Source: Phycisphaerae bacterium
GTDB taxonomy: Bacteria > Planctomycetota > Phycisphaerae > Phycisphaerales > Phycisphaeraceae
Direction: 5' to 3'
DNA: 64,000 bases
Assembly (NCBI GenBank): GCA_030432595.1
Contig: JAUIGU010000008.1
Coordinates: 1 to 64,000, forward strand
Below the pieces are notes generated by a model. It saw only the letters and a program-made list of their open reading frames with translations. It was not told the origin of the DNA and did no database searches. Both the position numbers and the translations under genes were made by a program. Of this stretch, positions 1-64,000 are shown piece by piece (positions within the stretch are counted from its first letter, which is position 1; each line of letters begins with the position of its first letter).

Positions 1-2
1 CG

Positions 3-113
3 CTGCCCCAACACGTCCGACGCCTGCACCGCGTACACCGATGGGTCTTGGGCAAGCTGCTGATCTACACCGCCTACCGATCACTAAGAACCCAGCGATT
101 GAAGGCGGCATGA
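3..113 (+). CDS. 3' end of an unidentified protein (partial)
   Basis: An open frame runs from the window edge to a TGA at 111-113 and gives 36 residues rich in Arg, His and Leu (ending SLRTQRLKAA). No domain can be recognised from so short a piece. The other two forward frames also stay open for a while, so the frame choice rests only on the plausible basic, helical composition and on the stop just before a gene-free stretch. The start and function lie outside the window. Confidence 0.3.
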   Translation: MPQHVRRLHRVHRWVLGKLLIYTAYRSLRTQRLKAA

Positions 114-486
114 TGCAAAAAGACCCGGCGGGTTCCGGATTCCGGGGGCCGGAGCGGGTCACGCACCGGCTGAGCGAGAGTTGAGATGCGGCGTGGAAGG
201 TGCGCCGACGGCAGAGGCAGACAGGTTTCTCGTCGCGGCGCGGCGGCGAAAAATGTGGTTCAACCGCGCCGGCGGAGATTCCGCGCGCGTAACGATGAGC
301 ATCACGGGTGTTCCGATGATTCGGCACCCTCCCCCGGCCCCTCCCCAAGGGAGGGGAGAGCAGACGCGGCCGGACGTCGGATCGAAATAGAGCGGCGGAT
401 GCAAACCGCTCGTTGCTTATGTGGTTCGGGGTGCAGGGGTGGAACCCCTGCCGCTCGCCGCGCAGGCGCTCTTCAAACCAAGACCA
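114..486. other. Gene-free stretch with two palindromes
   Basis: No convincing gene is visible. Two hairpins can be drawn: one at 338-356 (8-bp stem of CCCCTCCC with GGGAGGGG, 3-nt loop) and one at 433-451 (8-bp stem GCAGGGGT with ACCCCTGC). The short ORFs here are arginine- or proline-rich and lack initiation signals. Either hairpin could serve the 3' end of polX, which runs leftwards and stops at 487, but neither has a clear T-tract. Confidence 0.5.
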
Positions 487-2280
487 TTAAGAAGAACGCC
501 TTGTTGATTTGATCCATTTTGATAGCGCGGTTTTGGACATCGTGTTGACGACGTCTTGTTTGGTGGCGCCGGCGCGTCGTGCGGTGAGGACGCCGAAGCG
601 GAGCATGTCGAGGTCGGCGGGGCCGTGGGCGTCGGTGTTGATGGCGAGTTGGCAGCCGTGGTCGAGGGCGACGCGGGCGTGGGTGTCGCGGAGGTCGAGG
701 CGGTAGTGGTTGGCGTTGATCTCCAGCGCGATGCCGCGCTCGGCGGCCGCCTTGCACAGCGCGGGGATGTCGGGGCTGAGGCCTTCGCGGCGCAGGACGA
801 GCCGGCCGGTGGGGTGGCCGAGGATGGTGACGTACGGGTTGTCGATCGCCTTAAGCAGGCGGGCGGTGGCCTTCTTGGGGTCTTGCGACAGCGAGGCGTG
901 CGGGGAGGCAACGACTATGTCCAGTTCGGCGAGCAGGTCGTCGGGGTAGTCGAGTTTGCCGTCGGTGAGGATGTCGACCTCGCTGCCGGCGAGGACGGTG
1001 ATGGTGTCTTTGAGTTTCTTCGCGACGGCGCGGACGGCTTCGATGTGTTTTTCGAGGCGGTCGGCGGTGAGGCCGTTGGCCTGGACCTGGCCCTTGCTGT
1101 GGTCGGTGATGGCGACGGTGTGGAAGCCGCGGGCGGCGGCGGCGCGGGCGTTTTCCTCGATGCTCCACGTGCCGTCGCTGGCGGTGGTGTGGGTGTGGAG
1201 CTCGGCCCGGATGTCGTCGAGTTCGAGCAACGCGGGCAACGCGTCGTCGGCCGCGAGCTTGATCTCGCCGCGGTCTTCGCGGAGTTCCGGCGGGATCCAG
1301 GCGACGTTGAGTTTTTTGTAGACCTCTTCTTCGGTCTTGCCGGCGACGGCGTTGTCTAAAGCCCGGAGTTGGCCATCTCCGGGCTTTACGTCGGCCGCAT
1401 CCTTAGGCCACAAGGCGTATTCGTTCAAGGAATATCCCATTGCCAGCGCCCGCTCGCGGAGCTTGACGTTGTGCTCTTTGCTGCCGGTGAAATACATGAG
1501 CGCGGCGCCGAAGCTCTGCTCGGGCACGACGCGGAGATCGACCTGCATGCCGCCATCCTGCTTGCCGGTGCGGACCGAGGCTTTGGTGTCGCCCTTGACG
1601 ATCACATCGGTCACCGCGTCGTGCGAGACAAAGGCGTCGAAGATCGCGGCGGTGTCTTCCTGCTTCCGCGGGACCGCGAGGATGTCGATGTCGCCGATGG
1701 TTTCTTTGCCGCGGCGCAGTGAGCCGGCGTACTGGACATTTTTTACCTCCTTCAACCCGTCGAGCATGTCGACAAACTGCAGCGCCAGCCGGTACGCGGT
1801 GCCGATGCGGGTGCGTTGGCCGGCCGACTCGGCGAAGGCGAGGTTCTTCTGGATGTTCTCGACCTTCTTTTGGCCGAAGCCTTTGAGCTCCGCGACCTCA
1901 CCGCTGTCGAGCTTCTTCTTGAGGCCGTCGATGGATTCAATGTCGAGTTCCTGCCAGAACAGCGCGGCGGACTTGGGCCCCACGCCCGGGATGTTCATCA
2001 CATCGAGCACCCCGGCGGGCACCTGCTTGACCATCTTTTCGAAGTCTTCGACCTTGCCGGTCTCGACGAACTCGAGGATGCGGTCGGCGGCACCGGTGCC
2101 GATGCCTTCGAGTTTGGTCAGCTCGGCGCGGGACATGTCGCCGACGTCGGACGTGAGTTCGCCGACGACGCGCGACGCCTTCTGGAAGGCGATGACCTTG
2201 AAGCGGTTGCCGCCGAGCAGCTCGGTGAGCGCGGCCATGTCGTCGAAGATCGCGGCGAGTTCGGCGTTGCGGGTCGGCAT
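487..2280 (-). CDS. polX: DNA polymerase/3'-5' exonuclease PolX
   Basis: This is a 597-residue bacterial family X DNA polymerase fused to a PHP phosphoesterase domain, used in gap-filling base-excision repair in the cytoplasm. A helix-hairpin-helix lies near residues 94-103 (NIPGVGPKSA). The nucleotidyltransferase signature GSLRRGKETIGDIDI is at 186-200, with metal-binding Asp197 and Asp199 and a likely third Asp248. YFTGSKEHN follows at 263-271. The C-terminal PHP domain begins with HTHTTASDG at 362-370. Length fits the usual 570-600. The start is ATG at 2280, preceded by a -10-like TACACT only 6 nt away and no Shine-Dalgarno. Residues 298-308, in the linker between polymerase and PHP domains, are encoded by a mobile-looking palindrome. 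Confidence 0.95.
   Translation of the reverse strand: MPTRNAELAAIFDDMAALTELLGGNRFKVIAFQKASRVVGELTSDVGDMSRAELTKLEGIGTGAADRILEFVETGKVEDFEKMVKQVPAGVLDVMNIPGVGPKSAALFWQELDIESIDGLKKKLDSGEVAELKGFGQKKVENIQKNLAFAESAGQRTRIGTAYRLALQFVDMLDGLKEVKNVQYAGSLRRGKETIGDIDILAVPRKQEDTAAIFDAFVSHDAVTDVIVKGDTKASVRTGKQDGGMQVDLRVVPEQSFGAALMYFTGSKEHNVKLRERALAMGYSLNEYALWPKDAADVKPGDGQLRALDNAVAGKTEEEVYKKLNVAWIPPELREDRGEIKLAADDALPALLELDDIRAELHTHTTASDGTWSIEENARAAAARGFHTVAITDHSKGQVQANGLTADRLEKHIEAVRAVAKKLKDTITVLAGSEVDILTDGKLDYPDDLLAELDIVVASPHASLSQDPKKATARLLKAIDNPYVTILGHPTGRLVLRREGLSPDIPALCKAAAERGIALEINANHYRLDLRDTHARVALDHGCQLAINTDAHGPADLDMLRFGVLTARRAGATKQDVVNTMSKTALSKWIKSTRRSS
1357..1388. repeat. 32-nt palindrome inside polX
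   Basis: The 12-nt arms TAAAGCCCGGAG and CTCCGGGCTTTA flank an 8-nt centre. The whole 32 nt matches the intergenic palindrome at 28168-28199 at 31 of 32 positions. In polX it is read on the minus strand as VKPGDGQLRAL (residues 298-308), in frame, in a variable linker. Confidence 0.85.
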
Positions 2281-2286
2281 GATTGG

Positions 2287-2292
2287 AGTGTA
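2287..2292 (-). promoter_or_regulatory. -10-like hexamer for leaderless polX
   Basis: On the minus strand TACACT ends 6 nt before the polX ATG (spacer CCAATC). No purine-rich ribosome site fits in the gap, so transcription would begin at or next to the ATG. No -35 box is recognisable. Confidence 0.5.
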
Positions 2293-2333
2293 GTGGGCGG
2301 GGTTGGTGCCGCGTTTGAGATCGCTCGGAGCGC

Positions 2334-2488
2334 GGGGCTGGGGCTTGGGGTTTGGGGTATGGGATGCGATTCGGAGCTTTCAGATCGCAACAAATATGCA
2401 TCGTCTCGACCTTCCTGAATGGCTTGACGAGACCTTTGGGCGCGAGCGAGACGTGCTGCCTAACCCCAAGCCCCAGACCCCAGACCCT
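2334..2488. repeat. Heptad-arm inverted-repeat element upstream of gcvP
   Basis: Arm 1 (2334-2361) is built of 7-nt units GGGGCTG, GGGCTTG, GGGTTTG, GGGTATG. Arm 2 (2462-2488) is built of CCCCAAG, CCCCAGA, CCCCAGA. Bases 2334-2352 pair with 2462-2481 as a 19-bp stem with one bulged A. The interior of about 100 nt is unique and has lower GC. The element fills the polX-gcvP divergent gap and stops 27 nt before the gcvP ATG. It has the same unit type as the insertion inside gcvP. Confidence 0.8.
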
Positions 2489-2503
2489 ACGAATCCCCGC
2501 CGT

Positions 2504-2509
2504 TAAACT
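2504..2509 (+). promoter_or_regulatory. -10-like hexamer for leaderless gcvP
   Basis: TAAACT ends 6 nt before the gcvP ATG at 2516 (spacer TGATGC). There is no Shine-Dalgarno sequence and no clear -35 box. Confidence 0.5.
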
Positions 2510-2515
2510 TGATGC

Positions 2516-5506
<2,991 letters not shown>

Positions 5507-5514
5507 AACCGGGC

Positions 5515-5543
5515 GAAAACCCGCTTGATCCGCGCGGGTTTTC
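5515..5543 (+). terminator. Terminator of gcvP
   Basis: A 10-bp stem GAAAACCCGC / GCGGGTTTTC with a 9-nt loop begins 9 nt after the gcvP stop codon. The T-run is part of the 3' arm, so efficiency is uncertain. Confidence 0.55.
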
Positions 5544-5633
5544 ACCGATTCTTCACAACTTGCGCCCGCCAGACCTTGTTTTCCGTGAGGACTTCATTCA
5601 AGATGAAGGCTCCCACCTCTGCGGAGCCACCTC

Positions 5634-6755
5634 ATGCCGACCCTTTCGCCTCCCCGCCGTCGCGTCCGCCCCACCGGCTCGGCCACGTCCACGGTCTTCA
5701 TCGTGCTCGTGCTGGTCGGGGTCGCCGTCGCCGCGTACCTCGCCGCCGGCAAGGCGTCGGACGTGCAGGGCGTCACCCAGAACCGGGCCCTCAAGAGCCT
5801 CGGGCTGGGCAACCCCGTGACCAACAAGCTCGACCCGGCGTTCGCCGACGCGGACGGCGACCTGGTCGCCGACACCCCGGAACAGACCCGCACGCCCGAG
5901 ACGCTGAAGTTCTGCTACCTCAGCGAAGCGGCGGGCGTGACCGGCGAACAACTCGAGACGTTGCGCCAACATCTGGCCGACGCGGTCGGCGTGCCGGTCG
6001 AATACGTCGCGCTGCCGGACACCAAGGCGCAGTTGCGGGCCTTGGGTGCCGGCGAGCTGGACATCACGGGTTTCAACACGGGCACGGTGCCGCTGGCGGT
6101 CAACGCGGTGGGCTTCGTGCCGGTCGCCGCGCCGTCGACGCAGGGGCAGGCCGCGGTGTACCGCATGGTCTTCATCGCCCCGGCCGGCAGCGCGTTGGAA
6201 AAACCCGAAGACCTCGCCGGCGGCACGATCACGCTCACTCACTGGGGGTCCAACTCGGGGTTCAAGGCGCCGCTGGTGCTGCTCAAGGAACAGTTCGGGA
6301 TGCTGCCGGAGCGCGACTACACGTGGTCGTTCTCGATGTCGCACGCCAAGAGCATCGCGGGCGTCGCCGACGGGTCGGTCGCGGTGGCGGCCACCGCGTC
6401 GGACCTGCTCCAGACCGCGGTGGACAACGAGGAGATCGCGACCTCGGACTACAAAGTCATCTACGAGTCGGAGGCCTTCCCCGTGGCCGCGCTGGGCGTC
6501 GCCCACGACCTGGACCCGGCGCTGGCGGAGAAGATCAAGGCGGCGCTGCTGTCCTACGACCCGTCGGGGGCCGCGGCCAGCGCCACCGCGCTGGCCGGCG
6601 CCGACGCGATGACGGCGGTGAACTTCAAGGACGACTTCTCCCTGGTCCGCCGGATCGACGACGCCGCGGGGTTCAAGCACAAACTGCCGACTGACGAAAC
6701 CGATGCCCCGTCCGAAGAAGGCGAAGCGGCACAACCCACGACAGTGGTGGACTGA
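5634..6755 (+). CDS. PhnD-like phosphate/phosphonate-type substrate-binding protein
   Basis: The 373-residue protein has one N-terminal membrane segment (about residues 20-41, TVFIVLVLVGVAVAAYLAA) and a periplasmic-binding fold of the PhnD/PtxB type. Typical features are a CYLSEAAG strand near 80, the loop GAGELDITGFNTGTV, and a hinge segment ITLTHWGSNSGFKAPL corresponding to the ligand-binding S-x-S-G motif of PhnD proteins. No PhnC ATPase or PhnE permease gene is adjacent, so the ligand is unknown and the protein could work as an anchored receptor instead of in an ABC transporter. GGAG lies 7 nt before the ATG. The C-terminal tail (about 25 residues) is acidic and low in complexity. Confidence 0.75.
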   Translation: MPTLSPPRRRVRPTGSATSTVFIVLVLVGVAVAAYLAAGKASDVQGVTQNRALKSLGLGNPVTNKLDPAFADADGDLVADTPEQTRTPETLKFCYLSEAAGVTGEQLETLRQHLADAVGVPVEYVALPDTKAQLRALGAGELDITGFNTGTVPLAVNAVGFVPVAAPSTQGQAAVYRMVFIAPAGSALEKPEDLAGGTITLTHWGSNSGFKAPLVLLKEQFGMLPERDYTWSFSMSHAKSIAGVADGSVAVAATASDLLQTAVDNEEIATSDYKVIYESEAFPVAALGVAHDLDPALAEKIKAALLSYDPSGAAASATALAGADAMTAVNFKDDFSLVRRIDDAAGFKHKLPTDETDAPSEEGEAAQPTTVVD

Positions 6756-6795
6756 CGCGGCGGGCGTGAATCTCCAAACAACAGACGATGTATGG

Positions 6796-6827
6796 GAAGC
6801 CCACGCCGTGACGGCGTGGGCTTCTGT
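6796..6827. terminator. Bidirectional terminator between convergent genes
   Basis: A perfect 13-bp stem (GAAGCCCACGCCG with its complement) and 3-nt loop at 6796-6824 is followed by TGTTTC on the plus strand. It separates the phnD-like gene (ends 6755) from the leftward gene ending at 6833. Confidence 0.75.
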
Positions 6828-6832
6828 TTCGG

Positions 6833-8728
6833 TTACGGGTCCGGCGCCCCGACCTGCAGGCCCGTCGCGCGGGTGATCTCGGCGCGGACGCGGCCGGCGG
6901 TGCGAGTGTCGCCGGTGGATTCGAGCAGGTCGACGTAGCGCGAGCCGACGCGGTAGTAGTTGCTCTGGTCGGCGAACATGGCGGCCATGCGGTCGGGCAG
7001 GTCGAGCTCGCGGAAGGTTTCGCGGTAGAGCACCGGGATGCGCTCGGGCCGACCGGCGCGGTCGAGCAGGGCCTCGAAGCGTTCGAGCGCGTCGATGACG
7101 AACGGGCCGTCGTTGGCGAACTTGCGGATGACGTCCTCGTAGGCGTCGGCGGCTTTGGCGTACTGGTCGTGGTCTTCCCAGAGTTTTCCCTGGATCATGC
7201 GGATCTCGGCGGCGAGGTCCTTGCGCGAACGGAACTGGCTGAACGCGTTGTCCCAGATCTTGTGCTGCGTGTCGGGGTCGTCGATGGAGGCGAGGATCGG
7301 CCGGAGGATCAGCACCGCGAAGTCGGGGTAGCGGTCGCCGCAGAGCCGCGTCACGGATTCGGCCCACTTGCGCTTCTGGGCCTCGGTGAGTTTGCCTTCT
7401 TCGGCGAGGTCGGCGACGGAGAACCAGCCGGCCGTGTACCCCGGGTCGATGGCCAGCGCCTGCTGGATGAGTACGAGGCCGTCCTCGAAGGCCGCGGTGC
7501 GCAGCGGGTGGGCGTTGCCGGCGAGTTGGGGCGGGGGCGGTTTGACGACGTGTGGGTCGAAGCCGTCCTGGGAGGCGACGGCGTTGAGCAGCAGCGCGCC
7601 GTTGACCATGGCGGCGGCGGCGTAGCGCTGCGGCGGCGGGAGGGTGATGGCTTCGGCGAGGACGGAGACGAGGCTGTCGTCGACCGCGCCGCCGAACTGC
7701 GGGTGCTCGACGATGCCGCGCACGCCCTGGTAGGTGGAGTAGCGGCCCTCGCTGAAGTTCCACCCGCCGGTGCGGCCGCGCTGCTCGAAGTAGCCGACCC
7801 AGGCGTGGCTGACGTCGCCGTCGCGGCCGCGCGTGTAGGTCGTGGGCACGCCGATCGCTTTGCCGACCTGGACGGCGAAGTAGGCCTGGTCGGCGCAGAC
7901 GCCGCCGAACTTGCGGATGTTGGACAGCGAGAAGCCGGCCTGGGTGACCTTCTTGGGCGCGCCGCGGCGAAAGTGGTTGTCGTCGTAGTCGATGTCGAAG
8001 AAGCGTCGGCCGACGGCGCGGTCGCCGGCGTATTCGTCGAGCGCCCAGTTCATCTGCGGGATGGGCTCGGTCGAGTCGACGACCCAGACCAGCAGCGGGC
8101 CCGGCACGTCGCGGACGCCGAAGAGCATCTTGTCTTCGTGGTCGCGGTAGTAGCGGAACAGGGCGAGGGGGTCGGTGGCGGAGACCTGGTTTTCGTTGAT
8201 GTGTCGGGTGATGGGCCGATCGTGGACGACACAGAGCGCGGCGGTGAGCCCGGGGAAGGCGTCGGTGTCGGGCCCGAAGGCGTCGTCGAGTTTGAGGAAC
8301 AATGCGAAAACTTTTTTGAGGTCGTCGCCCTGGGGTTCGGCGAGGTACGCCAGCTCGCGCGCGGCCCGGGGGCGTGCGAGCAGGCGCGCGGTGACGGCGG
8401 CGGGGTCGTCGAGTTCGGCCTTGACGAACAAACGGGTGAGCGAGATCGCGAAGCCGGCCTCGGCCCAGGCGTCGGTGGCGGTGGTCGGGCGGTAGATGGC
8501 CGTCTGCAACAGCAGTTGGTTGGCGGCGTCGTGCGCGGCGGCGGTGTCGCCGTCGGCGGCGAGCTGTGTGAGGATCGCGTCGGCCTTTTGCGCGACGGTC
8601 GGGGCGACGGCAGGTGCGTCCGCGGGCGGGTTGGGGCGCGCCGCGGGTTGGGCGTGGAGCGTCGCGGCGAGGCACACCCACACGCACGCCAGCAGCATGT
8701 GCCGTCCTTGGATCAACGAGCGCGGCAT
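6833..8728 (-). CDS. Secreted transglutaminase-like (papain-fold) protein
   Basis: The 631-residue protein starts with a signal peptide whose hydrophobic core is MLLACVWVCLAATLHA, so the true start may be Met1 or Met11. The central part has the transglutaminase-like core: the catalytic cysteine in GGVCADQAYFAVQVGKAIGVP (Cys278) and the histidine in GDVSHAWVGYF (His308). The C-terminal third is helical and resembles TPR-like repeats (PGYTAGWFSVADLAEEGKLT, then QYAKAADAYEDVIRKF). It is probably a periplasmic or surface peptidase or amide hydrolase, but the substrate cannot be read from sequence. It is a single gene, with apgM upstream on the same strand. Confidence 0.7.
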   Translation of the reverse strand: MPRSLIQGRHMLLACVWVCLAATLHAQPAARPNPPADAPAVAPTVAQKADAILTQLAADGDTAAAHDAANQLLLQTAIYRPTTATDAWAEAGFAISLTRLFVKAELDDPAAVTARLLARPRAARELAYLAEPQGDDLKKVFALFLKLDDAFGPDTDAFPGLTAALCVVHDRPITRHINENQVSATDPLALFRYYRDHEDKMLFGVRDVPGPLLVWVVDSTEPIPQMNWALDEYAGDRAVGRRFFDIDYDDNHFRRGAPKKVTQAGFSLSNIRKFGGVCADQAYFAVQVGKAIGVPTTYTRGRDGDVSHAWVGYFEQRGRTGGWNFSEGRYSTYQGVRGIVEHPQFGGAVDDSLVSVLAEAITLPPPQRYAAAAMVNGALLLNAVASQDGFDPHVVKPPPPQLAGNAHPLRTAAFEDGLVLIQQALAIDPGYTAGWFSVADLAEEGKLTEAQKRKWAESVTRLCGDRYPDFAVLILRPILASIDDPDTQHKIWDNAFSQFRSRKDLAAEIRMIQGKLWEDHDQYAKAADAYEDVIRKFANDGPFVIDALERFEALLDRAGRPERIPVLYRETFRELDLPDRMAAMFADQSNYYRVGSRYVDLLESTGDTRTAGRVRAEITRATGLQVGAPDP

Positions 8729-8803
8729 CGAGAAACCCTGAAAAAGTCGTCGGCCGAGATGATTTTACCCAACTTTACCCGGGCAACGCGGTGACGGCGG
8801 GTT

Positions 8804-10021
8804 TCATTTCATCCCGCTGCGGAGGAAAAACTCCATCAGCTCGTGGCCGCGGTCGATGTGCAGATCGGACTGCTGGGCGGACGCCTCGGTGAACGGGCGC
8901 CGAACGACGCCGCCGACCTTGTGCCCGGCCATGAGGAACGGCGGCGGGGTGGGCTCGTGCAGGCGGGTCTCGACGCGGGTGTAGTGGTCGGGGAGCATCA
9001 GAATGCGCCACGGCTCGCCGCGGTCGGTGAGCGCTTCGTGGACCGGGCCAATGACGTGTTGGTCGATGGCCTCGATGGCGGCGACTTTGGTGGCGGCGTC
9101 GGCGGCATGGGACGCCTCGTCGGGCGCTTCGACGTGGGCGACGACCAGGTCGTAGTGGTCGAGCGCGGCGATGGCGTGCCGGCCGGTCGCGGCGTAGTCG
9201 TTGTCGTGGTACGAGGTCTGCCCGGGCACGTCGAGGCGGTCGAACCCAACGTAGGCGGCGATGCCGGCGAGCAGGTCCACCGCCGTGATCATCGCGCCGT
9301 TGATGCCGAAGCGGCTGCGGAAGCTGGGCATGTCCGGGCGTCGGCCCTGGCCCCAGGGCCAGAGGTGGGTCGCGGGCAGCTCGCCCATCTCCGAACGCGT
9401 GGTGTTGATTTCGTGCTGGGCGAGGAAGATTTCGCTCTCGGCGATGAGGCGTTGGAGCATCTTCGCGTGCGGGCCGCCGAGCGGCAGGTGTTTGCGGATG
9501 GGCTGGCCGAGGATGTCGTGCGGCGGCGTGGTTTCGAGGTCGCCCCAGTCGCGGCCGGTGTTGGCCTCCGCCAGGTCGCGCATGATGTTGCGGTAACTAA
9601 CACCGGGATAAAAGATCAGCCCGTCTTCCTCGAAGACCTCGGCGAACTCGCGGATGAGTCGCGAGCCCTCGGCGGAGCTGATGTGCCCGGCGGAGTGGTC
9701 ATCCATGTTGCCGTCCACGACGGTGACCAGGTTGACGCGGAAGACCCAGTCGGCGGCGGCCATCTCGATGCCCAGCGCGGCGGCTTCGAGCGGGGCGCGG
9801 CCGGAGTGGTACTTGCGCGGGTCGTACCCCAGCAGCGCCATGGTGCACACGTCGGAGCCGCAGGCCATGCCGTCGGGCGTGGTGGCGACGGTGCCGAGGC
9901 GCGCGTGCTCGGCGAGGCGGTCGGTGTTGGGGGTGTCGGCGGCCTCGAGGGGCGTGTGGCCGTCGAGCTCGTCGAGCGGGAAGTCGGCCGCGCCGTCGGG
10001 GATGATGAGCACATACTTCAT
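8804..10021 (-). CDS. apgM: Cofactor-independent phosphoglycerate mutase, archaeal type (ApgM)
   Basis: It interconverts 3- and 2-phosphoglycerate in glycolysis using metal ions and a phosphoserine intermediate. The 405-residue protein begins MKYVLIIPDGAADFPLDEL, where the Asp binds metal, and continues with GMACGSDVCTMALLGYDP, which carries the nucleophilic serine of this alkaline-phosphatase-superfamily branch. The late motif MLPDHYTRVETRLHEPTPPPF carries further metal ligands. The start is placed at the ATG at 10021 because the family begins here; an upstream ATG would add seven residues with no homology support. TATCCT lies 8 nt before the start. Confidence 0.92.
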   Translation of the reverse strand: MKYVLIIPDGAADFPLDELDGHTPLEAADTPNTDRLAEHARLGTVATTPDGMACGSDVCTMALLGYDPRKYHSGRAPLEAAALGIEMAAADWVFRVNLVTVVDGNMDDHSAGHISSAEGSRLIREFAEVFEEDGLIFYPGVSYRNIMRDLAEANTGRDWGDLETTPPHDILGQPIRKHLPLGGPHAKMLQRLIAESEIFLAQHEINTTRSEMGELPATHLWPWGQGRRPDMPSFRSRFGINGAMITAVDLLAGIAAYVGFDRLDVPGQTSYHDNDYAATGRHAIAALDHYDLVVAHVEAPDEASHAADAATKVAAIEAIDQHVIGPVHEALTDRGEPWRILMLPDHYTRVETRLHEPTPPPFLMAGHKVGGVVRRPFTEASAQQSDLHIDRGHELMEFFLRSGMK

Positions 10022-10029
10022 CGCCGGGC

Positions 10030-10035
10030 AGGATA
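10030..10035 (-). promoter_or_regulatory. -10-like hexamer for apgM
   Basis: TATCCT on the minus strand ends 8 nt before the ATG at 10021, with no Shine-Dalgarno sequence. This is consistent with a very short or absent leader. Confidence 0.4.
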
Positions 10036-10089
10036 CCGGCAAAGTGACCGTGGAATGGGGCGATGAGTCGGCGCGTCAGCGACGCGGGA

Positions 10090-11280
10090 TTACGCGGCGC
10101 AGCGCGGCGCGGCGTCTTGATCCCGCGCCGAATGCGTGACGACGCGCTCGAAGAACACCGAGAGCAGGTCCGGGTCGAACTGATCGCCTTCGCCCTCGAT
10201 CATGATGCTCCTCGCCCGCTCGACGGAGTACGCCTTGCGGTAATGCCGGTCGGTGCGCAGCGCGTCGAAGATGTCGGCGACCTGGACGATCTGGCTGGCG
10301 ACGTGCGGGGTGTAACCGGGGCGGACGTGCGGGTAGCCGCTGCCGTCGCGGTAGATGTGGTGCTCGAAGGCGACGACGGGCGCGACCTCGGGGATGCCGG
10401 GCATGTCGAACAGCGCCCGGGCGCCATCGACGGGGTGGCGGCGCATGATGCGCAGCTCGTGCTCCTCGAGCTTGCCGGTCTTGTTGAGCACGTCGAGCGG
10501 GATCTCTCTTTTACCCACGTCGTGGAGAACGGCCGCGAGCGTGAGGTCGTAGGCGGTGTGCGCCGGAAGCCCGACGGCCTGGGCGAGCCCGCCGGCAAGG
10601 ATGCCGACGTTGACCGCGTGGACGTAGGTGTATTCGTCGTGGCTCTTGAGGTCGGCGAGCGGGAGCATGGCCCGGCCGTCCAGCCGCGCGGCGGTGCTGA
10701 TCTGGTCGATCAGCCGGCCGAGCTGTGCGGGGTCCAGGTCCCGTCCCTCGGCGATGCCGGTCCACACCGGCGCGAGGTCGCCGACGGTCTGCCGGGTCTG
10801 CAAAACGGTGACCGGAGCGTCGGCGTCGGGTTCAACTTCCTCGGCGTCGAGGCGCAGCAGTTGCACGTGGGTCGAAACATGGTCGTGCCGGCTTGCGCTC
10901 GCCGTCGTCTCGTGGTCCTCGGCCGTGTCGTCGAGCCGGTCGAGCAATGCCTGGAGTTCGGCGCTGTCCACGCCCGGTTTGACGGCGAACCCGTCGGCCG
11001 AGTGTCGGCGCAAAACTTTGAACAACCCGCCGACCAGACGCGGTGAGCCTTCGAGCCGGTGGCTGCCCACCACGACGCGGTCGTCGATCTGCACGACGCG
11101 GAACGGACCGGCGGCCTGCAGCACCTCGTCCAACCCTTGCGCGGCGTGGGCGAGGTGGTCGCGCAGCGTCGCGTGCTCCGGACCGTAGAGCGACCGGCCC
11201 AGCAGCGCAGACTGCAGGGACAGCAGCGCCGCTTCGACGCGTTTGGCCAGGGCCGGGGTCAGGCGGGGCGTCGGCGTCAC
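10090..11280 (-). CDS. HD-GYP domain cyclic-di-GMP phosphodiesterase
   Basis: The 396-residue protein has an uncharacterised N-terminal half and a complete C-terminal HD-GYP domain. Metal and catalytic motifs are intact: HDVGKREIPLDVLNK, HPVDGARAL, the degenerate GYP loop HHIYRDGSGYPH, and ADIFDALRTDRHYRKA. It should hydrolyse c-di-GMP. No membrane segment or receiver domain is visible. The GTG at 11280 overlaps the TGA of the upstream gene as GTGA, which implies translational coupling with the 715-residue protein encoded there. Nearby PilZ and HEAT/TPR genes fit a c-di-GMP context. Confidence 0.85.
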   Translation of the reverse strand: MTPTPRLTPALAKRVEAALLSLQSALLGRSLYGPEHATLRDHLAHAAQGLDEVLQAAGPFRVVQIDDRVVVGSHRLEGSPRLVGGLFKVLRRHSADGFAVKPGVDSAELQALLDRLDDTAEDHETTASASRHDHVSTHVQLLRLDAEEVEPDADAPVTVLQTRQTVGDLAPVWTGIAEGRDLDPAQLGRLIDQISTAARLDGRAMLPLADLKSHDEYTYVHAVNVGILAGGLAQAVGLPAHTAYDLTLAAVLHDVGKREIPLDVLNKTGKLEEHELRIMRRHPVDGARALFDMPGIPEVAPVVAFEHHIYRDGSGYPHVRPGYTPHVASQIVQVADIFDALRTDRHYRKAYSVERARSIMIEGEGDQFDPDLLSVFFERVVTHSARDQDAAPRCAA

Positions 11281-13424
11281 GCGGCGCGCCCCCGATCCGC
11301 TTCCGGCGCGGACCGTCGGCCGCGTGCCCAGATCGCCGCGGCCGAACGCGACCACCGCCGCGCCGCGCCTACCGCGTCGGCGTGACCGGACTTCGCCATG
11401 TGGTCCGCGATCTGTGCGGCGCAGCGGCTGCGCCGCGGGTGGAACACGCCGCTGAGTTGCTTGAGCGCGCCGGCCAGCGCCTCGACCCCCGCGTCGCCGC
11501 GCGACAGCAGGACCGTGGCGACGCGGTCGATCAAGGCGGGTTCGGGCACGCCGTCTTCGAATTGTCCACCCAGAACGCGCCCCAGCACCGCCTGCGACGC
11601 GTCGTCGTCCTGGCCGAGCAGCCGCTCGAGGGCCATGTCGCGGATGTCGCGGTCGGGGTGGTTCAGGAGCGTCTCGGCGGCGTCGGCCGGCCATGTCGGG
11701 CTGCCGGCGAACAGCGCGGCGAAGGCGGCCGCGCGCCCCGACGGATCGTTCTGCGTCAGTTGCGTGCCCAGCCAGCGCGTCGCCATCTTGAACGGCATCG
11801 GCCCCAACAGTTCGACCAGCCGCGGCAGACGTGCCGGGTCCTCGACGCGGAGCTGACCGACCGCGGGTTCCAACGCGGCCGGTCCCAGGCTGCGGAGCGC
11901 GTCGCGCAGCGACCGCACGCTCTGGGGCGCGGTCTCGGAAACAGCGCGCCGGGCGGCGTCCACGAGCATTTCCGGCGGCGAAAGACGCAGCAGCGTCCCG
12001 ACGTCCGTCGCCGACCCGCCGTCTTCGAGCAAGCGATCCAGCACCCCCGGATCGTCGAACGCACGGCCCGCGCGCTCCAGAAACAGGCGCGCCGCCTCCA
12101 GCACCGGTTCGGCCCCGCCGCGCGTGAGCCGCGTCTGGGCCGCACGCACCGCCGCCGCCACCGACGGCAACGAGCCGTTGGCCACGAGGTCCTCCGCGGC
12201 CCGCGCCAGAAACGACATCGGCTCGGGGCACGGGCCCGCATCGTCCACATACGTCTCGGTCAGGTGGATCGCGATGTGCGCCGCGTGCAGGCGCAGCACC
12301 GGCCCGGCGAACGCCTCGCCGTGACGCCGCGACCACGCCGTCGCTTCGCCGACCGCCGCGTCCGTCGCCACCTGCTCGAGTTGCCGGAGGTAGTCCGGCG
12401 GGGTGTAGTCGGTGGGGTCGTGTTGGGTCAGCAGTTCCTGAAGCGACGCGCCCACGCCTGTTTCGTCGTCGCTTTCACCGGTGCTTTCCCCCTGATTGCG
12501 TTCCTGACCGGCCCCGAGCGCCGCGAGTTTGGCGCACATCAGCAGCGACTGACGCGTCGCCTGCGTCAAGTTCCCGTCGAGCGCCGCGAGCGCGGACAAC
12601 ACCGCCTCCGGCGGCCCGTCGGCGTTGGGCAGCGTGTCGGCCAGCGCCGACGGTGCCGCGTCCAGCAGCGCCTTCCGCAACGCCGGCGTCAAGGTCTCGA
12701 CAAAGGAGCTGATCCGCGCGAGCTTCTCGGCCTGCTGTGCGTCGTCGGGCTGCGCGTTGACCGTCTGCGCCGCACGGTGAAGCCGGTCGTGCAAGAGGCG
12801 CATCGTTCCGTCCGCGTCGCGGCCGGCTTCCTGGCCGATCCACCGCGCCGCCGCCTGGAGCTGTTCTTGCCCGTCGTGTTCGTTGCCCGATGGGTCCAGC
12901 AAACTTTCGACCAGCGCGTTCCAGGTAAACGCCCGGCCGCCGGAAGCCTCTCTTCGATCCGACGCGTCCTGAACCCGGATGCGGTCGTAATCCAGCGGCA
13001 CGCAGGTCACCGCCCCACCGCTGCGCGACGCGACGCGGTCCACCAGGTCGCGGACATCCACGGTCTTGTGCTGAAGGGCTTCGGCCCACGCCGCCACCGC
13101 GCCGCGGAGGTCGGCCTCGCCGGCCGACGCACTCACCCGCACCACGCCCACATCCAGGTGGTGCCACGCCTCGGCCAGCAGGCGAAGCTCTTCGGGCGCG
13201 TCGAACTCGGTCGCATCGATAAAAAGACAGCCGGCCCCCACGCCGATCATCCATTCGCCGCCGGGCGTGTGGAGTTGCTTCACCGCGGCCGCGACCTGCC
13301 CGCCGACCAGCGGGTGCGCCGGCTCGTACAGGCGCGCGGCCTGCACCGCCCGCGCCAGCGCCAGCACAAAACCCGGCGGCGCGGCCGCGTCACGGCCATC
13401 CGGAATGAAATCGCTTTCAGTCAA
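11277..13424 (-). CDS. Large helical-repeat protein coupled to HD-GYP gene
   Basis: This 715-residue cytoplasmic-looking protein has no recognised enzyme motif. The N-terminal third has ARAVQAARLYEPAHPLVGGQV, a phrase also echoed in the HD-GYP partner (SLYGPEHATLRDHL), and an alternating strand/helix region (GAGCLFIDATEFDAPEELRLL). The C-terminal half is Ala/Leu-rich helices resembling HEAT repeats (LLNHPDRDIRDMALERLL). Start is TTG at 13424 with GAGG about 6 nt upstream; the stop overlaps the GTG of the HD-GYP gene. I infer a regulatory or scaffolding partner of that phosphodiesterase. Confidence 0.65.
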   Translation of the reverse strand: MTESDFIPDGRDAAAPPGFVLALARAVQAARLYEPAHPLVGGQVAAAVKQLHTPGGEWMIGVGAGCLFIDATEFDAPEELRLLAEAWHHLDVGVVRVSASAGEADLRGAVAAWAEALQHKTVDVRDLVDRVASRSGGAVTCVPLDYDRIRVQDASDRREASGGRAFTWNALVESLLDPSGNEHDGQEQLQAAARWIGQEAGRDADGTMRLLHDRLHRAAQTVNAQPDDAQQAEKLARISSFVETLTPALRKALLDAAPSALADTLPNADGPPEAVLSALAALDGNLTQATRQSLLMCAKLAALGAGQERNQGESTGESDDETGVGASLQELLTQHDPTDYTPPDYLRQLEQVATDAAVGEATAWSRRHGEAFAGPVLRLHAAHIAIHLTETYVDDAGPCPEPMSFLARAAEDLVANGSLPSVAAAVRAAQTRLTRGGAEPVLEAARLFLERAGRAFDDPGVLDRLLEDGGSATDVGTLLRLSPPEMLVDAARRAVSETAPQSVRSLRDALRSLGPAALEPAVGQLRVEDPARLPRLVELLGPMPFKMATRWLGTQLTQNDPSGRAAAFAALFAGSPTWPADAAETLLNHPDRDIRDMALERLLGQDDDASQAVLGRVLGGQFEDGVPEPALIDRVATVLLSRGDAGVEALAGALKQLSGVFHPRRSRCAAQIADHMAKSGHADAVGAARRWSRSAAAIWARGRRSAPEADRGRAA

Positions 13425-13505
13425 ATGACCCTCGAAAAACAGCGACGCTCCGACTCCGTAGATATCGGCCGAACGCCGCCTTGCGCCAAGATGAACAAGG
13501 GTTTT

Positions 13506-14240
13506 TCAGACGTCTAAGCGCGGCGTATCCAGATCGGGTCCCCCGGTCGCCGCGGGCTCGTGTGCGGCCGCACACGCCCGGCCCCGCCGTTCCAGCCGGC
13601 GGATGTGTTCCTGCAGGTCGTCCATCGTCGGGTGCAGCGCCTGGACCCTCCGATAACACGCCAACGCCTTGTCCACCCGCCCGAGTTGCACATACGCGTG
13701 CCCCATCCCCGCGATCGCGCCGAAATGGCACGGCATCAGCGAAACCGCTTCTTCGAAACGACGGATCGCCTCCTCGTAGCGCTCCAGCAGGAACAGCGCC
13801 ATCGCATTCTGATTCCGCGCCTCGGCGAAGTCCGGGTCCAGCTCGATCGCCCGCTCCAGCGCGGCCAGCGCTTCTTCGTAACGGCCTGCTGCGATCAGCT
13901 CGACGCCCTCCGAAAACACGCCCAGCGATCGATCGTTCCCCAGCCGGAACCACACGCTCCACAGCGCGTGCTCGGCGGTGTGCGCCACCGTCGGCTGTTT
14001 GTCCAGCAACGCCTTGGCCAGCAGCGCCACCGCGCAGCAGCGCCCCACCAATCCCAGGCACAGCGCCGCCGTCTGCCGCACGTCCGGGCAGGGGTCGCTC
14101 AAAAACGCACGGAAGTCGGCCGGCTCGTAATGCGAACGCAACTCGTACGCCAACGCTTCGGCGTCGCCGGTCTCAAGAACGGGACGCACCCGCTGGAGAA
14201 AAAGGTTCGACTTTTGGGTCACGGCGGGCTCGAATTCCAT
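13506..14240 (-). CDS. HEAT/TPR repeat protein
   Basis: A 244-residue soluble protein. Residues about 30-110 are HEAT-like helices (DPCPDVRQTAALCLGLVG), and about 125-220 are three TPR units with classic spacing (YEEALAALERAIELDPDFAEA, then YEEAIRRFEEAV and VDKALACYRRVQALHP). It should act as a protein-protein adaptor. The ATG at 14240 (MEFEPAVTQK) was chosen because the longer upstream frame is arginine- and cysteine-rich and unlike a conserved N-terminus. It is transcribed in the same direction as the HD-GYP pair and diverges from the PilZ gene. Confidence 0.7.
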   Translation of the reverse strand: MEFEPAVTQKSNLFLQRVRPVLETGDAEALAYELRSHYEPADFRAFLSDPCPDVRQTAALCLGLVGRCCAVALLAKALLDKQPTVAHTAEHALWSVWFRLGNDRSLGVFSEGVELIAAGRYEEALAALERAIELDPDFAEARNQNAMALFLLERYEEAIRRFEEAVSLMPCHFGAIAGMGHAYVQLGRVDKALACYRRVQALHPTMDDLQEHIRRLERRGRACAAAHEPAATGGPDLDTPRLDV

Positions 14241-14472
14241 TCGCGAGGATCGACAGAACGGCGTGACCTTCACGCACCTCCCACATCTGACACTACGCGC
14301 GGCGCTACGGCCGATTCCACAAAGCGCAAACAGGAACCGAACGGAATACGCCCCGCATACAAACCACCCCGGAGGTTCATCGGTCCGCGCGGGCGGGCGG
14401 GTGTGCGCGTCCGGTAACTCCGAGCGCGGCCTCGATTGCGAAGGTTCTCCCGGCCGGCCCGATAGGCCGGCC

Positions 14473-14844
14473 ATGAACCTGCGCTACGCCCCCGACCCCG
14501 ACGGACTCATGCCCGGCGGCCCCGCCACCGGCCCGGACCGCCGACGCTTCCGCCGACACGCGCTGGACCGCCCGGTGAAGCTCCGCTGCGACGCGACCGG
14601 GCGGACCTACCACGCCGAGGGCGTCGACGCCTCGGCCGGCGGCGTCCTGCTGCGCGTCGAACACGACCGCGGGTTCCCGATCGGCCAGCCGCTGCGCGTG
14701 GGCATCCCGCCGCGCCGCGACACCGCCCTGCTCCTGGCCGACGACCTGGCCGACGCCCGCGTGGTGCGCTGCCTCTCGCACGGCGACGCCCGGTACGTCG
14801 CCATCGCGTTCGACGTCCCGGTGTTCCACGCCGAGGCCGGGTGA
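14473..14844 (+). CDS. PilZ domain protein
   Basis: A 123-residue single-domain protein with the c-di-GMP-binding signature of PilZ: the arginine-rich stretch DRRRFRRHALDRPVKLRC (about residues 23-40) followed by DASAGGVLLRV, which corresponds to the D/N-x-S-x-x-G motif. Length is standard for a stand-alone PilZ receptor. It diverges from the HEAT/TPR gene and lies within 4 kb of an HD-GYP phosphodiesterase. The start ATG at 14473 has only a weak ribosome site (CCGGCC); a longer reading frame upstream is not supported. Confidence 0.8.
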   Translation: MNLRYAPDPDGLMPGGPATGPDRRRFRRHALDRPVKLRCDATGRTYHAEGVDASAGGVLLRVEHDRGFPIGQPLRVGIPPRRDTALLLADDLADARVVRCLSHGDARYVAIAFDVPVFHAEAG

Positions 14845-14846
14845 CT

Positions 14847-14852
14847 TACAGT
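14847..14852 (+). promoter_or_regulatory. -10-like hexamer for gene at 14861
   Basis: TACAGT ends 8 nt before the GTG at 14861 and begins only 2 nt after the stop codon of the PilZ gene. No Shine-Dalgarno is present. Confidence 0.35.
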
Positions 14853-14860
14853 CGCGTCCC

Positions 14861-15283
14861 GTGCGCGTTCGACAACTGCAACACCCCGACTGGAAGTGGT
14901 CGCGCTGGCTCGGACCCTTCGCGGTCGTACTGACTTTGCTGTTCATCTGGCTGACCACAGAGGTGTACGGCCCCGAAAGACCTGCGGTGCTGGTCGTGGC
15001 GGCGGGCCTTGTCATGGTGGTGTGGGCACTGTATTTCGCCGCGGCGCGGAAGAACTACCGCCACGTTCTGAGCACGCTTCAGCGCGGTCAATGCCTTGAC
15101 TGCGCCTACGACCTGCGGGGCACGGTCGCCGCGGGCGGGAAAACCTGCCCCGAGTGCGGAGCATCGATCCACCCCAGCGTGTGGCGACACCTCGATCAGC
15201 GCGGATCGCTCAGGCGACCCGCGCTAAGCACATCGGAAGCGGGAGCTGGCAACGCCGAACCGCCGGCACCGCACGCACCGTAA
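14861..15283 (+). CDS. Two-TM membrane protein with zinc ribbon (CYDLRG type)
   Basis: This 140-residue protein has two transmembrane helices (about residues 18-34, FAVVLTLLFIWLTTEVY, and 40-59) followed by a four-cysteine zinc ribbon: CLDCAYDLRG, then CPECGASI about 14 residues on. From general knowledge, this CxxCxYDLRG...CPECG arrangement after membrane helices is very common in planctomycete proteins of unknown function. Start is GTG at 14861. Its 3' end overlaps the convergent MBL gene by 74 bp (15210-15283). Confidence 0.65.
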   Translation: MRVRQLQHPDWKWSRWLGPFAVVLTLLFIWLTTEVYGPERPAVLVVAAGLVMVVWALYFAAARKNYRHVLSTLQRGQCLDCAYDLRGTVAAGGKTCPECGASIHPSVWRHLDQRGSLRRPALSTSEAGAGNAEPPAPHAP

Positions 15284-16196
15284 TCCAACGCGTCCGGCGG
15301 CGTTGATGCGTCTGGATCACCCGGCGTTTCATCGTTGCGTCCTGTTCGAAACACCGACGCACTTTCGTGGGGTGGTTGCACTGCGACGAGCGGTGCAGCA
15401 GCACGATGTTCCGCGGCGCGTTCCGCGGGTCCGCGGCGTCGATGGCCTGCACCGCCGCGAGCGCCTGATCGTTGCTGAGGTGCCCGCTGTCCGAGAGGTT
15501 GCGCCGGTTCACGAAGCTGGGGCGCGGGCTGTGGATGGTCATGTGGTGGTCGTAGTTGCTCTCGAGGCAGAGCACGTCCACGCCCGCGAAGCGTTCGACC
15601 AACTCGCCCGGGACGTGGCCCAGGTCCGTCGCGTAGCCGACACTGCCGCCGGCAACCTCGAACCGGTACGCAGTCGTGCCCTGGCGGTCGTGCTGGCAGC
15701 GCACGGTCGTGGCGGTGACGCCCGGCGCGACGCGCACCGCCGGGCCGTGCTCGAACGGCTCGACCAGGCCCGCGTCGAACAGCCGCGCCGCGCCCTCGCA
15801 CCGGCCCAGCATCGGCAGGTGCCAGTGGTGGCACAACACCCGCACGCCCAGGTCCGCCAGCACCGAACACCACCGCGGGCGGAAGTGGTCCGTGTCGAAG
15901 TGCGTGACGCACACCGCGCGGAGCTGCGCGAGGTCGACGCCGGCCTGGGCCATCCGCCGGGCCGTGCTGCGCGGGCCGAACCCCGCATCGACCATGACCA
16001 GTTCCTCCGTCCCGTCCACCGCGCGGCGGCGGATCAGCGTCGCGTTGCCGCCCGACCCCGAGCCCAGCACGCACACCGACCCGCGCGGCCCCGAACGCGA
16101 CACGGCGCGCCGGCGCGACGAAACGGCGGGTCCGTCCGACGAAACCGCGGGGCCTTGGGCAAACAGTGCGGGTTGTGCGGGCGGCGTCGCGGCCAT
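15210..16196 (-). CDS. MBL-fold metallo-hydrolase (YycJ/WalJ-like)
   Basis: The roughly 328-residue protein belongs to the metallo-beta-lactamase superfamily. The metal-binding motif is THFDTDHF. Later ligands appear in YATDLGHV and the typical YycJ-type LCLESNYDHHM, and the N-terminal strand is SVCVLGSGSGGNATLI. The substrate may be a nucleic acid or phosphodiester, but this is by family analogy. The ATG at 16196 is preferred over an upstream TTG. The C-terminal 40 residues are arginine-rich and overlap the opposite-strand zinc-ribbon gene. Confidence 0.8.
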   Translation of the reverse strand: MAATPPAQPALFAQGPAVSSDGPAVSSRRRAVSRSGPRGSVCVLGSGSGGNATLIRRRAVDGTEELVMVDAGFGPRSTARRMAQAGVDLAQLRAVCVTHFDTDHFRPRWCSVLADLGVRVLCHHWHLPMLGRCEGAARLFDAGLVEPFEHGPAVRVAPGVTATTVRCQHDRQGTTAYRFEVAGGSVGYATDLGHVPGELVERFAGVDVLCLESNYDHHMTIHSPRPSFVNRRNLSDSGHLSNDQALAAVQAIDAADPRNAPRNIVLLHRSSQCNHPTKVRRCFEQDATMKRRVIQTHQRRRTRWITVRAVPAVRRCQLPLPMCLARVA

Positions 16197-16375
16197 CGAA
16201 CGCTTACGGCTCAAGTCGTGGCGACCCGCGGCACGGCGTTATGCACGGTTCACCGGAGTCGGGGAAGGACCAGGATCCAGCAGGGGGATTGTCCAACCGC
16301 GCCGGCCGCCGATCAACCCGGCCCGCGGAGAACGCCCGACCGGCCCGACGCCACGCATCCCGGGGAGGACCCGCC

Positions 16376-16657
16376 GTGAACCACGCCCAACGAAACGCCC
16401 GCCACCCGCTCGGCCGCCGCCGGATGCTCCCCGCTCTGGCCGCCGCGGCGAGCGTGGCGTTTTTGGCCGGCTGCATGGGCAAGCCCCGGGCCATGGTCAA
16501 CGTCGAGCCCAGCTACGTCCATGACCGCGTGGCCAACCCGGACGAACGCGCATCCGCGGTGTGGCCCGTGCCGCGCGACCGCCAGGCCCGCGCCGAACGC
16601 ATCATGGCGACCACCACCAGCCCGTACGTCGCCGAGACGGCCTTCCTCGAGCACTGA
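16376..16657 (+). CDS. Small lipoprotein
   Basis: A 93-residue protein with a lipoprotein signal: Arg-rich n-region, hydrophobic ALAAAASVAFLAGC and the lipobox cysteine at about residue 33. The mature part is short and polar (VNVEPSYVHDRVANPDERAS) and ends ATTTSPYVAETAFLEH. No known family is evident. GTG at 16376 is chosen as start because GGGGAGG lies about 8 nt upstream. It stands alone between the MBL gene and lpxD, both on the opposite strand. Confidence 0.6.
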   Translation: MNHAQRNARHPLGRRRMLPALAAAASVAFLAGCMGKPRAMVNVEPSYVHDRVANPDERASAVWPVPRDRQARAERIMATTTSPYVAETAFLEH

Positions 16658-16720
16658 CGCCCGCGGGCGTTTCGTCAAACCCCAACCATAACTTTCGCGA
16701 CCCCCGCGACAGCGCATGCG

Positions 16721-17806
16721 TCATGCGTGGCCCGTGTCGAACCGGGCTTCCAACGCCCCGACCTGCCGCTCGAGCCGCTTCACCACCGCGGCGAGTTCCG
16801 GCAGTCGCTGTTGCTGCAGCAGCAGTCGCTTGGTCTGCGTCAACGGCTGCGCGGGCGTGCCGCCCCACGACTCGCCCGGCGGGACGTCGTGCATGACCTT
16901 GCTGCTGGCGGCGATCTTCGCCCCGTCGCCGAGGGTCAGGTGCCCCGCGACGCCGACCTGCCCACCCATCACCACATACGCGCCGGTGGTGACGCTGCCC
17001 GCGACGCCCACGCCCGCGACGAAGAGGTTGTGCGGCCCGATCGTGCAGCCGTGCCCGATCACCACGTGGTCGCTGAACTTCGTGCCCCGGCCGATCACGG
17101 TCGAGCCCAGCGTCGCACGGTCGATGGCGCAGCACGCGCCCATCTCGACGTCGTCTTCCACAACCGCGTTGCCGGCGCAGGGGATCTTGTGGTGCCTCAC
17201 TTCGTCGTCTTCGGGCGCTTTGGCCGTCGCGTAGCCCAGGCCGTCCTGCCCGATGGACGTATTGGCGTGCAGCACGACGCGGTCGCCCAGCACGCAGCCG
17301 TCGTACACGCACACGCCCGGGTGCAGCACGCAGTCGTCGCCGATCACCGCCTGCTTGCCGACGTAGACGTTCGGGTACAGCGTGACGCGCCGACCGATCT
17401 TCGCGCCGCGGGCCACATACGCGCCGGGCCGGATCGTGCACAACTCGCCGACCTCGGCCGTGTCGTCGATCCACGCCTGCGCGTCGATCCCCACCGGCGG
17501 CAACGGGCGGAACCCGTGCAGCACCGTCATCGCCTGACGGAACGCGAAGTACGGGTCGTCGTGGACCCACAGCGTCCGGCCTTCGAAACGCGCGGCGTGG
17601 TCGGCGGACAGAAGCACGCACCCCGCGGCGCTCTCGAGCGCCGGTTCGACGTAGCGCGGGTTGGCCAGGAACGACAACGCCTCCGCGTCGGCGTCGGGCA
17701 GCGTTGCGCACCGGCGGATGCGCCGATCCGCCTCGCCCACCGCGTGCCCGCCGAACCGCGCCGCCAGCGCCGCCACCGTCGTGTCCGGATCGGTCCGGTC
17801 CTGCAT
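16721..17806 (-). CDS. lpxD: UDP-3-O-acylglucosamine N-acyltransferase LpxD
   Basis: LpxD adds the second acyl chain to UDP-3-O-acylglucosamine in lipid A synthesis, in the cytoplasm. The 361-residue protein has the N-terminal uridine-binding domain (DADAEALSFLANPRYVEPAL) and about ten left-handed beta-helix hexapeptide rungs (TIRPGAYVARGAKIGRRVTL onward). The active-site histidine is in DHVVIGHGCTIGPHN, and the family phrase ANTSIGQDGLGYA is present. The C-terminal helix carries RLPELAAVVKRLERQVGALE. It points to an LPS-bearing outer membrane. It is isolated from lpxA/lpxC here. TAAACT lies 6 nt before the ATG. Confidence 0.92.
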   Translation of the reverse strand: MQDRTDPDTTVAALAARFGGHAVGEADRRIRRCATLPDADAEALSFLANPRYVEPALESAAGCVLLSADHAARFEGRTLWVHDDPYFAFRQAMTVLHGFRPLPPVGIDAQAWIDDTAEVGELCTIRPGAYVARGAKIGRRVTLYPNVYVGKQAVIGDDCVLHPGVCVYDGCVLGDRVVLHANTSIGQDGLGYATAKAPEDDEVRHHKIPCAGNAVVEDDVEMGACCAIDRATLGSTVIGRGTKFSDHVVIGHGCTIGPHNLFVAGVGVAGSVTTGAYVVMGGQVGVAGHLTLGDGAKIAASSKVMHDVPPGESWGGTPAQPLTQTKRLLLQQQRLPELAAVVKRLERQVGALEARFDTGHA

Positions 17807-17812
17807 CCGTGG

Positions 17813-17818
17813 AGTTTA
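17813..17818 (-). promoter_or_regulatory. -10-like hexamer for leaderless lpxD
   Basis: TAAACT on the minus strand ends 6 nt before the lpxD ATG (spacer CCACGG), with no Shine-Dalgarno sequence. The hexamer and spacing are identical to those before gcvP. Confidence 0.5.
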
Positions 17819-17911
17819 CCGGCGCACAGTCGCCACGCCGGTTGTGGGTCGTCGTTCACTTTGCTTTCAGTGCCCGGTTGTGTTTGCGACGGGGTGTCGC
17901 GCTGCATGTGC

Positions 17912-17917
17912 TAGAAT
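17912..17917 (+). promoter_or_regulatory. Possible -10 box of the ATP-grasp operon
   Basis: TAGAAT lies 49 nt before the ATG at 17967, in the intergenic region after the divergent lpxD start. No good -35 hexamer is found at 16-18 nt, so this is tentative. Confidence 0.3.
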
Positions 17918-17966
17918 GCGAACGCGGGATAGACCGCCTGCTGGCCCCGCATCTCTTTTGCCCGGC

Positions 17967-19487
17967 ATGAGACTCCAACCCTACCGCCTCGCCGACGCCT
18001 TCGACGAGCTGATCACCGAAAACGGCCGCCCGCGCCCCGCGGCCGAGGCCTTGTCACGCCGCCTCGCCACCCTGCCCGACGGCGAACTGGTCAAAAAGCA
18101 GGCCGCCGCCGAGTCCGCGCTCTTCGAGGCCGGCATCACCTTCAGCGTCTACGGCAACGGCGACGACCCCGCCAACACCGAACGCATCATCCCCTTCGAC
18201 GTCGTCCCCCGCATCATCCCCGGCGCCGAGTGGGACCGCCTCGAGCAGGGCCTCATCCAGCGCATCACCGCGCTCAACCACTTCGTCGAAGACGTCTACC
18301 ACGAACGACGCATCATCAAGGAAGGCGTCGTCCCCGAGCAGTTCGTCGAGCTCAACCAGCCGACCTGGGCCGCCTGCCGCAACATCCGCCCGCCCGGCGA
18401 CGTGTGGTGCCACATCTCCGGCATCGACCTGGTCCGCGACCGCCAGGGCGAGTTCCGCGTCCTCGAAGACAACCTCCGCTGCCCCTCGGGCGTGTCGTAC
18501 GTCCTCGAAAACCGGCGCGTGCTCAAGCAGACCTTCCCGCACGTCTTCGGCGAGCTCAACGTCCGCAGCGTCGATGACTACCCCGACCAGTTGCTGCAGA
18601 CGCTGCAGAGCCTGGCCCACGACGCGGTCGATCGGCCGTGCGTCGTGGTGATGACGCCGGGCATCTACAACTCGGCGTACTTCGAGCACGCGTACCTCGC
18701 GCAGCAGATGGGCGTGCCGCTGGTGCAGGGCTCGGACCTGATCGTGCATGACGGCTACGTGCAGATGCGCACCACCGCCGGGCTCTCGCGCGTTGACGTG
18801 GTCTACCGCCGCATCGACGACGCGTTCCTGGACCCCAAGGCGTTCCGCCCCGACTCGATGCTCGGGGTGCCGGGCATCATGGACGTCTACCGAAAGGGCC
18901 GGGTCGCCATCGCCAACGCCCCGGGCACGGGCATCGCCGACAACAAAGTCATCTACGCCTTCGTGCCCGACATGATCCGGTTCTACCTCGACACGGATCC
19001 GATCCTGCAGAACGTCGACACGTTCCTCTGCGCCCGTGAAAAGGACCGGCAGCACGTCCTGGCCAACCTGGCCGAGCTGGTGGTCAAGCCCGCGCACGAG
19101 GCCGGCGGCAAGGGCATCGTCATCGGGCCGCACGCCTCGCAGGAGACGCTCGACAAAGCCGCCGCCGACATCCAGGCCGACCCGGCCAACTTCATCGCTC
19201 AGCCCGTGCTGTCGCTCTCGACGGTCCCGACGATCTGCGACGAAGCCATTGCGCCGCGTCACGTCGACCTTCGGCCGTACATCCTCATGGGGTCGCAGGG
19301 CTGCCACGTCATCGCCGGCGGGCTGACCCGCGTCGCGCTGCGCGAGGGCTCGCTGATCGTCAATTCTTCGCAGGGCGGCGGCACGAAGGACACGTGGGTC
19401 GTCGACCCCTCGCCGTTCCGGGCCGACTTCGCCCCGCCGGGCATGTCGCAGAGCCAGTCCCAGTCGACCGGCGGGGGTGACGCATGA
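17967..19487 (+). CDS. Circularly permuted ATP-grasp type 2 protein
   Basis: The 506-residue protein carries the circularly permuted ATP-grasp fold. Recognisable segments are NGDDPANTERIIPFDVVPRI, EFRVLEDNLRCPSGVSYVLE (with the ED...N metal/ATP residues), AIANAPGTGIADNKVIYAF, and VVKPAHEAGGKGI, the nucleotide-binding lysine loop. It should form an amide or peptide bond using ATP. Its stop overlaps the ATG of the next gene (ATGA at 19484), and that gene overlaps a transglutaminase gene in turn. Comparative genomics links this trio to peptide tagging or synthesis; the product is unknown. The ATG at 17967 begins the conserved MRLQPYRLADAFDEL. Confidence 0.88.
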   Translation: MRLQPYRLADAFDELITENGRPRPAAEALSRRLATLPDGELVKKQAAAESALFEAGITFSVYGNGDDPANTERIIPFDVVPRIIPGAEWDRLEQGLIQRITALNHFVEDVYHERRIIKEGVVPEQFVELNQPTWAACRNIRPPGDVWCHISGIDLVRDRQGEFRVLEDNLRCPSGVSYVLENRRVLKQTFPHVFGELNVRSVDDYPDQLLQTLQSLAHDAVDRPCVVVMTPGIYNSAYFEHAYLAQQMGVPLVQGSDLIVHDGYVQMRTTAGLSRVDVVYRRIDDAFLDPKAFRPDSMLGVPGIMDVYRKGRVAIANAPGTGIADNKVIYAFVPDMIRFYLDTDPILQNVDTFLCAREKDRQHVLANLAELVVKPAHEAGGKGIVIGPHASQETLDKAAADIQADPANFIAQPVLSLSTVPTICDEAIAPRHVDLRPYILMGSQGCHVIAGGLTRVALREGSLIVNSSQGGGTKDTWVVDPSPFRADFAPPGMSQSQSQSTGGGDA

Positions 19488-20482
19488 CCGCCCCGATGCT
19501 CGCCCGCGTCGCTAACACCGTGTACTGGATGAGCCGGTACGTCGAGCGCGCCGAGAACACCGCCCGGTTCATCGACGTCAACCTCCAACTCACCCTCGAC
19601 CGCACCGGCGGGATCAACGCCCAGTGGATGCCGCTGGTCAGCATCGCCGGCGCGGAAAAAGCCTTCATCGAACGGTACAAGGAGCCGACGCGCGACAACG
19701 TGCTCCACTTCCTCACCCTCGACCCCGACTACCCCAACTCCATCTTCTCCTGCGTCGCCGCCGCCCGCGAGAACGCCCGCACCGTCCGCGAGACCATCAC
19801 CACCGAGATGTGGGAGCAGGTCAACGAGCTCTACCACGTCATGCGCAACGCGCAGCCCGAGTTCCTCAGCCACCACTTCTACCGCGGCGCCAAACGCACC
19901 GCCATGCTCTTCACCGCCATCACCGACAACGCCATGTCCCGCACGCTCGGCTGGGACTTCGCCCAGCTCGGACGCATGCTCGAACGCGCCGACAACACCT
20001 CCCGCATCCTCGACGTCAAGTACTTCCTGCTCCTGCCCACCCCCGAAGATGTCGGCTCCAACCTCGATGTCATCCAGTGGCGCGCCCTGCTCCACTCCAC
20101 CGACGCCCTGGAGATGTACCGGCAGACGTACGGCCCGATCACGCCGCGCAACGTCGCCGACTTCCTCGTCCTCAACCGCGACTTCCCCCGCTCCATGGCC
20201 TTCTGCCTCTACCGCGCCGCCCGCGCCCTCACCCGCATCCGCGGCGACGACGCCCACCACTCCCCCAACCTCGTCCGCCGACGCCTCGGCCAGCTCCAGA
20301 GCGACCTCGAATACGCCACCATCGACGAGGTCATCGGCCAGGGCATGCACGAATACCTCGACGGCTTCCAGACCCGGCTCAACCAGATCGGCGACGCCGT
20401 CAACGCCGCCTTCTTCCAGCCACGCGACCGCGAGGAGGCGGAGCCGTCCGAACCCAAAGGCACGCCCGCAGCGACATCGTGA
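19484..20482 (+). CDS. Alpha-E domain protein
   Basis: A 332-residue, mostly helical protein that begins MLARVANTVYWMSRYVERAE, the hallmark opening of the alpha-E family. Further family features are VRETITTEMWEQVNELYH and LGWDFAQLGRMLERADNTSRILDVKY. No catalytic motif is known. It is almost always encoded next to circularly permuted ATP-grasp and transglutaminase genes, and here it overlaps both by 4 bp (ATGA at the 5' end, GTGA at the 3' end). This predicts tightly coupled production of a three-protein complex or pathway. Confidence 0.88.
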   Translation: MTAPMLARVANTVYWMSRYVERAENTARFIDVNLQLTLDRTGGINAQWMPLVSIAGAEKAFIERYKEPTRDNVLHFLTLDPDYPNSIFSCVAAARENARTVRETITTEMWEQVNELYHVMRNAQPEFLSHHFYRGAKRTAMLFTAITDNAMSRTLGWDFAQLGRMLERADNTSRILDVKYFLLLPTPEDVGSNLDVIQWRALLHSTDALEMYRQTYGPITPRNVADFLVLNRDFPRSMAFCLYRAARALTRIRGDDAHHSPNLVRRRLGQLQSDLEYATIDEVIGQGMHEYLDGFQTRLNQIGDAVNAAFFQPRDREEAEPSEPKGTPAATS

Positions 20483-21393
20483 CTACCGACCCCGCCATCG
20501 CCCAGCGCTACCACGTCCGCCACGTCACCCGCTACGCCTACACCGCGCCGGTCAGCCTGCACCAGACCACCGTCCGCCTCCAGCCCCGCACCGACGCCCA
20601 GCAGCGCCTCGTCTCCCTCACCCTCCACTGCAAACCCAGGCCCGCCCGGCACGCCTGCTGCAGCGACCTGTACGGCAACCTCTGCCACTGGTTCTGGTTC
20701 GAGAACGAACACGACCGACTCGAACTCACCGCCGAGTCCGTCGTCGATGCCCTCTGTGAAAACGCCTTCGACTTCGTCATCGTCGACCCCGGCGTCGAAA
20801 AAGTCCCCGTGACCTACGCCCCCGCCGTCGGCCACGCCGCCCTGCACTACCGCCAGCGCGAAACGCCCGACCCCGCCATCGACGACATGGTCCGCGACAT
20901 CCTGCAACGCAGCGGGCCCGGCACCCTCGGCTTCCTCTGGGAACTCACGACCGAACTGCACCGCCGCATCGCATACGAATACCGCCCCGACGGCATGCCC
21001 CGGCCGCCCGCCCAGACCCTCGCCGCGGAGCGCGGCTCGTGCCGCGACGCCGCCGTGCTGTTTGTCGACGCCTGCCGCGTCGTCGGGCTGGCCGCGCGCT
21101 TCGTGTCCGGCTACGCCTACGACGCCGTCGGCGAAGACCAACGCGAACTCCACGCCTGGGCCGAGGTCTACCTCCCCGGCGGCGGCTGGAAGGGCTACGA
21201 CCCCACGATCGGCCTGGCCGTCTCCAACCGCCACCTCGCCGTCGCCGCCTCCCCCGAGCCCGGCTACGCCGCCCCCTTCACCGGCAGCTTCACCGGGCCG
21301 CCCGTCGATGCCACCCTGACCTTCGACCTCCAGATGCAGCAGGAACCCTTCGCCTTCCCCACCCAGGGCGACGCCGTGTTCCGTTGGGGGTGA
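20479..21393 (+). CDS. Transglutaminase family protein of the ATP-grasp/alpha-E cluster
   Basis: The 304-residue protein has the N-terminal beta-rich domain of bacterial transglutaminases (RYHVRHVTRYAYTAPVSLHQ) and a papain-like core with the triad Cys188 (ERGSCRDAAVLFVDACR), His225 (RELHAWAEVYL) and Asp241 (GYDPT). There is no signal peptide, so action is cytoplasmic, probably cleaving or forming the amide bonds made by the ATP-grasp partner. GTG at 20479 overlaps the preceding TGA. Confidence 0.88.
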   Translation: MTTDPAIAQRYHVRHVTRYAYTAPVSLHQTTVRLQPRTDAQQRLVSLTLHCKPRPARHACCSDLYGNLCHWFWFENEHDRLELTAESVVDALCENAFDFVIVDPGVEKVPVTYAPAVGHAALHYRQRETPDPAIDDMVRDILQRSGPGTLGFLWELTTELHRRIAYEYRPDGMPRPPAQTLAAERGSCRDAAVLFVDACRVVGLAARFVSGYAYDAVGEDQRELHAWAEVYLPGGGWKGYDPTIGLAVSNRHLAVAASPEPGYAAPFTGSFTGPPVDATLTFDLQMQQEPFAFPTQGDAVFRWG

Positions 21394-21443
21394 GCGATCA
21401 GAGTGATCCGCCCGTTTGCAACAACTCCCCGCCCTCATCCAAG

Positions 21444-21470
21444 CCGGACCTGAGCAAAGCGAAGGTCCGG
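21444..21470. repeat. Intergenic palindrome related to the UDG insertion
   Basis: Eight-bp arms CCGGACCT / AGGTCCGG enclose TGAGCAAAGCG-AA. The centre resembles the palindrome at 28911-28929 read on the other strand (CCTGAGCGCAGCGAAGG against CCTGAGCAAAGCGAAGG). It sits in the 198-nt gap after the transglutaminase gene. Confidence 0.5.
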
Positions 21471-21591
21471 GTCGCCTGCCATATCGACACACGCCCGCCG
21501 CCTCCGCGGAGCCTTTCGACAGTCCATCTGAAGACAATTTCGCGGCAAATATCCCGTAAGTGTCTCCATATGAGCAATTTACATCGACCTC

Positions 21592-22260
21592 GTGCCCCGC
21601 GCGCCCCGGCACACGCATTGCCTCATTCTCGGCACCGTGACGCCGCTGCGCCCGCATCTCGACGCCGATGAACGCTTCCAGCAGGAGCTGGACGCCGCCG
21701 GCCCCGCGCCCCAACCCCACGCCTTCGGCACCCCGCCCGCGCCCGCCGGCCCACGCTTCAACGTCCTGCTCACCCAGGACCGCGAGCACCCCGACGAGCA
21801 CTGGACCCGCCAGGTCCCCCGCCTGCTCCAGCCCTTCGGCATCCACGCCCGCGTCGCCGGCTCCACCGCCGAGGCGCTCGACGCCACCCGCGCCACCCGC
21901 TTCCACGCCGTCGTCGTCGACCTCGCCACCCCCGCCGGCACCCCCGGAAGCGCAGGCAACACCACTTCTGCGGGGTCCGGGGTGCCCGCCAACCTCGCGC
22001 CCCCCGCGTCCGGGCTCTGGCTCCTCGAAGTCCTCCGCCGGCTCGACGCCACCCCGCCCACCATCGTCATCAACGCCCCCATGCCCCCGCGCCAGGCGCA
22101 GCGCCTCTTGAACCAGGCCCTCCGCCTCGGCGCCTTCGCCGTCATCAACCGCCCCGTCCAACTCAACACCCTCCTCAGCGCCATCCAGCGCATCCTCGAA
22201 CGCCACCACAACAACACCTGGCCCCCCCCCACCCCCGGAAGTTCAAATCCCAACTCTTGA
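21592..22260 (+). CDS. Degenerate response-regulator receiver-like protein
   Basis: A 222-residue protein whose middle resembles a CheY-like receiver: RFNVLLTQDRE (acidic pocket), FHAVVVDLATPAG (putative phospho-Asp), PPTIVINAP and GAFAVINRPV. The conserved Lys before Pro in the last motif is replaced by Arg, so switching may be lost. An insertion of about 25 residues (GSAGNTTSAGSGVPANLAPP) interrupts the fold after the Asp. No output domain is attached. The start is uncertain: GTG at 21592 or GTG at 21637. The codon bias is strongly Pro/Ala-rich. It may be an independent gene after the ATP-grasp cluster. Confidence 0.5.
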   Translation: MPRAPRHTHCLILGTVTPLRPHLDADERFQQELDAAGPAPQPHAFGTPPAPAGPRFNVLLTQDREHPDEHWTRQVPRLLQPFGIHARVAGSTAEALDATRATRFHAVVVDLATPAGTPGSAGNTTSAGSGVPANLAPPASGLWLLEVLRRLDATPPTIVINAPMPPRQAQRLLNQALRLGAFAVINRPVQLNTLLSAIQRILERHHNNTWPPPTPGSSNPNS

Positions 22261-22368
22261 CCTTAAGCCGTGCCCTGAGGAGCAACGCGACGAAGGGCCG
22301 GATCACGTTTTCGTTCAACCCACTCTCAACCCACTCTCTCACCCTTTTTTCACGGAGCATTTGAAGCG

Positions 22369-22656
22369 ATGAAAATCAAACCCCTCGGCGACAAGATCCT
22401 CGTCAAGCGTGTCGACGCCGAAGAGAAAACCGCGTCCGGCATCTTCCTCCCCGAATCCGCCAAGGAAAAACCCCAGCAGGCCAAGGTCGTCCGCGTCGGC
22501 ACCGGCAAGGTCAACGACGACGGCAAGAAGATCGACTTCCAGGTCAAGGAAGGCGACACCATCATCCTCGGCAAATGGGGCGGCACCGAAATCAAGCTCG
22601 ACGGCGAAGACTACATCGTCCTCGGCGAAGACGAAGTCCTCGCGGTGGTTGGCTGA
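22369..22656 (+). CDS. groES: Co-chaperonin GroES
   Basis: The 95-residue co-chaperonin caps the GroEL cavity during ATP-driven folding in the cytoplasm. It has the N-terminal MKIKPLGDKILVKRVDAEEK, the mobile loop EEKTASGIFLPESAKEKPQQ and the C-terminal DGEDYIVLGEDEVLAVVG. GGAG lies about 11 nt before the ATG. No CIRCE inverted repeat (TTAGCACTC-N9-GAGTGCTAA) is seen in the 108 nt upstream, so HrcA control is not supported. It is followed by groEL after a 152-nt gap that is largely filled by a heptad-arm hairpin element. Confidence 0.97.
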   Translation: MKIKPLGDKILVKRVDAEEKTASGIFLPESAKEKPQQAKVVRVGTGKVNDDGKKIDFQVKEGDTIILGKWGGTEIKLDGEDYIVLGEDEVLAVVG

Positions 22657-22664
22657 CGCCAAAC

Positions 22665-24434
<1,770 letters not shown>

Positions 24435-24525
24435 ACATGAACCATTCCGGGCACATCTCGAAGTAACCCCTCACACGGCGGGCCCGCGAAAGCGGTTCCG
24501 CCGTTCTGCTATCTCGGCAACAACT

Positions 24526-25272
24526 ATGGCGGCAATTACAGACCATCCCGCATTCCCCCAACCATCAGACACAACCTCGTTTGTTTGGCGCTACATGGAT
24601 CTTCCGAAACTAACAATGTTGCTCGCAAAATCCGAACTGCACTTTTGCCAACTTGGAAATCTAGAAGACAAGCATGAGGGGACGATCCCCTTGGCCACAC
24701 AGCAAGCCGTTCTCGAAGATCTGAAAAAGCAGATCGGCGAAAAGTATGACTTGGGTAAGATCGCTTCCTTTGAACTAACAACAAACCTCATGCGCGCCAC
24801 ACTTTACGTTAGCTGCTGGTGTCTACAGCAACACGAATCGGCCGCTCACTGGCGCATTTATGGCGGTCAAACTGGCGTAGCCATAAAAACTCGATATTCA
24901 AAACTGGTAGATGCTTTTGATTCGCGCGTAATGATTGGCATGGTGACATACGTCGATCCTGAAGACCCTAATTTCCCTATTCGGAACTCAATCATGCCTG
25001 CCATGCATAAGCGGCATTTTTTCCATCACGAACAAGAATGCCGACTTGTCGTTTGGGATATTGACCCTATCAAAGCATCTAACAATGATCGAATGCTTAG
25101 GCTGGAATATCTGGACAAGTGCCCCCGCAGTCTCACACTCCCACTCAGTGTTGTGGGAACTCTTGAAGAAGTCGTGATTAGCCCGACCGCACCTGAGTGG
25201 TTTCATGAGTGCGTCCGATTGATAGTCGAACAATTCGCACCACAACTTGCTGTATCTCATTCAAAAATGTGA
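24526..25272 (+). CDS. DUF2971 family protein, AT-rich
   Basis: A 248-residue soluble protein of the DUF2971 family. Supporting features are an N-terminal WRYMDLPKLTMLLAKSELHFC, the LEDKHEG acidic motif, the family phrase YVSCWCLQQHESAAHWRIYG, and HHEQECRLVV near residue 165. Molecular function of the family is unknown. Base composition differs sharply from neighbours: hand counts of three 60-base stretches gave 25, 30 and 27 G+C, compared with about 40 or more in surrounding genes, and codons such as AAA, ATA-rich and TTA-like choices are frequent. This suggests recent acquisition. No strong Shine-Dalgarno precedes the ATG. Confidence 0.65.
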   Translation: MAAITDHPAFPQPSDTTSFVWRYMDLPKLTMLLAKSELHFCQLGNLEDKHEGTIPLATQQAVLEDLKKQIGEKYDLGKIASFELTTNLMRATLYVSCWCLQQHESAAHWRIYGGQTGVAIKTRYSKLVDAFDSRVMIGMVTYVDPEDPNFPIRNSIMPAMHKRHFFHHEQECRLVVWDIDPIKASNNDRMLRLEYLDKCPRSLTLPLSVVGTLEEVVISPTAPEWFHECVRLIVEQFAPQLAVSHSKM

Positions 25273-25324
25273 TTGACTTTGCCGGGTGCCACGAAGCAGA
25301 ACCCCCAGTGCTCGGAGATAAACC

Positions 25325-25645
25325 CTGAACGGCGCCCCATCCAAAAAAGAGTCCCAACTGAGCACGACAGGCTTTGACATCGGCTTGGCGTTGTCGGTCG
25401 TGATCACCGTCTTGAGTGCTGGATACGCCGGCTATTACGGCTACCTCACCGAGACGACGAAAGACCCGGCCGCGTTGGGATTCTTAGGGACCGCTGTCAT
25501 CGCAGCGTTGGCGGCGTTCTTCTTTCTGGTGTGCGCCATCATCTTCCTCTGCCTGACCATCGTCCGCCGCGCCGGGAACGTCCACCGTGACCCGGTTGAG
25601 CCCGCGCAGCCTGAATCGCCTGCGCAAATTGAAGACGGAGCCTGA
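25325..25645 (+). CDS. Small two-TM membrane protein, possible CTG start
   Basis: The frame opens after a TAA at 25319-25321 and gives up to 106 residues. Two hydrophobic helices (about residues 22-40 and 53-77, AVIAALAAFFFLVCAIIFL) are followed by a charged tail with EPAQPESPAQIEDGA. No ATG or GTG is available near the start. CTG at 25325 is preceded by GGAG with 7-nt spacing, so a CTG start is the best supported; TTG at 25385 is an alternative without a ribosome site. No family is recognised. It lies just downstream of the acquired DUF2971 gene. Confidence 0.45.
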   Translation: MNGAPSKKESQLSTTGFDIGLALSVVITVLSAGYAGYYGYLTETTKDPAALGFLGTAVIAALAAFFFLVCAIIFLCLTIVRRAGNVHRDPVEPAQPESPAQIEDGA

Positions 25646-25743
25646 CCCAACCCTCGCGGGCACTCGTCATTACCGACGCGTACGAACTGCCCACGCCGTG
25701 GACACCTGAGCTGCGGGCCGAGCGGGCATGAGCGCCTGTCGGT

Positions 25744-25793
25744 TAGCCGGAACCGGGCCGGTTCCGGACCGGGAGCCGGCGGCTCCCGGCGGG
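25744..25793 (-). repeat. REP-like unit, inverted orientation
   Basis: Two adjacent hairpins, CCGGAACC-GGGCC-GGTTCCGG and CCGGGAGCC-GG-CGGCTCCCGG (approximate limits). The first begins with TAGCC, the reverse complement of the GGCTGA that ends the other two units, so this copy is inverted and diverged. Confidence 0.6.
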
Positions 25794-25848
25794 CTTGACC
25801 GCGGCGCGGGGCGGGGTTGAGGTCGGGTGGGTCGGGCGGCGGGTTGCC

Positions 25849-25890
25849 GGACGCGGGGCGTCCGTCCGGGACCGGCCCGGTCCCGGCTGA
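25849..25890 (+). repeat. REP unit upstream of the Y1 transposase
   Basis: Contains a 25-nt core at 25866-25890 (9-bp stem CCGGGACCG / CGGTCCCGG, 3-nt loop, then CTGA) preceded by a GGACGCGGGGCGTCC hairpin. The core is identical to 26502-26526 downstream of the transposase gene. Confidence 0.8.
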
Positions 25891-25949
25891 ATGAGAAACG
25901 ATCGGTGCGGGTGAAATGTGGGCGGCCGCGCAGACTCCATGGGTTGCGG

Positions 25950-25955
25950 TAAGGT
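25950..25955 (+). promoter_or_regulatory. -10-like hexamer for leaderless Y1 transposase gene
   Basis: TAAGGT ends 6 nt before the ATG at 25962 (spacer CGTGGC). No Shine-Dalgarno sequence is present. Confidence 0.35.
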
Positions 25956-25961
25956 CGTGGC

Positions 25962-26453
25962 ATGCCGGTGGTGCATTTCACGTTTCATGCTTACGGGTCG
26001 TGGATGCCCGACCGGGCCGAGGGGTTTGTGCGGCGGGGCGAGGGCGTGTTGCCGCCGAACGACGACACGGCGGACTGGTACCGCACGCAGATGTCGGCCG
26101 ACGCGGTGACGTGGACGGCGGCGCAGCAGCGCGTGGTGCTCGAAGCGTTGCTCGAGAAGTGTGCGGTGCGGGGGTGGACGCTGCACGCCGGCGCGACGGA
26201 GCGGACGCACGTGCACGTGGTGGTGTCGTGGGATGACGATGTCGAAGCACGCTCGGTGCGACAGGCGTTGAAGGAAGGCGTCAGCCGGCGATTGGGCGAG
26301 CGCTTCGGCCGGCGGAGTTGGCTGGCGGAAGGGGGCAGCATGAAGCGCATCAAAGACGCGGAACACCTGCAGCACCTTCGGGCGGTGTATCTGCCGTCGC
26401 ACGGCGGCTGGCGGTACGACGGTGCGGAGGGGTGGGTTGAACCGCGGCGTTGA
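25962..26453 (+). CDS. REP-associated Y1 (HUH) transposase
   Basis: A 163-residue single-domain Y1 transposase of the IS200/RAYT superfamily, a DNA-nicking and joining enzyme. The HUH motif is ERTHVHVVVSW near residue 86. The likely catalytic tyrosine is in RAVYLPSHGGWRY near residues 145-157, as expected at the C-terminal helix. The N-terminus MPVVHFTFHAYGSWMPDR is typical of the single-copy planctomycete members. It is bracketed by identical 25-nt REP cores 71 nt upstream and 48 nt downstream, plus one inverted copy. RAYTs act on the REPs that flank them, so this looks like a complete REPtron and not a decayed IS. Confidence 0.8.
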   Translation: MPVVHFTFHAYGSWMPDRAEGFVRRGEGVLPPNDDTADWYRTQMSADAVTWTAAQQRVVLEALLEKCAVRGWTLHAGATERTHVHVVVSWDDDVEARSVRQALKEGVSRRLGERFGRRSWLAEGGSMKRIKDAEHLQHLRAVYLPSHGGWRYDGAEGWVEPRR

Positions 26454-26481
26454 GAGAGCGTGGTGTTTTGCGTGTTTAACC

Positions 26482-26526
26482 GGACGCGGGCCGCGTCCGG
26501 ACCGGGACCGGCCCGGTCCCGGCTGA
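26482..26526 (+). repeat. REP unit downstream of the Y1 transposase
   Basis: Hairpin GGACGCGGGCCGCGTCC followed by the 25-nt core at 26502-26526, identical to 25866-25890 and in the same orientation. Confidence 0.8.
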
Positions 26527-27126
26527 GAGTGCGGGGCGATGCGTGTCGTGTTCCTGCGCACGGTTGGCCCGGTAGTTCGACGACGCGCCTTGACCTGTGG
26601 GTAAAATGTAAGTGCAGGTGATGAGCGTGGCCTCCGCGTGGGTGCCAGATGGGTGAGGGCTTGAGTTCCTTAATCGTGAAATGACACGCGGCCTTGGACG
26701 CGGGTGGGTCGGAATGGATTTCGATCGCACGCCGTCTCCCGCCGGAACCCCCCGAGTGAGTCCCATCCGAAGCGCGGTGACGGCGGGTTGCAAAACCGAC
26801 GCCGGCCGGGGGTTTGTTTGGATCGCGACGGCGGTCCCGCCCCGGGTTTGTTTCGCAGCGAGTCCAAAGCGAGCCGGGCCGTGTCGGCCCGGATGCCGGG
26901 TTCCGGGAACCGGGGTGACACACCCCGGCTCGCTCAGAAGCGCACACGGTGTTCTTTCACAAGTGAAGCAGGGGCGTAAGGAGCTCCACAACGCAGACGA
27001 AGAGACGGAGCGCCGCATGCGGATGCGGGGCCGGGGCAGGAGAGGTGTGAAGATTTCCTGGCGACGCGGGCCGCGCATGGACATGTGGGGCTTGGGTTGA
27101 AGCGTGGGTTGTCGGGGGCCGTCGAT
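26527..27126. other. Gene-free stretch with structured palindrome
   Basis: Six hundred nt without a convincing gene; frames that are open are arginine-rich and lack initiation signals. The only structure is the compound palindrome at 26868-26934. The final part precedes the 3' end of a leftward PEP-CTERM gene. Confidence 0.5.
26868..26934. repeat. 67-nt compound palindrome
   Basis: The outer arms AGCGAGCCGGG (26868-26878) and CCCGGCTCGCT (26924-26934) are perfectly complementary over 11 bp. After a 2x2 internal loop a second stem GTGTC / GACAC forms. Inside it are two small hairpins, CCCGG-ATG-CCGGG and GGTTCC-G-GGAACC. The shape is like a branched RNA or a cruciform; the sequence is unrelated to the REP core. 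Confidence 0.6.
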
Positions 27127-28083
27127 TCAGGGCTTGCGACGACGGCGACGGGCGCGCAGCGCGAGCGTGCCCAGACTCGCGAGGGTGAGGGTCGCGGGTT
27201 CGGGGACGGCGGTGCCGGCGAAGTCGGGGGCGGTGGTGTCGCCCCAGTTGAGGAGCACGCCGTCGAGTTCGTTCTGGTCGACCAGGCCGTCGAAGGGGTT
27301 TTGACCGGGGAAGTTGACCCAGGCGGGGACGTCGGCGACGTCGGTGTCGCCCCAGTTGGAGAGGACGAAGTCCAGGTCGGTCTGTTCGACCTGTCCGCCG
27401 GCGTTGTAGTCGCCTTCGGGGAAGGGGGCGAGGGAATCGAGCAGGAGCAGGGCGTCGAAGCCGAGGTCTTCGCCGCGGAAGCGGTCGTCGCCGAGGACGC
27501 CTTCGTTGAAGTAGCCGATGGACTCGGCGCTGGCGACGAAGATGTACTCGCCGGGCTGGAAGGTGCCGGCGAAGTCGAGGACGCCGCTGGTGTGGGTGAA
27601 GTCGATGCCCGGGCCGGTGAGGAGGACCTCGGTGGTGCCGGGGCCGCTGCCGCTCGCGGCGTCGAACGCCGTGCCGGTGAGGGTGAAGTCGACGGCCTCG
27701 TCGATCTGGAAGATGACCTCGAGGCTGCTGATGGCGCCGGCTTCGTAATAGCCGAAGACGTTGTCGGTGACGTCTTCCTCGGCGATGACCCGGGCGTCGA
27801 ACTGAATGGCGTTGGCAAACAGTTGGGAGAATTGAGCGGCGGTGGTGTCGTCGAACTGCGTGCCGCCGTTGGGGTAGACCAACAGGGAGTTGAACGTCTC
27901 GGCGGTGTTGGTGCCGTCGGCGTCGCTGACGCTGAAGGTGGTCTGGCCGTTGAAGTCGACGTCGAACTCGTAGTAGCCGATGAAGCTGTCGCGCGAGAGG
28001 TAGTTGAGTTGCGCGGACGCGCTGAAGGCCACGAAGACAACCATGCCCAGCAGTGCGGCGGCGAGCGGTGCGGAACGTCGCAT
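27127..28083 (-). CDS. PEP-CTERM exported protein with EF-hand-like module
   Basis: A 318-residue exported protein. The signal peptide is MRRSAPLAAALLGMVVFVAFSASA; GGGAGG precedes the ATG. The body is beta-rich and unrecognised. Residues about 215-290 hold a tandem EF-hand/dockerin-like module (GDYNAGGQVEQTDLDFVLSN, then LVDQNELDGVLLNWG), as in two larger proteins of this window. The C-terminus is a PEP-CTERM anchor: VPEPATL, hydrophobic helix, and RARRRRRKP. It should be processed by an exosortase and displayed or released at the envelope. Confidence 0.8.
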   Translation of the reverse strand: MRRSAPLAAALLGMVVFVAFSASAQLNYLSRDSFIGYYEFDVDFNGQTTFSVSDADGTNTAETFNSLLVYPNGGTQFDDTTAAQFSQLFANAIQFDARVIAEEDVTDNVFGYYEAGAISSLEVIFQIDEAVDFTLTGTAFDAASGSGPGTTEVLLTGPGIDFTHTSGVLDFAGTFQPGEYIFVASAESIGYFNEGVLGDDRFRGEDLGFDALLLLDSLAPFPEGDYNAGGQVEQTDLDFVLSNWGDTDVADVPAWVNFPGQNPFDGLVDQNELDGVLLNWGDTTAPDFAGTAVPEPATLTLASLGTLALRARRRRRKP

Positions 28084-28167
28084 GTCGGTCCTCCCTTGGC
28101 GAAAATGAGCCCCGAACGGTCAAGGCATCGTATCGCTGGGGCGTGCCGAGGGGAAGGTTTTTTGGGG

Positions 28168-28199
28168 TAAAGCCCGGAGATGGCCATCTCCGGGCTTTA
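28168..28199. repeat. Perfect 32-nt palindrome (intergenic copy)
   Basis: TAAAGCCCGGAGATGG and its exact reverse complement are adjacent, giving a 32-nt perfect palindrome between two leftward genes. It matches the copy inside polX at 1357-1388 at 31 of 32 positions. It could act as the UDG terminator, but there is no T-tract on the minus strand. Confidence 0.85.
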
Positions 28200-28214
28200 G
28201 GGGCGGTTGGCGGG

Positions 28215-29075
28215 TCAGCGTTTGGGGGGTGTTTTGCCGAGCTTTTTGAGGACCTCGACGAGGTCGGCCCAGACCTTGGCGCGGTTGTCGCGGGTGTAGG
28301 AACGCAGCAGGAACGCGGGGTGGAAGGTGGGCATGAGCGGGAAGGGTTCGCCCTGTTGGTTCTGCACGGCGTCGAAGGTGTGCCAGCGGCCGCGCAGGCG
28401 GGTGATGCCGGTGGAGGTGTTGAGCAGGGCTTTGGCGGAGGTGCCGCCGAGCGCGACGATGGCTTGGGGCTGGACGACCTGGACCTGGCCGATCATGTAG
28501 GGCCAGCCGAGGTCGATCTCGTCGGGCGTGGGCGTGCGGTTGCCGGGCGGGCGGAAGTGCACACAGTTGGTGATGTAGACCTGTTCGCGCTCGAGGCCCA
28601 TCGCTTTGATCATGTTGTCGAGGAGTTGCCCGGCGCGGCCGACGAAGGGGCGACCGGTGCGGGCTTCGTCTTCGCCGGCGCCTTCGCCGATGAACATGAT
28701 CTCGGCGTCGGGGTCGCCTTCGCCGAAGACGAGTTGGGTGCCGGGCATGAGTTTGTCGAGGACGCGCTGGTCCTGGCCGAGCGCTTCGCGGAGTTTGCGG
28801 AGGGCGTCGGGTTTGGGGTCGGCGGGGTCGAGTCGGACGGGCGGGGGCGCGGCGGTGAGGCGCGGGGTGGGGGTTGACGCGGTCGGTTTATGAAGGCGCG
28901 TTTGATCCGGCCCTTCGCTGCGCTCAGGGCTCGGCTTGGGGGTCGGTTTGGAGGTGGAGGTTGGGGTCGGTGTGATCGCGAGGGCGTCGAGGTCGATGGG
29001 GACGGTGGCGACGCCGAGGAGTTCGTCGGTGCGGAGGTGTTGCTGGAGGAGGCGTTTGGCGCGGGCCGGGTCCAT
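28215..29075 (-). CDS. Family 4-type uracil-DNA glycosylase without Fe-S cysteines
   Basis: The 286-residue protein removes uracil from DNA by family analogy. Family 4 motifs are clear: GEGAGEDEARTGRPFVGRAG (residues 130-149), TNCVHFRPPGNR with Asn170, and FHPAFLLR with His252. The four cysteines that bind the 4Fe-4S cluster in Thermus UDGa (C13, C16, C84, C100) have no counterparts; the only cysteine is Cys171, one position off. The N-terminal 90 residues are an added low-complexity linker of Thr/Pro, including PERSEG encoded by a palindrome at 28911-28929. TATCCT lies 6 nt before the ATG; no Shine-Dalgarno. Confidence 0.85.
   Translation of the reverse strand: MDPARAKRLLQQHLRTDELLGVATVPIDLDALAITPTPTSTSKPTPKPSPERSEGPDQTRLHKPTASTPTPRLTAAPPPVRLDPADPKPDALRKLREALGQDQRVLDKLMPGTQLVFGEGDPDAEIMFIGEGAGEDEARTGRPFVGRAGQLLDNMIKAMGLEREQVYITNCVHFRPPGNRTPTPDEIDLGWPYMIGQVQVVQPQAIVALGGTSAKALLNTSTGITRLRGRWHTFDAVQNQQGEPFPLMPTFHPAFLLRSYTRDNRAKVWADLVEVLKKLGKTPPKR
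28911..28929. repeat. Palindrome inside the UDG linker
   Basis: CCCTTCGC-TGC-GCTCAGGG pairs CCCT with AGGG and GC with GC around a 2x2 mismatch. On the minus strand it is read as part of SPERSEGP. The core also resembles the intergenic palindrome at 21444-21470. Confidence 0.55.
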
Positions 29076-29081
29076 GGGGGG

Positions 29082-29087
29082 AGGATA
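29082..29087 (-). promoter_or_regulatory. -10-like hexamer for leaderless UDG gene
   Basis: TATCCT on the minus strand ends 6 nt before the ATG at 29075; the spacer is CCCCCC. No Shine-Dalgarno sequence is possible in the gap. Confidence 0.45.
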
Positions 29088-29414
29088 CCGGGGCGGGTTG
29101 GGGGGACGGGCCCACGTTTGGAAAGCGTGGGCTTCTTGAATGTTTGTAGTCAGTTCTTTTTTGAGGGGGGTCCGAAAAAAGTGGTGGTTTCGATACTGGC
29201 AGCGGGGATCGGTTCGTTTGTGTGGCGGGAACGGGGGGTGGTCGATGTAATGCCAAACGCGGTGTTCTCGGCCGTTGGTGTGCCCGTGGTTTTCGGGCGT
29301 GTCGGCGTCGGGGGCTGACGGGCGAGGGGCCGGCCGTGCTTGTTGGGAAGGGCTTGCCCCGTGTTCCCGTTAACGAATTCCGAGACTTTTGAAGAGACGC
29401 AAGGAGCGACAACC
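29088..29414. other. Divergent intergenic region before bactofilin
   Basis: No gene is visible. A hairpin at 29110-29132 (10-bp stem GCCCACGTTT / AAGCGTGGGC, 3-nt loop) resembles the GCCCACG palindrome used as terminator at 6796. AAGGAG at 29401 is the bactofilin ribosome site. A promoter for bactofilin must lie here, but no box is convincing. Confidence 0.45.
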
Positions 29415-29912
29415 ATGGCGGACGCCAACCGCAGCCAGACCGTGCTGGGCCCGGATTGCAAGATCAGCGGTGACCTGGTGCTCGAGAACGACGCCGTGAT
29501 CGAGGGGCGTTTCTCGGGCACGTTGCGGGTTTCCGGGACGCTGGAGGTGGCCGAGTCGGCCGTGATTGAGGGGATGGTGCTGGCTGGCGCGTTGGTGCTG
29601 TCGGGCCAGGCGGTGGCGGACGTGGTGGCCGAGCGCAGCGTGGAGCTGACGCCGGGCGCGTCGATGCGGGGCCGGGTGTACACCGGGCAGTTGAGCGTGG
29701 CCGACGGCGCGGACTTCGAGGGCGGCATCCACATCGGGCCGCGGGCGCTGGACGCGGCGGCGGACCTGATCGACGCGGCGAGCGCCGGCGACAGCGCAGG
29801 CCCGAGCGTGCAGACCAGCGGGGAAACCGCGGACGCGGTGTTGCAGCGTCGGCGTCCGCGCGGGCTGGGCAACGGGCATCGGCCGGTGACCAACGGGGCC
29901 GGGCACGAGTGA
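29415..29912 (+). CDS. Bactofilin (polymer-forming cytoskeletal protein)
   Basis: A 165-residue bactofilin. Residues about 8-110 are the beta-helix polymerising core with regular Gly/hydrophobic rungs (TVLGPDCKISGDLVLENDAV, LTPGASMRGRVYTGQLSV). A disordered tail of about 50 residues follows. Bactofilins form membrane-associated filaments used in shape and envelope organisation. The ATG at 29415 is chosen because GGAG lies 8 nt upstream; the longer frame has no support. A second, zinc-ribbon bactofilin gene follows 138 nt downstream. Confidence 0.85.
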   Translation: MADANRSQTVLGPDCKISGDLVLENDAVIEGRFSGTLRVSGTLEVAESAVIEGMVLAGALVLSGQAVADVVAERSVELTPGASMRGRVYTGQLSVADGADFEGGIHIGPRALDAAADLIDAASAGDSAGPSVQTSGETADAVLQRRRPRGLGNGHRPVTNGAGHE

Positions 29913-29971
29913 CGCCGAGGTGTTCCGGGGGGCGACGGGCGTTGCGTCCGTGCGCGTAAGCGAGCGGCCGG

Positions 29972-29994
29972 CACGGACTGAAGTCCGTGGCACC
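29972..29994. repeat. CACGGACT palindrome, copy 1
   Basis: An 8-bp hairpin CACGGACT-GA-AGTCCGTG followed by GCACC. Related copies lie at 30574-30598 and 30625-30649 on the other side of the next gene. Confidence 0.6.
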
Positions 29995-30050
29995 CGTGCG
30001 TGATGCGTGCGCCCTGAGCGACGCGCTCACACAAACATTCATCTCCCGAC

Positions 30051-30566
30051 ATGCCCCTGCGTCCGCCGCTGGTTGCGTTTCACCCCAAGGGCCCGCGTCC
30101 GCCGCAGCGGCGCAAGGTTTACTGCCCGGCGTGTCGTCACGGCTTCGAGTTGTCGCGGCGCGCGGTGACGGTGCGCTGCCCGAAGTGCACCGCCCCGCTG
30201 GCGTTCGACGACCTGCAGTTGTCGCAGCGCGTGGAGGGCGCGGTGACGACGATGGGGCACGTGGTCTTGGGCGCGAGCAGCTCGGTGGCGGCACGGCTGA
30301 CGTGCGGGATGCTCAGCTCGGCCGGGCGCTTTGAGGGGAAAGCCACGGTGTACGGCACGGTCACGCTCGAGCCGGGGAGCCGGACCAGCGGCGAACTGAC
30401 GGCGCGGTCGTTGACCGTGCAGCGCGGGGCGACGTGCGATGCGACGGTGCGGATCACGCCCGACCCGGGCCCGCCGCCGGCGCCGCAGAAGCGGACGCTG
30501 GCTCAGATTTCGGCGGACACACCACGGCCGTTGCACGGGTTGCCGCGGGTGGTGCCGCGGCGGTGA
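30051..30566 (+). CDS. Bactofilin-like protein with N-terminal zinc ribbon
   Basis: The 171-residue protein begins with a four-cysteine zinc ribbon, VYCPACRHGFELS then VRCPKCTAPLAF (about residues 23-51). This is followed by a bactofilin-like beta-helix (GAVTTMGHVVLGASSSVAAR, VYGTVTLEPGSRTSGELTAR) to about residue 140 and a basic tail. It may bind a protein or nucleic acid through the ribbon and co-polymerise with the upstream bactofilin. The start codon ATG at 30051 has no strong ribosome site. Confidence 0.7.
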   Translation: MPLRPPLVAFHPKGPRPPQRRKVYCPACRHGFELSRRAVTVRCPKCTAPLAFDDLQLSQRVEGAVTTMGHVVLGASSSVAARLTCGMLSSAGRFEGKATVYGTVTLEPGSRTSGELTARSLTVQRGATCDATVRITPDPGPPPAPQKRTLAQISADTPRPLHGLPRVVPRR

Positions 30567-30573
30567 GGCGCGG

Positions 30574-30649
30574 GGTGACACAGACTTTCAGTCCGTGAAT
30601 ATCTTTGTGACCATGCGGGACTCGCACGGACCGAAAGCCCGTGGCACCC
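30574..30649. repeat. CACGGACT palindromes, inverted pair
   Basis: Copy 2 (30574-30598) and copy 3 (30625-30649) are 25 nt each, matching as inverted copies at 21 of 25 positions, with 26 nt between. Each copy also contains its own small hairpin. The pair fills most of the gap between the bactofilin-like gene and the convergent comEA-like gene and could act as a terminator for both. Confidence 0.65.
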
Positions 30650-30664
30650 GGAAAGCGCCGACCG

Positions 30665-31024
30665 TTACTCAAACTTCAGCCAGGGCTCGATGCGGGCGCG
30701 GGTGCGGGTGCCGATGCCGGAGACGGCTTCGAGCGCGGCGGCGTCGGCGAAGGGGCCGGCGGCGTCGCGGTGTTCGACGATGCGCTGGGCGAGCGCCGGG
30801 CCGATGCCGTGCAGGGCGCGGAACTGGTCGGCGGTGGCGTGGTTCACGCGGAGCCGGTAGCCGAGGGGCTGCGGTTGAAGTGCGTCACGGCGGACGGGGC
30901 GCGTGTACCAGAGGACAACGAGAACCATCCACGCGACGATGAAAAGCACGATCACGACACGCCGAGGGTCCAAGTCGGTCGATGCGTTCGCGGTTTCGCG
31001 ATCTTGATCCTGGGGAGAGGTCAT
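30665..31024 (-). CDS. ComEA-like membrane-anchored helix-hairpin-helix protein
   Basis: A 119-residue protein with one N-terminal transmembrane helix (about residues 23-43, VVIVLFIVAWMVLVVLWYT) and a C-terminal ComEA-type double helix-hairpin-helix: VNHATADQFRALHGIGPALA and LEAVSGIGTRTRARIEPWL. By family it would bind double-stranded DNA outside the membrane, for example in DNA uptake. No comEC is near. The start ATG lies about 9 nt after TATACC on the minus strand. Confidence 0.75.
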   Translation of the reverse strand: MTSPQDQDRETANASTDLDPRRVVIVLFIVAWMVLVVLWYTRPVRRDALQPQPLGYRLRVNHATADQFRALHGIGPALAQRIVEHRDAAGPFADAAALEAVSGIGTRTRARIEPWLKFE

Positions 31025-31054
31025 CGCGATTCAGGTATAGCCAGAGACGGGAAG

Positions 31055-32650
31055 TTACGCCCCCGCGCCGACGGGCTGGTGGTTGCCGCTGTCGCTGTTG
31101 GCGTTGCGGTTGGGCGGGGCGGGTTTTTCTTCGTCGAGGCCCAGGAGCGACCGGCGGAAGCCGATCAGGCGGTGCAGCGACTCTTTGACTTGGAGCGACT
31201 CGTTGACCAGCCCGGACATCGGCAGCTCGATCTGCGGGTGGTCCATGAAGTCCTGCCAGACGACGGACTCGACGAACGGCTTGCTCATCGCGATCTGGCA
31301 CACCGCTTCAAGCCAGTGGCTCTGCACCACGGGCGACCACGGACGGCGCCAATGCCCGCAGGACGGATCGACCGGCTGATCGTCCTTGGGGTCGGCGATC
31401 ATGACCGACGTCACCGGCGCGCTGGGCGCCGCGACCGACAGGTGCAACGGCTTGCCGAAGATCGCGTACTCCTCCAGCAAACAGCTCAACTGCATCAGGT
31501 CCCGCGTGAACTGCCCCTGCACCGCCTGGCCCATCGGTAGCCGCAGCAGGAACCCGTCGAACGGCACACCCGACTGCGCGAGCAGGTCCGCGTAGATCAG
31601 CGGCGGGATCGAACGCTGGTTCGCCGCGTAGTACTCGCCGAACGGCTGGCGCACCTCCACGAGCGTCTTGCAACTGGGGTCTAGCTTGCGCGTGAGCATC
31701 AGGACCATGCGCGACAGGTCGACGAGCTGCTCGAAGTTGAACGTGAAGTGGTTGTTGACGTGCAGGCCCGAAAGGACGTTCCAGCCGTCGACGACGGGGC
31801 CGTAGCGCTCGACCACGCGCTCGAGGTGCTCGTAGATGACGTCGCGGACGGTGTCGTAGTCGTGTTCCCAGATGTAGAGCCAGTCGGGCAGGTTCTGGGG
31901 GTCGAAGCCGATGATCGGGCCGGCGACGACGGGGACCTTCGACTGGGCGGCCCACTCCATCCACGGGTCCACGGCGGACCAGTCGTAGTCGTTTTCTTCC
32001 GGGCACAGCAGGCGCCAGGGGATGGACAACTGCATGAAGTCGAAGCTGGACGCGACGGGTCCGCGGACGCGCGCGTCCGCAGTCTCGGGCGAGAGCCCCA
32101 CGCCGAACGGGCGGTTGGGCAGGGCCGAGGTCTCGCGTCGGCGGTTGAGCAGCAGTTCGCTGTGGGCCAGCGCGAGCTCTTCGCTGCCGTCCAGGGCGGT
32201 GGTGAGGCATTCCTGGCCGAGCTCGGCGGCGCGGGCGGGGTCGTCTTTCTGGGCGCAGAGCGCGGCGATGAAGTGCTCGCGGGCCTTGTTCGCGCGTTTG
32301 GGCACGGTGTGGTCGGGGTCCAGGTCGAACATGGACCACTCTTCGAGCCGGGTGTAGAGCGTCATCAGCCGGTGACGGGCCAGCTCGAGTTGGAGGATGT
32401 ACGGGTCGTTGGACTCGGGCAGCAGGCAGGTCTGGAGGGTGACTTCGCCCAGGTCGCCGCAGCCGTGCTGGAGGACCAGCGCGGCGGTGCCGGCCTCGCG
32501 TTTGTCGCAGAGGATGACCGGCTCGTCGCCGTCGCGGTCGTAGGAGATCTCGGCCCGGACGGGGTTGCCGTCGGCGCCGACGAGGTAAGCGTTGCGCAGC
32601 GGCCAGTCGCCGGGCCGCTGTCCGTGGTCATAGACGGCAAATTTCAACAT
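31055..32650 (-). CDS. GH10-like protein lacking catalytic glutamates
   Basis: The 531-residue protein has an N-terminal beta-sandwich-like region and, from about residue 180, a GH10-type TIM barrel: FDFMQLSIPWRLLCPEENDYD, WMEWAAQSKVPVVAGPIIGF, then IYEHLERVVERYGPVVDGWN. In active xylanases the WDVVNE motif gives the acid/base Glu; here the segment is GWNVLSGLH (residues 289-297). The nucleophile segment TELD is replaced by HLSVAAP (403-409). Hydrolysis by the GH10 mechanism is therefore unlikely. There is no signal peptide. It may bind sugars or act as a regulator. The stop lies 30 nt upstream of the comEA-like start. Confidence 0.65.
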   Translation of the reverse strand: MLKFAVYDHGQRPGDWPLRNAYLVGADGNPVRAEISYDRDGDEPVILCDKREAGTAALVLQHGCGDLGEVTLQTCLLPESNDPYILQLELARHRLMTLYTRLEEWSMFDLDPDHTVPKRANKAREHFIAALCAQKDDPARAAELGQECLTTALDGSEELALAHSELLLNRRRETSALPNRPFGVGLSPETADARVRGPVASSFDFMQLSIPWRLLCPEENDYDWSAVDPWMEWAAQSKVPVVAGPIIGFDPQNLPDWLYIWEHDYDTVRDVIYEHLERVVERYGPVVDGWNVLSGLHVNNHFTFNFEQLVDLSRMVLMLTRKLDPSCKTLVEVRQPFGEYYAANQRSIPPLIYADLLAQSGVPFDGFLLRLPMGQAVQGQFTRDLMQLSCLLEEYAIFGKPLHLSVAAPSAPVTSVMIADPKDDQPVDPSCGHWRRPWSPVVQSHWLEAVCQIAMSKPFVESVVWQDFMDHPQIELPMSGLVNESLQVKESLHRLIGFRRSLLGLDEEKPAPPNRNANSDSGNHQPVGAGA

Positions 32651-32868
32651 CGCCGGGTGGGGCCTCGCGGGGCTTCGATAACAGAATGGGGATGGATGGC
32701 GCGGGGATAACGCGTGGCCGGGCAGGATGTTGCATCGGGTCGGGCCCGATGGAGGTCGGCAGGCATTATGGGCGTCGGGGCGTCGGGATGCAACAAAATG
32801 ACCCCAGAGACGGGTTTTCGGCGGAGGGGGCCCGTTCGGCCGTAACCGCCGCTGGTGTATCGGTTTGC

Positions 32869-32897
32869 TTGACCCGGTAGGGGGTGGGGATTAGATT
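32869..32897 (+). promoter_or_regulatory. Sigma-70-type promoter of the HEAT-repeat gene
   Basis: TTGACC at 32869-32874, a 17-nt spacer, and TAGATT at 32892-32897. It is the best two-box promoter in the window. It would give a leader of about 43 nt containing GGAG 8-10 nt before the ATG at 32947. Confidence 0.65.
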
Positions 32898-32946
32898 CAG
32901 ACCCTGCTGTGACCTGAGCCCCGTCGTCCCTGCTGGAGTTTGCTGC

Positions 32947-35085
32947 ATGGCCCGTTTCCGCCACGCCTTGCCGGTGTCGGTTCTGTCGTTCTCGCTGCTG
33001 GGTGCGGCGGCCGCGCCGACGGCGTTCGCGCAGGACGCGCCGACGCCCGAACAACTCTGGAGTGATTTTGCGCATTACGTGCTGATCGCCCGCCCGACCC
33101 TCGCCGCCGACGCCGGGCAGGCCCTGCTCGACGCCGACGCGGGCGCTTTGCTCGACGCCGTCGAAGCCAGCGACCACGCCCAACCGGGCAACATCTTCGA
33201 CCGCGCCTCGGGCATGGAGCAGCTCTCGGGCGTCGCCGCCCAGGTGCAGCAGAAGCTCGAGTCGGCCCGGCTGGACCGCAGCCGCGACGAGCAGCGCATC
33301 ACCGACAACATCGAACTGCTGGACGACGGGACCCGGCCGTACGTCAACGCCGTCCGCCGGCTCACCGCCGCCGGGCAATACGCCGCGCCGCAGATGCTCG
33401 CCACGCTGCGGGATCCGGCGAAGGAATCGCTGCACCCGTTCGTGCTCCGGGCCATGATCGACGTGGGCCAGCCGCTGGTCGCGCCGCTGTCGGCCGCGCT
33501 GCCGGACCTCGAGCCGGTTGCGCAGTCGCAGGTGGCCGAGGTGCTCGCCCGCGTCGGGTACCCCTACGCCCTGGCGTCGATCCACCGCGTCATCGAGAAC
33601 CCCGACACCGACCCGTCCGTGCTGCTCACCGCGCAGAAGGCTTCCGAGTCGCTGCGTGAAGAGCTGCGGGAGTTCGGCAATCCTTCGTCGGCGGACCTGT
33701 ATCTGGCCATCGGCGAGACCGCGTACAACCAGGGGACCCACGGTGAACAGCCGACCGGGTTCGACTCGGCCAAGGACGTCGGGCTGATCTGGCGGTTCGG
33801 TCGGGACATCGGCCTGGTGCCGCTGGAAGTTCCGGCCCAGGTGTACGCCGACGCGCTGGCGCGCGACGCGGCGACCACCGCCCTTTCGCTGAACCCGGAG
33901 CTGGACGCGGCGTTGACGCTGTTCCTCGCCTCGGACCTGCGGGCCGGGAACAACCTCGGCGAAGCCGACGACCCCAGCCGGCCCGACGGCTGGCAGCCGG
34001 CGGAGTACTACGCCCTGCTCGCCGGGCCGCAGCGCCTCCGCGAGGTGCTGGACACGGCCCTGAGCAACCAGGACTCGGCGCTGGCGCTCGACGCCATCGA
34101 CGCGCTGGCGAACACCGCCTCGATCGAGGCCTTGCAGCCGCTGACCCGGGCGCTGAGCTTCCCGGACCGGCGCGTGCGCTTCCGCGCCGCCGAGGCGTTG
34201 GCCAAGGCGATGCCGCAGCAGGCGTTCGCCGGCAGCGAGCGGGTGGTGCCGGTGCTGGCCGAAGCCGTGCGTCAGGGCGAGTCGCAGGTGGCGGTCGTGC
34301 TGGCCGACTCGCAGGCGACGCGTAACGCGTTGAGCGACGCGGTGTCGTCGCTGGGTTACGAGCCGCTGAGCGGTGCGTCGCTGGCCGAGCTTTCTGAACC
34401 CATCCGCGCCGCGGCGGGGGTGGACCTGATCGTGGTCACCGGCGACACCGCGCGGGTCTCGGCCGTGGTCGAGCAGAGCGGGCAGAACTACAAGCTGGCG
34501 GGCAGCCAGGTCATCGGCTACGTCGATCTCCCGAGCCAGACCGCGCTGACCGGCCGGTTCGGCAAGGGCCGGGTCGGTTCGTTCGTCGGCGACCCGACGG
34601 CGGACAACGTCGGCAACGCGGTGGAACGTGTGACCGCCAACTACTCCGGCGCCCCGATCGGCGGCGATGAGGCCGAGGGCTTCGCGCTCACCGCGCTGGG
34701 CCTGCTCGAAGGCATGGCCACCACCCCGTCGGTCTATAGCGCGAACGACGCGTTGCCGGCCCTGACCGCGGCGCTGTCGGACGGCCGGGAAGCGGTGGCG
34801 TCGGCCGCGGGCGAAGCGCTCGCGGCGCTGGACAGTCCCGAGGCCCAGGCGGCGCTCGCGGCGTCGGCGCTCGACAGCGTCGGCGACGTGCAGATCTCGC
34901 AGCTCGGGTCGCTGGCCGCGTCTGCCAGCCAGTTCGGGAACCTCGTCAGCGCCGAGACGGGCGACCGCCTGCTCGCGCTGGTCAAGGAGAGCGAGGGCGA
35001 ACTCGCGCTCGCCGCCGCCCAGGCGCACGGCGCGTTGTCGCTGCCGACGTCCAACGCGGTGACGCTGCTGCTGGACAACCGCTGA
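32947..35085 (+). CDS. Exported HEAT-repeat protein
   Basis: The 712-residue protein has a signal peptide ending around PTAFAQDA (residue 30). The rest is helical repeats with HEAT-like periodicity (YVNAVRRLTAAGQYAAPQML, DPAKESLHPFVLRAMIDVG, ALSFPDRRVRFRAAEALAKA). A different segment near residues 440-545 is beta-rich (VAVVLADSQATRNALSDAVS, VDLIVVTGDTARVSAVVE) and may be a receiver-like or Rossmann-like insertion. A periplasmic scaffold role is inferred. It has its own promoter and terminator and is probably monocistronic. Confidence 0.75.
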   Translation: MARFRHALPVSVLSFSLLGAAAAPTAFAQDAPTPEQLWSDFAHYVLIARPTLAADAGQALLDADAGALLDAVEASDHAQPGNIFDRASGMEQLSGVAAQVQQKLESARLDRSRDEQRITDNIELLDDGTRPYVNAVRRLTAAGQYAAPQMLATLRDPAKESLHPFVLRAMIDVGQPLVAPLSAALPDLEPVAQSQVAEVLARVGYPYALASIHRVIENPDTDPSVLLTAQKASESLREELREFGNPSSADLYLAIGETAYNQGTHGEQPTGFDSAKDVGLIWRFGRDIGLVPLEVPAQVYADALARDAATTALSLNPELDAALTLFLASDLRAGNNLGEADDPSRPDGWQPAEYYALLAGPQRLREVLDTALSNQDSALALDAIDALANTASIEALQPLTRALSFPDRRVRFRAAEALAKAMPQQAFAGSERVVPVLAEAVRQGESQVAVVLADSQATRNALSDAVSSLGYEPLSGASLAELSEPIRAAAGVDLIVVTGDTARVSAVVEQSGQNYKLAGSQVIGYVDLPSQTALTGRFGKGRVGSFVGDPTADNVGNAVERVTANYSGAPIGGDEAEGFALTALGLLEGMATTPSVYSANDALPALTAALSDGREAVASAAGEALAALDSPEAQAALAASALDSVGDVQISQLGSLAASASQFGNLVSAETGDRLLALVKESEGELALAAAQAHGALSLPTSNAVTLLLDNR

Positions 35086-35147
35086 GGACATTCCGCCCCC
35101 TTTTGCATCGCCCCTTTCCCGAAACCTGTTGTTCCTTTCGGGAGAAA

Positions 35148-35186
35148 GACGAAGGCCCCGTGGCTCCAAAGCCCGGGGCCTTTCGT
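35148..35186. terminator. Bidirectional terminator between HEAT gene and rnpB
   Basis: GACGAAGGCCCCG (35148-35160) pairs with 35173-35186 with one bulge; the loop is 13 nt. It lies between the 3' ends of two convergent genes and has short T/A runs on both sides. Confidence 0.65.
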
Positions 35187-35191
35187 CATTT

Positions 35192-35646
35192 GCGCGGTCG
35201 GCCTAAGCCGAGTTCTGTTTTCGGGACTTGCGTCCCGAAGGCGACCATTTCTCTGGGGCCGCCGTTGCCGACGGCCTCGAGCGCCCGACCCGCCCCACCG
35301 CGGACCACGGTTGGGAGCGGCGGACCGCTCCCGGGGGCTGCTTGGGCTTGCACGCGGCGGGGTTTACCGTGCCCGGCGTGTCGCCACGCCGGCGGTGCGC
35401 TCTTACCGCACCTTTTCACCCTTACCCCCGGAATTTGCCACTGCGGTTCTGTAGCCTTTTGGCCATCATCACGGAATGACAAATTCCGGGGGCGGTTTGT
35501 TTTCTGTGGCACTGTCCCTGAACCCGTCGTCGCCAACGGGCCCGGTGGGCATTACCCACCGCCGTGTCCTGCCGTGCTCGGACTTTCCTCGGCCCGGTCT
35601 TAACTGGCACGGAGCCAAGCCGGGCCGCGGTCGCCGCCGACCGCGC
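35192..35646 (-). ncRNA. rnpB: RNase P RNA, bacterial class A
   Basis: The catalytic RNA of RNase P, which trims tRNA 5' ends. P1 is formed by GCGCGGTCGGC at the 5' end (35636-35646) and its exact complement at the 3' end (35192-35202). Read on the minus strand the conserved elements appear in order: GAGGAAAGTCCGAGCACGG, CAGGGACAGTGCCACAGAAA, GGTGAAAAGGTGCGGTAAGA, GGTAAACCCC and ACAGAACTCGGCTTA. About 455 nt, slightly longer than the usual 380-420, mainly in P3 and GC-rich peripheral stems. A -10 box lies 7 nt before the 5' end. Confidence 0.96.
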
Positions 35647-35653
35647 AGGGTGG

Positions 35654-35659
35654 ATTGTA
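35654..35659 (-). promoter_or_regulatory. -10 box of rnpB
   Basis: TACAAT on the minus strand ends 7 nt before the first base of P1, so transcription would start exactly at the folded 5' end. No recognisable -35 box is at 17 nt. Confidence 0.65.
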
Positions 35660-35692
35660 ACTGCCCTCGCCGTATGTGCCGGTTTTGTTTGT

Positions 35693-35765
35693 CAGAGCCG
35701 GAAGCGTCAGCGACCGGTACGGCCTGATCAATCTCGGCAACCGGTCGCTGACGCTCCCGGCTCTG
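35693..35765. repeat. Inverted-pair repeat GAGCCGGGAGCG family, copy 1
   Basis: The arms 35693-35718 and 35740-35765 are complementary at 25 of 26 positions with a 21-nt loop. The unit (AGCCGGAAGCGTCAGCGACC) recurs at 36829-36898. It lies between rnpB and the oxidoreductase-like gene. Confidence 0.85.
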
Positions 35766-35798
35766 ATCGTGGGGCACGCCCGCCCCTTGCTCGCGTCG

Positions 35799-35804
35799 TA
35801 CACT
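35799..35804 (+). promoter_or_regulatory. -10-like hexamer for leaderless gene at 35812
   Basis: TACACT ends 7 nt before the ATG (spacer CCCGATC), the same hexamer as before polX. No Shine-Dalgarno sequence is present. Confidence 0.5.
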
Positions 35805-35811
35805 CCCGATC

Positions 35812-36819
35812 ATGGCCTTGCCCGACGGCGTGGAAGTGGCGATCTGGGTGGACGCGTCGCGCGCGGGCGTCGCGTCGGCGGTGCTGGACCTGATGGGCAC
35901 GGCCGTGCGCCCCATCGCGGTCGGCGGGCCCAACGGCGGCGTCGATGAACTCGCCAAGACGCTGGGGTTGTCCGCGCACCGCGACCTGCGGAAGCTGCGT
36001 GTGGATGCGCCCGCGGCGTTTCTGTTCGTGGCAACGGCAAGCGCGCCACCGACGGCCGAACTCAAGGCCGCCGCCGCGCAAGACACGGTGGTGCTCGCGC
36101 TCGAACCGCCCTTCTCCGACGCCGCGGCGCTGGACGCGCTCAGCACGCCCGACGCCGCGGGCCGGGTGATCCTGCTGCCGCGCTTCGAGCGCTGCCCGGG
36201 GTTTCTCGCCGCCGCCGACCCGTACGCCGCGATCGGCCGGCCGGCGCAACTGCACATGTCCAGCCGGGGACGGCCCGGGCACGGCTCGATCTTCGCCCGC
36301 GCCTTCGACGCCTGGCGCACTGCCCTGGGCTTTGTCGAGTTGCCCGAAACCGTGGACGCCGCCTTCGTCGAACCCAGCGGCAAAGCCCCGCCCGACGCGG
36401 TGACGCGGTGGACCGGCCCGGTGTCGGTGCTCGCCCGCTGCGCCGACGGCGGCGTGGTCACGCTCGACCTGCACGACGCCGCGCCCGACACGCAACGCCG
36501 GCTCCACGTCGCCGGCCCGGACGGGCACCTGCTGGTCACCGACGGCCGCTACCGCCTCATCCACACCCCACCCAGCCCCGCAAGCGACGGCGCTCCGCAC
36601 GATGAAGACGACATCGACGCCAGCCCCGCCGACGCGCCCGAGCACGTCTCGTACCTGGACCTGATCGCCGACCACTGGCGACGCCTGCTGGACCGCCCGC
36701 CGATGCCCGCCAACCCGTCGCTGGACCGGCTCGCCCTGGCGTGCGTCCACGCGATGCTGCTCTCGGCCCGCACCGGCCAGCCCGAACGGCCAGACCAACT
36801 GCTGCGTACCGGGGTGTGA
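35812..36819 (+). CDS. Rossmann-like protein, Gfo/Idh/MocA-type resemblance
   Basis: The 335-residue protein opens with an alternating strand/helix pattern (EVAIWVDASRAGVASAVLDL) and has a region (CPGFLAAADPYAAIGRPAQLHM, then SRGRPGHGSIFARAFDAWR) that resembles degenerate Gfo/Idh/MocA oxidoreductases, which bind NAD(P) and sugars. The GxGxxG nucleotide motif is not clear, so enzymatic activity is doubtful. The last 90 residues carry an acidic insert (HDEDDIDASPADAPEHV). It lies between two copies of an inverted-pair repeat and probably has a leaderless mRNA. Confidence 0.5.
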   Translation: MALPDGVEVAIWVDASRAGVASAVLDLMGTAVRPIAVGGPNGGVDELAKTLGLSAHRDLRKLRVDAPAAFLFVATASAPPTAELKAAAAQDTVVLALEPPFSDAAALDALSTPDAAGRVILLPRFERCPGFLAAADPYAAIGRPAQLHMSSRGRPGHGSIFARAFDAWRTALGFVELPETVDAAFVEPSGKAPPDAVTRWTGPVSVLARCADGGVVTLDLHDAAPDTQRRLHVAGPDGHLLVTDGRYRLIHTPPSPASDGAPHDEDDIDASPADAPEHVSYLDLIADHWRRLLDRPPMPANPSLDRLALACVHAMLLSARTGQPERPDQLLRTGV

Positions 36820-36828
36820 AGAAACACC

Positions 36829-36898
36829 ACCGGTCGCTGACGCTCCCGGCTCTGAAAGACAAGTTCCTCCAACTGAGCCGGGAGCGTCAGCGACCGGT
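36829..36898. repeat. Inverted-pair repeat GAGCCGGGAGCG family, copy 2
   Basis: The arms 36829-36852 and 36875-36898 are perfectly complementary over 24 bp with a 22-nt loop. The unit is the one at 35693-35765 in reversed arrangement. It begins 9 nt after the stop of the upstream gene and may serve as its terminator. Confidence 0.85.
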
Positions 36899-37232
36899 TG
36901 ACTCCGTGAATTCTCCCCGGCTTTTGGCATCCCCGCCCGGTCCCGCTACACTCTCCGCGTTGCCCCAGCCGACCGTGACGCCCCGTCGATGACGCGGAGG
37001 CGGCCCGGACAGCGGCCCGACCCGACCCCGGCGGTCCATCGGGCACCAGCGAAGGCGACACGCCGGGCCCCACAGGCTCAATCGTTGTGACGGTTCGCGT
37101 CGCGGCGGAATGAGACACGGGTTGCCCGCATGAGTGTGGAAACCCGTTGCTGTGGTCTGCGTTCCGAGATTCGATTCGGCCGGGCCGGCAACGACGCGGA
37201 AAGTGCTTGAAAACAAGCGAAAACCGCGATTT
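36899..37232. other. Gene-free leader of tRNA-Gln with possible promoter
   Basis: No protein gene is evident. TACACT at 36947-36952 in the context CGCTACACTCTCCGCG matches the -10-like motif of other genes here, most closely that of rpsF (GCTACACTCCCGCG). Transcription from it would give about 275 nt before the tRNA. No SRP, 6S or tmRNA signature was found in that stretch. Confidence 0.4.
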
Positions 37233-37303
37233 AGGCCCATGGTGTAATGGTAGCACATCAGTTTTTGGTACTGAGAGTCGGGGTTCGAATCCCTGTGGGC
37301 CTG
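37233..37303 (+). tRNA. tRNA-Gln (anticodon TTG)
   Basis: A full cloverleaf can be drawn. The acceptor stem is AGGCCCA / TGGGCCT with discriminator G37303. The D-arm is GTGT-AATGGTA-GCAC. The anticodon stem TCAGT / ACTGA holds the loop TTTTGGT with TTG at 37265-37267. The T-arm is CGGGG-TTCGAAT-CCCTG. CCA is not encoded. The upstream gap is long and the glmU-like gene starts 53 nt downstream, so joint transcription is possible. Confidence 0.96.
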
Positions 37304-37355
37304 CTACCCGTTTCCCTCGTTGCTCCCGCCGTCCCCGAACCGAGAACGCGTCCGC

Positions 37356-38138
37356 ATGTCCCCAGCAGCTGAAACCCGGCCCGACCTCGCGCCCGCCGCC
37401 GTGTTGCTGGCCGCCGGCAAGGGCACGCGCATGGGCGGCGACCTGCCCAAGGTGGTCCACGAGGTCGCGGGCAAGCCGATGATCCACTGGGTCGTCCGCG
37501 CCTGCCGCGAAGCCGGCGTCGAGCGCGTGGTCGTGGTCGTCGGCTACAAGGCGGGGCTGGTCCGCGAAGCTTTGGCCGACGACGACGGCATCGAATACGT
37601 CGAACAGACCGAGCAGCTCGGCACCGGGCACGCCGCGATGATGGCCGAACCGGCGCTGGGCGACTTCCCGGGTGACACGTTCGTGATCTGCGGCGACATG
37701 CCGCTGGTCCGCGCGTCGATCCTGACCGAACTGCTCGACACGCACCGGCAACACAACGCCGCCGCCACACTCGCCACGGCAAGACTCGTCGATCCGAGCG
37801 GGTACGGTCGCGTCCTGCGTGATGCGTCCGGGGGCTTCGATCGCATCGTCGAGCAGAAGGACGCGACGCCGGCCCAGCTCGAAGTCAATGAGGTGAACCC
37901 GTCCTACTACTGCTTCCGCGCCGCGGACCTGTTCGCGCAGCTGCGCCACGTCCGGACCGGCAACGCACAGGGCGAGTACTACCTCACCGACGTGCCGGGC
38001 CTGCTCAAGCAAGCCGGCGAAACGGTGGCGTTGCTGGACACGGTGCCGGCCGAGGACGTGCTGGGCATCAACACGCCGGACGACCTCGCGCGGGTCGACG
38101 CCGTGCTGCGCGTGCGCCTGGAGCCCGCCTCGACATGA
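37356..38138 (+). CDS. GlmU-like UDP-GlcNAc pyrophosphorylase domain protein
   Basis: The 260-residue protein contains only the N-terminal nucleotidyltransferase domain of GlmU. The pyrophosphorylase signature is VLLAAGKGTRMGGDLPKVVHEVAGKPMI (residues about 16-43; G-x-G-T-R-M and the catalytic Lys). Also present are EQLGTGHAAMMAEPAL, VICGDMPLVRASIL and EVNPSYYCFRAADLFAQL. It lacks the left-handed beta-helix acetyltransferase half. The acetyltransferase step must come from another protein, or the substrate differs. The stop overlaps the ATG of prs (ATGA at 38135). Confidence 0.85.
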   Translation: MSPAAETRPDLAPAAVLLAAGKGTRMGGDLPKVVHEVAGKPMIHWVVRACREAGVERVVVVVGYKAGLVREALADDDGIEYVEQTEQLGTGHAAMMAEPALGDFPGDTFVICGDMPLVRASILTELLDTHRQHNAAATLATARLVDPSGYGRVLRDASGGFDRIVEQKDATPAQLEVNEVNPSYYCFRAADLFAQLRHVRTGNAQGEYYLTDVPGLLKQAGETVALLDTVPAEDVLGINTPDDLARVDAVLRVRLEPAST

Positions 38139-39172
38139 CCACGACCTCGACCCAGCCCGCGCGACCCCGCCCCGCGCCCCAGGGAGCCGCCATGCCCGAA
38201 CGCGACGCCGACAACCTCAAGATCTTCTGCGGCCGGGCGTCGCGCTCGCTCACCGAGCGCATCTGCCGGCACCTGTCGATCCCGCTGGGTCAGGGCCACA
38301 CCGACCTGTTCCCCGACGGCGAGGTCTTCGTCAAGATCGAGGAAGACGTGCGCGGCCGGGACTGCTTCATCGTGCAGAGCACGCACAACCCGGTGAACGC
38401 GCACCTGATGGAGTTGCTGATCTACATCGACTGCCTGAAGCGCGCGTCGGCGTCGCGGATCACGGCGGTCATCCCGTACTTCGGGTACGCCCGGCAGGAC
38501 CGCAAGGACGAGGGCCGGGTGCCCATCACCGCGAAGCTGGTCGCGAACCTGATCACCGCCGCCGGCGCCGACCGCGTGGTGTGCATGGACCTGCACGCGG
38601 CGCAGATCCAGGGCTTCTTTGATTTGCCGGTGGACCACCTCAACGCCTCGCCGGTGCTGCTCGACGCGCTGCAACCGCTGGCGGACGCGGGCAACCTGTG
38701 CATCGTCTCGCCGGACGTCGGCAACGTGAAGGTCGCCAGCAAGTACGCCCAGAAGCTCAACGCCGACTTCGCGATCATCGACAAACGCCGCACCGGGAGC
38801 GACTCGGTCGAGATGGCCAACATCATCGGCGACGTCAAGGGCAAGCAGGTGCTGATGGTCGACGACATGATCTCCACGGCCGGGACGATCTGCGAAGCCG
38901 CGAAGCTCGTGATGCAGCACGGCGCGAAGGACGTCGTCGCCGCCGCGACCCACGGCGTGTTCGTCGGCCTCGCGCTCGAGCGCATCAAGGACGCGCCGAT
39001 CAGCAAGGTCTACGTCACCGACACGATCCCCTGCGACCGCCGCTGCGAGCCCATCGCCGACAAGCTCGAAGAGCTCTCCATCGCCGAGCTGCTCGGCGAC
39101 GCCATCGACCGCATCCACCACAACCGCTCCGTCTCGTCCCTGTTCCGGCGGGACACGGGGGCGAAACGCTAG
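38135..39172 (+). CDS. prs: Ribose-phosphate pyrophosphokinase
   Basis: PRPP synthase makes the 5-phosphoribosyl-1-pyrophosphate needed for nucleotide, His and Trp synthesis. The 345-residue protein has FPDGEVFVKIEEDVRGRDCF, PYFGYARQDRKDEGRVPITA (ATP-binding flexible region), the metal site VCMDLHAAQIQGFFDLPVDH and the PRPP loop VDDMISTAGTICEA. ATG at 38135 overlaps the preceding stop and adds about 19 residues before MPERDADNLKIFCGRAS, where typical homologues begin; ATG at 38192 is the alternative. It is coupled to the glmU-like gene. Confidence 0.95.
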   Translation: MTTTSTQPARPRPAPQGAAMPERDADNLKIFCGRASRSLTERICRHLSIPLGQGHTDLFPDGEVFVKIEEDVRGRDCFIVQSTHNPVNAHLMELLIYIDCLKRASASRITAVIPYFGYARQDRKDEGRVPITAKLVANLITAAGADRVVCMDLHAAQIQGFFDLPVDHLNASPVLLDALQPLADAGNLCIVSPDVGNVKVASKYAQKLNADFAIIDKRRTGSDSVEMANIIGDVKGKQVLMVDDMISTAGTICEAAKLVMQHGAKDVVAAATHGVFVGLALERIKDAPISKVYVTDTIPCDRRCEPIADKLEELSIAELLGDAIDRIHHNRSVSSLFRRDTGAKR

Positions 39173-39235
39173 GAGCCAGTAGGCCGCGTATTGACGCCCG
39201 CACTTTGACTCCTGATTACTGACTACTGACTACTG
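39170..39235. repeat. Heptad-arm inverted-repeat element between prs and rplY
   Basis: Arm 2 (39208-39235) is ACTCCTG, ATTACTG, ACTACTG, ACTACTG. The shorter arm 1 (39170-39184, TAGGAGC CAGTAGG) is complementary to its units and overlaps the prs stop codon. The interior is only 23 nt. It is the weakest of the seven elements but has the same 7-nt period. Confidence 0.6.
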
Positions 39236-39295
39236 CAAAACGACCCACGAACTTCTGAACGCACACTCAAACGCCAAGCGCAAAGGAAACAAACC

Positions 39296-39958
39296 ATGTC
39301 CCAAACCACCCCCCGCCTCGAAACCCAGAAGCGCGACAAGATCGGCACGCGCTACGCCCGCCGCCTCCGCGATGAAGGCCGGCTGCCCATCGTGATTTAC
39401 GGCCACGGGCACGACCCCGTCCACGCGTCGGTCGATACCCGCGAGTTCCACGGCGTCGTCTCCCACCACGCCCACCTGGTCGAGGTCATGGTCGACGGCC
39501 AGGCCACGCCCTGCCTGCTCAAGGACGTGCAGTACGACTACCTCGACCGCGACCCCGTGCACGCGGACCTGGCCATCGTCAACCTCGACGAGGACGTCGA
39601 AGTCGAGGTCGGCCTGGAACTGACCGGCGACGCGGTCGGCCTCAAAACGTCCGGCGCCATGCTCGATCAGTTGATGACAACTCTGGCCGTCCGCTGCAAG
39701 GCCAACAACATCCCCGAGATGATCGAGCACGACATCAGCGCGCTGGACGTGGGCGGCTCGATCCACGTCTCAGACCTCGCGATGCCGACCGGGGTCGCCG
39801 CCGTGGACGAGGACGAGAAGCTCGTCGCGCACATCGCCGTCCAGGCCGAGAAGCCCGAGCCCGACGAACTCGACGCCGACGCCGAGGCCGCGTCCGACGA
39901 GCCCGAGGTCATCGACAAGGGCAAGAAGGAAGAAGGCGAGGGCGACGAGAAGGAGTGA
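39296..39958 (+). CDS. rplY: Ribosomal protein bL25 (Ctc family)
   Basis: The 220-residue long form of bL25 binds 5S rRNA in the large subunit. The N-terminal RNA-binding domain is recognisable (RDKIGTRYARRLRDEGRLP, IVIYGHGHDPVHASVDTREF), followed by the TL5/Ctc C-terminal domain (DRDPVHADLAIVNLDEDVEV, DISALDVGGSIHVSDLAMP). The last 45 residues are acidic. In many bacteria the order prs-rplY-pth is conserved, as here. A heptad-arm hairpin lies on each side of the gene. Confidence 0.94.
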   Translation: MSQTTPRLETQKRDKIGTRYARRLRDEGRLPIVIYGHGHDPVHASVDTREFHGVVSHHAHLVEVMVDGQATPCLLKDVQYDYLDRDPVHADLAIVNLDEDVEVEVGLELTGDAVGLKTSGAMLDQLMTTLAVRCKANNIPEMIEHDISALDVGGSIHVSDLAMPTGVAAVDEDEKLVAHIAVQAEKPEPDELDADAEAASDEPEVIDKGKKEEGEGDEKE

Positions 39959-40055
39959 TTGCCGATTCAGGATTGCCGATTTGCGATTGATGCGTGCTCG
40001 GTCGTTGCGGCTCACGTATCCACGTTCGGCGATCGGTCATCAGCAATCGGCCATC
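39957..40055. repeat. Heptad-arm inverted-repeat element between rplY and pth
   Basis: Arm 1 (39957-39991) is GATTGCC, GATTCAG, GATTGCC, GATTTGC, GATTGAT. Arm 2 (40028-40055) is the complement: GGCGATC, GGTCATC, AGCAATC, GGCCATC. Arm 1 overlaps the rplY stop codon, and arm 2 ends 2 nt before the pth ATG, so the hairpin would hide the pth start. The whole intergenic gap is the element. Confidence 0.85.
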
Positions 40056-40057
40056 CC

Positions 40058-40645
40058 ATGAAGCTCATCGTCGGCCTCGGCAACCCCGGCCCGCAGTACG
40101 CCCAGACCCGGCACAACGCCGGGTTTATGGCCGTGGACCGGCTCGCCCGGCGCCACGGCATCGAGGGCCCGCGCTCCAAGTTCCACGCCGGCGTCCTCGA
40201 AGGCGCGATCGGCGTCGATGGTTCGTTGCACCGCGTCGTGCTCATGCAGCCCACGACCTACATGAACCGCTCGGGCCTGTCCGTCGGCGAGGCCCGAGCG
40301 TTCTACAAGCTCGAGCCGGAAGACATCCTCATCCTTGTCGATGAAGTCGCGCTGCCGCTGGGCGCGATCCGCCTCCGCGCGTCCGGCTCGGCCGGCGGGC
40401 ACAACGGGCTCAAAGACATCCAACGCGCCCTGGGCACCCAGGACTACCCCCGCCTGCGCATCGGCATCGACCCGCCGCCCGGACGGGTGCCACAGGTTGA
40501 TTGGGTGCTCGGCAAGTTCACCGACGAACAACGCGACGAGCTCGAGCCGACGCTGAACAAGACCTGCGACGCCGTGGAAGCGTGGCTCGGCGACGGGATC
40601 GAAAAAGCGATGAGCCGGTTCAACGCCCGTGAAACGGACGCGTAA
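40058..40645 (+). CDS. pth: Peptidyl-tRNA hydrolase
   Basis: The 195-residue enzyme recycles peptidyl-tRNAs released from ribosomes. It begins MKLIVGLGNPGPQYAQTRHN with the catalytic His in RHNAGF. Substrate-contact residues are in PTTYMNRSG, the Asp in ILVDEVALPLG, and GSAGGHNGLKDIQRALGT. Length is standard. There is no visible Shine-Dalgarno; the preceding inverted-repeat arm runs to 2 nt from the start, so initiation may depend on melting of that hairpin or on coupling with rplY. Confidence 0.96.
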   Translation: MKLIVGLGNPGPQYAQTRHNAGFMAVDRLARRHGIEGPRSKFHAGVLEGAIGVDGSLHRVVLMQPTTYMNRSGLSVGEARAFYKLEPEDILILVDEVALPLGAIRLRASGSAGGHNGLKDIQRALGTQDYPRLRIGIDPPPGRVPQVDWVLGKFTDEQRDELEPTLNKTCDAVEAWLGDGIEKAMSRFNARETDA

Positions 40646-40695
40646 TCATGCGCCCGCTCGGCGGATCGATGAAACTTAATTAACTTCTTCAGGTT

Positions 40696-41280
40696 TCAGT
40701 CCCGACGCCACAGCAACAACCCGCCGATCGCCACCATCGCCAGCGACGCCGGCTCGGGGACGACGATGTCCAAGGTCACCGTGTCGGCGTTCTGCCCCGT
40801 GCCCCAGGACCACACGTACGTGCCGGGGATCAGGCCCAGGCTCGCAAAATCCTCATTGGCGAACGTCAGGTCTCCGGACAGCGGCGCGTTGGAGGTGTAG
40901 CCCAACGGCACGACGAGCCCCATCGGTGCGGGTATTAACGAAGCCACGCCGAAGTGGTCGCCGGTGCCGGTGCCGGTGAAATTGCTGGTGCCGAAATCGG
41001 CCGGCGGGGTGATCTCCCCGATGCCGTAGACATCGACTTCTGCCTGCGGGCCGCCCAGCGCGAATTGAGGCCCGTAAACGGAGGTGAGGGTGATGTTCGC
41101 CGGGTCCGGCGTAAACACGCCGTCCGAATTGAGGCCGTCGATGTTCAGCGTGCCGCCGCCGGTGAAGACGACATCGTTGCCGACCTCGAGCGCGGTGACG
41201 ACCACCGCCGCGTGGGCCGCCGCGGGCGACAGCAACGCGGCCGAGACCAGTATGGTTTGACTCAGGGTGTGTTTCTTCAT
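40696..41280 (-). CDS. Small PEP-CTERM exported protein
   Basis: A 194-residue protein with signal peptide MKKHTLSQTILVSAALLSPAAAHA, a beta-rich body (VFTGGGTLNIDGLNSDGVF) and a C-terminal PEP-CTERM anchor: VPEPASLAMVAIGGLLLWRRD. No domain beyond the anchor is recognised. It is the last of three consecutive leftward PEP-CTERM genes, which share only the anchor; none contains the EF-hand-like module. The gap to the next gene upstream is 51 nt, so an operon is possible. Confidence 0.75.
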   Translation of the reverse strand: MKKHTLSQTILVSAALLSPAAAHAAVVVTALEVGNDVVFTGGGTLNIDGLNSDGVFTPDPANITLTSVYGPQFALGGPQAEVDVYGIGEITPPADFGTSNFTGTGTGDHFGVASLIPAPMGLVVPLGYTSNAPLSGDLTFANEDFASLGLIPGTYVWSWGTGQNADTVTLDIVVPEPASLAMVAIGGLLLWRRD

Positions 41281-41331
41281 GGGGACCTATCTCGTCACAA
41301 GCTTGCCAAAATCGAACAAAACAACCGCCAT

Positions 41332-42111
41332 TCAACAACCGCGGCGACGACGGCCACGAAGCGCCAGCCCCCCCAGCGCCAGCAGCGCCGCCGACGCCGG
41401 CTCGGGCACCGCGTACGTCTGGCCGCTTAGGCCGGTGACCAGCGCGGGCGTGGCGATATCGTTCACGAACAGCGTCACGCCGGTCAGGGTGGCGGTGTTG
41501 TCGAAGTCGGACTCGCCGGGGCCGGCCTCCACCTGCACGGTCAACTCCGTGAACACGTTCCACGGCGAATTCAGCGGGACGTTGTCGTAAACGAACGTGA
41601 CCGACTCGTTGATCGATCCGTTGGTCGTGTACGAATTCGTGCCGGCGGTGAGGTTCGGATGTCCGGAGCCGGACGTATCGATCCGGTAGTCACTGCTGAA
41701 GGTCGCCGACTGGTCGCCGCTGCCCGAGAGCGTGCCGTCGATCTGCCAGGTCATCTCCAGGCGGGTCGTGCCGACCGGGCTGCCGGCGGTGTCGATTGTG
41801 AGCGTGTCGCTTGCCTCGGCGTCGGCCCGGGCGTTGGACCCCGACACAAGATCGTTGCGGGCAAAGGCCTTGAACTCGGTAAACGTCGCCGAGGCGTTGG
41901 AGGCCACCCCGGTCTGGCTCCCCTGAGCGGTCACGGGCGTCATCGCAGCACTGGATGTCACATCGATTTCGGAATACGACCCAGAGGAATCGAAGCCGAT
42001 GGCCAGGGCCTTCGCCTCCACGGTGAAGGGGGCCACGGCCCCCGCCCGCACGGACGACGCACAGAGCGTGAGTGCCAGTCCGGTCGCCAGCGTAAATAGA
42101 AACTTGTTCAA
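41332..42111 (-). CDS. PEP-CTERM exported protein, TTG start
   Basis: A 259-residue protein with signal peptide NKFLFTLATGLALTLCASSV and a body of beta strands (TTRLEMTWQIDGTLSGSGD, FSSDYRIDTSGSGHPNLTAG). The C-terminal anchor is VPEPASAALLALGGLALRGR with a final arginine cluster. TTG at 42111 is preferred as the start: it gives a perfect signal peptide and is preceded by GGAG with 9-nt spacing, whereas the upstream ATG at 42165 would put 18 polar residues in front. Function beyond surface location is unknown. Confidence 0.7.
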   Translation of the reverse strand: MNKFLFTLATGLALTLCASSVRAGAVAPFTVEAKALAIGFDSSGSYSEIDVTSSAAMTPVTAQGSQTGVASNASATFTEFKAFARNDLVSGSNARADAEASDTLTIDTAGSPVGTTRLEMTWQIDGTLSGSGDQSATFSSDYRIDTSGSGHPNLTAGTNSYTTNGSINESVTFVYDNVPLNSPWNVFTELTVQVEAGPGESDFDNTATLTGVTLFVNDIATPALVTGLSGQTYAVPEPASAALLALGGLALRGRRRRGC

Positions 42112-42171
42112 CGTACTTTTCTCCGAGTCAGACCCATGCGAAAAGGCGAGGGCCGGGCACCTCATCCTCCG

Positions 42172-42879
42172 TCACGAAACGTTGCCCGTCCGCCGCGTCG
42201 CCAACACCAAAACTCCTGCGACCACCAGGCCCGCCGACGCCGGCTCGGGCACGACGCGGATTGAAGTCACGGTGCCGACAAGCGCTTGGCTGAAGAACAT
42301 GTTCTGGCCGGCGTCGAACGTGGTCAGCTCGACGAACATGAACGCTTCGTCCAGCGACTCGCCGAGGAAGAACGGGTCGGTCGGCAACGGGTCGTCGCCC
42401 GCGCCGGCGTTGTCGAGGAAATCGACGGCCGCGTCGGAGACCTCATGCCCCAGCCCGAAGCTCAGCTCGTCCACACCCGCAGGCAGCGTTAGGCCGGACA
42501 CGTTCGCGACGAGGCTGCGGCTGACCACGAAGTACCGCGAGAACGGGTTGGGCGGGCCGATCACCGAGAGGTGGTAGCTCGGATCGGAGAATTCGACGGC
42601 ACCGCTGGTCAGCGAGAACTGGTGCGGCGGGACGGTGTGCGGGTAGGTGCCGACGTTATCCACGTCGTCGTCCGCATCCGCCGCGTCGGAGTCGTAGCTG
42701 AACAGCAGCGTGAACGGCTGGCTGAGCAGCGGGGCAAACGTGGCCAGACCACCTTCGTCTTCATCTTGCGCCGCATTGAACACCCCGGTGACTTCGATCG
42801 GCGTCACGGCGGACACCGCCTCGGTCGGCACGAGGGCCAAGCCGGAGACGGAAGCGGCCATCAAAGTAAGCGATTTCAT
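42172..42879 (-). CDS. PEP-CTERM exported protein
   Basis: A 235-residue protein. The signal peptide is MKSLTLMAASVSGLALVPTEAVSA, and the anchor is VVPEPASAGLVVAGVLVLAT with RRTGNVS at the end. The body has acidic, Ca-binding-like runs (YDSDAADADDDVDNVG) and beta strands. GGAGAG precedes the ATG at 42879 by about 5 nt, so the longer frame beginning at 43038 is not used. First gene of the three PEP-CTERM genes on this strand. Confidence 0.75.
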   Translation of the reverse strand: MKSLTLMAASVSGLALVPTEAVSAVTPIEVTGVFNAAQDEDEGGLATFAPLLSQPFTLLFSYDSDAADADDDVDNVGTYPHTVPPHQFSLTSGAVEFSDPSYHLSVIGPPNPFSRYFVVSRSLVANVSGLTLPAGVDELSFGLGHEVSDAAVDFLDNAGAGDDPLPTDPFFLGESLDEAFMFVELTTFDAGQNMFFSQALVGTVTSIRVVPEPASAGLVVAGVLVLATRRTGNVS

Positions 42880-43284
42880 TCTCTCTCCGAAGGAAGCCAA
42901 GGGTTCGCAATGCGTCAGCAATGGCGGCACAGGCCACTCGGCCGGCGCGAGTAACGATGCCCTTGCGGAGACGCCGGCAACCCGACGTCCTCCGTTTACC
43001 TCCTCAGGTTTTGATGTCGCCCCGAACTGATGGGCCATTCACACGGCATTAAGCTAACGGAAACCCATGGGCGTTCGGCTAAAATGCCGCCAAATCCGGG
43101 GAAAATACAGGACGACCCTTAGGTTGTTTGCCCAGCTCTGGGGATCGTCGGGCCGGCGTCCGGGATTGGCGAGGCTCCCGCCGTTTGCTACACTCCCGCG
43201 TTCCGCTGAACCGCCCGGTCCCACTTGCTGGGATCCCGTGCCCCGGCTTTGTCGCCCGGGGCGACCGGGCCGTTGGAGACCGCC
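42880..43284. promoter_or_regulatory. Divergent intergenic region with rpsF promoter
   Basis: No gene is visible in 405 nt. TACACT at 43189-43194 (context TTTGCTACACTCCCGCG) is a likely -10 box for rpsF and would give a leader of about 84 nt. The leader can form GCCCCGG / CCGGGGC at about 43240-43262, which might serve S6 autoregulation, but the S6:S18 binding motif could not be confirmed. Confidence 0.4.
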
Positions 43285-43668
43285 ATGCCCGACCCCACCC
43301 CCCGTGTGTACGAAGCCCTGTTCCTGGTCAGCCAGGCCGCCGTCTCAACCGGCCTGGGCGAGACCCTCGACTTCGTCCGTGACCTGATCACCCGCCACGA
43401 CGGCGAGATCGTCGCCCTGCGCAAGTGGGACGACCGCAAGCTCGCTTACGCGATCCAGGGCCAGAAGCGCGGCACGTTCCTCATCGCCCACTTCCGTATC
43501 AAGCCCACCCAGATCGTCCAGATCGAGCGCGACTGCAACCTCTCGGACGAGGTGCTCCGCGTGATGTTCACCCGCTGCGACCACTTCGGCGAAACCGAAC
43601 TCGAAGCGGTCGTCAAGGAAGGCGAAAACGTCGGCGTCCAGGAAGAACTCGAAACCGCGGACGCGTGA
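43285..43668 (+). CDS. rpsF: Ribosomal protein bS6
   Basis: The 127-residue S6 protein sits on the small-subunit platform. Typical elements are VYEALFLVSQAA, TLDFVRDLITRHDGEIVALR, KLAYAIQGQKRGTFLIAHF and CNLSDEVLRVMFTR, with an acidic tail. TTGGAG lies 9 nt before the ATG at 43285. In most bacteria it is followed by rpsR and/or ssb and then rplI; here the order is rpsF-ssb-rplI with no rpsR. Heptad-arm hairpins separate all three genes. Confidence 0.93.
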   Translation: MPDPTPRVYEALFLVSQAAVSTGLGETLDFVRDLITRHDGEIVALRKWDDRKLAYAIQGQKRGTFLIAHFRIKPTQIVQIERDCNLSDEVLRVMFTRCDHFGETELEAVVKEGENVGVQEELETADA

Positions 43669-43678
43669 GCGTCGGCGA

Positions 43679-43775
43679 GGCGAAAGGCAAAAGTCCAAAG
43701 CCGAAAGTGGAGCAGTCCCGGAACCCCGGATTGCTCTGACGGCATCCAACTTTTGACTTTGGACTTTCCACTTGT
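43679..43775. repeat. Heptad-arm inverted-repeat element between rpsF and ssb
   Basis: Arm 1 has the units GGCGAAA, GGCAAAA, GTCCAAA, GCCGAAA. Arm 2 has ACTTTTG, ACTTTGG, ACTTTCC, ACTTGTG. The core AAAGTCCAAAG (43690-43700) pairs exactly with 43757-43767, with weaker pairing outward. Arm 2 ends about 21 nt before the ssb ATG. Confidence 0.8.
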
Positions 43776-43796
43776 GACTCGTTCCGAAGGAACGCC

Positions 43797-44261
43797 ATGG
43801 CCAGCTACAACCGCGTCATCCTGATGGGCAACCTCACCCGCGACCCGGAGCTGCGGCACCTGCCCAGCAACATGCCGGTCGTGGACCTCGGCCTGGCCGT
43901 GAACGACCGCTACCAGGACAAGCAGTCCGGCGAGTGGGTCGACCGGCCCAACTTCATCGATTGCACCGCGTTCGGCAAGTCCGCCGAGAGCATCAGCCGG
44001 TTCTTCTCCAAGGGCCGGCCGATCCTGATCGAGGGCAAGCTCCGCTTCGAGCAATGGGACGACCGCCAGTCCGGCCAGAAGCGCAGCAAGATCAAGGTCG
44101 TCATCGACCAGTGGAGCTTCTGCGACAGCAAGAGCGACGGCGGCCCGAGCGGTGGTGGCGGAGGCGGCGGCGGCTCGCGTCGCAACGAATCGGCCGACTA
44201 CAGCGCCGCGCCGTCGGGCCCGGCCCACGAACCGATCGAAGAGGACGATATCCCGTTTTGA
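43797..44261 (+). CDS. ssb: Single-stranded DNA-binding protein
   Basis: The 154-residue SSB coats single-stranded DNA in replication and repair. The OB-fold has MASYNRVILMGNLTRDPELR, DRPNFIDCTAFGKSAESISR and PILIEGKLRFEQWDD. A Gly-rich linker (GGGGGGGGS) leads to the C-terminal acidic tip EEDDIPF, the docking peptide for partner proteins. The second gene of a rpsF-ssb-rplI cluster. Confidence 0.96.
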   Translation: MASYNRVILMGNLTRDPELRHLPSNMPVVDLGLAVNDRYQDKQSGEWVDRPNFIDCTAFGKSAESISRFFSKGRPILIEGKLRFEQWDDRQSGQKRSKIKVVIDQWSFCDSKSDGGPSGGGGGGGGSRRNESADYSAAPSGPAHEPIEEDDIPF

Positions 44262-44283
44262 CCCGAAGCCGGCAGGCTTCGAA

Positions 44284-44434
44284 GTCGAAAGGCGAACGTC
44301 CAAAGCCAAAAGGGAAGAACGCCGAGCACTTGATCTGTTCGGACTGAACCCACACCGACCGACACCACGGTTTTTTCTTCCCGCCCTTTCGACTTTTGAC
44401 TTTTGACTTTTGACTTTTGACTTTTGACTTTTGA
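44284..44434. repeat. Heptad-arm inverted-repeat element between ssb and rplI
   Basis: Arm 2 contains six exact tandem heptamers TTTTGAC (about 44391-44432) with diverged units at the ends. Arm 1 (44284-44313) is the diverged complement GTCGAAA, GGCGAAC, GTCCAAA, GCCAAAA. The interior is about 75 nt. The units belong to the same sequence class as the rpsF-ssb element. Arm 2 ends about 86 nt before the rplI ATG. Confidence 0.85.
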
Positions 44435-44519
44435 CTTTCGACTCTACCCCCCACCCCACCCCTGGCGCGTCGTCAACCAAAGCACGCCGCGTCTAACTCT
44501 CTAAAGAGGACAGGAAACC

Positions 44520-45092
44520 ATGGCCCGCACTCACGAACTGCTGCTTCTCGAAACCGTTGACAACCTCGGCATCGTCGGCGATGTCGTCAAGGTCAAGGCC
44601 GGCTACGCCCGCAACTACCTGTTGCCGCGCGGCCTGGTCACGATCCCGACCGAAGAGAAGATTGCGGAACTCTCCGAGCGCCGCGCCGCCGCCGAGGCCG
44701 AACTCAAGGCCCGCCTCGCCGCGCAGTCCGCGATGATTGAGAAGCTCCACGATCACGAGATCACGCTTGAGCGCAGCGCCAACGACCAGGGCGTGTTGTT
44801 CGGCGGCGTGTCGAACCACGAGGTCGCCGAGCACCTGCGCGGCGAGGGCTTCGAGATCGAAGACCGCCACGTCCGCCTGGGCGAGACGATCAAGCGTCTC
44901 GACAGCTACCACATCCCCATCGTGATCAACAAGGACCTCAAGACCGAGATCAAGCTCTGGGTCGTGAGCGACCGGCCGATGGAGACGGACGAAGAGGAAG
45001 CCGAGGACGGTGCCGAGGGCGAAGCGGGCGAGGGCTCGTCGGCGGAAGCGGCCGACGGTGCCGAGGCCGACGAAACCGCGTCCTCGGCGTAA
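44520..45092 (+). CDS. rplI: Ribosomal protein bL9
   Basis: The 190-residue bL9 has the N-terminal 23S-binding domain ELLLLETVDNLGIVGDVVKV then KAGYARNYLLPRGLVTIPTE, the long connecting helix (KIAELSERRAAAEAELKARL) and the C-terminal domain ending around IKLWVVSD. The last 40 residues are an acidic Glu/Ala extension not seen in E. coli L9. AGAGGA lies about 9 nt before the ATG. A strong terminator follows at 45171. Confidence 0.95.
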   Translation: MARTHELLLLETVDNLGIVGDVVKVKAGYARNYLLPRGLVTIPTEEKIAELSERRAAAEAELKARLAAQSAMIEKLHDHEITLERSANDQGVLFGGVSNHEVAEHLRGEGFEIEDRHVRLGETIKRLDSYHIPIVINKDLKTEIKLWVVSDRPMETDEEEAEDGAEGEAGEGSSAEAADGAEADETASSA

Positions 45093-45170
45093 CGCGGTTT
45101 GTTGCTTCGCCCAATCCGAGGGCGAATCCCGAGCCGCACGTGTGTTAAACGCTTAGCGCTAACTTCATTC

Positions 45171-45197
45171 AACCCGCGCCGCACGGCGCGGGTTTTT
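45171..45197 (+). terminator. Rho-independent terminator of the rpsF-ssb-rplI cluster
   Basis: A GC-rich stem ACCCGCGCC / GGCGCGGGT (9-10 bp, 3-4-nt loop) followed by TTTTT, about 80 nt after the rplI stop. Confidence 0.9.
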
Positions 45198-45295
45198 CAT
45201 GGTCCGGCCGATCCGACCGGGCTGAATACGGCAAAGCTTCGACACGAAGACCACTCGTTGGACTTCGGCGGTTCTTTCTTTCGTCGCGTTGCGAC

Positions 45296-45301
45296 TACAA
45301 T
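45296..45301 (+). promoter_or_regulatory. Possible -10 box of the esterase-like gene
   Basis: TACAAT lies 96 nt before the ATG at 45398, after the terminator. A -35 box is not clear. The rest of this 300-nt gap shows nothing else. Confidence 0.35.
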
Positions 45302-45397
45302 GGCAAGCGTGGGGAGGCCGGAAGTCTGCGCGGGGTGTATGTTTCTTTGCCCCTTCTCTTGGTTCGGACTCGACTTTGATTAGGAAAGGCCAACGAC

Positions 45398-46789
45398 ATG
45401 AAAGTTGCGGTGACGGTGCTGGCATTGATCGCGTGTGCGTTGATCGCCTACGGCGGATTGACACTGTGGAAGAACCAGCAGGTCGCCGGCTCGGACGCCG
45501 CGGCCGCGGCGCTGCAGCAAGAAGCGGACGCGCGGGAACTGGTCGAGGTCACCTTCGTGGTCACCGCCCCGGAGAACACGCCGGCCGACCAGACCGTGTA
45601 CGTGTCGGGCAGCCACCCGCAGATCGGTGCCTGGGAGGCCGCGGGGCTGCCGCTGGAGAAGCAGGACGACGGCACGTACCGCGGGTCGTGCGAGTTGCTC
45701 AGCGGGGTCGCGCACGAGTTCAAAGTCACGCGCGGGTCGTGGAGCACCGTCGAGCGCACCGCCGACGATGAAGAGGTCGAGAACCGGCCCTTCGTCGTCG
45801 AAGCGGGCCAGGAGGTCTTGGTGACGGTGGAAGACTGGGTGGACGACGGGCAGACGGTGCCAGGCCGCAACACCGCGGTGCCGGGCCTGCGGCTGCACGA
45901 GCGCCGGTTCTTCTCGACCGTGGACAGCACCAAGCCGCGCAGCCTCGTGGTCTATTTGCCCCCGGGCTACGACGACGATCCCGAGAAGCGGTACCCCGTG
46001 CTCTACGTCCACGACGGGCAGAACCTCTTCAACGAGTCGACCAGTTTCAACGGCGTCGAGTGGGGCCTCGACGAGGCCGCGCAGCGCCAGATCGAGAGCG
46101 GCGCGATCGAGCCGATCATCATCGTCGGGGTCTACAACACGGAAGACCGCGACGTCGAGTACGGGACGGGCGTCGCCGCGTACGCCGATCACTTCGCCGA
46201 CACGCTCAAGCCGTTCATCGACGAGACGTATCGCACGCTGCCGGACCGTGAACACACCACGCTCGCCGGCGCCGCGCTCGGCGGGCGCGCCGCGATCGAA
46301 GTCGCGCGGCACAAGCCGGACTTGTTCGGCACGGTCGTCGCGCTGTCGCCGTTCGTGGTGGACGAAGGAGGCAGCTCACTCCTCGACGGGTTGGCCGGCG
46401 ATGGCGACGCGCAGTCCTGGGCCGCCAACACGCGCTTCCGGCTTGACACCGCCAACACCACGCAGTTTTACGCGACCGAGTCGCCGGTCGAAGACCTCAC
46501 CGCCCTGGCGGACTGGCTCGAGGCCGCGGGGGCCGATGTCGAACGCAAGATCATCGAAAACGGCGAGCACCGCGAGGCGTCTTGGGGGCAACGCGCAGGC
46601 TTGATCCTGCTCGACCTCTACGGGTCGGACGCAGAAACCATCTCGCGGTTAAGCCCGCTCCGCGTCCCGCGGTGGCCATCGATCGGTCTTGAACAGACCT
46701 CGAATGACTGGCGGGCGTGGATGAAAGACCTGATGCTCGCGCCGCGTTCGTCTTACGAGGCGTACTACATCGAACTGTTCAAGTGCTGA
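45398..46789 (+). CDS. CBM20-esterase D-like protein with missing Ser nucleophile
   Basis: The 463-residue protein has an N-terminal membrane/signal segment (MKVAVTVLALIACALIAYGG). A CBM20 starch-binding-like domain covers about 48-145 (VTFVVTAPENTPADQTVYVS, HPQIGAWEAAGLPLEKQDDG). An EstD/enterochelin-esterase alpha/beta-hydrolase domain covers about 165-415 (SLVVYLPPGYDDDPEKRYPV, LYVHDGQNLF). The nucleophile elbow, normally G-x-S-x-G, reads AGAALGGRAA with Ala293 in place of Ser; the His in GEHREASW is kept. Ordinary esterase chemistry is therefore unlikely. It may bind starch-like glycans. Confidence 0.75.
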   Translation: MKVAVTVLALIACALIAYGGLTLWKNQQVAGSDAAAAALQQEADARELVEVTFVVTAPENTPADQTVYVSGSHPQIGAWEAAGLPLEKQDDGTYRGSCELLSGVAHEFKVTRGSWSTVERTADDEEVENRPFVVEAGQEVLVTVEDWVDDGQTVPGRNTAVPGLRLHERRFFSTVDSTKPRSLVVYLPPGYDDDPEKRYPVLYVHDGQNLFNESTSFNGVEWGLDEAAQRQIESGAIEPIIIVGVYNTEDRDVEYGTGVAAYADHFADTLKPFIDETYRTLPDREHTTLAGAALGGRAAIEVARHKPDLFGTVVALSPFVVDEGGSSLLDGLAGDGDAQSWAANTRFRLDTANTTQFYATESPVEDLTALADWLEAAGADVERKIIENGEHREASWGQRAGLILLDLYGSDAETISRLSPLRVPRWPSIGLEQTSNDWRAWMKDLMLAPRSSYEAYYIELFKC

Positions 46790-46815
46790 ACGGGTTCACG
46801 TCTTGATGTTTCTGT

Positions 46816-48180
46816 TCACGCCGCGTCCCGCCGTGCCCGCCGGTACTTGGTGTTGAAGGTTTCTCGGCGCCACCGGGTCTGTTCGTCGCTGTAGAGCTTC
46901 ACGACCATCTCGCGGAAGCCGCGGGTCAGTTGCTCCGCGGTCATGCCGCGCGGCTCGTAGTTGAGGTCGAACAGTGTGCAGCGTTCCCACCGCCCGTCGT
47001 GGGTGAGCCGGCCCTCTGCCTTGAGCCGTTTGTAAAGCGGCGTGCCCGGGAACGGCGTCTGCAGGGTGACCTGCACGTCGAACAGTTCGTACCGTTCCGC
47101 CGCGTCGATCACGCGGTCGAAGATCTCGGGCGTGTGCCCGTCCAGCCCGAGCACGAAGCAGCCGTTGACGCGGATGCCGTGCGACTGGATGTTGTGGATC
47201 GCCTCGGCGTAGCTCTCCAGTCTTCGCCGTTTCCAGTCGCCGCGCAACTCAAGCCGGTGGAGGCCTTCTTCGACCGGGCTCTCCAGGCCGATCAACACCT
47301 GGGCGCAGCCGGCCCGCCGCATGAGCATCAACAACTCGTCGTCATCCGCGATGGAGATGTCGGTCTCGGTGAACCAGCGCACGCGGCGCTTGGCGAGCTC
47401 GGGCAGCAGGCGTTTCCAGTGCCGACGGTTCGCGAAGCTGTTGTCGTCCGCGAACTCGAGGAACGGCCGCGGCCAGCGTTCGATCACCGCGTCCACCTCG
47501 GCCAGCACCTTCTCGACCGGCTTGACCTTGTACTGATTCGTCAGCAGGATCGAGCTCGCGCAGAACTCGCAGCGCAGCGGGCAGCCGCGCGTGGTCTGCA
47601 CGGTGATGCGGTTGTAGCGGTCCATGTCGAGCAGGTGGTACGCGGGCATGGGCGCTTGGCCCAAGTCGAACTCGCGCGGCTGGCTGCGGTAGACCGGCGC
47701 GAGTTGGCCGTGCTCGGCGTCTTCGAGGATCTCAGGCCAACAGACTTCGCCCTCGCCGACCATCACCGCGTCGCAGTGCTGCAACGCTTCGTCCGGCAAC
47801 ACCGTGACGTGCAGCCCGCCCATGACAACCTGCGCGCCCACCCGCCGCGCGGCGTCGGCCACGCGGTACGCCTCGGGGGCCTGGGCGGTGAACGTCGAGA
47901 TCGCCACCAGATCGAACCCGATCAGCAACGCCTCGGCGTCGTCATCGTCGATCTGCTCGACGTCGCGGTAGACCACCTCGTGTTTGTCCGGCGTCATGCC
48001 CGCCAGCGTGAGCAGCCCCAGGCTCGGCAGCGACGCGATCGTCTTGCTGCGCTCCACGAAGCCCGGCAGCGTCAACCCCAGCTCGAGCAACTCCTGGTCG
48101 CACGCCCGCACCCCGCTCATCGCGATCAGTCCGATCTTCATTTGGGTTCCCGCCTTTCCTTTGCCAATTCTCGACTTCAT
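46816..48180 (-). CDS. B12-binding radical SAM protein
   Basis: The roughly 454-residue protein has an N-terminal cobalamin-binding-like domain (LPSLGLLTLAGMTPDKHEVV, VVMGGLHVTVLPDEALQHCD) and a radical SAM core with TRGCPLRCEFCASS (CxxxCxxC for the 4Fe-4S cluster). FADDNSFANRRHWKRLL, IGLESPVEEGLHRLELRGDW and NGCFVLGLDGHTPEIFDRVI complete the barrel. The reaction is unknown; relatives methylate or rearrange lipids and cofactors. The ATG at 48180 overlaps the upstream TGA (ATGA); ATG at 48141 is an alternative where homologues begin (MKIGLIAMSG). Last gene of a three-gene operon diverging from tetR. Confidence 0.85.
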   Translation of the reverse strand: MKSRIGKGKAGTQMKIGLIAMSGVRACDQELLELGLTLPGFVERSKTIASLPSLGLLTLAGMTPDKHEVVYRDVEQIDDDDAEALLIGFDLVAISTFTAQAPEAYRVADAARRVGAQVVMGGLHVTVLPDEALQHCDAVMVGEGEVCWPEILEDAEHGQLAPVYRSQPREFDLGQAPMPAYHLLDMDRYNRITVQTTRGCPLRCEFCASSILLTNQYKVKPVEKVLAEVDAVIERWPRPFLEFADDNSFANRRHWKRLLPELAKRRVRWFTETDISIADDDELLMLMRRAGCAQVLIGLESPVEEGLHRLELRGDWKRRRLESYAEAIHNIQSHGIRVNGCFVLGLDGHTPEIFDRVIDAAERYELFDVQVTLQTPFPGTPLYKRLKAEGRLTHDGRWERCTLFDLNYEPRGMTAEQLTRGFREMVVKLYSDEQTRWRRETFNTKYRRARRDAA

Positions 48181-48569
48181 TCAAAAACCGCGCCCACCAC
48201 CAGAACCGTGAACCACACGATTGACGACACCAACGCAACCACAGGCACCACGAAGCCGTGCCGCAGCGGCCTGCGCCACGCGGAGAGGAAGCAGCACGTC
48301 GGCATCGTGATGGCTCCGACCATGACCAACACGCCCGGGAACCAGACGCGCTGCGGTGTGAAGTCCAACGCCGACGCACTCAACGCCATCGCCAGCGCGA
48401 GTCCGCCCGTGCCGAAGAAGCTGATGTGCCCCAGCCGCGCGAGTCGGCGACGCCACGAGTCGTAGCCGCCCATAAAGTCCGCCCGGTGAAAACCCAGGCC
48501 CAGCACCGCGCCGCTGAGCAGCCCCAGCACGAACCAGACCCACGCGAAGGCGAACAGCCAACCGATCAC
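48177..48569 (-). CDS. Four-TM membrane protein
   Basis: A 130-residue hydrophobic protein with about four helices (WLFAFAWVWFVLGLLSGAVL, HISFFGTGGLALAMALSASA, VWFPGVLVMVGAITMPTCCF, PVVALVSSIVWFTVLVVGAV). Conserved-looking polar residues His47 and several glycines lie within or between the helices. No family name can be assigned with confidence. Overlaps the radical SAM gene by 4 bp and lies 33 nt after the preceding gene, so it is co-transcribed with both. Confidence 0.65.
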   Translation of the reverse strand: MIGWLFAFAWVWFVLGLLSGAVLGLGFHRADFMGGYDSWRRRLARLGHISFFGTGGLALAMALSASALDFTPQRVWFPGVLVMVGAITMPTCCFLSAWRRPLRHGFVVPVVALVSSIVWFTVLVVGAVFE

Positions 48570-48602
48570 GACACACCTCGCTTCGCCACCAAAGCCACGG
48601 GA

Positions 48603-49019
48603 TCACCACGCCGCACGGTCGTCGTCCACGTTCACGCCGCACACCTCGTTCACCACTGAGAACGCGCCCATCGCGCCGGCGATGATGCCCAGGCTCGCCA
48701 ACGCCCGCCACGGCACGCCCTCGGACGCGTGGTCCCACACCGCCAGCAGGCACAACGCCGCGCACCCGAAAATCGCCAGCGAGATGACGGCGAACGTCGC
48801 GGTCCGCACGGCCCGCTTAGGCAGCACGCCCCGGCGGTGCGTCCGCCCCATCGTTCGCAATCCGGAAGCGTCCGGCGATCGCCGCCCCACCCCGGCCTGG
48901 CCGACGCCGCCGACCGGGGTTCGGCCCTGTCCGGGCTGTGTGTCGGTTCCGTCGCGTGCTTCAATTCCCGTCGCGGGTCCGTTCCCCGCGGAGGTGCCCA
49001 CCGGTGCGTTCGTGTTCAT
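48603..49019 (-). CDS. Two-TM membrane protein, first gene of the operon
   Basis: A 138-residue protein with a long Gly/Pro-rich polar N-terminus (about 70 residues) and two membrane helices (TATFAVISLAIFGCAALCLL and LASLGIIAGAMGAFSVVNEV), ending in VCGVNVDDDRAAW. The last part resembles the 4-TM partner in having His/Cys near the membrane. GGGAG lies 6 nt before the ATG at 49019, which decides the start over a TTG at 49037. It diverges from tetR with an operator between. Confidence 0.6.
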   Translation of the reverse strand: MNTNAPVGTSAGNGPATGIEARDGTDTQPGQGRTPVGGVGQAGVGRRSPDASGLRTMGRTHRRGVLPKRAVRTATFAVISLAIFGCAALCLLAVWDHASEGVPWRALASLGIIAGAMGAFSVVNEVCGVNVDDDRAAW

Positions 49020-49080
49020 CGTGGTGCTCCCGTTCAAGACGCCCGTGCCACCGGTCCGATCCGGTATCGGTGATTTGTAG

Positions 49081-49109
49081 GTGACTACTTACGTTTTGTA
49101 AGTTATCAC
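49081..49109. promoter_or_regulatory. TetR-type operator between divergent genes
   Basis: GTGACTACTTAC and GTAAGTTATCAC are inverted repeats (10 of 12 positions) around a 5-nt centre GTTTT. The palindrome lies between the radical-SAM operon and tetR and overlaps possible divergent promoters: TTACAA-N16-TACAAA leftwards and TTACGT-N16-TACAGT rightwards. This is typical TetR autoregulation. Confidence 0.75.
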
Positions 49110-49159
49110 TTACAGTCTGTGTCGTCAAGCCCGTTTTCGCCCGATCCGGAGAAATTCGT

Positions 49160-49780
49160 ATGCCCCGCCCGAACCTTCAGGAACAACGCCGGGCCGAACT
49201 GCTGCCCGCCCTGGCCCGGGCCTTCGCCACGGACGGGTACGCCGGGACCACCACCGCCGGCCTCGCCGCGGCCACCGACCTGCGTGAGAACCAGCTCTAC
49301 CGGCTGTGGCCGTCCAAGAAGGCGATGTTCCTCGCGGTGGTCGACCACCTCTACGACCAGCACGTCGCCTGGTGGGAAGCCCAACTGGCCGACCGCCCGC
49401 CCGACGCCGCGATCGCGCACATCCTTGAAGAAGAGGGCCGGCACCGTGGCGAGTCCGGGCTGCACCGCATCACCTTCGCGGGCCTGTCCGAAGCGCGCGA
49501 CCCCGAGATCCGCGCAGCGCTGGCCGGGATGTACGAACGCTTCCACGCCTACATCGTCGACGTGCTCACCCGCCGCGCGACGAACCGCACGGGCGCTGCG
49601 AAGAAACGCAAAGCCAACAAAGCCGACGTGGAACAAGCGTCCCTGACCGCGTGGTCCCTGATCGCGCTGGGCAGCCTGACCAACATCGCCCGGGAGCTGG
49701 ACCTGTTCCCCGTCAAGACGCAGGAACGACTGTTTACGCAGGTCGGCGGCGCGCTGATCGACCCCAAGCCGCCGCACTGA
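49160..49780 (+). CDS. TetR family transcriptional regulator
   Basis: The 206-residue one-component repressor has the helix-turn-helix domain at the N-terminus: RRAELLPALARAFATDGYAG, TTTAGLAAATDLRENQLYRL then WPSKKAMFLAVVDHLYDQ. The C-terminal ligand domain is helical, with no recognisable ligand. The operator at 49081-49109 fits control of itself and of the divergent three-gene operon. Its 3' end overlaps the convergent PEP-CTERM gene by 47 bp (49734-49780). Confidence 0.9.
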   Translation: MPRPNLQEQRRAELLPALARAFATDGYAGTTTAGLAAATDLRENQLYRLWPSKKAMFLAVVDHLYDQHVAWWEAQLADRPPDAAIAHILEEEGRHRGESGLHRITFAGLSEARDPEIRAALAGMYERFHAYIVDVLTRRATNRTGAAKKRKANKADVEQASLTAWSLIALGSLTNIARELDLFPVKTQERLFTQVGGALIDPKPPH

Positions 49781-52700
49781 TGCCCAGCGCCAGCAAACCC
49801 GCCGGCTCGGGCACGCTCGCCCCCGGGAGCGACACGCCGCGGAAGTCCGGGGCGGGTGTGCTTCCCCAGTTCAGAAGAACGCCGTCGAGTTCGCCTTGGT
49901 CGATGACCCCGTCCGGCGGGTTGCCGATCCAGCCCGCGGGAACGCCCGCGACATCCGTGTTGACCCCCCAGTTCTGGAGCACGAGGTCCAGGTCGCCTTG
50001 CTCCACCTGCCCGGAGTCGTTGTAGTCGCCGAGGAGGCTGGCGATGAAGTTGCGCAGCACGATCTGGTCGAGGCCCGAGTCGATGTCCACCAGGAATGAG
50101 CCCAAGCCGTCGCTCGTGTCCAGGCGCGAACCAGGCGTCGCGTTGTCGAAGAAGCCGGTCAGGTTGCCGGCGGCCAACACGGTGAAGGTATCGCCGGGGT
50201 CGGGCAGGTAGCCGTTGATCAGCGACAGGTCAAGCAGGCCGTCGAGCAGCACGCCGCCGCTGACGCTGACGAAGTCGTGCTCGGTCACGGCCGCGGTCCC
50301 GCCGATCTCGATCTCAAGCGTGGCGTTGGTCTGTTGGGTGTAGTCGCCGACGATGGTGGTCGAGCCCGCCGACGCGCCGGGCGCCAGCGTGCCGCCCTGG
50401 TTGAGCAGGTCGCCCTGGAAGGTTTCCACGCTGAGGCGGCCCTGAAAGAAATCGAACACGCCGCCGTGGGTGTGATCGATGGTCGCCGCGAACAGGTTGC
50501 CCCCATCAAGATCAAGCCTGCCGGTGGCGTTGATGGTGGTGATGCCATTGGTGGGGAAGGTCGGCGTGCCGGTGACCAGCGTCGCGCCGGTCTGAACGGT
50601 CACCGTTGCGGTGCCCGCGGTGTCGTTGCCGATCTCCAGGTTGGCGCCGGGGCGTTGCTCGAGCAGCGTCCCCGCGCCGGAGATCGACAAGCGTCCAACC
50701 GCGTCGGCACCACTGGTAGCGATATCGATGGAGTTGGTGGTGGCCTGGCTGCCGCCCGAAAGGCTCCACAGTCCGTCGGAGTTGCTGAAAGCGTCGGCAA
50801 TCCTGACACTGAGCAAGTCGCCCACAGCGGCATTGGTAAACGCCAAGCGACCCGTCGCAGGGGATTGTGCGATGAAGGTGGTGCTGGTCGCCGTAAGCGT
50901 CGTTTCGTCCCCGTCCACGTTCAGCGTACCGTCGCCCGACGAGAAGCCTCCGACCAGCAGGCTGCCCACGGTCACGTCCGCACCACTCTCGACTGAGTAG
51001 GTTCGCCCGGAGTGGATCGCCTGATCGAAGCCGAAATCCACTTGGGCGTGATTCCTGGCGACCAGCGTGAGGTCATCGCCCAACATGGTGAACTCGCCGA
51101 AGTCGCCGACGGTCAGTGTGCCGCCGTCGATGGTCACCGGACCGCGTGCAAACACGAGCGTGGGGTCGCCGGAGACACCGACCACGTCGATCTCGCCGCC
51201 GGCACCGACCTGCAGGCCGCCGGTGCCGGTGGTCAGGCGGGACCCGTTGAGCATGCTGACGACGGCCGGGCCGCCGATGCCGACGGTGACCGTTGCCGCG
51301 CCGTTCTGCGCCAAGGTGCCGTCATCGAGGTTCACGGCCCCCGCTTCCAGATCGAAATCGCCCGTGGTGGTAAACACGCCGCCGTTGATGTCGAGCGTGC
51401 CGGTCTGCCGGATGGTGGTGTCCTGCGTCCCGGCGTCGAGGGTCCCGTTGCTATCGATCGTGATGGTGCCGGTGCCGCCGGCTGTTCGGCCCAACCTCAG
51501 ACCAGTAAACCCACCCGTGAGGTTCAGCTCCGAGCCGGTGCCGGTGATGGTGACCTCGGCTGAGTTTTGGTTTTGCCCAAAGGAAGCGACCTCGAAGTCC
51601 TCCATGGCGACCTGCGCGCCCGACTCGATCCGTAGCCGACCTGTGATCCCGGCCGACCCGAAACGAGCCAGTTCAACGTCGGCGAACGTCCCGACGGCGG
51701 CGTTCTTGAACTCGATGGTCGCGTCCTGGGTTTCGTTGCCCCATTCGCTGTCGCCACTCACGGTGACCGTGGAGCCGGTCCCGTCGACTACCAGCGTCCC
51801 GCCACCCGCATTGATCAAGGAAAAGCCCGCCACGTCGAACCGCGGGACGACGGCATCGCCACCCGAGTTCACCAGCAGGGTTTGCCCGTCCGCGACGTTC
51901 ATGCCCACGGTCGCCCAATCGATGAGCCCGTCGTTGCTGACCGTGGTCGTCCCGCCCACCACCCTGCGGATCGTGCCCGCCGTTTGCGACCACGTGCCGC
52001 CATCGATGAGAACGTCGCCCAGCAGGGAAGCGCTGCCGCCGCTGACGTCCAGCGTCCCGCGGACCGTCGTGTTGCCGTTGATGTTCAGATCCCCGCCGTT
52101 GACGTTAATCGTGCCGGTGGCGTTGATCGTCGTCGTGCTGCCGATGCGGGTGTCGAGCGTTCCGTTAGCCAGGACGTCGAGCGTGCCCGCACCGCCGGTG
52201 GCGCTACCGATGGTCAGGTCGGCCAGCACGTCGATCGTCGAGCCGGCGTCCTGCAGGGTCACGAAACCGGTGGCGTCGGTATTGGACGTCGCGATGTTGA
52301 GGTGGCCGGCATTGAGGGTGCCGCCGCCGAGCACGTTGACGAATCCCTGCGTGGCGTTGAAGTTGGAGACGCCCACCTCGAGCGTGCCCTCGCTGCCGGC
52401 GTTGTACCCAAAGCTCGCCGTCGCGTCGTTGCTGACGACCAACTGTCCGAGCGCCCCACGGCCGCCAATGAAATGGCCGCGGCTCGTACCGTCCACGGTG
52501 AGGCTCGCCGTGGTGCCGTCGACCGTCAGCAGGCCGTCGCCGTCGTTGCCCACGGACAAGATGCCGTCGCCGGCGACCACGTCGATTTGGCTGAGGATGT
52601 CGAGCCGCCCCCCGCCGATGACAAGGATGTCTTCGTCGGTCACGTCGCCGTCGTCGGTGATGGTGAGGGTCCGCTGGCCGGGGGTGCCCACAAGCTCCGG

Positions 52701-52973
52701 CGTCCCGCCATCGACGATGAGTTTGTCGATGGTCGGGCTGATGCCGAGAGCGACTTCGTATGTCGGGCCCGAGGAGACGCTGAACCGGGCGATGTCGTCC
52801 GCGTCGGGGATGCCGATGGGGGACCAGTTGGAGCCCTGGTTGAAGAGGCCATCGGCCGGGGCGGCCCACTCGAACGTCGCCGCCACGCCCGAAAGCGCCC
52901 AGAACGAGGACAGTACGACCAGCAGCAAACGGCCACGACCCAGCTCGCGAATGAAGCACGGTGTGCAGTGCAT
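49734..52973 (-). CDS. Large beta-solenoid PEP-CTERM surface protein
   Basis: The 1079-residue protein has a signal peptide (RLLLVVLSSFWALSGVAA). It then runs for some 900 residues as beta-helix repeats of the autotransporter/adhesin-like type (DGTLNVDGDETTLTATST, TINATGTINVNGGDLNINGN, DIATSGADAVGRLSISGAG). Residues about 980-1045 are the EF-hand-like module (SGQVEQGDLDLVLQNWG, VIDQGELDGVLLNWG), and the end is a PEP-CTERM anchor VPEPAGLLALGISAAAWG with Arg cluster. It would form a fibrous surface layer or adhesin. GGGAGG precedes ATG at 52973. Its stop region overlaps tetR. Confidence 0.8.
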   Translation of the reverse strand: MHCTPCFIRELGRGRLLLVVLSSFWALSGVAATFEWAAPADGLFNQGSNWSPIGIPDADDIARFSVSSGPTYEVALGISPTIDKLIVDGGTPELVGTPGQRTLTITDDGDVTDEDILVIGGGRLDILSQIDVVAGDGILSVGNDGDGLLTVDGTTASLTVDGTSRGHFIGGRGALGQLVVSNDATASFGYNAGSEGTLEVGVSNFNATQGFVNVLGGGTLNAGHLNIATSNTDATGFVTLQDAGSTIDVLADLTIGSATGGAGTLDVLANGTLDTRIGSTTTINATGTINVNGGDLNINGNTTVRGTLDVSGGSASLLGDVLIDGGTWSQTAGTIRRVVGGTTTVSNDGLIDWATVGMNVADGQTLLVNSGGDAVVPRFDVAGFSLINAGGGTLVVDGTGSTVTVSGDSEWGNETQDATIEFKNAAVGTFADVELARFGSAGITGRLRIESGAQVAMEDFEVASFGQNQNSAEVTITGTGSELNLTGGFTGLRLGRTAGGTGTITIDSNGTLDAGTQDTTIRQTGTLDINGGVFTTTGDFDLEAGAVNLDDGTLAQNGAATVTVGIGGPAVVSMLNGSRLTTGTGGLQVGAGGEIDVVGVSGDPTLVFARGPVTIDGGTLTVGDFGEFTMLGDDLTLVARNHAQVDFGFDQAIHSGRTYSVESGADVTVGSLLVGGFSSGDGTLNVDGDETTLTATSTTFIAQSPATGRLAFTNAAVGDLLSVRIADAFSNSDGLWSLSGGSQATTNSIDIATSGADAVGRLSISGAGTLLEQRPGANLEIGNDTAGTATVTVQTGATLVTGTPTFPTNGITTINATGRLDLDGGNLFAATIDHTHGGVFDFFQGRLSVETFQGDLLNQGGTLAPGASAGSTTIVGDYTQQTNATLEIEIGGTAAVTEHDFVSVSGGVLLDGLLDLSLINGYLPDPGDTFTVLAAGNLTGFFDNATPGSRLDTSDGLGSFLVDIDSGLDQIVLRNFIASLLGDYNDSGQVEQGDLDLVLQNWGVNTDVAGVPAGWIGNPPDGVIDQGELDGVLLNWGSTPAPDFRGVSLPGASVPEPAGLLALGISAAAWGRSARRRPA

Positions 52974-53126
52974 CTCGACCTCCCAACTTGAGAAGCGGAC
53001 GCAACCATCATCGAGGATCACGCCCCGTTGAAATCGCCCCATCGCCGGCGTAGCGCAAACCGCACCGGCCGCGGACACCGGTTAGATGCTACCTCGATAC
53101 ACACAAAAATAGAAGACATTGCTGAC

Positions 53127-54944
53127 TTATCGACCGCCGCGCGCCCGCGCTGCGGTGAACAAAGCCGGCAGCAGCACCACCAGACCCGTCGGCTCGGGCA
53201 CGCCCGAGCGTGTGGCCCCGGCGAAGTCGGGGGCGGACGCGCTGCCCCAGTTCTGCAGAACGCGGTCCAGTTCGGTCTGTTCGATCTGGCCTTCGGGCAG
53301 GTCGGTGACCCAGCCGGCCGGTATGCCGGACACGGCGATATCGGCACCCCAGTTCTGGAGGACCAAGTCGAGGTCGCCCTGTTCGACTTGCCCCGAGCCG
53401 TCGAAATCTCCGAGTATGCCCGCAAACACGACCGTGAGGTACTGATCGACGTCCACGTCAGTAAAGGTCTGCTCGGTGCCGTCGGGCCAGACGACGCGGA
53501 GTAAGTCGATCAGGTCGGCGTCGCCGAGGCCGAAGTGGACAGGCAGGTCGGACTGGTTGAAGGTGCCGGCATTGGTATTGGCCTCGCGGCGGAGCGTCTT
53601 TTCGTCGGGGTCGCCTTCGTTGATCGTGGCGTAGAGCGATGCGCCGATGCCGGTTCTGTTCCAGTCCGGGCCGTCGAGTTCGACGTAGAGCCAGTGGTTG
53701 CCGTTGGTGCTGGCGTCGCTGAGAAAAACGCGTTCGTCGAACAGGCCGTCGGTGGAGGCGATGAGGTCCTGGTCGCCGTCGCGGTCGAGGTCGCCCCAGG
53801 CGCTGTCGTAGCCGCCCTCGACGGTGGCCTCGAGGCCCTCGGCGGCGGTGACGTCGGTGAAGACCCAGTTGCCGTCGTTGCGGTAGAGCTTGCGGGCGTT
53901 GTCCTTGCCGCCGCCGGCGAGGTGGTCGTGGAAGAACAGGTCAAGGTCGCCGTCGTTGTCGTAATCGACGGCCTTGGCGCCGTTGAGGTCGCCGCCGACG
54001 TCGCTGAGCAACGGGGCGCCGCGGAGCGTATCGGTGTCGGTGAACATGTTGTTGCCGTCGTTGCGCCAGAGCTTGGAGGGCTCGCGGTCGGCACCGACCA
54101 TGTAGAGGTCCAGGTCGCCGTCGTCGTCGAAGTCGTGGAACTCCGTGCCGTAGCTGTTGGTCATGAACTGCGTGCCGTTGGTGTCGGCGATGTCGATGAA
54201 GCCGAACACGCCGGTGTCGGCGAGCTGGTTCTCGTAGAAGTGGTTGCGGATGTTGTTGTTGCCGCGGCAAGTGGAGATATAGATGTCCAGGTCGCCGTCG
54301 CCGTCGGTGTCGCCGATGGCCATGCCGTAGCCGTTGGTGCCGACGTCCTGCTGGAAGCCCGCGAGCGCGCCGACCGCGGTGAACGAGCCGTTGTCCTGGA
54401 GGTAGATCTCGTGGCGTTCGGGGCCTTCCATGGCGATGACCAGGTCGAGGTCCTGGTCGCTGTCGATGTCGACCCAGGCGACGTTCTGGTGAAAGCCGGG
54501 GTCATTGAGCCCGATGGAGACGGACGCATTGGAGAAGCCGGTGCCGCTTTCGTTGCGGAGCGCGTCGCCGCTCGCGCCGATGTTGGACTGGCCGACGAAG
54601 ATATCGACGAAGCCGTCGCCGTCGTAGTCGCCCCACGCGGCGCTCCAGGACGGGCCGAGGCCACCGGGCAGCAGGGTGTTCGTCACGTTCGTGTAGGTCA
54701 GGCTGCCGTTCTCGACGAGGTTGTTGCGGAAAAGTTGCTGGGCGCCCGAGCCGCCCTGGAAGAGCAGGTCGAGGTCGCCGTCGTTGTCCATATCGCCCAG
54801 CGAGGCGCTGCGGGCGTTGTAGTTGGCGCCGCCGAGGACGGTGGCGCCGTGCTCGGAAAAGGTCTGCGCGGCACCCGAACCGGCACCGGACAAAACCCCG
54901 ATCGTAAACGCACAGATCATCGGGGCAGAAACACACTGATGCAT
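53127..54944 (-). CDS. FG-GAP/VCBS repeat protein with ASPIC/UnbV-like domain, EF-hand module and PEP-CTERM-like tail
   Basis: The 605-residue exported protein has a signal peptide ending at SGAGSGAAQ. Beta-propeller repeats with the Ca-binding DxDxDGxxD motif follow (GDMDNDGDLDLLFQGGSGAQ, GDYDGDGFVDIFVGQSNIG, DYDNDGDLDLFFHDHLAG). After these comes an ASPIC/UnbV-like domain (GIGASLYATINEGD...DLLRVVWPDGTEQTF). The C-terminus holds the EF-hand-like pair (SGQVEQGDLDLVLQNWG, QIEQTELDRVLQNWG) and the anchor VPEPTGLVVLLPALFTAARA. GGAGG precedes the ATG. Likely a surface-displayed calcium-stabilised protein. Confidence 0.8.
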   Translation of the reverse strand: MHQCVSAPMICAFTIGVLSGAGSGAAQTFSEHGATVLGGANYNARSASLGDMDNDGDLDLLFQGGSGAQQLFRNNLVENGSLTYTNVTNTLLPGGLGPSWSAAWGDYDGDGFVDIFVGQSNIGASGDALRNESGTGFSNASVSIGLNDPGFHQNVAWVDIDSDQDLDLVIAMEGPERHEIYLQDNGSFTAVGALAGFQQDVGTNGYGMAIGDTDGDGDLDIYISTCRGNNNIRNHFYENQLADTGVFGFIDIADTNGTQFMTNSYGTEFHDFDDDGDLDLYMVGADREPSKLWRNDGNNMFTDTDTLRGAPLLSDVGGDLNGAKAVDYDNDGDLDLFFHDHLAGGGKDNARKLYRNDGNWVFTDVTAAEGLEATVEGGYDSAWGDLDRDGDQDLIASTDGLFDERVFLSDASTNGNHWLYVELDGPDWNRTGIGASLYATINEGDPDEKTLRREANTNAGTFNQSDLPVHFGLGDADLIDLLRVVWPDGTEQTFTDVDVDQYLTVVFAGILGDFDGSGQVEQGDLDLVLQNWGADIAVSGIPAGWVTDLPEGQIEQTELDRVLQNWGSASAPDFAGATRSGVPEPTGLVVLLPALFTAARARGGR

Positions 54945-55103
54945 GGTGAAAACTCCTCCGGCGGGTGAGGGTTATAGGATATCGTCCCGGGTGCGAATGT
55001 CGATGCTTTTTCCCCAGACGATGAAACCGCTCGGAAGATGCAGGAACCACGAAACGAACGAAAGCCGGTCGAGCCTGACCAGACCCCGAAAGGAGCCGTG
55101 AGC

Positions 55104-55787
55104 ATGTCGTACCGCCCCGCCGCGTGGCTTTGGTTGGTTGTGTTGATGACGATGGCACCGTTGGCGCTCGCGAACGAGACGCCGACCCAGGACACGCCGG
55201 ACCCCAACGCCGTCGTGCTCGCTCACGCCAACGCCGTGCCGCCCGGCGGCGGGTACGAGTGGAAGGACACCGGCGTGCCCTACGACGTGACGCACCTGGG
55301 CGACCTGGTGATCGGCCGTAGCAAAAAAGGCACGTACTGCTGCGGCGTGACCTTTGCCGTCGCCGTCCGCGCCGCCACCGATCTGGGCCTGCTCGAAGAC
55401 AAAACGCTGGACCAGGTCAAGCAGCTCCGCCACGACTGGTACGGCACCGTCAAAGAAGGCGCGGAAACCCTTTGCGTCGAAGGCCTCGAACGCCTCGGCA
55501 TCGGTCACGCGGTCGCGCACGACGACGCGAAGGCCGGCGACTTCGTCCAGTTCTGGCGAACCAACAAGAGCGGGCACAGCGTGATCTTCCTCCGCTGGAT
55601 CACCGACGACAACGGCCAACGCGTCGGCGTGGAGTACTGGAGCTCGCAGAAGTCCACCGACGGCGTCGGCAAACGCACGGAATACTTGGCCGGCGCGCCC
55701 GGGCACTCGGGCAAGGTCGACCCCGAGCGCTTCTACATCGGCCGGCTCCACGCGACGCCGGGCGCGGCCCCGAATCCGGCGGAATAG
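55104..55787 (+). CDS. Exported NlpC/P60-like cysteine peptidase
   Basis: A 227-residue protein with a signal peptide (WLWLVVLMTMAPLALA). A papain-like fold follows: the presumed catalytic Cys is in KKGTYCCGVTFAVAVRAATD (residue about 89), followed by KAGDFVQFWRTNKSGHSVIF with the His. This is the Cys...G-D-[FVL]-V...G-H pattern of NlpC/P60 and CHAP enzymes, which cleave cell-wall peptide bonds. The substrate here is uncertain. The ATG at 55104 has AGGAG about 9 nt upstream, which decides the start. Confidence 0.65.
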   Translation: MSYRPAAWLWLVVLMTMAPLALANETPTQDTPDPNAVVLAHANAVPPGGGYEWKDTGVPYDVTHLGDLVIGRSKKGTYCCGVTFAVAVRAATDLGLLEDKTLDQVKQLRHDWYGTVKEGAETLCVEGLERLGIGHAVAHDDAKAGDFVQFWRTNKSGHSVIFLRWITDDNGQRVGVEYWSSQKSTDGVGKRTEYLAGAPGHSGKVDPERFYIGRLHATPGAAPNPAE

Positions 55788-55867
55788 ACGACGCGCCAAG
55801 CGGCGCGGGTTGTCGGTTCGGCGTCGCCGGGGTATTGCTACCCATCCCCCACGCCGCGAGCCCGCCC

Positions 55868-57931
55868 ATGCCTTCACGCCACGACCCGGTCTGCCCGCAC
55901 ACGCCGCGCATGCTGCACGGCGGCGACTACAACCCGGACCAGTGGGTCGCCACCCCCGAGGTCTGGGAAGACGACGCCCGCCTCATGGCCGAGGCGAACT
56001 GCAACACGGTGTCGCTGGGCATCTTCGCGTGGGTCGCGCTCGAGCCCCGCGAGGGGCAGTTCGATTTTTCGTGGATGGACCGCGTCTTCGAAATCCTCGA
56101 GAAAAACCGCACCGTCGTGAACCTCGCGACTCCCGGCGGCGCCAAGCCCGCGTGGATGGCACAGCGTTACCCCGAGACGCTGCGCGTCGACCGGTTCCGC
56201 CGACGGCAGCTCTGGGGCGGCCGGCACAACCACTGCTTCACCTCGCCGGTGTTCCGGGACAAGTGCCGAATCATCAACACCGAGCTCGCCGAGCGTTACG
56301 GGAGCTACCCCTACTTCGGCGTCTGGCACGTCAACAACGAGTACAGCGGCGAATGCCACTGCGACCTGTGTCAAGCCGCCTTCCGCGACTGGCTCAAGCA
56401 GCGCTACGACCACGACCTGGAGAAACTCAACCACGCGTGGTGGTCGCGTTTCTGGAGCCACACGATCACTGACTGGGACCACATCGAGTCGCCCAGCCCG
56501 ATCGGCGAAATGGGTGTGCACGGCTTGACCATCGACTGGCACCGGTTCTGTACGCACCAGACCATCGAGTGCTTCAACGCCGAGAGCGCGCCGCTGCGCG
56601 AGTTGACGCCGAACCTGCCGGTCACGACGAACTTCATGACGGCGTACTCGGGGATCGATTACGCGGCGATCTCGCGCGGGCTGGACGTGATTTGCTGGGA
56701 CAGCTACCCGTCGTACCACGACCGCGACGGCGATGCGGACCTCGCAATGAACATTTCGTTCATCCACGAGCAGCGCCGCGCGATGCTGAACAAGCCGTTT
56801 TTGCTGATGGAGTGCTCGCCGAGCGTGCAGAACTACAAGCCGTTCTGCAAGCTCAAGCGTCCGGGCGTTCACATCCTCGAGGGGCTGCAGGCGGTGGCCC
56901 ACGGGGCGGATTCGGTGCTGTATTTCCAGTGGCGCAAGGGTCGGGGCGGGTTCGAGAAGTTCCACGGTGCCGTGGTCGACCACTTCCCGACGACCGAGAC
57001 CCGCGTGTTCCAGGAAGTGAAAAAGCTCGGCGAGATCCTCGGCAAGCTCGACGGCGTGGTCGGCACCATGCCCGACGTCGAAGTCGGGTTGATCTACGAC
57101 TACGAGAACTACTGGGCGATCGACACGATGTCCGGCCCGCGCAACGTCGATAAGCACTACATCGAGACGTGCTACGAGCACTACCGCCCGTTCTGGAACG
57201 CGGGCGTCCCGGTGGACGTGATCGACACCGCCCTGCCGTTCGACAAGTACAAGCTGCTGATCGCGCCGATGCTCTACATGGTCAAGCCGGGCGTGGCGGA
57301 GAAGCTCGAAGCATATGTGCGCGGCGGCGGCACGCTGGTCACGACCTACATGACCGGCCTGGTGAACGAGACCGACCTCTGTTTCCAGAACGGCTTCCCG
57401 GGCCCGCTGCGGGAACTGTGCGGCGTCTGGGCCGAGGAGACAGACGTGCCGTACGACGACGAGGCGGTGCGTGTCGAACCGGTCGCGGGCAACGCGTTGG
57501 GGCTGAGTGAGCCCTACGAAGCCGGCGGTTACTGCGACCTGCTGCACTGCGACACGGCCGAAGCGCTCGCCACCTACGCGGGCGAGTTCTACCGGGGCAT
57601 GCCGGCCCTGACGGTCAACCGGGTCGGCGCGGGCACGGTGTACTACGTCGGCAGCCGGAACGACCGCGCTTTCCAGAGCGCGTTCTTCAGCCGGCTCATC
57701 GGAGACCTCGGCCTCCAACGCACGCTCGGCGACGTGGCGTTGCCGCCACGCGTGACGGCGACCTGGCGCGGTGACGGCGAGAAGACGTTCGTCTTTGTGC
57801 TGAGTTTCAACCGTGACGACACCACGCTCGACCTGGGCGACCGATCCTATGTCGACGTCCTCACACGGGAGCCGATCGGCGGCAAGGTCACGCTTCCGGG
57901 GTACGGCCACTTGATCCTCGAATCCGCCTGA
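55868..57931 (+). CDS. Beta-galactosidase, GH42 family
   Basis: A 687-residue GH42 enzyme. Landmarks are MLHGGDYNPDQWVATPEVWE at the N-terminus, acid/base Glu in WHVNNEYSGECHCDLC (with the family's zinc-binding cysteines), nucleophile Glu in FLLMECSPSVQNYKPF, then YFQWRKGRGGFEKFHGAVVD. The C-terminal third is the trimerisation and beta-sandwich domains. It releases terminal beta-galactose from oligosaccharides. No signal peptide, so it is cytoplasmic. First gene of a carbohydrate block that includes a lyase, a symporter and a GH51. Confidence 0.93.
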   Translation: MPSRHDPVCPHTPRMLHGGDYNPDQWVATPEVWEDDARLMAEANCNTVSLGIFAWVALEPREGQFDFSWMDRVFEILEKNRTVVNLATPGGAKPAWMAQRYPETLRVDRFRRRQLWGGRHNHCFTSPVFRDKCRIINTELAERYGSYPYFGVWHVNNEYSGECHCDLCQAAFRDWLKQRYDHDLEKLNHAWWSRFWSHTITDWDHIESPSPIGEMGVHGLTIDWHRFCTHQTIECFNAESAPLRELTPNLPVTTNFMTAYSGIDYAAISRGLDVICWDSYPSYHDRDGDADLAMNISFIHEQRRAMLNKPFLLMECSPSVQNYKPFCKLKRPGVHILEGLQAVAHGADSVLYFQWRKGRGGFEKFHGAVVDHFPTTETRVFQEVKKLGEILGKLDGVVGTMPDVEVGLIYDYENYWAIDTMSGPRNVDKHYIETCYEHYRPFWNAGVPVDVIDTALPFDKYKLLIAPMLYMVKPGVAEKLEAYVRGGGTLVTTYMTGLVNETDLCFQNGFPGPLRELCGVWAEETDVPYDDEAVRVEPVAGNALGLSEPYEAGGYCDLLHCDTAEALATYAGEFYRGMPALTVNRVGAGTVYYVGSRNDRAFQSAFFSRLIGDLGLQRTLGDVALPPRVTATWRGDGEKTFVFVLSFNRDDTTLDLGDRSYVDVLTREPIGGKVTLPGYGHLILESA

Positions 57932-58133
57932 AATCGGATTTCGGTTCTTGGGACGCGGCCCGAGGCAATTCCCACGGTGCCGCACTCGCGCGAGCAGTTT
58001 TTTTTGATTCTTGCCGGTTTTTAAAGTGTTTGCGGGCGGTGGGAGTTGATGGTAATTCGCGGCAAAACGTGATATTGTCACACGTCACGTCGAGTATGTC
58101 CTCCAAAAACCTCCGTCCCCAAAGGTGTCAAAA

Positions 58134-60941
58134 ATGACTCGCCCCGCAGGCATGACGCGGCGCAGCTTCCTCTCCCAATCCGCGGCGTCCGGTGTCGTGT
58201 TGCCGCTGGCGGTCGCCGCGTCCGGCGCGGCCGACGACGAACCCGGCGAGACGGCCCCGGCACCGGCCGAATTGCCCGAGCCGAATGTCAACGGCGTGCC
58301 GCTGCGCTGGCTGGACGGCCAGGATCGGTCGGCGCTCATGGGCGTGACCTGGGGTGCCGCTTGGCCGATGGGAAAGGTCACGGGCGAGCCCGGCTTCGGC
58401 GTGTTCGACGAACAGGACCAACCGGTCCCGGCCCAGAGTTGGGTATCGGCCCGGTGGGCGGACGGCTCGGTGAAGTGGTCCGCGCACGCGGTCGCGCCAC
58501 GCGCCGAAGCATCGAACCACTTCAGCGTCCGGCACGGCGTCGAGAGCCCCGCCCCCGACACCGCAATCCGGACGGACGAAACCGCGTCGAGTATCCGCAT
58601 CGACACCGGCGTCCTGGCGTGCGACGTGGCCAAGACGGGCAGCGCCCTGATCACAAAGGTCGAGCGCAACGGCCGCCCTGTCCTGGTCAACGGACGGCTG
58701 GTCGCGTTGCACCAGGACCAGCCGAGCGAGCCGACCGAGGATGCCGACCCGACGGTCACGCCCTGCGTCAGCAAGATCGATCAGGTGACGGTGGAGCAGG
58801 ACGGCCCGATCCGCGCGGTCGTGAAGATCGACGGGACCCACGCGCTCGAAGACGCGGACCGGACGTGGCTGCCGTTCAGCGTCCGCCTGTACTTCTACGC
58901 CGGGTGCGAGCACGTCCGCGTGGTACACAGCTTCATCTACGACGGCGACGAATACAAGGACTTCATCCGCGGGCTGGGCGTGCGGTTCGACGTGCCGATG
59001 CGCGACGAACTCTACGACCGGCACACGCGTTTTGTGAGTGCCGACGGCGGCGTCTGGGCCGAGGCAGTCAAGCCGATCACCGGCCAACGCCGCGACCCCG
59101 GCGAGCAAGTCCGGTCGCTTCAGGTGCAGGGCAAGAAGCTGCCGCCCGAATCCGAGTGGGACACCCGTGTGTCGAGCCGGCTGCACCTGATCCCGAATTG
59201 GGGCGACGTCACGCTCAGCCAACTCTCGTCCGACGGGTTTCAGATCGACAAGCGCACCAAGCCCGGGCACGCGTGGGTCAAGTCCGACGGCGGCACCCGC
59301 GCGGCCGGCGTGGGTTACGTCGGAGGTGTGACCGGCGGCGTCGCGTTCGGGCAACGCGACTTCTGGCAACGCTACCCGGCGCAGCTCGACATCCGCGGCG
59401 CCGACACCGAACATGCCGCCGTGACGTTGTGGATGTGGTCGCCGCAGGCCAAGGCGATGGACATCCGTTTCTACCACGACGGCATGGGCATGGACACCTT
59501 TGCGGAACAGCTCGAAGGCCTGAACATCACTTACGAAGACTACGAGCCCGGCTTCGGCACGCCGCACGGCATCGCGCGGACCACGGAACTGAGCCTCTGG
59601 GTCTGCGGCGAAACACCCGACAACGAACAGCTCATCGAGTTCGCCCGGGACGCGATGACCCCGCCGCTGCTCGCCGCCTCGCCGCAATCCCTGGAGCGCG
59701 CCAAGGTGTTCGGCCCGATCTGGGGCCTGCCCGACCGTTCGACCCCGGCCAAGAACAAGATCGCAGAGAACCTCGATTTCGCGTTCGAGAGCTACGTTGC
59801 GCAGCGCGAGCAACGCCGGTGGTACGGCTTCTGGGACTACGGCGACGTGATGCACACCTACGACCCCGACCGCCACATGTGGCGCTACGACGTCGGCGGG
59901 TACGCGTGGGACAACTCCGAGCTCTCGCCCGATTTGTGGTTGTGGTACTTCTTCCTGCACACGGGGCGTGCCGACGTGTTCCGCTTCGCCGAGGCGATGT
60001 GCCGACACACCGGCGAGGTCGACGTCTACCACGCCGGCCGATTCGAGGGCTTGGGCACGCGGCACAACGTCCAGCACTGGGGCTGCAGCGCGAAACAGCT
60101 GCGCATCAGCACGGTCGCGTACCGGCGGTTCTACTACTTCCTCACCGCCGACGAACGCACCGGCGACCTCATGGACGAGCAGATCAACGGCGAAGAAACG
60201 TTCCTCAAGCTCGACCCGATCCGCAAGATCCGCACCGAGCCGTACGAACCCGACCCGCGGGCGCTTTCGATCGGCATGGGCACCGACTGGTCCGGCCTGG
60301 CGATGGCCTGGCTCACCGCCTGGGAACGCCACGGCGACGAGAAAAGCAAAACCAAGCTGCTCAACTCCATGGAGACCATCGGGCAAACGCCCTTCGGCTG
60401 GTTCACCGACGGCGTCATCATGGACCCCGAAACCGGCAAGTACATCAAATGGAACGACGACCCGGCGTCCGCGGGGGTGTCGCACCTCTCGGCCGTGTTC
60501 GGGCTCGTGGAAATCTGTGCCGAAGTGATCCACAACTTCGACGTCCCCGGGTTCACGAAGAACTGGCTGACGTACTGCCGGTGGTACAACGCCGACCGCG
60601 GCGAACGGCGGGAAGCGCTGGGCATCGACTTCCGCACGGGCATCCTCGAAAACGGGCACTCGCGCCTGACCGCGTACGCGGCGTGGAAAGAGAACGACGA
60701 CGACCTCGCGAAGCGCGCGTGGGACGAGTTCTTCGGCGACGACCGCCGCTGGGCCCGCCGGCGCTGGAGCTTCCACCGTGAAGTCGTCTCGGGCCCCGAC
60801 AGCCTCAACCCCGTCCTCGAAACCCCGTGGCTGGGCACGAACGACGCGTCGCAGTGGGGGCTGGCCGCGATCCAGGACCTGGCGCTCGTCGGTGGTGCGC
60901 TGGCCGAACGGGACCCGCGCATGGAAGGGCCCGCGTCGTGA
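58134..60941 (+). CDS. Tat-exported exo-rhamnogalacturonan lyase-like protein (PL26-like)
   Basis: The 935-residue protein starts with a Tat signal (MTRRSFLSQSAASGVVLPLA). It resembles PL26 exo-unsaturated-rhamnogalacturonan lyase family proteins: an N-terminal RIFT-barrel-type region (PLRWLDGQDRSALMGVTWGA, GVFDEQDQPVPAQSWVSARW), then an alpha/alpha barrel with HTYDPDRHMWRYDVGGYAWD, LWYFFLHTGRADVFRFAEAM and TRHNVQHWGCSAKQLRIS. Role would be attack on pectin-type rhamnogalacturonan in the periplasm. Assignment is by overall pattern; catalytic residues could not be checked. ATG at 58134 or 58152. The stop overlaps the GTG of the symporter gene. Confidence 0.75.
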   Translation: MTRPAGMTRRSFLSQSAASGVVLPLAVAASGAADDEPGETAPAPAELPEPNVNGVPLRWLDGQDRSALMGVTWGAAWPMGKVTGEPGFGVFDEQDQPVPAQSWVSARWADGSVKWSAHAVAPRAEASNHFSVRHGVESPAPDTAIRTDETASSIRIDTGVLACDVAKTGSALITKVERNGRPVLVNGRLVALHQDQPSEPTEDADPTVTPCVSKIDQVTVEQDGPIRAVVKIDGTHALEDADRTWLPFSVRLYFYAGCEHVRVVHSFIYDGDEYKDFIRGLGVRFDVPMRDELYDRHTRFVSADGGVWAEAVKPITGQRRDPGEQVRSLQVQGKKLPPESEWDTRVSSRLHLIPNWGDVTLSQLSSDGFQIDKRTKPGHAWVKSDGGTRAAGVGYVGGVTGGVAFGQRDFWQRYPAQLDIRGADTEHAAVTLWMWSPQAKAMDIRFYHDGMGMDTFAEQLEGLNITYEDYEPGFGTPHGIARTTELSLWVCGETPDNEQLIEFARDAMTPPLLAASPQSLERAKVFGPIWGLPDRSTPAKNKIAENLDFAFESYVAQREQRRWYGFWDYGDVMHTYDPDRHMWRYDVGGYAWDNSELSPDLWLWYFFLHTGRADVFRFAEAMCRHTGEVDVYHAGRFEGLGTRHNVQHWGCSAKQLRISTVAYRRFYYFLTADERTGDLMDEQINGEETFLKLDPIRKIRTEPYEPDPRALSIGMGTDWSGLAMAWLTAWERHGDEKSKTKLLNSMETIGQTPFGWFTDGVIMDPETGKYIKWNDDPASAGVSHLSAVFGLVEICAEVIHNFDVPGFTKNWLTYCRWYNADRGERREALGIDFRTGILENGHSRLTAYAAWKENDDDLAKRAWDEFFGDDRRWARRRWSFHREVVSGPDSLNPVLETPWLGTNDASQWGLAAIQDLALVGGALAERDPRMEGPAS

Positions 60942-63400
60942 AGGCTCTGAACGCCGTCGCACAGACGTTAAACCGCGCCCCGGCGGTATTGCTGCTGGCT
61001 CTTTGCCTTTTTATTGTCACCCTGGGATCACACGGCCAGGAACAATCTTTAGACATCGCCGCCATGCCCGCCCCGCCCGGCCCGGGCGACGGTGTCGTCG
61101 TCGGCGAACACACATCGGCTCAAGCGCTCATCGCCGCGTCAACGGAAGGCACATTCGTGTGGGGCTCGGCTTCACCGAATTGGCGAGAGGTCACCGGTTT
61201 CACGTTTGATCGCGCCGGCTCGCTCGCGGTCGGCAGCGATCAGGGTCTCATCGCCATCGGTGGACTCGCCCCGGACGGATCACCGTCCCCATCCGTTTCG
61301 CGCCTGTCTTGGAACACCGAGACCAACACGATCACGCAGACCGAACTCGCCGAGTTGCCCAACCCTTTGACCGCCGGGTCCGCCTTCCAGAAGGACGGCA
61401 TGCTGTACGTCACTAACGGCGAATGGTTGGGGTCGCTGAGCCTTGAAGCCCTTGATGGCCGGTGGCAGACAATTGACATGCCCGCCGAGGCGATCCACGA
61501 CCCCGTCATCACCACGCTGCAGGGCAAGCTTCTTCTGTTCGGCCAGGTCGACAACGCCCCAGCGGTCTTCGCGCGTCCGTTGACAGAGGATGGCGCGACT
61601 TGGACCCACCTCGCGTCACCGCCGCGCTGGTCAGGCACTTTCCACGGCATCCCGTTCGGGATTTCTCACGTCTTCTTTTTCGCGACCAAGCCCGGGGACG
61701 ATACGGCCACGGCGGCACCGCTGGCGTACCACGCGATCACCGACACATGGTTTACCCCGGCCGCTGATGCCGACGCAATCTCCGGCGTGTACGCCGTCGC
61801 AGAATTTGAGAAGCAGGCGATCCTGCTGCGGCCCGATTCCGCGCAGCGGGTTGCGCCGGCGCAACTGCCGACCAACTACAGCTGGGTCGACAACCTCGTG
61901 GTCGCCGCGTACCTGCTGGGCATGATCGGCATCGGGTGGTACTTCACCAAACGGGAAAGCAGCAGCAACGACTTCTTCCGCGGCGGGCAACGCATCCCCT
62001 GGTGGGCGGCGGGCATGTCGCTGTTCGCCACCGGCGCGAGCGCGATCAGCCTTGCGGGCATGCCGGGTATGGGCTACGGCACGGACTGGACATACTTCAC
62101 CATCAGCATCTGCTCCGCGCTGTGCCTGCCGATCGGCATCTTCATCATGGCCCCGCTCGTGCGCCGCCTCCAGATCAAGACTGCCAACGAATACCTCGAG
62201 CGGCGCTTCGGCGTCACCGCCCGTCTGTTCGCCAGCGTCATCTTCATGTTCACGCAGATCGCCTCGCGCATCGCGTCGGTCATGCTGCTCTCCGCCATCG
62301 CGCTCGAGGCGATCACCGACATCGACATTGTGACCGCGATCATCATCATGGGTGTGGTCACGACGATCTACACCTACCTCGGCGGGCTCGAAGCGGTCAT
62401 CTGGACCGACACCGTGCAGGGCTTCGTCATGGTCGCCACCGTGGTCGGCTGCCTCGTGCTCGCGTTGCTCAAGCTCGACCAGCCGGTGAGCGAGATGTGG
62501 TCGCAGGTCCAGACCTACGACAAGGGGCATATGTTCGATTGGTCGACCTCCATCGTCGGCCCGACCACCTTCATCTTCTTTGTCCACACACTGTTCCTCA
62601 CGTTCGGCGGCATCAGCGACCAGAACTTCGTGCAACGCGTGCAGAGCACGCCGGACCTCAAGCAGACCAAACTCGCGGTCGCAACCCAGATGGCGGTCGC
62701 CGTGCCGATCAACGTGCTGCTGTTCTCGCTGGGCACCGCGCTCTGGCTGTTTTATCGCAGTCGCCCGGATGAGTTGAGCCCGACCATCGTGAACAACGAC
62801 GGCGTGTTCCCGTTCTTCGCGGCGCAGCAACTGCCGATCGGCGTGTCGGGGATCGTGGTCGCCGCCCTGCTCGCGGCCACGATGTCCACCGTGTCCAGCA
62901 GCATCTGCGCGGTATCTGACCTGGGGACCAACGACTTTTTCCGGCGGTTCAAACACAACGCGACCGACCACCAGTGCCTGATCCTCGGCCGTGTTCTCAC
63001 CGCCGTGGTCGGGGCGCTCGGCACCGTTGCCGCGATCGTGCTGGCAAGCATCGAGGACGTGAAATCCGTTTGGGACCTGGCGATCATGGTCACCGGGCTC
63101 ATCAGCAGCAGCGTGCTCGGGCTGTTCATGCTCGGGCTGCTGACGCGCAAGACCCACGAACTGGGCGCGCTCATCGGCGCTGCGGCCGGCATGACCACGA
63201 TCATCCTCATGAAGAACTATTGCCCGATCACGTTCTGGCTGTACATCGTGATCGGGCCGATCATCACGATCGCCGTCGGGCTGATCGCCAGCCTGATCTT
63301 GCCGGGCACGCCGGGCGAGACGCGCGGGCTAACGTTGTACTCCCTGCGTCACGCGGACGCGGCGCCTCCGAAGGCGACGCCCCCCGTCACGCCAGCTTGA
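60938..63400 (+). CDS. Sodium/solute symporter fused to N-terminal beta-propeller
   Basis: The 820-residue protein starts with a signal or anchor helix. Residues about 40-300 are a Kelch-like beta-propeller (FDRAGSLAVGSDQGLIAIGG, DGSPSPSVSRLSWNTETNTI). A 13-14 helix SSS transporter follows, from about 310 (VVAAYLLGMIGIGWYFTKRE) with the family phrases WWAAGMSLFATGASAISLAG, GMGYGTDWTY and TMSTVSSSICAVSDLGTNDF. It should import a sugar or sugar acid with Na+. GTG at 60938 overlaps the lyase stop (GTGA), so the two are translated together. Its 3' end overlaps the convergent GH51 gene by 14 bp. Confidence 0.88.
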   Translation: MKALNAVAQTLNRAPAVLLLALCLFIVTLGSHGQEQSLDIAAMPAPPGPGDGVVVGEHTSAQALIAASTEGTFVWGSASPNWREVTGFTFDRAGSLAVGSDQGLIAIGGLAPDGSPSPSVSRLSWNTETNTITQTELAELPNPLTAGSAFQKDGMLYVTNGEWLGSLSLEALDGRWQTIDMPAEAIHDPVITTLQGKLLLFGQVDNAPAVFARPLTEDGATWTHLASPPRWSGTFHGIPFGISHVFFFATKPGDDTATAAPLAYHAITDTWFTPAADADAISGVYAVAEFEKQAILLRPDSAQRVAPAQLPTNYSWVDNLVVAAYLLGMIGIGWYFTKRESSSNDFFRGGQRIPWWAAGMSLFATGASAISLAGMPGMGYGTDWTYFTISICSALCLPIGIFIMAPLVRRLQIKTANEYLERRFGVTARLFASVIFMFTQIASRIASVMLLSAIALEAITDIDIVTAIIIMGVVTTIYTYLGGLEAVIWTDTVQGFVMVATVVGCLVLALLKLDQPVSEMWSQVQTYDKGHMFDWSTSIVGPTTFIFFVHTLFLTFGGISDQNFVQRVQSTPDLKQTKLAVATQMAVAVPINVLLFSLGTALWLFYRSRPDELSPTIVNNDGVFPFFAAQQLPIGVSGIVVAALLAATMSTVSSSICAVSDLGTNDFFRRFKHNATDHQCLILGRVLTAVVGALGTVAAIVLASIEDVKSVWDLAIMVTGLISSSVLGLFMLGLLTRKTHELGALIGAAAGMTTIILMKNYCPITFWLYIVIGPIITIAVGLIASLILPGTPGETRGLTLYSLRHADAAPPKATPPVTPA

Positions 63401-64000
63401 ACGTCAGCGCCGCGAACGACAGCGGCGGCAGCTCGAACGTCGCCACACCGTCCTTGATCGCCACGCCGTCGAGCGGCCGCTTGATGATCTGGTCGGGATT
63501 CTCGAAAGAGTTCGCCGCCTGCGGGTCCGGGCCGGCGACCACTTCGGCCGACTCGACCGAAGCCAGCGATGCGCCGGCCAGGTCCACGGCGACCTCGTGC
63601 GGCTTCGACAGGTCGCGGTTGGCGACGAACACCGACACCGTGCCGTCGCCGAGGATCGCGGCGCTGTCGGTCACGGGAACCTGCCCGGCCTTGCCCGCGT
63701 CGTAACTCGGGCCGTCCGTCGCGACCCGCAGCGCTTTGCCGTCGCGCCGCGTGGTCATCATCTCGAACGGCCAGTAAATCGTCTGGCGGAACAATTCGTC
63801 GCCGCGCGTCATCACCGGGGCGATCACGTTCACGATCTGCGCGATGTTGGCGATCTTCACGCTGTCGGCGTTGCGGACGAAGCTCATCAGAAAACCCGCC
63901 GCGACGAGCATGTCCTCGACGTTGTAGATTTCTTCCAGCAGGTGGGGCGCGAACTGTTGCCGGCCGTCGCCGCCGCGCTCGCGGTACCAGATGTTCCATT
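63387..64000 (-). CDS. Alpha-L-arabinofuranosidase, GH51 family (partial)
   Basis: Only the C-terminal 204 residues are in the window; the gene continues past base 64000. Visible pieces are NIWYRERGGDGRQQFAPHLL, MLVAAGFLMSFVRNADSVKI and ANIAQIVNVIAPVMTRGDEL, which are typical GH51 arabinofuranosidase sequence downstream of the catalytic site, followed by the C-terminal beta-sandwich (VSVFVANRDLSKPHEVAVDL). It would release arabinose from arabinan or arabinoxylan. Convergent to the symporter gene and part of the same carbohydrate block. Confidence 0.9.
   Translation of the reverse strand, partial: WNIWYRERGGDGRQQFAPHLLEEIYNVEDMLVAAGFLMSFVRNADSVKIANIAQIVNVIAPVMTRGDELFRQTIYWPFEMMTTRRDGKALRVATDGPSYDAGKAGQVPVTDSAAILGDGTVSVFVANRDLSKPHEVAVDLAGASLASVESAEVVAGPDPQAANSFENPDQIIKRPLDGVAIKDGVATFELPPLSFAALTFKLA

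What the first reader, a model, noticed from the sequence alone, without database searches (positions are those of the whole stretch)
46816..49780. TetR-controlled operon of two small membrane proteins and a B12 radical SAM protein
A 29-nt palindrome (49081-49109) lies between tetR and three co-directional genes linked by a 33-nt gap and an ATGA overlap. The membrane proteins have no recognised family. A cobalamin radical SAM enzyme co-expressed with membrane proteins under a ligand-responsive repressor suggests inducible modification of a membrane lipid or envelope component, or resistance to a lipophilic compound. I know of no described system with this composition.
Basis: inference. Interest (0 to 1): 0.6.

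Follow-up and report, generated by a model that had tools for sequence, protein, structure and literature searches.

The report
Inducible membrane-lipid radical SAM module
A planctomycete repressor controls a small operon whose core, a four-helix membrane protein plus a vitamin-B12-type radical enzyme, recurs as an inseparable gene pair across several bacterial phyla, often beside genes that repair or protect damaged membrane lipids; it looks like an undescribed membrane-lipid modification system.

Summary
The genes are real and largely as described, but their importance is uneven. The 130-residue membrane protein ('A') and the B12 radical SAM enzyme ('B') form a strictly paired module: in 61 relatives A and the B ortholog occur in the same 19 genomes, always together, and the pair recurs in Planctomycetota, Verrucomicrobiota, Acidobacteriota, Gemmatimonadota, Sumerlaeota and others, usually with stop-start overlap. 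A second four-helix gene ('C') often follows B but is absent here. The 144-residue protein is found only in a few close relatives. The 'palindrome' is really two 16-bp operators (GTAAGT-N4-ACTTAC) at the promoter; with up to one mismatch they are the only such sites in the 4.39-Mb genome, and the same operator precedes A-B in five other genomes. Orthologs of this TetR elsewhere neighbour DUF2339 (Arc3A family; protects against phospholipase toxins). Other A-B loci adjoin an LplT-Aas fusion, an alpha/beta hydrolase, DUF2157/GDYXXLXY, ACP, ketoacyl synthase or acyl ligase genes. Best reading: a ligand-induced membrane (lyso)phospholipid or acyl-chain modification module tied to lipid-damage defence. 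Pairing and operator are well supported; substrate, chemistry and trigger are inferred.

The parts
46816..48141 (-). 'B': B12-binding radical SAM enzyme, 441 aa from the conserved start (454 aa from the ATG at 48180)
   Evidence: Pfam B12-binding, Radical_SAM, DUF4070 above cut-off; CxxxCxxC = C187, C191, C194 invariant in 45 orthologs; orthologs start at MKIGLIAMSG
48177..48569 (-). 'A': 130-aa four-helix membrane protein, no Pfam or NCBIfam family; near-obligate partner of B
   Evidence: AlphaFold2 mean pLDDT 97.2, helices 3-26, 39-67, 72-98, 100-129; invariant W10 G20 G24 Y36 R41 R42 R45 H48 M89 P90 P109
48603..49019 (-). 138-aa protein (ATG start; 144 aa from TTG at 49037) with a hydrophobic, probably two-helix C-terminal part; lineage-restricted accessory gene of the operon
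   Evidence: homologs only in 4 of 61 relatives; in G010 it heads the same operon, in G001 and G009 it lies elsewhere
49098..49113 (.). Operator 1, perfect GTAAGT-N4-ACTTAC palindrome
   Evidence: same element upstream of A-B in five other genomes
49077..49092 (.). Operator 2, one mismatch, 21 bp from operator 1
   Evidence: G010 also has a pair
49123..49128 (-). Putative -35 (TTGACG); a poor -10 match (TAACTT, 49105-49100) lies inside operator 1; relatives have better ones (TTGACT-16-TATACT in G009, TTGACA-17-GATACT in G010)
   Evidence: aligned promoters; inferred
49160..49780 (+). TetR-family repressor, divergent from the operon
   Evidence: TetR_N 32.2 bits, cut-off 24; orthologs in other Phycisphaerales sit beside the same operator and beside A-B or DUF2339

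Best explanation
The TetR protein sits on two operators at the promoter and represses itself and a divergent operon (anatomy shown: operators, their conservation and uniqueness; repression itself is inferred). A lipophilic ligand produced by membrane damage or lipid imbalance, for instance a lysophospholipid or a fatty acyl derivative, releases it (inferred). The operon makes a four-helix membrane protein (A) and a cobalamin-dependent radical SAM enzyme (B) that act as one enzyme system (inferred from near-obligate pairing, overlapping genes and a permuted A that still travels with B). A holds or presents the lipid in the membrane and B changes an unactivated carbon of it, by methylation, C-C bond formation or ring rearrangement (inferred from the B12 radical SAM class). 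Where present, the second membrane protein C helps (inferred). Together with LplT-Aas, lipase-like hydrolases and DUF2339/Arc3A-type proteins this belongs to the cell's protection or repair of membrane phospholipids (inferred from shared operons and, in close relatives, a shared operator).
For: A and the B ortholog occur in the same 19 of 61 relatives and side by side; A directly upstream of B in 60 of 72 loci by gene calls, most exceptions being contig ends, missed calls or one or two inserted genes; 11 loci of more distant B12 radical SAM paralogs (up to 39% identity) have no A or C. Operator: only two sites with at most 1 mismatch in 4.39 Mb; 4 exact sites fall within about 200 bp upstream of the 19 A-B operons, 0.0002 expected. 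TetR orthologs in G009, G026, G030, G019, G035, G006 lie beside DUF2339; in G009 tetR-DUF2339 and A-B-C flank one operator; in G035 tetR-DUF2339 (one mismatch) and the distant A-B operon both carry it. DUF2339 is the Arc3A family, which prevents lysophospholipid accumulation under phospholipase attack, and aas genes often neighbour arc3 genes (PMC8926400; PMC12663445). LplT-Aas fusion or a related acyl ligase within 4 genes of A-B 12 times versus 2 farther away (p=0.03), identified as acyl-ACP phospholipid O-acyltransferase at 1168 bits; DUF2157+GDYXXLXY in 6 loci; ACP+KS in L089 and L090, ACP in L097, acyl ligase+ACP in L137.
Against: No experiment. No substrate-specific motif is known in B and it falls far below every named B12 radical SAM cut-off. 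DUF2339 and C are absent from this genome, so here the Arc3A link rests on the TetR orthology and operator. Most A-B loci have no lipid-repair neighbour. DUF2339 adjacency is only 3 loci (p=0.26). Loci are not phylogenetically independent, gene calls came from my own simple caller, and some MAG taxon labels are doubtful. A lipid ligand for TetR is an assumption.
Confidence: 0.45

Rival explanations
1. A-B is a specialised fatty-acid or lipid biosynthesis step acting on acyl-ACP, making an unusual membrane lipid all the time or on demand, with no defence or repair role; regulators and repair genes are incidental.
For: ACP and ketoacyl synthase directly upstream in two Verrucomicrobiota loci, with an old-yellow-enzyme gene in one; ACP downstream in a Gemmatimonadota locus; acyl ligase and ACP between A and B in L137; CDP-alcohol phosphatidyltransferase after B in L065
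Against: Patchy distribution (24 of 294, 11 of 289, 4 of 298 genomes) and TetR control look like an accessory, induced function; the phospholipid acyltransferase fusion is the commoner neighbour
Confidence: 0.3
2. A TetR-controlled detoxification or resistance operon for a lipophilic xenobiotic, with A as a MAPEG- or styrene-oxide-isomerase-like detoxifying enzyme.
For: TetR control; A resembles styrene oxide isomerase (Foldseek probability 0.92, TM 0.63; VIA Z 11.5) and MAPEG enzymes (Z 10-11)
Against: Such Z values are common for helical bundles; no sequence similarity; no efflux pump or degradation genes recur; lipid genes do
Confidence: 0.12
3. B modifies a polycyclic or cofactor-type lipid (hopanoid, quinone or porphyrin), as its nearest named relatives HpnJ and BchE do.
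For: Best NCBIfam matches are HpnJ and BchE
Against: Scores 76-110 bits against cut-offs of 578 and 481; no hopanoid, quinone or tetrapyrrole genes were seen to recur in the neighbourhoods
Confidence: 0.08

Closest known systems
Arc3 (DUF2339 Arc3A with Arc3B) and LplT-Aas lysophospholipid defence/repair
   Same: TetR orthologs and operators link A-B to DUF2339 in close relatives; LplT-Aas fusion and hydrolase genes adjoin A-B elsewhere
   Different: No radical SAM enzyme or A-type protein is described in Arc3 in the papers read; this genome lacks DUF2339; TetR rather than Gac/Rsm control
HpnJ, BchE and the 'ladder' lipid B12 radical SAM proteins (TIGR03471, TIGR02026, TIGR04072)
   Same: B12-binding plus radical SAM architecture; lipid or hydrophobic substrates
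   Different: Far below all curated cut-offs; near-obligate small membrane partner; different neighbourhoods
Styrene oxide isomerase / MAPEG four-helix membrane proteins
   Same: Four-helix fold of similar size; a conserved histidine in helix 2 (H48 here; haem ligand H58 in styrene oxide isomerase, PMC11374702)
   Different: No detectable sequence similarity; fold match within the range of common helical bundles; haem or glutathione binding untested
TetR repressors with paired operators
   Same: TetR_N domain, divergent promoter, dyad operators over the -10 region
   Different: Ligand unknown; operator sequence specific to this ortholog group

Membership tests
B12-dependent radical SAM superfamily | CxxxCxxC cluster motif and Radical_SAM domain | tested here: met
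   C187, C191, C194 invariant in 45 orthologs; Pfam 63.6 bits, cut-off 29.5
B12-dependent radical SAM superfamily | N-terminal B12-binding domain | tested here: met
   Pfam 59.1 bits, cut-off 32.1
B12-dependent radical SAM superfamily | Cobalamin and SAM use in catalysis | not testable with these tools
   needs purified enzyme
HpnJ (TIGR03471) | Curated score cut-off 577.6 bits | tested here: not met
   109.5 bits
Ladder-lipid B12 radical SAM (TIGR04072) | Curated score cut-off 360 bits | tested here: not met
   73.1 bits
TetR repressors | TetR_N helix-turn-helix domain | tested here: met
   32.2 bits, cut-off 24
TetR repressors | Dyad operator at own divergent promoter, conserved with orthologs | tested here: met
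Arc3 lysophospholipid defence | DUF2339 (Arc3A) protein in the system | tested here: not met
   no PF10101 match in this genome; present beside A-B in G009, G045, G057
Arc3 lysophospholipid defence | Protection against phospholipase, lower lysophospholipid | not testable with these tools
   experiment needed
Styrene oxide isomerase / MAPEG | Four-helix fold | tested here: inconclusive
   TM 0.63, Z 11.5 and 10.8, below the level safe for helical bundles
Styrene oxide isomerase / MAPEG | Haem b or glutathione site | not tested
   only the conserved H48 in helix 2 is suggestive; no residue-level superposition was available

The most novel reading that the evidence does not exclude
A previously unrecognised, horizontally spread membrane-protection system in which a two-part enzyme (A plus a B12 radical SAM protein) chemically alters phospholipids or lysophospholipids inside the membrane in response to lipid damage, as an enzymatic partner or substitute for Arc3A/Aas, for example making lipids resistant to phospholipases.
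Probability: 0.25. Interest if true: 0.85.

Novelty: new variant of a known kind. Interest (0 to 1): 0.62.

Why it matters
B12 radical SAM enzymes carry out difficult chemistry, some of it on lipids, and most have no known substrate. Here one is tied to a membrane partner family without a name, to a defined operator and TetR, and, through relatives, to the Arc3A and LplT-Aas lysophospholipid pathways; how Arc3A itself works is unresolved. That gives a concrete, testable route to a new membrane-lipid modification and to what Arc3A-type proteins do in phyla without Gac/Rsm.

Tried and rejected
Sequence search of A and C against solved structures gave nothing meaningful. C has no clear fold match. 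An apparent B-C gene fusion in L083 is a scaffold gap (run of N/X), not a fusion. Weak Pfam hints for the membrane proteins (Claudin_2, DUF4233) are below cut-off and rejected. An operator in G035 before two other radical SAM paralogs may be chance: the reversed control pattern gives 8 hits in the same 61 genomes against 11 real ones. Literature searches found no paper joining a radical SAM enzyme with Arc3 or LplT. A and C are not related by profile comparison; DUF2157 and DUF2339 show only a moderate match (79% probability, from a two-sequence profile).

Full report
WHAT IS THERE. The window lies in a 4.39-Mb, 73-contig genome, probably of a Phycisphaerales planctomycete, judged from the planctomycete records among the near relatives (one an Algisphaera MAG) and a PEP-CTERM-like surface protein next door. 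Genes and spacing match the finding. Pfam identifies the radical SAM protein (B12-binding, Radical_SAM, DUF4070) and the TetR; neither membrane protein has a family. Two corrections matter. The palindrome is a pair of 16-bp operators, GTAAGT-N4-ACTTAC, 21 bp apart. The conserved start of the radical SAM enzyme is at 48141, not the ATGA at 48180.

THE CONSERVED CORE. In 61 relatives, the 130-aa protein (A) and the B ortholog (60-80% identity) occur in exactly the same 19 genomes and are adjacent or nearly so. A wider search returned 27 B loci in records labelled Planctomycetota, Verrucomicrobia, Acidobacteria, Gemmatimonadetes, Sumerlaeota, Krumholzibacteriota and Chloroflexi (some MAG labels are doubtful). 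A precedes B nearly everywhere, commonly with a 4-nt overlap. Profile scans with A found it in 24 of 294 Planctomycetota, 11 of 289 genomes of L089's phylum and 4 of 298 of L097's phylum, and almost every hit had B next to it. Eleven loci of more distant B12 radical SAM paralogs had no A or C. A second four-helix gene, C, follows B in about 22 of the first 46 loci but is not in this genome. In L087, L088 and L182 the order is B-C-A', where A' is a circularly permuted A that appears to keep a histidine at the matching place. The 144-aa protein is found in this genome and three relatives, in two of them elsewhere.

REGULATION. The operator occurs upstream of A-B in six genomes: this one (two sites), G010 (two), G009, G035, G006 (one mismatch) and the planctomycete of L084. 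In this genome no other site exists with up to one mismatch. In G009 and G010 a good -35 (TTGACT, TTGACA) stands 16-17 bp before a -10 (TATACT, GATACT) inside the operator; here the -35 is TTGACG and the -10 is poor. Orthologs of the TetR (39-59% identity) occur in G010, G030, G009, G026, G035, G019 and G006; in all but G010 they sit beside a DUF2339 gene, mostly with operator copies. In G009 the order is tetR-DUF2339, operator, A-B-C. Other TetR types sit next to A-B in other lineages (L138, L139, L141-L144, L089); TetR genes are enriched near A-B (10 of 404 genes near, 0 of 313 far, p=0.003).

LIPID CONTEXT. DUF2339 is the Arc3A family, shown in Pseudomonas to prevent lysophospholipid accumulation under phospholipase attack, with aas genes as frequent neighbours (PMC8926400; PMC12663445). 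A-B adjoins DUF2339, an LplT-Aas fusion and an alpha/beta hydrolase in L069 and L070; LplT-Aas, usually plus hydrolase, and in three loci DUF2157 and GDYXXLXY, in the Verrucomicrobiota loci L173-L175 and L177-L179; a TetR, DUF2157 and GDYXXLXY in L141-L143. The fusion scores 1168 bits as acyl-ACP phospholipid O-acyltransferase, cut-off 1221. ACP and ketoacyl synthase precede A-B in L089 and L090, ACP follows in L097, an acyl ligase and ACP lie between A and B in L137.

STRUCTURE. A is predicted with high confidence as four transmembrane helices. Its nearest folds are a cbb3 oxidase piece, styrene oxide isomerase and MAPEG enzymes; this is suggestive only. Invariant H48 lies in helix 2; the haem ligand of styrene oxide isomerase is H58 (PMC11374702), which its loop boundaries place near the start of helix 2.

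MECHANISM. Shown by sequence: pairing, operator, a shared operator with DUF2339 in relatives, lipid-gene neighbours. Inferred: repression and its lipid ligand, physical A-B complex, lipid substrate, the reaction. I rate a membrane-lipid substrate at about 0.7, a damage or phospholipase-defence role at about 0.4.

LIMITS. No experiment; own gene caller; related loci counted separately; association of LplT-Aas p=0.03 and DUF2339 p=0.26.

Noticed in passing
L087:3359-3871, L088:1981-2493, L182 (172-aa gene): A-like proteins with helices in permuted order (2-3-4-1 plus a further helix-2-like segment), still in operon with B and C.
   Followed up: partly
L216 (G035:C1:4500405): Exact operator about 65 bp before two tandem B12 radical SAM paralogs without A; regulon member or chance.
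   Followed up: partly
L056, L063, L064, L214: A small deaminase-like gene (about 150 aa) repeatedly neighbours A-B in Phycisphaerales; in G036 the operator follows it at a contig end.
   Followed up: no
L072 (A gene just upstream of B), L075:3913-4362: Two loci have an A gene lacking its middle part; deletion or assembly fault unknown.
   Followed up: no
window 49734-53078 (-): Large repetitive surface protein with a PEP-CTERM-like end, its 3' end overlapping the end of tetR.
   Followed up: no
window 45398-46789 (+): Esterase with a starch-binding CBM20 domain, convergent with the operon.
   Followed up: no
L085:1919-4036: A second, larger B12 radical SAM protein directly after B.
   Followed up: no
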